Of a stretch of 22,857 nucleotides of DNA, positions 1 to 22,857 are shown piece after piece. Location of the stretch: assembly GCA_023262065.1 (NCBI GenBank), contig JALRDW010000140.1, positions 1 to 22,857 of the forward strand. Direction: 5' to 3'. The stretch is from Acidimicrobiia bacterium. GTDB taxonomy: Bacteria > Actinomycetota > Acidimicrobiia > IMCC26256. The stretch's first letter is position 1. The number at the start of each line of letters is the position of its first letter. Below the pieces are notes generated by a model. That model had not been told where the DNA came from, did no database searches, and was given only the letters and a program-made list of their open reading frames with translations. Position numbers and translations under genes: made by a program.

Positions 1-153
1 TGGCTGGGCTGTGACATGACCCCGGAGTTGTCCGCCACCGCGGCATCGCTCCGGAAACAGTCTTTCGGATTCGGGCTCCGGGTTGGCCTCGACCTGGTCC
101 GACGGGTGATCCTGGCCGTGATCCGAAAACTTCAGGGCGACCGCAGGCTGTAG
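1..153 (+). CDS. C-terminal 50 residues of an unrecognised protein (cut by window edge)
   Basis: Frame 1 is open from the first base to a TAG at 151-153 and gives 50 residues ending in a basic, hydrophobic helix-like stretch (VRRVILAVIRKLQGDRRL). I recognise no family. It lies in a stretch of lower GC than the rest of the window (about 66% for bases 1-420 by hand count) and on the far side of a probable junction near 400-412. It may therefore belong to a different genome from the rest of the window. Whether it is a real gene end cannot be decided from 50 codons. Confidence 0.3.
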   Translation, partial: WLGCDMTPELSATAASLRKQSFGFGLRVGLDLVRRVILAVIRKLQGDRRL

Positions 154-225
154 CCGAGGGGCCAGCCGAAATGGAGTCGCCGGGGCCGCGGCTACACGCT
201 CTCCCACTCCGCCCTCGGGCTCCCC

Positions 226-594
226 TCAGTGGTTGAAGAGGAACTCCTTGGTGTTGATCAGCGCCCAGAGAGTGTCCTCGTAGGCCTCACGACGCGCCTT
301 CCTGCGGAGGGTCTCCGTCTCGGCGGAATCCTTACCGGCGGGAGCCGACGATGTCTTCCTGGACAGGTAGTCGAGCGCGACCTTCATCTCCGAGGCCTGG
401 GGCTCCCGGGCGTGACGGAAGGCCAGCTCGGCGTCCGCGGTGTTGAGGTTCCGGATCGCGCTGTAGATGACGTAGAACGCGAGGACGAAGGCGACCTCGG
501 TCCACCAGTGCAGGGCCCGCCCATCGCCGAGCCGCCGGCCCCGGCGGCGGGGGGCGGGGTGGTTCGGATCCACGAGCGCATCGGGCGCGCTCAT
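226..594 (-). CDS. Chimeric small protein: PAP2-like N-terminal membrane segment joined to a DUF1553-like C-terminus
   Basis: The frame encodes 122 residues from an ATG that overlaps the stop of the upstream flippase gene by ATGA, which suggests translational coupling. Residues 30-50 (WWTEVAFVLAFYVIYSAIRNL) resemble the first membrane helix of actinobacterial PAP2-superfamily phosphatases. Such proteins are normally more than 200 residues and have catalytic KxxxxxxRP and SGH motifs, which are absent here. From about residue 63 the sequence changes character. It ends EDTLWALINTKEFLFNH, which strongly resembles the C-terminus of planctomycete DUF1549/DUF1553 proteins. The switch falls at nucleotides of about 400-412. 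Family resemblances are from memory, not a search. I infer a broken PAP2 gene fused in frame to a foreign gene end, by assembly error or recombination. A functional 122-residue protein is unlikely. Confidence 0.55.
   Translation of the reverse strand: MSAPDALVDPNHPAPRRRGRRLGDGRALHWWTEVAFVLAFYVIYSAIRNLNTADAELAFRHAREPQASEMKVALDYLSRKTSSAPAGKDSAETETLRRKARREAYEDTLWALINTKEFLFNH
400..412. other. Probable chimeric junction (assembly or recombination)
   Basis: This is the point where the reading frame at 226-594 switches from PAP2-like to DUF1553-like sequence (residues 61-65, HAREP). The motif AREP could fit both partners, so the join may rest on a short shared GC-rich run (gctcccgggcg at 402-412). 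Sequence to the left is about 66% GC by hand count, against 77-78% in 481-600. Confidence 0.5.
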
Positions 595-1598
595 GGAGCG
601 GTGGACTCCTCGATCCGGTGGCGGGCCCCGACCGCGAAGGAGGGGGCACCGAACATGCTCACGACGAGCATGATCAGGTACCAGAGCAGACCCATGCCGA
701 CCGCCTGCCCCGTGGTCACGCCGAGCGGGGTGAGCAGCAGCGCGAGCATGCCCTCGCGGACACCGAGCCCGGCCAGCGACAGCGGCAGCACCTGGGCCAT
801 CGCCACCGCAGGGATGTAGGCGAGCAGTGCGCCGGTCGGCACCGGTGCGTCGAGCACGTGGGCGACGCACCACATCGTGACGACGAGCGAGGCCTGGTAG
901 AGCATCGCCGTGCCGAGTGCCGCCGCAGCCCGCCGGGGCTCGGCCCGCATGCGCTCGACCCCGACGTGCACCGCGCCGATGAAGCGGGTCCAGCCCTCAT
1001 CGTGGCGGTAGCGACCCGCGAGGCGCGGGTGACCGGCGAGGAACACGATGGCCATGAGTGCGGTGATCGTGATGCCGGAGGCGAGGAGCGCGATCCACGA
1101 CCGACGGGCGCCGAGCAGGCTCGGGTCGATCGCGAAGCCGATCAGGCTGAGCAGGGGGAGCGCGATGAACCCGGTGAGGCGCTCGAGCGCGACCGAGCCG
1201 AACGCGGTCGGCGCGTCGCCGATGGTCTGGGTGAGACGACTCACCCGGACCACGTCGCCGCCGATCGTCGAGGGCAGGACGTTCCCGACGAACTGGCCGG
1301 AGAAGTAGTGGGCCACGAGGGTCCGCATGCGCACGGTGCGGTCGAAGACGATGAGCACCCGCTCCCAGCGCCAGGCCGAGAGGACGATCCCACCCATCGC
1401 GCACCCGAATGCCCCGGCCAGCCAGAACACGGTCGAGAGGTGCCGCTGCCGGGGGAGCGCGGTCGAGAGGTCGACCCGCGAGATGAGCACGGCCAGGAGC
1501 ACGACGCTGACGGTGATCCGCACCCAGAAGCCGAGGCGTCGCTGCGGGGGCTGGCCCCCGGGCGCGGGGGCGCCAGCGGTCGGGGCGGCCGGCGTCAC
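591..1598 (-). CDS. Lysylphosphatidylglycerol synthase transmembrane-region / YbhN-type flippase-like membrane protein
   Basis: This 335-residue polytopic membrane protein has about eight hydrophobic segments, starting with FWVRITVSVVLLAVLISRVD. It carries hallmarks of the PF03706 family (AglD/YbhN/MprF membrane domain): a YFSGQFVGNVLPSTIGGDVVR-like motif near residues 93-113, then ALERLTGF, and SLAGLGVREG near residues 274-283. The family is associated with moving or anchoring lipid-linked substrates in the inner membrane; the substrate here is unknown. The start is a GTG at 1598, eight nucleotides after a TAGGCT hexamer, which suggests a nearly leaderless transcript. The stop overlaps the ATG of the next gene (ATGA), so the two were probably one operon. 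In related genomes a PAP2 phosphatase after such a flippase would be plausible, which fits the broken PAP2 start downstream. Confidence 0.85.
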   Translation of the reverse strand: MTPAAPTAGAPAPGGQPPQRRLGFWVRITVSVVLLAVLISRVDLSTALPRQRHLSTVFWLAGAFGCAMGGIVLSAWRWERVLIVFDRTVRMRTLVAHYFSGQFVGNVLPSTIGGDVVRVSRLTQTIGDAPTAFGSVALERLTGFIALPLLSLIGFAIDPSLLGARRSWIALLASGITITALMAIVFLAGHPRLAGRYRHDEGWTRFIGAVHVGVERMRAEPRRAAAALGTAMLYQASLVVTMWCVAHVLDAPVPTGALLAYIPAVAMAQVLPLSLAGLGVREGMLALLLTPLGVTTGQAVGMGLLWYLIMLVVSMFGAPSFAVGARHRIEESTAP

Positions 1599-1723
1599 GG
1601 CTGATGAGCCTAGGACCCCCGCCCCATCCGGCGGGGCCGGGTGGCCCCGGAGCGACGCGCGGGGGAGAATGCTCGCCGGTGGCGCTCGGGTCGGGCGCCG
1701 GACACGGAGGCGGGGCGAGCACG
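1599..1723. promoter_or_regulatory. Divergent promoter region, flippase (-) / hydrolase (+)
   Basis: The 125 bases between the divergent starts hold a minus-strand TAGGCT (1612 to 1607) placed 8 nt before the GTG of the flippase gene. On the plus strand a GGAGG at 1706-1710 precedes the hydrolase ATG by 13 nt, which is rather far. No clear plus-strand promoter was identified. Confidence 0.4.
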
Positions 1724-2557
1724 ATGCAGGTCACGGTCGACGACGGCACCACCCTCGAGGTCGAGGTCACCGGCACCGGCCCGGCGCTGTTCCTCGTCCA
1801 CGGGTTCGGCGGGGCGAAGGAGGACTTCGCCGACCACGTCGACTGGCTCGCGTCGGACCACCGCGTCGTCGTCTTCGACCACCGAGGCCACGGCGCGAGC
1901 GCGAAGCCGGACGCGGCGGAGGCCTATTCGCTCGACCGGATGGCCGCCGACGTGCTGGCCGTCGCCGACCACCTCGGCGAGGCGCGCATCCGACTCCTCG
2001 GGCACTCGATGGGCGGGATGGTGGCGCGTCGGGTCGCGATCACCGCGCCGCACCGACTCGAGGCGCTCGTCCTCATGGACACCTCGCACGGTCCGCTCGC
2101 CGCGATCGACGGCGACCTCATCGAGATGGGTGCACAGATCGCCCTCACCGAGGGCATGCCGGTGCTCAAGGAGATCCTCGATGCCGGCAGCCCGCTCGAC
2201 AACCCGGCGTACCAGCGACTCCTCGAGGAGCGCCCCGGGTACCAGGAGTTCCAGGACCGCAAGTTCGCCGCGCTCTCGGCCGTGATGTGGGCGACGATGG
2301 CGCGTGCGATCCGCGACCAGTCCGATGACCTCGAGCACCTCGCGGGTCTCGACGTCCCGACACTCGTCATGGTGGGTGAGGTCGACCTGCCGTTCATCGA
2401 CCAGAGCCGGTCGATGGCCGAGGCCATCCCGGGGGCCACGCTCGCGGTCATCCCCACGGCCGGCCACTCCCCGCAGTTCGAGGCTCCCGAGGCCTGGGCC
2501 GCGGTGATGGCCGAGTTCCTCGCCACGGTCGGCGCGGTGGAGGGCTCCGCCGCCTAG
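1724..2557 (+). CDS. Alpha/beta-fold hydrolase
   Basis: This 277-residue protein has a complete alpha/beta-hydrolase catalytic set: oxyanion-hole motif HGFGG (26-30), nucleophile elbow GHSMGG (93-98, Ser95), acid in VGEVD (Asp221) and histidine in TAGHSPQFE (His248). Residues 51-57 (FDHRGHG) are the usual strand-4 motif. Members hydrolyse esters, lactones or C-C bonds, and the sequence does not show which. The length is normal for a cytosolic esterase or 3-oxoadipate enol-lactonase-like enzyme. I chose the ATG at 1724 because the homology-like sequence starts there; the frame is open further upstream without family features. Its TAG stop at 2555-2557 interlocks with the TAG of the convergent thioesterase gene in a single CTAG. 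Confidence 0.88.
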   Translation: MQVTVDDGTTLEVEVTGTGPALFLVHGFGGAKEDFADHVDWLASDHRVVVFDHRGHGASAKPDAAEAYSLDRMAADVLAVADHLGEARIRLLGHSMGGMVARRVAITAPHRLEALVLMDTSHGPLAAIDGDLIEMGAQIALTEGMPVLKEILDAGSPLDNPAYQRLLEERPGYQEFQDRKFAALSAVMWATMARAIRDQSDDLEHLAGLDVPTLVMVGEVDLPFIDQSRSMAEAIPGATLAVIPTAGHSPQFEAPEAWAAVMAEFLATVGAVEGSAA

Positions 2558-3003
2558 TCGGCCGGTCGGGGGTCGGCCCCGGCCGCATGGTCGAGGAACC
2601 GGGACCGCTCGACGACCACCCGCGTGAGGCGGCCGGCGGCGACGAGGCCGCGCTGGTCGCGGACCGACACCACGAAGCTGAGCCGACGACCCTCGATCGT
2701 CCGCAGCGTCGCCTCGGCGGTGACCGTGCCGCCGATCGCGGTGGGGGCGAGGTGGTCCAACTGCACCCGGTGCCCCACGGTGGTGCTGCCCTCGGGCAGG
2801 TGGGCCGCGAGTGCTGCGACCGCGGCCTGCTCGGCGAGGAGGACGACCCGCGGGGTCGCCAGCACCGGGACGTCCCCGCTGCCGACTGCGATCGCGGTGT
2901 CCTGCTCCGTGACGACGAGCGTCGCGGTGCCGACACGACCGGGCTGCAATCCGGGGAACGAGGCCACGGTCGTACGATACGACTCCCCGACCGTCCACGG
3001 CAC
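2554..3003 (-). CDS. Hot-dog fold thioesterase, FlK (fluoroacetyl-CoA thioesterase)-like
   Basis: This 149-residue protein resembles the FlK-type thioesterases: residues 45-65 (VPVLATPRVVLLAE...), then TTVGHRVQLDHLAPTAIGG around 74-92. Thr50, Glu58 and His84 have the same spacing (8 and 26) as the catalytic Thr42, Glu50 and His76 reported for Streptomyces FlK. I infer hydrolysis of a small acyl-CoA in the cytosol; fluoroacetate as substrate is not implied, as most family members have unknown substrates. The start is uncertain. I take GTG at 3003, followed by PWTVGESYRTTV; the frame stays open far upstream, but there it only mirrors tldD. The gene is divergent from tldD with 32 bases between starts and converges on the hydrolase gene. 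Confidence 0.78.
   Translation of the reverse strand: MPWTVGESYRTTVASFPGLQPGRVGTATLVVTEQDTAIAVGSGDVPVLATPRVVLLAEQAAVAALAAHLPEGSTTVGHRVQLDHLAPTAIGGTVTAEATLRTIEGRRLSFVVSVRDQRGLVAAGRLTRVVVERSRFLDHAAGADPRPAD
2969..2983. promoter_or_regulatory. Inverted repeat overlapping a candidate tldD -10 element
   Basis: GTCGTA-cga-TACGAC is a perfect 6-bp inverted repeat with a 3-base spacer. It contains TACGAT at 2973-2978, a possible -10 for the plus-strand tldD gene with a leader of about 50 nt. It lies inside the 5' end of the thioesterase gene. A role as operator is speculative. Confidence 0.25.
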
Positions 3004-3035
3004 TCCGGAGCACCCGGAGGGCCCGAGGAGAACCG

Positions 3036-4433
3036 ATGATCGACGACGACGTGCTCCAGCGGACCCTCGACGTCGCGCTCCGCACCGGGGGCGAGTTCGC
3101 CGAGGTGTTCGTCGAGGACCGTGTGGGATCGAGCGCGTCCCTCGATGACGGCCGGGTCGAGGAACTCGGCTCCTCCCGTCGGCGCGGTGCCGGGATCCGG
3201 GTCGTCGTCGGGGACACGACCGGGTTCGCCCACACCGCCGACCTGTCCGAGGCCGGTCTGCGGGAGGCCGCCGAGGCCGCAGCGAGCGCGGCGAGTGGCG
3301 GGGGTGGTGGCTCCCGGACCATCGCACTGTCCCGGCGTCCGGCCGAGCCGACCCACACGGTGCGCGAGCGGCCCGAGGCGATAGCGAAGGCGATGAAGGT
3401 CGACGCGCTGCGCCGGGCCGATGCTGCGGCCCGGGAGGAGCGGGCCGAGGGCGGCGCGATCCAGCAGGTGAGCGCGTCGTACGCGGACAGCGTGCGCCGG
3501 ATCCTCATCGCCAACTCCGACGGACTGCTGACCGGCGACGAGCAGGTGCGCACGCGGTTCTCGGTCTCCTGCGTGGTGAACGGCGACACCGGGCTCCAGA
3601 CCGGATCGGAGGCGCCCGGCCGCACCCTCGGGTGGGAGATGCTCGACGCCTTCCCGCCGGAGGAGATCGCGCGCGTGGCGGCCCGGCGGGCGCTCTCGAA
3701 GGTCCACGCCCGACCCGCGCCGAGCGGCCGGTTCCCGGTGATCCTCAAGCGGGGGGCCGGGGGCGTGCTGTTCCACGAGGCCTGTGGTCACGGGCTCGAG
3801 GCGGATCTCGTCGCCCGCGACGCGTCGATCTTCCGCGGTCGGGTCGGCGAGCGCGTGGCATCCGATCTCGTCACGGTCGTCGACGACGGGCGCATGGCCG
3901 AGGAGTGGGGCGCGCTCGCGATCGACGACGAGGGCACGCCGACCCGGCGCAACGTGCTCATCGAGGGTGGCGTGCTCACCGACTTCATGTGGGACCGTCT
4001 GCGGGCGCGCAAGGAGGGACGGGCCAGCAGTGGCAACGGCCGGCGGGAGCGCTACGACGTGCTGCCGATGGTGCGCATGACGAATACGTACCTCGAGCGC
4101 GGGACGGCCGAGCCGGACGACATCATCGCCGACACCGAGTTCGGCGTGTACTGCGTCGCGCTCGGCGGCGGGCAGGTCGACCCGGCGACCGGCGACTTCG
4201 TGTTCGGGATGACCGAGGCGTACCTCGTCGAGCACGGCGAGATCACCGCGCCGCTGCGCGGAGCCCAGCTCATCGGCAACGGCCCGGAGGCCATGCGCGC
4301 GGTCGACGTGGTCGGGAACGACTTCGAGACCTGGACCGGCATGTGTGGCAAGTCCGGACAGAGCGTGCCCGTCTCGAGCGGCCAGCCCACCCTGCGCGTG
4401 GCCGAACTCACCATCGGGGGAACCGCAGCGTGA
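3036..4433 (+). CDS. tldD: TldD family metalloprotease (active subunit)
   Basis: This 465-residue protein spans the full TldD/PmbA family fold. It has the zinc-binding HExxxH motif (HEACGHGLE, His247, Glu248, His252) and a C-terminal GMCGKSGQ whose Cys437 corresponds to the third metal ligand known in E. coli TldD. TldD pairs with TldE to form a heterodimer that cleaves unfolded peptides; in E. coli it matures microcin B17 and degrades CcdA. Here the substrate is unknown. A GAGGAG at 3025-3030 sits 5 nt before the ATG, a good ribosome binding site. A glycine-rich stretch at 88-92 is a probable loop. tldE follows 67 bases downstream, separated by a mini-ORF whose GTG overlaps this stop codon. 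Confidence 0.93.
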   Translation: MIDDDVLQRTLDVALRTGGEFAEVFVEDRVGSSASLDDGRVEELGSSRRRGAGIRVVVGDTTGFAHTADLSEAGLREAAEAAASAASGGGGGSRTIALSRRPAEPTHTVRERPEAIAKAMKVDALRRADAAAREERAEGGAIQQVSASYADSVRRILIANSDGLLTGDEQVRTRFSVSCVVNGDTGLQTGSEAPGRTLGWEMLDAFPPEEIARVAARRALSKVHARPAPSGRFPVILKRGAGGVLFHEACGHGLEADLVARDASIFRGRVGERVASDLVTVVDDGRMAEEWGALAIDDEGTPTRRNVLIEGGVLTDFMWDRLRARKEGRASSGNGRRERYDVLPMVRMTNTYLERGTAEPDDIIADTEFGVYCVALGGGQVDPATGDFVFGMTEAYLVEHGEITAPLRGAQLIGNGPEAMRAVDVVGNDFETWTGMCGKSGQSVPVSSGQPTLRVAELTIGGTAA

Positions 4434-4511
4434 GCGGTGCGAGCAGCACTCGACGGCGCGCGGGGATCCCCGCCGCGAACCTGCGGGATGTGGGGGCAGC
4501 GTGAGCGGTGC
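4425..4511 (+). repeat. 16-bp direct repeat flanking the tldD-tldE spacer
   Basis: The sequence gcagcgtgagcggtgc occurs at 4425-4440 and again at 4496-4511, with a period of 71 bases. The first copy spans the tldD stop and the second spans the tldE start, so each contains a GTGA (start and stop overlap) followed by codons for Ser-Gly-Ala. This looks like a tandem duplication of the tldD/tldE junction. One copy alone would give a normal 4-base stop/start overlap. Confidence 0.7.
4430..4504 (+). CDS. Possible 24-residue mini-ORF between tldD and tldE
   Basis: A GTG at 4430, overlapping the tldD stop, opens a frame of 24 codons. The peptide starts MSGASSTRRRAGIP and ends ANLRDVGAA, and its TGA overlaps the GTG start of tldE. 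It would keep ribosomes moving between the two genes through two successive GTGA overlaps. It contains a 14-bp palindrome (4460-4473, gcggggatccccgc). The simplest origin is a 71-base duplication of the gene junction. A peptide substrate for TldD/TldE is an attractive but unsupported alternative: there are no Cys, no other RiPP genes, and no leader-like features. Confidence 0.25.
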   Translation: MSGASSTRRRAGIPAANLRDVGAA

Positions 4512-5841
4512 CGTGGACATCGAGGGGATCGCCCGGCGCATCGTCGATTCGGCGACCGGGTCCGAGGGGATCGAGGTGCGGGTCTCGCGCTCGCGCGACA
4601 CCGAGGTCGACATCCTCCAGGGCGCGGTGGAGTCGTTGACCGTGGCGGGGAGCGAGGGCATCACCGTGCGGGTCGTGGTCGACGGCCGTCTGGGCGTCGC
4701 CTCGGCCTCCTCGCTCGATCCGGACATCGTCGCCGCCGTCCTCGCGGACGCGCGCGACAACGCGGGGTTCGCGGAGCCCGACGAGTTCGGAGGGTTGGCG
4801 ACCCCGGCCGAGTTCGGGGACGCGGTCCCGGTCGAACTCGACCTGTGGCGCAAGGACGTCCTCGCGACGGCGACGGCGGCGAAGGTCGCGATGGCGCTCG
4901 ACCTCGAACGTGCGCTCGCCGGTGCCGATCCCCGGATCCGCGGCGTCGAGTCGGCGGGGTACGGGGACACGGCGATGGAGACCGTGCTGCTGTCGACCAC
5001 CGGGGTCGAGGCACGCGTCCGGCGGACCTCGGTCTCGATGAGCGCCAGCGCGCTCGCCGGTCCCGAGGATGCGACCCAGACCGGGTACGGGTTCACGCGA
5101 GGTCGGGCGCTGGCCGACCTCGACCCCGAGGCCGTCGTCGCCGACGCGGTGCTGCGGTCCACGCGTCTGCTGGGCGCGACCCAGCCGACCACCCAGCGCC
5201 TCCCGGTCGTCCTCGACCCGCTCGTGGCGCGCTCGGTGATCTCGTTGTGGGTCAGCGCGATGAGCGCCGAGCCGGTGCAGAAGGGCCGATCGATGTTCGC
5301 CGATCGCTTGGGCGAGCGCATCGCCCCCGAGTTCGTCGACCTCGTCGAGGACCCCACCGATCCGGACGCCCCGGGCGCGGCGCCGTTCGACAGCGAGGGG
5401 GTGCCGACGCGGCGGGTCGACCTCGTGCACGGCGGGGTGCTCACGGCCTTCCTGTACGACGTCACCACCGCTCGCCGCGGCGGCACCGTGACCACGGGCA
5501 GTTCGCTGGGATCGGGCCCGGGCGCGCGTGCGACCTCGCTGCGGCCGGGGACCCGCGGCCAGGCGGAGATCGTGGCCTCGCTGCCGCTCGGCCTCTACGT
5601 GCAGTCGGTGAGCGGTATCCACTCGGGGACGAGCACGGCGAGCGGGGACTTCTCCGTGGGGGCCACGGGCCTCATGATCCGCGACGGTGCGTTCGCCGAG
5701 CCGATCCGGGAGGCGACCATCGCCTCCACCCTCCCCCGGATGCTCCTCGACCTGCAGGAGGTCGGGGCCGACCGCGACTGGATGCGGTACGGCGGCGCGT
5801 CGACCCTGCTCATCGGGGAGATGACGCTGAGCGGGTCCTGA
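4501..5841 (+). CDS. tldE: TldE/PmbA family protein (partner subunit of TldD)
   Basis: This 446-residue member of the TldD/PmbA family lacks the HExxxH motif, as expected for the TldE (PmbA) partner. It carries family blocks such as RVSRSRDTEVDI near the N-terminus, the EGVPTRRVDLVHGGVLT block (about 300-314), then YVQSVSGIHSGTSTASGDFSVG near residues 367-388. It should pair with TldD to complete the peptide tunnel of the protease. I take GTG at 4501, which lies in the duplicated GTGA junction and directly follows a GGGGG stretch; the frame extends upstream only through tldD sequence. It ends six bases before the stop of the convergent HAD gene. Confidence 0.92.
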   Translation: MSGAVDIEGIARRIVDSATGSEGIEVRVSRSRDTEVDILQGAVESLTVAGSEGITVRVVVDGRLGVASASSLDPDIVAAVLADARDNAGFAEPDEFGGLATPAEFGDAVPVELDLWRKDVLATATAAKVAMALDLERALAGADPRIRGVESAGYGDTAMETVLLSTTGVEARVRRTSVSMSASALAGPEDATQTGYGFTRGRALADLDPEAVVADAVLRSTRLLGATQPTTQRLPVVLDPLVARSVISLWVSAMSAEPVQKGRSMFADRLGERIAPEFVDLVEDPTDPDAPGAAPFDSEGVPTRRVDLVHGGVLTAFLYDVTTARRGGTVTTGSSLGSGPGARATSLRPGTRGQAEIVASLPLGLYVQSVSGIHSGTSTASGDFSVGATGLMIRDGAFAEPIREATIASTLPRMLLDLQEVGADRDWMRYGGASTLLIGEMTLSGS

Positions 5842-5847
5842 CCGGCG

Positions 5848-6573
5848 TCAGGCGCGGGTCGTGGTGCCGCGCCGGCCGAGGATGTCGTGGAGCTCGTCCA
5901 CCGCGGCGAACGGATCCTCGCCGAAGAGCACCGTCTCCATGCCGAGCGATCGCGCACTGGCGCAGTTCGCGACGTTGTCGTCCACGAACACGCAGGCCTC
6001 CGGGTCCACCTCGAGGCGCTCGCAGGTCAGCAGGTAGATGCGACGATCGGGTTTGCGCAGTCGGACGGCCGACGAATCGACGACCACGTCGAAGAGTTCG
6101 TCGACGGGGAAGGTGGATCGCCAGTTCTCGCCCCACTCCGCCACGTTGTTCGTGAGCAGTCCGAGCGCGACGCCCTGCGTGCGCAGGTCCCGGGCTGCGT
6201 GCACCACGCACCAGTGCACGCCGACCGGCATCGTCGCCATGAAGTGCACGTAGGCGTCCATGTCGATCTCGGTCCCGAGCACCTCGGGGGCCCGCCGCTG
6301 CACTCCCTCGAACCACTCCCGCACACTCATCGCGCCGACCTCGAGCCGGTGCCAGTCGTGATCGACGTGATGGTGGTGCGGATCGACCTCGGCGTCGGTG
6401 AGGTGGTCGCGGCCCTCGACCCCGACGTACGACGCGTCGCCGAACACCAGCTCGAGCACGCTGCCCGTCGGGTAGCCCTGCGCGGACTCGAACTCGCCGA
6501 TGCCCCGGAACAGCGGCGAGGAGATCACGCCCCCGTAGTCGAACACGACGGCCTCGATCGGTCGGATGCTCAT
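5848..6573 (-). CDS. HAD-superfamily hydrolase (HAD-IA, epoxide-hydrolase N-domain / YihX-like)
   Basis: This 241-residue protein has the HAD motifs in order: nucleophile FDYGGVIS (Asp12), motif II LLTNN near residue 146, RKPDRRIY (Lys in motif III), and motif IV FVDDNVANC. The position two after Asp12 is Gly instead of Asp, as in the DxG variants (YihX and soluble epoxide hydrolase N-domain types). I infer a phosphatase or related hydrolase of unknown substrate. Unusual is a His-rich insertion in the cap region (residues 64-75, PHHHHVDHDWH). The ATG overlaps the TGA of uppP by four bases (ATGA), so the two are probably co-translated. Confidence 0.82.
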   Translation of the reverse strand: MSIRPIEAVVFDYGGVISSPLFRGIGEFESAQGYPTGSVLELVFGDASYVGVEGRDHLTDAEVDPHHHHVDHDWHRLEVGAMSVREWFEGVQRRAPEVLGTEIDMDAYVHFMATMPVGVHWCVVHAARDLRTQGVALGLLTNNVAEWGENWRSTFPVDELFDVVVDSSAVRLRKPDRRIYLLTCERLEVDPEACVFVDDNVANCASARSLGMETVLFGEDPFAAVDELHDILGRRGTTTRA

Positions 6574-7403
6574 CGGACACCCGTCGCGAAGATCACGATG
6601 ACCGCCGTGCCGACGATGAGGCGGTACCACACGAACGGCATGAAGGTCCGCGTCCTCAGGTACGACAGCAGTCCGGCGATCGCGATCCACCCGGCGATGC
6701 CCGCGGCGAGGAACCCGGCGAGGAAGGCGGGGCCGCTGCCGGGCGGCAACCCGCCGTCGGCTGCGACCTTGACGGCCGAGAAGAGTCCGGCGCCGGCGAT
6801 GATCGGCAGGCTCATGAGGAACGACAGGCGGGTGGCGGCGACCCGGTCGAGCCCGAGCCAGAGACCGGCGGTGATCGTGACCCCGGAGCGGGACACGCCG
6901 GGCTGCAGGGCGATCGCCTGCGCGAGGCCCATGAGCGTCGCGTCGCGCACCGAGTAGTCCTCGATCGTGCGCGTGCCGTCGAGGTGATCGGCCCACCAGA
7001 GGAGCAGCCCTCCGAGGATGAGCATGACCCCGACGAGGATCGGACGACCGAGGTGCTCGTCGATGGTGGAGGACAGCGCAGCACCGACGATCGCCGCCGG
7101 GACCGCGGAGAGGACGAGCAGCCAGGCGATCCGGGCCTGCTGGTCGGCGAGACTGCGCCGCCCGATCGACCGGCCCGCGGCGAGGAGGTACCCCGCGAGG
7201 TCCCGACGGAAGTACCAGGCCGCCCCGACGAGTGTGCCGAGGTGGAGTGCGACGTCGAACGCCTTGTTGAGTGAGTCGTCCCCACCGAAGTCGTTCCAAC
7301 CCAGGAGTTCGGGCACCAGCACGAGGTGACCGCTCGATGAGATCGGGAGGAACTCCGTGAGCCCCTGGACGATGCCGAGGACGATGGCGTGGAGGATGGA
7401 CAT
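6570..7403 (-). CDS. uppP: Undecaprenyl-diphosphatase UppP (BacA)
   Basis: This 277-residue integral membrane enzyme dephosphorylates undecaprenyl diphosphate to recycle the lipid carrier for peptidoglycan and other envelope polymers. The two signature regions are intact: GLTEFLPISSSGHL (14-27, with Glu17 and the SSSGH block) and PGVSRSG (168-174). Around eight hydrophobic helices and the length match the family. Overexpression of this family is linked to bacitracin resistance. The ATG at 7403 starts MSILHAIVLGIVQG, the normal N-terminus. The HAD hydrolase overlaps its stop. A TACCAT hexamer on the minus strand (7446 to 7441) could be its -10, giving a leader of roughly 30 nt. Confidence 0.95.
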   Translation of the reverse strand: MSILHAIVLGIVQGLTEFLPISSSGHLVLVPELLGWNDFGGDDSLNKAFDVALHLGTLVGAAWYFRRDLAGYLLAAGRSIGRRSLADQQARIAWLLVLSAVPAAIVGAALSSTIDEHLGRPILVGVMLILGGLLLWWADHLDGTRTIEDYSVRDATLMGLAQAIALQPGVSRSGVTITAGLWLGLDRVAATRLSFLMSLPIIAGAGLFSAVKVAADGGLPPGSGPAFLAGFLAAGIAGWIAIAGLLSYLRTRTFMPFVWYRLIVGTAVIVIFATGVR

Positions 7404-7440
7404 GCGCGGGACCGTCCGGGACGCGGGTGGGACGACCGTG

Positions 7441-7446
7441 ATGGTA
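7441..7446 (-). promoter_or_regulatory. Candidate -10 element of uppP
   Basis: TACCAT on the minus strand, 37 nt before the uppP ATG, fits the TANNNT pattern seen elsewhere in the window. No ribosome binding site is obvious between it and the start. Confidence 0.3.
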
Positions 7447-7453
7447 GGCGGCC

Positions 7454-7903
7454 TCAGGCGCGGCGACGGTCGGGCACGACGGCGAGCGTGAGCGTGCCGG
7501 CGGTGGTGGCGAACGCGACCCGGGCGACGAGGGCGCGGGGGACCGCCAGGGTCACGCCGCGGGCGGTGGGATCGGCGTCGTCCCGGTCGACTGCGAGCAC
7601 GGCGAACGCCTCGCCGACCGCGCGCGTCGGTTCGGACCCCGGGTACCGATCGGGGTCGAGGGTCACGAGCAGGTCGACCCGGTCGCCGGGTCGGACCCGG
7701 GCCACGGGGGCGACGACCCGCACCGCGCGCGAGTCGGCGGCGGGGCGCGGCGTCCGGATCGTCCGGGCCGGGGTGGGACGCCGCGGGGCCGGAGTCTCAC
7801 GGCCGAGAATGCCGAGGCCCGACGCGAGGTCGGCGACGGCGATGAGGACGAGCGCGGCGGCGCCGAGGCGCGGCGCGAACGAGCGCGAGGGGATACGGGC
7901 CAT
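7454..7903 (-). CDS. RcpC/CpaB-like domain protein, membrane-anchored
   Basis: This 149-residue protein has a hydrophobic N-terminal segment (14-34), a Pro/Arg/Thr-rich linker (38-55) and a domain starting RVRPGDRVDLLVTLDP (69-84). It then has AVLAVDR and a terminal VTLAVPRALVARVAFATTAGTLTLAVV. The last part matches the pattern of the RcpC domain of Flp-pilus CpaB proteins. The usual SAF domain before it is missing or reduced, and no other tad/flp pilus genes are in the window, so its role is unclear. The ATG at 7903 is preceded by a G-rich run and a 12-bp palindrome (7908-7919). It lies 79 bases downstream of the fmdB-like gene and may be cotranscribed with it. Confidence 0.65.
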   Translation of the reverse strand: MARIPSRSFAPRLGAAALVLIAVADLASGLGILGRETPAPRRPTPARTIRTPRPAADSRAVRVVAPVARVRPGDRVDLLVTLDPDRYPGSEPTRAVGEAFAVLAVDRDDADPTARGVTLAVPRALVARVAFATTAGTLTLAVVPDRRRA

Positions 7904-7907
7904 GGGG

Positions 7908-7919
7908 ACCCCCGGGGGT
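7908..7919. repeat. 12-bp perfect palindrome ACCCCCGGGGGT
   Basis: It lies four bases upstream of the RcpC-like gene start. On the minus strand its GGGGG half can serve as a Shine-Dalgarno-like run, and base-pairing with the CCCCC half could hide it. In a genome this GC-rich it may be chance. Confidence 0.3.
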
Positions 7920-7982
7920 TCGGCGGTGGAGTCGACGGGGGAGTGCGGGCCGGGCGGGCCGGCGATCGGACGCGCGTCGGCG

Positions 7983-8318
7983 TCAGGTCGTACCCGATGC
8001 GGGCTTCGCAGCCTTCGTCGAGGACGAGGCCGACTTCTTCTCGGCCTTCTTCTCACTCTTCTTCTCAGCCTGGGCACTCGAGGTCGCACTGTCGGACTTG
8101 GAGTCGCTGGTCTCGCTCTTGGCGCTCGAGGCCCGGGAGGACGAGGGGTTGTCCGTCTTGTAGAAGCCCGAACCCTTGAGGGAGATCGCCGGGACCCCGA
8201 AGACCTTGCTCAGTGTGCCGCCGCACCCCTTGTGCTTCTTGAGCGCGGGGTCGCTGAACGACTGCTGCACCTGGAACTGCTCGCCGCACTTGGCGCACAG
8301 GTACTCGTAGGTGGGCAT
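7983..8318 (-). CDS. FmdB/Rv0991c-like zinc-ribbon protein with charged disordered tail
   Basis: This 111-residue protein starts with the typical FmdB N-terminus MPTYEYLCAKCG (CxxC at Cys8/Cys11). The second half of the zinc ribbon is HKGC (His29 and Cys32) in place of the more common CxxC. Next comes the conserved LKGSGFYKTDN (49-59), then about 52 residues of Ser/Lys/Ala/Glu low complexity with tandem EKKS/EKKA units. The mycobacterial relative Rv0991c (Ruc) is described as a redox-regulated chaperone; a similar role here is inference. The start is supported by AGAGGA five bases upstream. A TAGGAT on the minus strand (8362 to 8357) is a plausible -10 for a leader of about 35 nt. Confidence 0.85.
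   Translation of the reverse strand: MPTYEYLCAKCGEQFQVQQSFSDPALKKHKGCGGTLSKVFGVPAISLKGSGFYKTDNPSSSRASSAKSETSDSKSDSATSSAQAEKKSEKKAEKKSASSSTKAAKPASGTT
8035..8070 (-). repeat. Three tandem 12-bp units in the fmdB-like gene tail
   Basis: On the plus strand the units read ttcttctcggcc, ttcttctcactc and ttcttctcagcc. On the coding strand they give a repeated Glu-Lys-Lys-(Ser/Ala) tetrapeptide. The pattern suggests expansion by slippage or unequal exchange, which could make the tail length variable between strains. Confidence 0.75.
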
Positions 8319-8356
8319 TCGGATCCTCTGGGTGCTCACGGTCTCGGGGACCCGGG

Positions 8357-8362
8357 ATCCTA
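8357..8362 (-). promoter_or_regulatory. Candidate -10 element (TAGGAT) of the fmdB-like gene
   Basis: The hexamer lies 38 nt before the start codon on the minus strand, followed by a leader that ends in a good AGAGGA ribosome binding site. Confidence 0.35.
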
Positions 8363-8403
8363 CCGGGGCGACCCCTGTCCCCACCCATGTGCGGCCGATG
8401 GCG

Positions 8404-8409
8404 TTGAAT
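8404..8409 (+). promoter_or_regulatory. Candidate -10 element (TTGAAT) of plsY
   Basis: The hexamer ends 7 nt before the GTG at 8417, the spacing expected for a leaderless transcript. This favours GTG 8417 over the ATG at 8408, which overlaps the hexamer itself. Confidence 0.35.
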
Positions 8410-8416
8410 GGAGGGC

Positions 8417-9007
8417 GTGAGCCCGCCCGTCCTCGTCGCGATCCTCTGCGTGCCGGCGTACCTGCTCGGCACCTTCCCCACCGCGCTGCTCGTCTCGCGG
8501 GCCCGGGGCCGGGACGTGCTCCACGAGGGCTCCGGGAACCCGGGTGCCTCGAACGTCAACCGGATGCTCGGATGGCGGGCCGGGTTGGTCGTGCTCGTGG
8601 TCGATGCGCTCAAGGGTGCGGCGGCGGCCGGCGTCGGCCTCGCGGTGGCCGGTCGACCCGGGGCGTGGGCGCTCGGCGCGGCTGCGGTGGTCGGTCACAT
8701 CTTCCCGATCCGGCGTCGGGGCGGGAAGGGCGTCGCGACCTGCGCCGGGTTCCTGGCCATCCTCTACCCGGGGTTCGTGCTCGCATTCGGCGTCGTGTTC
8801 TTCGTCGTCGCCCGCGTCCTCCGCAAGGCGTCGATCGGTTCGCTGATCGCGTGCGTCGGGTTCCCGATCCTCGTCGCCGGCACCCGACCGGCCTGGGAGG
8901 CGATCGCCACCACGGCGATGGCGGTGCTCGTGCTGAGCCGCCACTGGGCCAACATCCAACGGCTCCTGCGGGGCACGGAGCTCTCGACCGGTCCGTCCGA
9001 GGGCTGA
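8417..9007 (+). CDS. plsY: Glycerol-3-phosphate acyltransferase PlsY
   Basis: This 196-residue polytopic membrane protein transfers the acyl group of acyl phosphate to glycerol-3-phosphate, the first step of phospholipid synthesis. Its three family motifs are visible: EGSGNPGASNVNR (37-49), VVDALKG (61-67) and GHIFP...RRGGKGVAT (93-108). The length is typical. The start is either ATG 8408 or GTG 8417. I choose GTG because a TTGAAT hexamer is 7 nt upstream and the protein then begins MSPPVLVAIL, as a PlsY first helix should. It is divergent from the fmdB-like gene, with 98 bases between starts. No acyltransferase partner PlsX is in the window. Confidence 0.92.
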   Translation: MSPPVLVAILCVPAYLLGTFPTALLVSRARGRDVLHEGSGNPGASNVNRMLGWRAGLVVLVVDALKGAAAAGVGLAVAGRPGAWALGAAAVVGHIFPIRRRGGKGVATCAGFLAILYPGFVLAFGVVFFVVARVLRKASIGSLIACVGFPILVAGTRPAWEAIATTAMAVLVLSRHWANIQRLLRGTELSTGPSEG

Positions 9008-9048
9008 ACGCCGCGGCACGGGCGGTCCCCGACCCCCGTGTCCGGCGG

Positions 9049-9054
9049 TAGCGT
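9049..9054 (+). promoter_or_regulatory. Candidate -10 element (TAGCGT) of galU
   Basis: The hexamer lies in the 90-base gap after plsY, 43 nt before the galU GTG. The same hexamer precedes the membrane-protein gene at 13014. Confidence 0.35.
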
Positions 9055-9097
9055 TCGGGTCCCACCGGGCAGACGGATCTCCGACGGGGAGGATCGC

Positions 9098-9994
9098 GTG
9101 GGCAGTACTCGAGCGGTGACGAAGGCGGTGATCCCGGCGGCCGGTCTCGGCACGCGGTTCCTGCCGGCGACGAAGAGTCAGCCGAAGGAGATGCTGCCGA
9201 TCGTCGACAAGCCGGCGATCCAGTACGTGATCGAGGAGGCGGTGCGCGCCGGGCTCACCGACATCCTCGTGGTGACCGGTCGCGGCAAGCGCGCCATCGA
9301 GGATCACTTCGATCGCAACTTCGAGCTCGAGTACTACCTCGAGCAGCAGGCCAAGCACGACCTCCTCAAGGAGGTGCAGCAGACCTCGGAGATGGCGGAC
9401 ATCCACTACATCCGCCAGCGTGATCCCCTCGGCCTCGGTCACGCGGTCTCCGTGGCCCGCGAGCACGTCGGGGACGAACCGTTCGCGGTCCTGCTCGGCG
9501 ACGACATCATGGTCGACGACTCGCAGCTGCTGCGCTCGATGATCGACACACACGCCCGGTACGGGCGCAGTGCGTTGGCGCTCAAGCGCGTCCCGCAGGC
9601 TGAGATCTCGGCCTACGGCTGCGTCGAGCCCGAGCCGGTGCACGACGGGTTGGTGCAGGTGCGATCGATCGTCGAGAAGCCGGCGCCCGAGGTCGCGCCC
9701 TCGGACCTCGCGGTCATCGGTCGCTACGTGTTCACCCCCGAGATCTTCGACGCACTCGACCGCATCACGCCGGGCGCGGGCGGGGAGCTCCAACTGACCG
9801 ATGCCATCGGGCTGCTGCTCGACACCCAGACGGTGTACGGGTGCGTGTTCGAGGACGGTCGGTACGACATCGGGCAGAAGGTCGACTTCCTGCGGGCGAA
9901 CATCGAGCTCGCCCTCGATCGCGACGACCTCGGCGGCGACGTCGCCGAGGTGCTGCGCCGCATCGTGCGCGAGCGCGGCCTGCTCGACGGCTGA
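9098..9994 (+). CDS. galU: UTP--glucose-1-phosphate uridylyltransferase GalU
   Basis: This 298-residue cytosolic enzyme makes UDP-glucose from UTP and glucose-1-phosphate, feeding envelope polysaccharides, glycolipids and trehalose. The nucleotide-binding signature GLGTRFLPATKSQPKEM (16-32) includes the expected Lys26. The metal-binding region LLGDD (132-136) and the later EKP and GRYVFTPEIF blocks are all intact. The length matches bacterial GalU. The GTG at 9098 follows GGGGAGG (9086-9092) with a 5-nt gap, the best start; the frame is open upstream without family sequence. moeA starts 26 bases after the stop, an arrangement I recall from many actinobacteria (galU followed by moeA). Confidence 0.95.
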   Translation: MGSTRAVTKAVIPAAGLGTRFLPATKSQPKEMLPIVDKPAIQYVIEEAVRAGLTDILVVTGRGKRAIEDHFDRNFELEYYLEQQAKHDLLKEVQQTSEMADIHYIRQRDPLGLGHAVSVAREHVGDEPFAVLLGDDIMVDDSQLLRSMIDTHARYGRSALALKRVPQAEISAYGCVEPEPVHDGLVQVRSIVEKPAPEVAPSDLAVIGRYVFTPEIFDALDRITPGAGGELQLTDAIGLLLDTQTVYGCVFEDGRYDIGQKVDFLRANIELALDRDDLGGDVAEVLRRIVRERGLLDG

Positions 9995-10008
9995 ACCGTC
10001 GCGCCCCG

Positions 10009-10014
10009 TAGGCT
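10009..10014 (+). promoter_or_regulatory. Leaderless-type -10 element (TAGGCT) of moeA
   Basis: The hexamer is followed by exactly 6 nt and then the moeA ATG, so transcription should begin at or next to the A of ATG. There is no Shine-Dalgarno sequence before this start. Confidence 0.6.
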
Positions 10015-10020
10015 CGCCGG

Positions 10021-11250
10021 ATGCGCCGTCTCGAGGAGGTCCGGGCCGAGGTCCTCGCCGCCGTGCGGCCGCTCGCGCCGGTCCGGCTCACCATCGCGGC
10101 GGTGGCCGGCCTCGTGCTCGCGGAGCCGATCGCCGCAGCCGAGGACGTGCCGCCGTTCGCGAACACGGCGATGGACGGGTACGCGGTCCGGGCGGTCGAC
10201 ACGGTGGGGGCCGAGCAGGACGCGCCCGTCACCCTCCAGGTCGTGGGCGACCTCCCGGCCGGACGTGCGCCCGACGGGTCGGTCGGGCCGGGTGAGGCGA
10301 TCCGGATCATGACCGGAGCGCCGATCCCGGTGGGGGCGGATGCGATCGTGCCGGTCGAACGGACATCGCGCGACTGCGCGACCCGGGTCCAGATCCACGC
10401 CGCAGCTGGACCGGGTGCCCACATCCGCGCCGCCGGTGGTGACGTCGCGGCGGGGGACGCGGTCTTCGCGTCGGGTGCGGTGCTCAATCCTGCAGCCGTC
10501 GGTGTGCTCGCGAGCCTCGGCGTCGTCGAGGTGGCGGTGCACCCGAGGCCGCGGGTCGCGGTGCTCGCCACGGGGGACGAACTCGTGGACGGCGACGCGC
10601 CGCTCGCACCCGGCCAGATCCGGAACTCCAACGGTCCGATGGTGCGGGCGCTGGTCGCCGAGGCGGGATGTGAGGTCGTCGACCTGGGGATCGCTCGGGA
10701 CGATGAGGCGGCGCTCGAGGCGACGCTCCTCGACGCCGCCGACCGTTGCGATCTGATCGTCACGACCGGCGGGGTGTCGGTGGGGGACTACGACGTGGTG
10801 AAGGCGGTGCTGTCGCGCATCGGCGCGCTCGTGTGGTCCCAGGTCGCGATCAAGCCGGCGAAGCCCCTGGCCTTCGGGGTCATCGGTGCCACCCCGATCG
10901 TCGGTCTCCCCGGCAACCCGGTCTCGGCCCACGTCTCGTTCGAACTGTTCGCCCGCCCGGCGCTCCGCCGCCTCGCCGGTCACGGGGACCTCGACCGACC
11001 CGTGGTCACGGCGACGGCGGCCGCTCCGTTCACCCGCCGGGCCGACGGCAAGGTCCACTTCGACCGTGTGGTCGTGGCACTCGGTCCCGGTGGGTTCTCC
11101 GCCCGACGGTCGGGCGAGCAGGGCTCCAACGTGCTGTCGGCGATGGCCCGGGCCAACGGCCTCGCCGTGATCCCGGACGGCGACGGGGTCGCGGTCGGGG
11201 GGCCGGTGCGGGTCATGCTCATCGGCGACCCGGTGTCGGTGGCCGACTGA
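10021..11250 (+). CDS. moeA: Molybdopterin molybdotransferase MoeA
   Basis: This 409-residue cytosolic enzyme inserts molybdate into adenylylated molybdopterin, the last general step of molybdenum cofactor synthesis. Family blocks appear in order: PPFANTAMDGYAVR (44-57); a gephyrin-type domain with RVAVLATGDELVDG around 177-192; TTGGVSVGDYDVV near 249; LPGNPVSAHVSFELF near 297; and a C-terminal beta-barrel domain IV. The length is typical. The ATG at 10021 has no ribosome binding site but a TAGGCT six bases upstream, so the message is probably leaderless. moaA follows after 41 bases with its own similar element. Confidence 0.95.
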   Translation: MRRLEEVRAEVLAAVRPLAPVRLTIAAVAGLVLAEPIAAAEDVPPFANTAMDGYAVRAVDTVGAEQDAPVTLQVVGDLPAGRAPDGSVGPGEAIRIMTGAPIPVGADAIVPVERTSRDCATRVQIHAAAGPGAHIRAAGGDVAAGDAVFASGAVLNPAAVGVLASLGVVEVAVHPRPRVAVLATGDELVDGDAPLAPGQIRNSNGPMVRALVAEAGCEVVDLGIARDDEAALEATLLDAADRCDLIVTTGGVSVGDYDVVKAVLSRIGALVWSQVAIKPAKPLAFGVIGATPIVGLPGNPVSAHVSFELFARPALRRLAGHGDLDRPVVTATAAAPFTRRADGKVHFDRVVVALGPGGFSARRSGEQGSNVLSAMARANGLAVIPDGDGVAVGGPVRVMLIGDPVSVAD

Positions 11251-11279
11251 CGCCGGACGACCCGGCGCGGCGCGTCCCC

Positions 11280-11285
11280 TACCCT
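11280..11285 (+). promoter_or_regulatory. Leaderless-type -10 element (TACCCT) of moaA
   Basis: TACCCT ends 6 nt before the moaA ATG. It has the same geometry as the moeA element and the same hexamer as the one before the tRNA-Ala gene. Confidence 0.6.
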
Positions 11286-11291
11286 GCGGGC

Positions 11292-12284
11292 ATGGTTCCC
11301 CTCATCGACGGTCACGGTCGGCGGGTCCGCGACCTGCGGATCTCGGTGACCGACCGCTGCAACCTCCGGTGCACCTACTGCATGCCGGCCGAGGGGCTGG
11401 ACTGGCTGCCGCGGGACGAGGTCCTCACCTACGAGGAGTTGACCCGGATCGCACGCATCTGCGTCCAGCGGTGGGCCTTCGACGGCATCCGGATCACCGG
11501 CGGTGAGCCGACCCTGCGCGCCGACATCGAGTCCTTCGTCGCGATGCTGGCGACACTCGGCGTGGATCTGGCCATGACCACGAACGCCATCCGCCTCGTC
11601 GACCTCGCCGCACCGCTGCGCGCCGCGGGGCTCGATCGCGTCAACATCTCGCTCGACACGCTGCGCCCGGAGACGTTCCGGTCGATCACCCGACGTGACG
11701 ACCTCGACCGCACGATCGCCGGTATCGATGCGGCGATCGCGGCCGGCCTCGACCCGGTGAAGATCAACGCGGTGGTCATGCGCGGCGTGAACGACGACGA
11801 GGTCGTGGACCTCGCAGCGTTCGCCCGCGAGCGGGGTGTCGGGCTGCGGTTCATCGAGTTCATGCCGCTCGACGCCGAGCAGGGCTGGACGCTCGATCGG
11901 GTCGTCCCGGCCCGCGAGATCCTCGAGCGTGTGCACGCCGCGTTCCCGCTCGCGACCGAACCACGGGCCCACGCGCAGCACGTCGAGCCGGCGGAACGGT
12001 TCGCCTACGCCGACGGCCGGGGTGACGTCGGTGTCATCGCCAGCGTCACCGAGCCCTTCTGCGGGGACTGCGACCGCGTGCGGATCACCGCCGACGGCCG
12101 ACTGCGCACCTGCCTGTTCGCGCTCGACGAGCACGACCTGCGCCCCCTGCTGCGCGCAGGAGCCGACGACGAAGCGATCGCGGGTGCCATCGAACGGGCG
12201 GTCGGGGCCAAGTGGGCCGGTCATCGGGTGGGCAACGTCGACTTCATCCGGCCCGACCGGTCCATGTCCCAGATCGGCGGGTGA
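11292..12284 (+). CDS. moaA: GTP 3',8-cyclase MoaA (radical SAM)
   Basis: This 330-residue radical SAM enzyme starts molybdopterin synthesis by converting GTP to 3',8-cyclo-7,8-dihydro-GTP, which MoaC then rearranges. The N-terminal cluster motif is TDRCNLRCTYC (Cys23, Cys27, Cys30). ITGGEPTLR follows near residue 68. The C-terminal second-cluster motif has FCGDCDRVRITADGRLRTC. The protein ends SQIGG, keeping the Gly-Gly tail important for MoaA activity. The ATG at 11292 gives the normal N-terminus (DGHGRRVRDLRISVTDRC); the frame is open upstream only as an overlap with moeA. A TACCCT hexamer six bases upstream suggests a leaderless transcript. Confidence 0.96.
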   Translation: MVPLIDGHGRRVRDLRISVTDRCNLRCTYCMPAEGLDWLPRDEVLTYEELTRIARICVQRWAFDGIRITGGEPTLRADIESFVAMLATLGVDLAMTTNAIRLVDLAAPLRAAGLDRVNISLDTLRPETFRSITRRDDLDRTIAGIDAAIAAGLDPVKINAVVMRGVNDDEVVDLAAFARERGVGLRFIEFMPLDAEQGWTLDRVVPAREILERVHAAFPLATEPRAHAQHVEPAERFAYADGRGDVGVIASVTEPFCGDCDRVRITADGRLRTCLFALDEHDLRPLLRAGADDEAIAGAIERAVGAKWAGHRVGNVDFIRPDRSMSQIGG

Positions 12285-12317
12285 GCCGGGCCCGCCCGGT
12301 TCGTGCGGTTGCGGTCC

Positions 12318-12323
12318 TAGAAT
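12318..12323 (+). promoter_or_regulatory. Candidate -10 element (TAGAAT) of moaC
   Basis: The hexamer ends 8 nt before the moaC ATG, so any leader is at most a few bases. No ribosome binding site is visible. Confidence 0.5.
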
Positions 12324-12331
12324 CCGCGCCC

Positions 12332-12835
12332 ATGCCGGAGTTCACGCACCTCGATCCGCTCGGTCGCGCCCGCATGGTCGACGTGACCGCCAAGGAGCCG
12401 ACCATCCGGCGCGCGATGGCGCGCTGCAGCGTCCGGATGCAGCCCGAGACCGCATCGCGGGTCGCATCGGGCTCGATGGCCAAGGGTGACGTGCTCGCGG
12501 TGGCCCGGGTCGCGGGGATCCAGGCGGCCAAGCAGACGGCGAACCTCATCCCGCTGTGCCACCCCCTGCTCGTGGGGAGCGTCCTCGTGAACTTCCGGAT
12601 CGAGGAGGACCGGATCGACGTCGAGGCCCACGTCGACACGGTGGATCGCACCGGGGTCGAGATGGAGGCGCTCACCGCCTGCTCGGTCGCAGCGCTCACG
12701 ATCTACGACATGTGCAAGTCCGGCGACCGGTCGATGACGATCACGGACCTCGCGCTCTGGGAGAAGACCGGCGGTCGTTCGGGGCAGTGGCGTCGCTCCG
12801 GCTCCGACGATCTGCTCACCACCTACGACGACTGA
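12332..12835 (+). CDS. moaC: Cyclic pyranopterin monophosphate synthase MoaC
   Basis: This 167-residue enzyme works after MoaA to form cyclic pyranopterin monophosphate. Conserved blocks are MVDVTAKEPTIRRA (15-28), KGDVLAVARVAGIQAAKQT (51-69), LIPLCHPL (72-79) and DRTGVEMEALTACSVAALTIYDMCKS (105-130). Asp126 and Lys129 in DMCK correspond to the catalytic pair. The length is normal. The ATG at 12332 gives the family N-terminus, and the upstream TAGAAT suggests a nearly leaderless transcript. An 11-bp hairpin lies 47 bases after the stop. The molybdopterin synthase subunits moaD and moaE are not in the window. Confidence 0.96.
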   Translation: MPEFTHLDPLGRARMVDVTAKEPTIRRAMARCSVRMQPETASRVASGSMAKGDVLAVARVAGIQAAKQTANLIPLCHPLLVGSVLVNFRIEEDRIDVEAHVDTVDRTGVEMEALTACSVAALTIYDMCKSGDRSMTITDLALWEKTGGRSGQWRRSGSDDLLTTYDD

Positions 12836-12881
12836 GCCCGGCGAGCGTCGCGCGGTCCGCGCGCCCCATCGGACGGATCGT

Positions 12882-12910
12882 CGGGATCCCGCGCCCCGTG
12901 CGGGATCCCG
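12882..12910 (+). terminator. Hairpin after moaC (11-bp stem, 7-nt loop)
   Basis: The arms cgggatcccgc (12882-12892) and gcgggatcccg (12900-12910) are perfectly complementary around a gccccgt loop. No T tract follows, as is common in high-GC actinobacteria. The position, 47 bases past the moaC stop and before a new promoter, fits a terminator. Confidence 0.6.
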
Positions 12911-12980
12911 GGCCCGGTTGCGAGGGCGCGCCGACCCACTCCTACCCTTGAGGGTCCACCGCCGCTCGTGCGCGCAGCGT

Positions 12981-12986
12981 TAGCGT
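12981..12986 (+). promoter_or_regulatory. Candidate -10 element (TAGCGT) of the membrane-protein gene
   Basis: It lies 27 nt before the TTG start and is the same hexamer found before galU. The short leader carries a GAGGAG ribosome binding site. Confidence 0.35.
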
Positions 12987-13013
12987 GCCTCTCACGGAAA
13001 GCGACGAGGAGCC

Positions 13014-13538
13014 TTGGCGATTCCGGTCCTACTGATACTCGTGGCCCTGTGGGGGATCTTCTTCCTGTGGCCCCTGGTCTCCGGCAAGTTCGGGCAGACC
13101 GGCGGCCGGGCCCTCGCATCGGTGGATCGCTTCCGGCACGGCATCGGATCCATCGGACGCTCGGGGGGCCACCAGCTCCCGCACCTCGGTCGCCCGACGC
13201 CGCTGGCCGGTCCGGTCGGCCCGAACCTCGGCCCCCTGCCCGGCGTGCTCCGCCCCCCGGCCTCCCCGCGGCGTCGCCGTCGGCAGGTGCTGGCGATCGC
13301 CGCATCGGTGTCCGTACCGGTCCTCATCCTGGCGTTCGTGACCGACGCGACCGCCGCCTGGCTGCTCGCCCTCATCGTGTGCGGCCCGAGCCTCGCCTAC
13401 CTCGCGGCGGTGGTCCGTCTGGAGCAGGCCCAGCGGGAGCGCATCGAGAAGGTGCGCCAGCTCCCCGTGATCGAGCCGCCGACCCGCCGGGTCGAGCCAC
13501 CGGTCGAGGCACGCGCCTCCATCGCGCAGCCGGGCTGA
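13014..13538 (+). CDS. Small hypothetical membrane protein
   Basis: This 174-residue protein of no named family starts with a membrane helix (IPVLLILVALWGIFFLWPLV, 3-22). A Gly/Pro/Arg-rich, probably disordered linker (25-88) follows, then two close helices (about 91-107 and 111-131) and a basic, Pro-rich tail. The start is TTG at 13014, two bases after GAGGAG; the next in-frame start would remove most of the first helix. From memory, many Acidimicrobiia have a similar protein beginning MAIPVL; I cannot verify this here. It stands alone between the moaC hairpin and the tRNA gene. Function unknown. Confidence 0.7.
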   Translation: MAIPVLLILVALWGIFFLWPLVSGKFGQTGGRALASVDRFRHGIGSIGRSGGHQLPHLGRPTPLAGPVGPNLGPLPGVLRPPASPRRRRRQVLAIAASVSVPVLILAFVTDATAAWLLALIVCGPSLAYLAAVVRLEQAQRERIEKVRQLPVIEPPTRRVEPPVEARASIAQPG

Positions 13539-13571
13539 CCGTCCGGCGGGAGCCCGACCGCACGGGCGCGC

Positions 13572-13577
13572 TACCCT
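13572..13577 (+). promoter_or_regulatory. Candidate -10 element (TACCCT) of the tRNA-Ala gene
   Basis: The hexamer is 12 nt upstream of the mature tRNA 5' end, so transcription would start only a few bases before it. Confidence 0.4.
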
Positions 13578-13589
13578 TGCGCCTCCCAC

Positions 13590-13666
13590 GGGGGTGTAGC
13601 TCAGCCTGGTAGAGCGCTACGTTCGCAACGTAGAAGTCGTGGGTTCAAGTCCCATCACCTCCACCA
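13590..13666 (+). tRNA. tRNA-Ala (anticodon CGC)
   Basis: The 77 bases fold as a full cloverleaf: acceptor GGGGGTG with CACCTCC, D-arm GCTC/GAGC, anticodon stem CTACG/CGTAG with loop TTCGCAA (anticodon CGC, reads GCG), and T-arm GTGGG/CCCAT with loop TTCAAGT. The acceptor contains a G3-U70 wobble pair, the main alanine identity element. The discriminator is A, and CCA is encoded at 13664-13666. The GCG specificity suits a high-GC genome. Confidence 0.97.
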
Positions 13667-13667
13667 C

Positions 13668-13690
13668 CGGCCCGGCCCTGCGCCGGGCCG
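13668..13690 (+). terminator. Hairpin after tRNA-Ala (8-bp stem, 7-nt loop)
   Basis: CGGCCCGG (13668-13675) pairs with CCGGGCCG (13683-13690) across ccctgcg. It begins two bases after the encoded CCA, so it is a likely terminator without a T tract. Confidence 0.5.
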
Positions 13691-13769
13691 CGTCGCGCCC
13701 CCCGGTGGTCGCGGATGTCGGTCCCCCGCATGGCGGCTGATCGCCGGCACGCTCCGACGACCGGCTGCG

Positions 13770-14525
13770 TCACGGGTCGGGCTGACTCCAGACCTCACCC
13801 GGCTCCACCGGCCGGTCGGCGTATGCGTCGACCCGGTCGGTGAACAGTGGCAGGAGGGAGTACATCCAGTCCACGCAGATGAACGCCAGCACGATCCACG
13901 GGATCCAGACGGCCACGGCGATCGCGACCAGATCGAGTGCGGTGAGGACGTAGTTCGGCACGAGCACCTCGCGCCAGGCCTCGTCGGTCATCGACGGGAC
14001 GCCGAGGCCCCGCTTCGCTGCGTACTGGAGCATGATGCAGATGAGGACGCCGTCGATGAAGCTCAACGCCGCGAGGATCTGGACCCCGAGGTGGAAGTCC
14101 GGCTGACCGAGGCTCCGGGTGAACACGAGCATCACCACGGGGATCAAGGTGCTCATCATGATGAGGAGCAGGTAGAAGACCGTGGCGTAGTGGTCGACCC
14201 CCCGCAGCATGCGACGGAGCCTGCGGAAGTTCAACCATGACGCGGTGAGCCACAGGTAGCTCATGAGGAGCGCCAGCAGCGTGGTCCACTGGTCGGTGAG
14301 GACCCGCCACAGGGAGTTCGGGGCCAACTCTCGCGGGATCCGGAGCTCGAAGATGAGCACGGTCGCTGCGATCGCGAGGATCGCATCCGTGAACACGGTG
14401 AGCGGCTCGATCGGTCGGATCCGCTGCTCCGACCCACGGAAGGTGAAGGTCGACCGGATCATGCCATCGGCGCGGCGCGTCCTGGTCTGATGCTGCTCGT
14501 CGGCGTTCTCGTCCACCGTGCTCAC
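13770..14525 (-). CDS. TMEM175-family (DUF1211) potassium channel-like membrane protein
   Basis: This 251-residue protein has about six hydrophobic segments. In the first helix, residues 45-60 (FTDAILAIAATVLIFE) match the family signature, usually written FSDxxxA; here Thr replaces Ser. WLNFRRLRRMLRGVD at 97-111 fits the loop after helix 3. Prokaryotic members form tetrameric potassium-permeable channels, so a channel in the cell membrane is likely (inference). The N-terminus (1-35) is charged and probably disordered. The start is GTG at 14525, exactly 6 nt after a minus-strand TAGGCT, which points to a leaderless message. It converges on the tRNA gene. Confidence 0.82.
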   Translation of the reverse strand: MSTVDENADEQHQTRTRRADGMIRSTFTFRGSEQRIRPIEPLTVFTDAILAIAATVLIFELRIPRELAPNSLWRVLTDQWTTLLALLMSYLWLTASWLNFRRLRRMLRGVDHYATVFYLLLIMMSTLIPVVMLVFTRSLGQPDFHLGVQILAALSFIDGVLICIMLQYAAKRGLGVPSMTDEAWREVLVPNYVLTALDLVAIAVAVWIPWIVLAFICVDWMYSLLPLFTDRVDAYADRPVEPGEVWSQPDP

Positions 14526-14531
14526 GCCGTG

Positions 14532-14537
14532 AGCCTA
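14532..14537 (-). promoter_or_regulatory. Leaderless-type -10 element (TAGGCT) of the TMEM175-like gene
   Basis: On the minus strand TAGGCT is followed by cacggc and then the GTG start, the same 6-nt geometry and hexamer as moeA. Confidence 0.6.
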
Positions 14538-14609
14538 TTGAACGTGTCGGCGTACGACCTCACTCCGGTGACGGGGTCACCGGGGGTGTCGACCGGCGGG
14601 TGGGCGCAC

Positions 14610-14945
14610 TCAGCCGGGGGTCCGCAGCGTGGCGAGGCGGGCGTTGAGGGCGTCGACCCCGATACCGGCCTCGGGCGATGCGACGGTGCGCACCGGGATC
14701 CGGGTCCCGTCGGTCCGGACGAGCAGGCAGGTCGCGGGCCGGAGGCCCGCGAACGGACCGGTGGGCGGCGCGGGTTCGAACCGCACCGCCTCGGCGATCG
14801 GCACGACCACGCGGGGGCGACGGTGGTTGTCGATCACGATGCCGGTGGTCGTCAACGAGAGCCGGCTGTTCCGCACCGAGACCCGGGCGGCGATCCACGC
14901 GCCGAGGATGAGCGCGAGCGGGAGGATGACGAGGAACGCGATCAC
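14610..14945 (-). CDS. Small PH-domain-like membrane protein
   Basis: This 111-residue protein has one N-terminal helix (about 2-20, IAFLVILPLALILGAWIAA). A beta-rich domain follows (RLSLTTTGIVIDNHRRPRVVVPIAEAVRFEPA and a later CLLVRTDGTRIPVRTV), with the pattern of actinobacterial PH-like proteins such as CFP-6. Function unknown. I take the GTG at 14945, directly before the helix. An upstream GTG at 15035 would overlap the preceding gene by 44 bases and add a Pro/Arg/Thr-rich stretch unlike a protein start. It is the third gene after the dioxygenase and COQ4-motif genes, 46 bases downstream of the latter. Confidence 0.6.
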   Translation of the reverse strand: MIAFLVILPLALILGAWIAARVSVRNSRLSLTTTGIVIDNHRRPRVVVPIAEAVRFEPAPPTGPFAGLRPATCLLVRTDGTRIPVRTVASPEAGIGVDALNARLATLRTPG

Positions 14946-14991
14946 CGCGTCATCATGGCCGAGCCGTCGGGTCGCGGGGCGGGTCCCGGGA

Positions 14992-16140
14992 TCAGTCCGG
15001 GAGGACCGCGGCGCCGTGCGCGTCGTAGGGCTCACCGCGCTGCTCCGCAGCGTGGCGACCGAACTCCAGCTGGAACCCGCTGATCCCGCCGAGTTCCCAG
15101 GGCCCCACGGACCCGGCGGCGATCGCGTCGGCCGATTTCGGTGGTATCCCGAAGTGGGTCCTCACCTCCTCCACCGGCCGGGCAGCGTGCTCGAACCAGT
15201 CGACGGTGAGGAGGTCCCGGCCGCCCGAGTGAGCGCCGATGATCGCGCCTCGGCGCATCGCGTCCGCGAGGCGACCCGCCATGCGCTCCGGGTCGTGGGA
15301 GATGTGGTGCGGGTCGTGCTCGAAGATCGTGGCCCGTTCGAGCCGTCCGGTTTCGAAGAGGCTGATGACGCTGACGAGGAGGGAGAACGCGTGGGGGTCG
15401 TCGTTGGCCCGAGCGATGAGTCCGAACACCTCGATCTCGGACTCGACCGTCGATCCGTAGTCGGCGAGGACGTGGACGAAGTCGTGTTGGGCGAGGAGGG
15501 GAGGCGCACTCCCGGGCTGGCCCGGGAACGAGAACCCGCGTGCGCGGTAGAACTCCCACACCGCGCGGCCGAGTGAGCCCGCCGGGCACTGCTCGAGCGC
15601 TGACCACTCGGCTGCGAGTTCCGGGTCGTCGTCGACGCCCTCCCACTCGTCGTGGAGCCGGCGGTGCACGTGCAGGACGTCGTCGAGCGGCCGTTCCGGG
15701 TCGGCGTGGTACCCGGCCCGCATGAAATCGGCCATGGCGAGATCCCGGTGCTCGAGCGACAGGCGCAGCGCGACGTCGATCATCGCGTCGTCGATGCTGA
15801 GCTCGAGCGCGTACTCCCGGATGCGTTCGACCGTGTCCTCCGGCAGGGGATCCACGACGAACGCGGCGAGCAGCATGGTCTGGACCTGGCGGATGCGGAA
15901 CACCTCGCCCCGGCGACGCATCGCCTCGGCGAAGGCCGTGGGCCCGAGGGGGTCGAGGTCATCGAGGTCGACGTCGATCCCGGTCAGCGCCCGGATGTGG
16001 GCCCGGAGGATCGCCCGCTGGATCGCGGTCAGACCGGCGGCACCCGCCACCGCGGTGACCTTGGCCCGAGCCGCCGTGACCACCTCGTCGTGCGAGGGCG
16101 GATCGAGGAGGACGTCATCGTTCGGGAGCGGGACGGGCAT
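14992..16140 (-). CDS. COQ4-motif protein with an N-terminal helical (TerB-like) region
   Basis: This 382-residue protein carries LAQHDFVHVLADYGSTVESEIEVFG at 217-240. That contains HDxxH (His219, Asp220, His223) followed after 11 residues by Glu235, the metal-binding pattern of COQ4 proteins in ubiquinone biosynthesis. Before it, residues 75-145 form an all-helical acidic region reminiscent of TerB-like domains (resemblance from memory). After it comes a His-rich stretch (FEHDPHHISHD, 273-283). The C-terminus ends with GIPPKSADAIAAGSVGPWELGG. Actinobacteria use menaquinone, so a ubiquinone role is doubtful and another prenyl or lipid substrate is possible. It starts 15 bases after the dioxygenase stop and is probably in its operon. 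Confidence 0.7.
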   Translation of the reverse strand: MPVPLPNDDVLLDPPSHDEVVTAARAKVTAVAGAAGLTAIQRAILRAHIRALTGIDVDLDDLDPLGPTAFAEAMRRRGEVFRIRQVQTMLLAAFVVDPLPEDTVERIREYALELSIDDAMIDVALRLSLEHRDLAMADFMRAGYHADPERPLDDVLHVHRRLHDEWEGVDDDPELAAEWSALEQCPAGSLGRAVWEFYRARGFSFPGQPGSAPPLLAQHDFVHVLADYGSTVESEIEVFGLIARANDDPHAFSLLVSVISLFETGRLERATIFEHDPHHISHDPERMAGRLADAMRRGAIIGAHSGGRDLLTVDWFEHAARPVEEVRTHFGIPPKSADAIAAGSVGPWELGGISGFQLEFGRHAAEQRGEPYDAHGAAVLPD

Positions 16141-16155
16141 GGCTCCGGGCTCCGA

Positions 16156-16992
16156 TCAGGACGCGGGAACGGCGAACGACGAGGGGCCGGCCCGGTCCGG
16201 TCGGAGGACCGCGATGGGGTCGCGCGCGTCATCGACGTACCCGAGCGCGTACGCGCCGTAGTCGTAGCCCATGAGTCGCTGCACCGGTTCGGGCAGCGCA
16301 GCCGCGATCTCGCGGGGCACTGACAGGTACTGGTTCTCCTCCTGCCGCAACCAGCCGAGCGTGTAGTCGACGTTGATCCCGGTGCGCACCGACCCGGTCG
16401 TGTTCGCGCCGCCCCCGTGCACCGTGCCGCCGAGGTACAGCACGACCGAGCCGCGCTCCATCTCGGCCGGTGTCGAGTCCGCGTGCGAGTACTCGAGGCC
16501 CTCGGACCGGTGGGTGTCGGGGATGACGCGCGTCGCGCCGTTCGCCTCGGTGAAATCGCACAGCGCCCAGATGGTCGACACCTCGACGTCCAGGTCGACC
16601 GGGAACCGGTGGAAGTTGAAGCACCAGTGGTCACGGTGGAGCTGCTGGGCCGGGGAGTCCGGACCGATGGCGATGGCCTGGGTGAGGTGGAGCTGGTACT
16701 TGGACCCGTTCCGGCCGAGCACCTCGTCCACCACGCCGAGGACCGTGGGGTGGGCGATCATGCCGACCGCCGAAGGCGAGCGCGCGAGGAGCGCGCCGGT
16801 CCGCCGGGTGTTGCGTCCGGTGAACTCGTCGCCCCCGGTCGGCGTGGCCGCCATCCATGGTGCGAGCTCGGCCTCGACCCGGTCGCAGAGGTCGGCCGCG
16901 GCGAGGCGCTCGACGATGACGCAGCCCCGCTCGAGCAGCGCGGCGGCGATGGTCGCCGCATCGATGTCGGCGGCGAAGCGGGGAATGGTCAT
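16156..16992 (-). CDS. Phytanoyl-CoA dioxygenase (PhyH) family protein
   Basis: This 278-residue protein of the non-heme Fe(II)/2-oxoglutarate oxygenase superfamily has the metal triad in LHRDHW (His119, Asp121) and TVHGGG (His192). Arg203 in SVRTG is placed to bind 2-oxoglutarate. Other family blocks are WALCDFTEANGATRVIPDTH (142-161) and GSVVLYLGGTVHGG. Members hydroxylate lipids, amino acids or secondary metabolites; the substrate is unknown. The ATG at 16992 has a strong AGGAGG seven bases upstream. It is the first gene of a probable operon with the COQ4-motif and PH-like genes and is divergent from the SDR gene. Confidence 0.88.
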   Translation of the reverse strand: MTIPRFAADIDAATIAAALLERGCVIVERLAAADLCDRVEAELAPWMAATPTGGDEFTGRNTRRTGALLARSPSAVGMIAHPTVLGVVDEVLGRNGSKYQLHLTQAIAIGPDSPAQQLHRDHWCFNFHRFPVDLDVEVSTIWALCDFTEANGATRVIPDTHRSEGLEYSHADSTPAEMERGSVVLYLGGTVHGGGANTTGSVRTGINVDYTLGWLRQEENQYLSVPREIAAALPEPVQRLMGYDYGAYALGYVDDARDPIAVLRPDRAGPSSFAVPAS

Positions 16993-17060
16993 CGTGGGTC
17001 CTCCTCGGGCGCGCCCCGGTGGGTCCGCCCTCGGGCTGTGAGCCTGCCAGACTCGGCGCC
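16993..17060. promoter_or_regulatory. Back-to-back promoter region, PhyH (-) / SDR (+)
   Basis: On the plus strand CAGACT (17048-17053) lies 7 nt before the SDR ATG, a leaderless arrangement. On the minus strand CAGGCT (17046 to 17041) could drive the dioxygenase gene with a leader of about 40 nt that contains AGGAGG. The two candidate -10 hexamers are one base apart, so the promoters would compete. Confidence 0.4.
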
Positions 17061-17987
17061 ATGGTGTTCACCGCCGCCTCCACCGCCGACGAGGTCCTCG
17101 CCGGGCACGATCTCGCGGGCCGACGTGCCCTCATCACCGGCGCCTCCACCGGACTCGGCGAGGAGACGGCTCGTGCGCTGGCCGCCCGTGGCGCCGAGGT
17201 CGTCATGGCGGTCCGGGATCCGGCGCGCGGCGCCGCCGCGATCGACCGGATCCGCGCCACGGTGCCGGACGCCATCCTCTCGCAGCGGGTCGTCGCGCTC
17301 GACTCGCTCGTGAGCGTGCGAGCGTTCACGGCCGCCCACCTCGACGACGGCGGTCCCGTCGACCTGCTCATCGCGAACGCCGGCATCATGGCCTGCCCGC
17401 GGCGCAGCACGGTCGATGGCTGGGAGCTGCAGCTCGGTACGAACCACATCGGACACGTGGCGCTCGTGGTTCCGTTGTTGCCGATGCTGCGGGACGGCGG
17501 CCGGGTGATCGCGCTGAGCAGTGCGGGGCACCGGTTCTCCGACGTGGACCTCGACGATCCGAACTTCGAGCGGTCCGAGTACGAACCGTGGGTCGCCTAC
17601 GGGCGGTCGAAGACGGCGAACGCACTGTTCGCGCTCGAACTCGATCGGCGTCTGGGCGGACGGGCTCACGCGTACTCGGTGCACCCGGGTGGGATCATGA
17701 CCGAACTCGGTCGCCACCTCACGGAGGAGACGCTCGCCACGCTCATGGCTCAGATGCCGGAGGGCCGGGGCATGGAGTGGAAGACGATCCCGCAGGGCGC
17801 AGCGACGACGTGCTGGGCCGCCACGGCCCCGGAACTCGAGGCTCACGGTGGCGCGTACCTCGAGGACTGCTCGGTCGCCGTGCGCACCGACGACCCGCTC
17901 AGCCGGACGGGCGTGCGCGACTACGCCTCGGATCCCGACCGGGCCGCCGCGCTGTGGACCCGCACCGAGGAGTGGCTGGCGGGCTGA
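17061..17987 (+). CDS. Short-chain dehydrogenase/reductase (retinol dehydrogenase/WWOX-like)
   Basis: This 308-residue classical-type SDR has a cofactor motif TGASTGLG (26-33), NAG (106-108), catalytic Ser153/Ser154, and YGRSK (Tyr180, Lys184). MAVRDPARG after the second strand suggests NADP preference (Arg52). The long insert FSDVDLDDPNFERSEYEPW (159-177) and the VHPGGIMTELGRHL block are typical of the WW-oxidoreductase/retinol dehydrogenase-like group. I infer oxidation or reduction of a lipophilic alcohol or ketone. The ATG at 17061 follows CAGACT by 7 nt, with no ribosome binding site. The stop lies nine bases from the stop of the convergent flavin monooxygenase. Confidence 0.9.
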   Translation: MVFTAASTADEVLAGHDLAGRRALITGASTGLGEETARALAARGAEVVMAVRDPARGAAAIDRIRATVPDAILSQRVVALDSLVSVRAFTAAHLDDGGPVDLLIANAGIMACPRRSTVDGWELQLGTNHIGHVALVVPLLPMLRDGGRVIALSSAGHRFSDVDLDDPNFERSEYEPWVAYGRSKTANALFALELDRRLGGRAHAYSVHPGGIMTELGRHLTEETLATLMAQMPEGRGMEWKTIPQGAATTCWAATAPELEAHGGAYLEDCSVAVRTDDPLSRTGVRDYASDPDRAAALWTRTEEWLAG

Positions 17988-17996
17988 CGCCGGGGT

Positions 17997-19814
<1,818 letters not shown>

Positions 19815-19901
19815 GCCGGCAGTCTGCCCGCATGGCGCGGGACGGGCCGTACCTCGACCCCGTAGGCTCCGGATGTCCGGTGGACGGTGGGGGAGCGAGC
19901 G
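19815..19901. promoter_or_regulatory. Divergent promoter region, flavin monooxygenase (-) / lipoprotein (+)
   Basis: Minus strand: CAGACT (19826 to 19821) is exactly 6 nt before the monooxygenase GTG, leaderless type. Plus strand: TAGGCT at 19863-19868 is followed by a leader of about 25-30 nt with GGGGGAG six bases before the lipoprotein GTG. Confidence 0.5.
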
Positions 19902-20705
19902 GTGCGACGAACGGTGATCGTGACGGGGTTCGGGCTGGTGGCCGCACTCGCCCTGGCCGGCTGCTCAGGGACCGCCTCGACGGCGACGGGTGGAACGGGG
20001 ACGACGACGCCCCCCACCACGGCCTCGGACGGGCACTCCCACTCCCACGGCGGCGCCGACGACGGCTACCTGTTGCGCCACCCCCTGCGGGTCACCCCCG
20101 ACGGGCTCATCGACCCCGCCTCGATCGACCTGTCGGGCATCGAGGGGGTGACCGAGGAGCAGCAACGGCAGTCGACCGACCTGTTGGTCAGGACGATCCG
20201 AACGCTGCCGCGGTGGAGCGACTATGACCAGGCCCTTGCCGACGGATTCCAGTCGATCGGTGACCAGCTGACCGGCGAGGAGCACGTCATCCGGTGGGAC
20301 TGGATCGATGACGACGTGATGCTCGACCCGAACCAACCGGAGTCGCTCGTCTACAAGTACGACCGCGCCACGGGAACCCGGACCCTCGAGGCGGCGATGT
20401 TCCTCATGCCGAAGCAGTACACGCTCGATGACCAGCCCGCGATCGCGAGCCGGCTGGTCCAGTTCCACCAGCACGACAACCTGTGCTTCACCGCGCCCCC
20501 CGCGCCGAGGGTGGCCGGACTCACGAACTTCGAGGGGGGCTGCAACCCGCCACTCGTGAAGTTCAACCCGAACATCATGGTGCACGTGTGGATCCGACCG
20601 AACGTGTGTGGGCCGTTCGCGGCGCTCACCGGGGTCGGCGCGGGTCAGATCGCCGAGGGCGAGGAGCGCTCCTGCGTGCACGACGACACGCGCCTCACCC
20701 TCTGA
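19902..20705 (+). CDS. Secreted lipoprotein of an uncharacterised family
   Basis: This 267-residue protein starts with a lipoprotein signal peptide (lipobox LAGC, Cys21). A Thr/Gly-rich linker follows, with a short His-rich stretch DGHSHSHGG (43-51). The conserved-looking part has WSDYDQALADGFQSIGDQLTGEEH (103-126), then LDPNQPESLVYKY, AAMFLMPKQYTLDD, a VQFHQHDNLCF motif near 187-197, and VHVWIRPNVCGPFAAL. I recall similar unnamed actinobacterial proteins. The His/Cys motifs suggest metal or heme binding, or disulfide formation outside the membrane (inference). I take the GTG at 19902 because GGGGGAG is six bases upstream; GTG 19887 would lack a ribosome binding site. Confidence 0.75.
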   Translation: MRRTVIVTGFGLVAALALAGCSGTASTATGGTGTTTPPTTASDGHSHSHGGADDGYLLRHPLRVTPDGLIDPASIDLSGIEGVTEEQQRQSTDLLVRTIRTLPRWSDYDQALADGFQSIGDQLTGEEHVIRWDWIDDDVMLDPNQPESLVYKYDRATGTRTLEAAMFLMPKQYTLDDQPAIASRLVQFHQHDNLCFTAPPAPRVAGLTNFEGGCNPPLVKFNPNIMVHVWIRPNVCGPFAALTGVGAGQIAEGEERSCVHDDTRLTL

Positions 20706-20710
20706 GTGCT

Positions 20711-20725
20711 GCGTCGGACCGACGC
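20711..20725 (+). terminator. Short hairpin after the lipoprotein gene
   Basis: GCGTCG-gac-CGACGC is a 6-bp stem directly before the larger 15-bp hairpin. It may be part of a double terminator or chance. Confidence 0.3.
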
Positions 20726-20726
20726 G

Positions 20727-20766
20727 ACGACGCCCCGGTCCGCAGGCTCGGGGACCGGGGCGTCGT
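20727..20766. terminator. Strong bidirectional terminator (15-bp stem)
   Basis: The arms at 20727-20741 and 20752-20766 are perfectly complementary over 15 bases with a 10-base loop. It sits between two convergent genes, 21 bases after the lipoprotein stop and 30 bases after the stop of the solute-binding protein gene, so it can serve both directions. No T tract is present. Confidence 0.8.
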
Positions 20767-20796
20767 GACGTCCGTGGCGGCGGACCGTCGGGGGGA

Positions 20797-21978
20797 TCAG
20801 TAGGCGAAGCCCACCGAGGCGGCCCAGCTCTGGTCCACGTGGTAGTTGCCGTCGTCACCGACCGAGTCGACGGTCACCGGTGCCGGCACCCGGTTGCCCG
20901 AGCCCTCCTCGAACGCCACGGTGCCGGTCCAGCCCTTCCACCCGTTCACCTTGCGGATGCCGGCTCGCAGTGCGCCGTACTCGAAGCCGGTCTCAGCGGC
21001 GACGGTGGCGATGAGGTTCACCGAGTCGTAGGTGTACGGGGACCATGCGCCGGGCGCGGCGTCGAAGGCCTTGCGGTACTTCGCGATGATCGCGGCCGAA
21101 CCCGGGAAGTCGTCCGGCGCAGGGACGCCCACCACCGGGCAGGCCCGCGCGGCGGCCTCGCCGGCGGCAGTGATGAAGCCCGGGTCGTATGCGCCGTAGT
21201 CGGCGAAGCACTTCGGCGTGGCCTTCGCGTCGTACATCGCCTTCGCGATGAGGCCGCCCTCGGGGTAGTAGGTGATGACGTAGACGAGGTCGGGTCCGGT
21301 TGCGGCGACCTTCGTGACGGTGTCGGTGTAGGACTTCGCTCCCGGCTCGATACCCTCGGCGATGGTGATCGTCACCCCTGCGGCCTTGAGCTGGGTCTGC
21401 ATCGCGGTGTTCGCCGCGGTCGTGTAGTCCTGGGTCGAGTCGAAGATGATGCCGACCTTGGTCGCCTTGAAGCCGTCGGTGATCGCCTTGGTCGCGACCG
21501 GTGCGATCTGCGAGGTCATCGGCTGGAGGGTGAAACCGAGGCCCGAGGTCTGGTCGCTCGAGGTGAGTCGCAGCGGCACCAGGCCGGCCTCGATGTAGAG
21601 GGGCAGGGTCTTGAGGCCTGCGCCCGAGTTGTACGGACCGACGACCGCGTCGAGCCCGGACTTGATCGCCTTCCTGGCGGCGACCACGGCCACCTCGGGG
21701 TCCGCCTGGTCGTCGATCGGCACGATGACGACCCTCTTGCCGTCGATGCCGCCCGCAGCGTTGATCTCATCCGCTGCGAGGCGTGCGCCGCGCAGCATGC
21801 CGATGCCGGTGTCCTTCTGGTCGCCGGTCAACGGCCCCTCGAGGCCGATGCGGATCGTCTCCGACGAGGCGGCCGTGGTGGTCGTCGCGGGCGAGGACGA
21901 GTCGGACGAGGAACAGGCCCCGAGGGCGAGGGCGCCGGCGGCGATGATGCCGGCGACGGCGAGGAACGGGCGGCGCAT
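20797..21978 (-). CDS. Branched-chain amino-acid-type ABC transporter substrate-binding lipoprotein
   Basis: This 393-residue protein has a signal peptide with lipobox LGAC (Cys22), a Ser/Thr linker (23-41) and a type I periplasmic-binding fold of the LivJ/LivK (Peripla_BP_6) family. Family signs are IRIGLEGPLTG, GARLAADEINAAGGIDGKRV, VVGPYNSGAG and PLRLTSSD. It should bind an amino acid or small organic ligand outside the membrane and pass it to a LivHMGF-type permease. No permease or ATPase gene is in the window, so it is an orphan as far as can be seen. The ATG at 21978 has GGAG five bases upstream. A stem-loop lies 20 bases before the start. Confidence 0.9.
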   Translation of the reverse strand: MRRPFLAVAGIIAAGALALGACSSSDSSSPATTTTAASSETIRIGLEGPLTGDQKDTGIGMLRGARLAADEINAAGGIDGKRVVIVPIDDQADPEVAVVAARKAIKSGLDAVVGPYNSGAGLKTLPLYIEAGLVPLRLTSSDQTSGLGFTLQPMTSQIAPVATKAITDGFKATKVGIIFDSTQDYTTAANTAMQTQLKAAGVTITIAEGIEPGAKSYTDTVTKVAATGPDLVYVITYYPEGGLIAKAMYDAKATPKCFADYGAYDPGFITAAGEAAARACPVVGVPAPDDFPGSAAIIAKYRKAFDAAPGAWSPYTYDSVNLIATVAAETGFEYGALRAGIRKVNGWKGWTGTVAFEEGSGNRVPAPVTVDSVGDDGNYHVDQSWAASVGFAY

Positions 21979-21997
21979 GGTGTCTCCAGGTTCGAGT

Positions 21998-22028
21998 CCG
22001 GTGTGGGAGGTGGATCCTCGCACACCGG
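21998..22028 (-). terminator. Stem-loop between amidohydrolase and solute-binding protein genes
   Basis: CCGGTGTG (21998-22005) pairs with CACACCGG (22021-22028). Inside, after a G-G mismatch, GAGG (22007-22010) pairs with CCTC (22016-22019) around a 5-base loop. It lies 20 bases before the solute-binding protein ATG and 94 bases after the amidohydrolase stop on the same strand. It could end the upstream transcript or act as a leader element of the downstream one. Confidence 0.45.
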
Positions 22029-22121
22029 GAGGTGGAGGACCGGTCCGACGCACGCATCCACCGCCCGGATCCGACCGCAACACACTTCGTGCTCCGGCGG
22101 TCACCGCACGTGGTCGGCGGC

Positions 22122-22857
22122 TCAGGCCTCGGTGCGGGTCCCGGCGAGGTAGGTCGCAACCACCTCCACCGAAGCGATCTCGTGCGGCAGGACCCGTTGC
22201 GGATCCGCGGTGAGGAGCACGAGTTCGGCGTACTTCCCGACCTCGATGCTGCCCGTCACGTCATCCGCGTGCACCTGCCAGGCCGCGTCGATCGTGATCG
22301 CGCGCATGGCCGCCGCGACCGTGTCGCACTCAGCCGGGTTGAGGACCGCGCCACCGTCACGCATGACCCGGGTCACCGCGGTCTGCACCGAGAGGAGCGG
22401 GTCGATGTCGGTGACGTTGAAGTCGGAGTGGAAGCTCGGGCGCAACCCGTGACGGCGCGCGCTGGCGACCGGGTCGAGGCGGCCGGCCCGCTCGGGGCCG
22501 AGGATGTGGTCGCGCAGCGCCCGGCCCCAGTAGTGCACGTGGTTCATGAGGAACGAGGGCGAGATCCCGATCCGGGCCATCCGTCGGAGCTGCTCGTCGG
22601 TGGGGATCGAGCAGTGCTCGATCCGGTGGCGCAGGTCGGTGGCGGGAAGCCCGGGGAGCGCGTCCTCGAACGCCTCGACGACCTGGCCGATCGCGCCATC
22701 CCCGTTCGCGTGGATCATCACCTGCCACCCTGCGGACGCGCGCTCCCGGATCGCCTCGACCAGGTACGAGGACGGGTAGTTCGCGTGTCCGCAGGCATCG
22801 GTCCCGAGGTACGGCTGGGACTGGAACCCGCTCCGGCCCTGGTTCGACCCGTCGGAC
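22122..22857 (-). CDS. YtcJ-like amidohydrolase, C-terminal part (cut by window edge)
   Basis: The visible 245 residues lack the N-terminus, which lies beyond the right edge. The part begins SDGSNQGRSGFQSQPYL, matching the DGS.Q.R block of Amidohydro_3/YtcJ proteins. It continues GWQVMIHANGDGAIGQVVEAFE (metal-binding His in HANGD), RIEHCSI (second metal His), FHSDFNVTDIDPL (late Asp) and ends with the usual GKYAELVLLTADP block. The family comprises metal-dependent amide or N-formyl hydrolases with mostly unknown substrates. The frame is continuous through the edge; the in-frame GTG at 22721 is internal, not a start. The neighbouring solute-binding protein gene on the same strand may relate to uptake of its substrate (inference). 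Confidence 0.85.
   Translation of the reverse strand, partial: SDGSNQGRSGFQSQPYLGTDACGHANYPSSYLVEAIRERASAGWQVMIHANGDGAIGQVVEAFEDALPGLPATDLRHRIEHCSIPTDEQLRRMARIGISPSFLMNHVHYWGRALRDHILGPERAGRLDPVASARRHGLRPSFHSDFNVTDIDPLLSVQTAVTRVMRDGGAVLNPAECDTVAAAMRAITIDAAWQVHADDVTGSIEVGKYAELVLLTADPQRVLPHEIASVEVVATYLAGTRTEA

Follow-up and report, generated by a model that had tools for sequence, protein, structure and literature searches.

The window analysed here, i.e. the whole of contig C3 (22,857 bases) from a 300-contig draft genome with a stated completeness of 79.28%, carries at its left end a reading frame that begins like a PAP2 phosphatase and ends like a DUF1549/DUF1553 protein. This raises the question of whether the frame is a gene, the trace of a recombination or a product of the assembly. 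We conclude that the contig is almost certainly a metagenomic chimera, in which host chromosome extends from 402-413 rightward and Verrucomicrobiales-like DNA has been joined on as the left 401 bases.

The fused reading frame

The frame at 226-594 (minus strand) is present in the sequence and has 122 residues when read from its ATG; with its upstream extension the ORF finder gives it as 226-873, 215 aa with a GTG start. It joins two unrelated halves. Residues 1-64 are the start of an intact 262-aa PAP2 database protein (P0126), and the last 60 residues are identical at 59 positions to the end of an 873-aa protein from the Verrucomicrobiales MAG SYEM01000051.1 (locus L004), which bears out the preliminary description of a PAP2-like start and a DUF1553 end in one frame. 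The ORF finder shows that the frame stays open across the join, which speaks against a chimera, though long open frames are common in GC-rich DNA.

A Pfam search at E up to 1 returned no family for the 122-aa frame, whole or in pieces, each half being only a gene fragment. Neither PAP2_3 (PF14378), of which the frame holds the N-terminal 64 residues only, nor PSD1/DUF1553 (PF07587) was found in it, the window part corresponding to L004 residues 810-873, mostly beyond the PF07587 domain at 598-827. The full 873-aa L004 protein matches both PF07583 (DUF1549) and PF07587 (DUF1553), and the 59/60 identity makes the tail homologous to a complete member of the family. When homologs of the fused frame were listed among proteins of up to 213 aa, a listing that probes for the same fusion and not for an intact gene, all ten obtained from 28 candidates covered 50-51% and ended in EFLFNH, i.e. 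in the DUF1553 half. The 122-residue fused frame is an artefact without the status of a gene, and the actual PAP2 gene is intact elsewhere.

The PAP2 gene continues on a second contig

Searching the genome itself with window 1-700 revealed one second place: window 402-528 is identical over 127 bases (100%) to positions 4202-4328 of contig C68, which is 4328 bases long, so that the match forms its very right end. The features on the host side of the join are as follows.

402..528, plus strand: exact 127-base overlap with the right end of C68 (4202-4328), the true left neighbour
403..594, minus strand: PAP2_3 gene, N-terminal 64 residues, with the remainder on C68 3606-4201 (minus strand)
591..1598, minus strand: LPG_synthase_TM gene (PF03706), its stop codon overlapping the PAP2 start codon; true host neighbour
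1724..2557, plus strand: alpha/beta hydrolase gene (PF00561), true host neighbour in conserved order

The C68 frame at 3606-4328 (minus strand, 240 aa) matches PAP2_3 (PF14378) with an E-value of 2.5e-45 and 155.1 bits against a cut-off of 27, and the whole of it equals residues 23-262 of P0126, its first match (100% identity, full coverage; best 120 of 3222 proteins). Beyond residue 64 the window reads PQASEMKV, whereas P0126 reads LIDLQRAL. The real PAP2 gene runs from window position 594 leftward into C68. The 90% cluster of P0126 comprises 10 member sequences with 46 contigs given, the longest of 22,243 bases; these contigs may not be independent of this assembly, P0126 being listed with '-' for sources, as are the window's own proteins. 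Organism names stand against six of the 120 proteins (best 120 of 3222) and read Actinobacteria, Actinomycetes, Actinomycetota and Acidimicrobiia, from which we infer a probably actinobacterial host. Neither the window's right end nor C68's left end has an end overlap in the genome, where six weaker matches, at 67-89% identity, lie elsewhere.

Gene order in related genomes

Placing C68 before the window predicts the order LysR, VOC, PAP2, LPG_synthase_TM and hydrolase, where the first two are names assigned without a family search and the other three were checked against Pfam. This order was found on one contig in three of the four relatives fetched, namely in G003 (a single contig) and G001, both of the same genus, and in G014, of the same order, where the VOC match is partial (residues 7-116 only). 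The block is divided between two contigs in the fourth, G002, with the break inside PAP2. In that genome, also of the same genus, PAP2 is likewise split at contig ends (C163 and C179; L117 and L118), and the protein matches overlap at residues 88-136. Across 61 genomes, own genome included, 59 contained a PAP2 match with an E-value of 0.001 or less, some of these being weaker paralogues.

The left arm and its donor

The left arm contains the ends of two convergent genes.

1..153, plus strand: foreign arm; last 50 residues of a family-2 glycosyltransferase whose gene is truncated at the contig end
226..401, minus strand: foreign arm; C-terminal end of a DUF1549/DUF1553 (PSCyt2/PSD1) protein, encoded convergently to the glycosyltransferase

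The glycosyltransferase end, which the preliminary description did not mention, is identical to L004 at 48/50 residues and 148/153 bases, and the full L004 glycosyltransferase matches PF00535. Over 413 bases, window 1-413 shows 87% identity to L004 DNA and is collinear with it through both genes. When public genomes were scanned with the 59-residue tail (best 80 of at least 364 stretches), L004 came first at 98% and the next match stood at 68%. Among the matches listed, the eight after L004 were also titled Verrucomicrobia or its groups, and the first planctomycete match reached 49%. The assignment of the frame's end to the DUF1549/DUF1553 proteins stands, and the planctomycete origin originally proposed for it gives way to a Verrucomicrobiales MAG as nearest relative.

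No match to the 873-aa L004 protein turned up in any of 60 relatives, while the own genome yielded this tail alone, in a search that detected the 64-residue tail and had no full-length positive control. A PF07587 family search of the own genome gave no match, but neither did its controls, and window 1-600 had no match among plasmid records.

The base composition agrees with the earlier figures of about 66% GC on the left and 77-78% at 481-600: GC is 65.8% for 1-401, 73.1% for 402-594 and 71.6% for 402-22857, and a count by eye of bases 481-600 gave 93/120 (77.5%). A GC content as low as that of 1-401 was seen in 39 of 1516 tiles of 401 bases (74 unmasked contigs, with C3 taken from base 402 on), so GC by itself is no proof of a switch. 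By order-3 Markov log-odds, trained on the own contigs versus the flanks of one 6-kb verrucomicrobial locus (a small set), 1-401 lies below all 55 tiles of the remaining window.

The breakpoint and the origin of the join

The window and C68 diverge at 401/402, and the window and L004 match through 413, which delimits a zone common to all three.

402..413, no strand: breakpoint zone, identical in window and C68, 11 of 12 bases identical in L004

In the 40 bases outside this zone, identity falls to 17/40 with C68 on the left and to 10/40 with L004 on the right. Sequence comparison places the end of the foreign part and the beginning of the host part within 402-413, where the switch had been suspected (about 400-412).

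Different source organisms lie on either side of a sharp breakpoint, and the native alternative occurs in this genome and is preserved in its relatives. The chimera is supported by the C68 overlap, the intact database protein, the gene order kept in relatives and the two-gene match of the arm; the initial suspicion of a mis-joined contig end, with some 400 left bases to be set apart, was well founded, the foreign arm being 1-401. The foreign DNA would have been joined through a GC-rich stretch common to both sides, about 12 bases long at most, and a chimeric insert or read may then have been taken into the contig end. Usual assembler k-mers are longer than this stretch, so that a library chimera may be likelier than an error in the assembly graph alone.

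Could the join be natural? Real recombination would have placed verrucomicrobial DNA in the PAP2 gene of part of the host population, leaving both arms natural, and both versions do occur in the genome, the foreign arm on C3 and the native one on C68. We regard this as very improbable, given that the arm contains the ends of two genes, one of them truncated where the contig stops, arranged as in one Verrucomicrobiales MAG to which it shows 87% DNA and 96-98% protein identity, that relatives retain the native gene order and that similar arms occur at other contig ends of this genome. That a minority of the host population carries such a recombinant, joined at the 12-base GC-rich stretch, is equally hard to credit.

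Least plausible of all, to the point of being negligible, is that the PAP2-DUF1553 fusion is a real gene and the DUF1553 tail a mobile C-terminal module. Two proteins, P0001 and P0003, do combine the tail with different N-terminal parts, at junctions close to that of the window frame, but their contigs are shorter than 800 bases (781 and 743 bases), as those of chimeras might be, and their N-termini are unlike each other: P0001 weakly resembles ECF sigma factors, at an E-value of 0.0014 that misses the Pfam cut-off, and P0003 has no Pfam match. They are also the only clear cases of a replaced N-terminus among 125 proteins aligned to the L004 tail (ten fused-frame homologs plus the best 120 of 345, some in both), with replacements sought within the 120-residue query; they belong to seven of the 125 that lack more than 12 residues at the query start, and a third of these, P0027, has a replacement over 9 residues. 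P0001 and P0003 are probably chimeras too. We also considered a fusion hot spot in the DUF1553 tail, but two clear cases among the 125 do not suffice for a decision. At this locus a mobile module is further disfavoured by the intact P0126 and the conserved gene order.

Other contig ends of the genome

The survey of contig ends covered 109 of the 300 contigs, all of them unmasked, with 217 ends in total. Divergent end arms were present on two further contigs of the 109, C20 (244 bases) and C86 (48 bases). The right end of C65 (L193) shares 122 bases with C20 (L148) 245-366, where a branched-chain amino acid permease (PF02653) is carried in part by each contig, continuing from C20 onto C65, and C20 1-244 is a different arm. 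This 244-base arm contains a predicted helix-turn-helix-like reading frame. The first 74 bases of C32 (L160) equal C86 (L213) 7768-7841, and the last 48 bases of C86 diverge.

At 97% identity and above, the overlaps of one contig with another measured 74, 87, 114 (97%), 122, 127, 129 and 223 (99%) bases, and two more overlap matches, of 100 and 69 bases, each lay inside one contig (C53 and C83). Unmerged end-to-end overlaps were seen for C89/C99 (129 bases), C91/C121 (87 bases), C18/C94 (114 bases, 97%) and C116/C122 (223 bases, 99%). The idea that the 127-base overlap reflects the assembler k-mer size was rejected, as the overlaps vary.

On a practical matter, quality control should trim the left 401 bases from the contig, and the fused protein should be kept out of protein databases and not be counted as a cross-phylum gene transfer. 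Furthermore, the remaining contig ends of this genome should be examined in the same way, because two more contigs carry divergent end arms.

Comparison with known assembly artefacts

The paper on COBRA (Chen and Banfield 2024, PMC10914622) deals with contigs that overlapping ends allow to be linked, and describes such overlaps as arising where the de Bruijn graph has several paths; in our case, too, the end of one contig recurs within another at a fork. The overlaps described there take their fixed length from the k-mer size, whereas those of this genome range from 74 to 223 bases. According to the passages of Chen et al. 2020 (PMC7111523) that deal with chimeric metagenome contigs, two-organism chimeras are a rare product of assemblers and become visible in paired reads, coverage and phylogenetic profiles; coverage and paired reads are named there as further signs, whereas the present case is argued from sequence. 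The likeness to those chimeric contigs lies in the structure itself, two organisms being joined in one contig with phylogenetic profiles that differ between its two sides.
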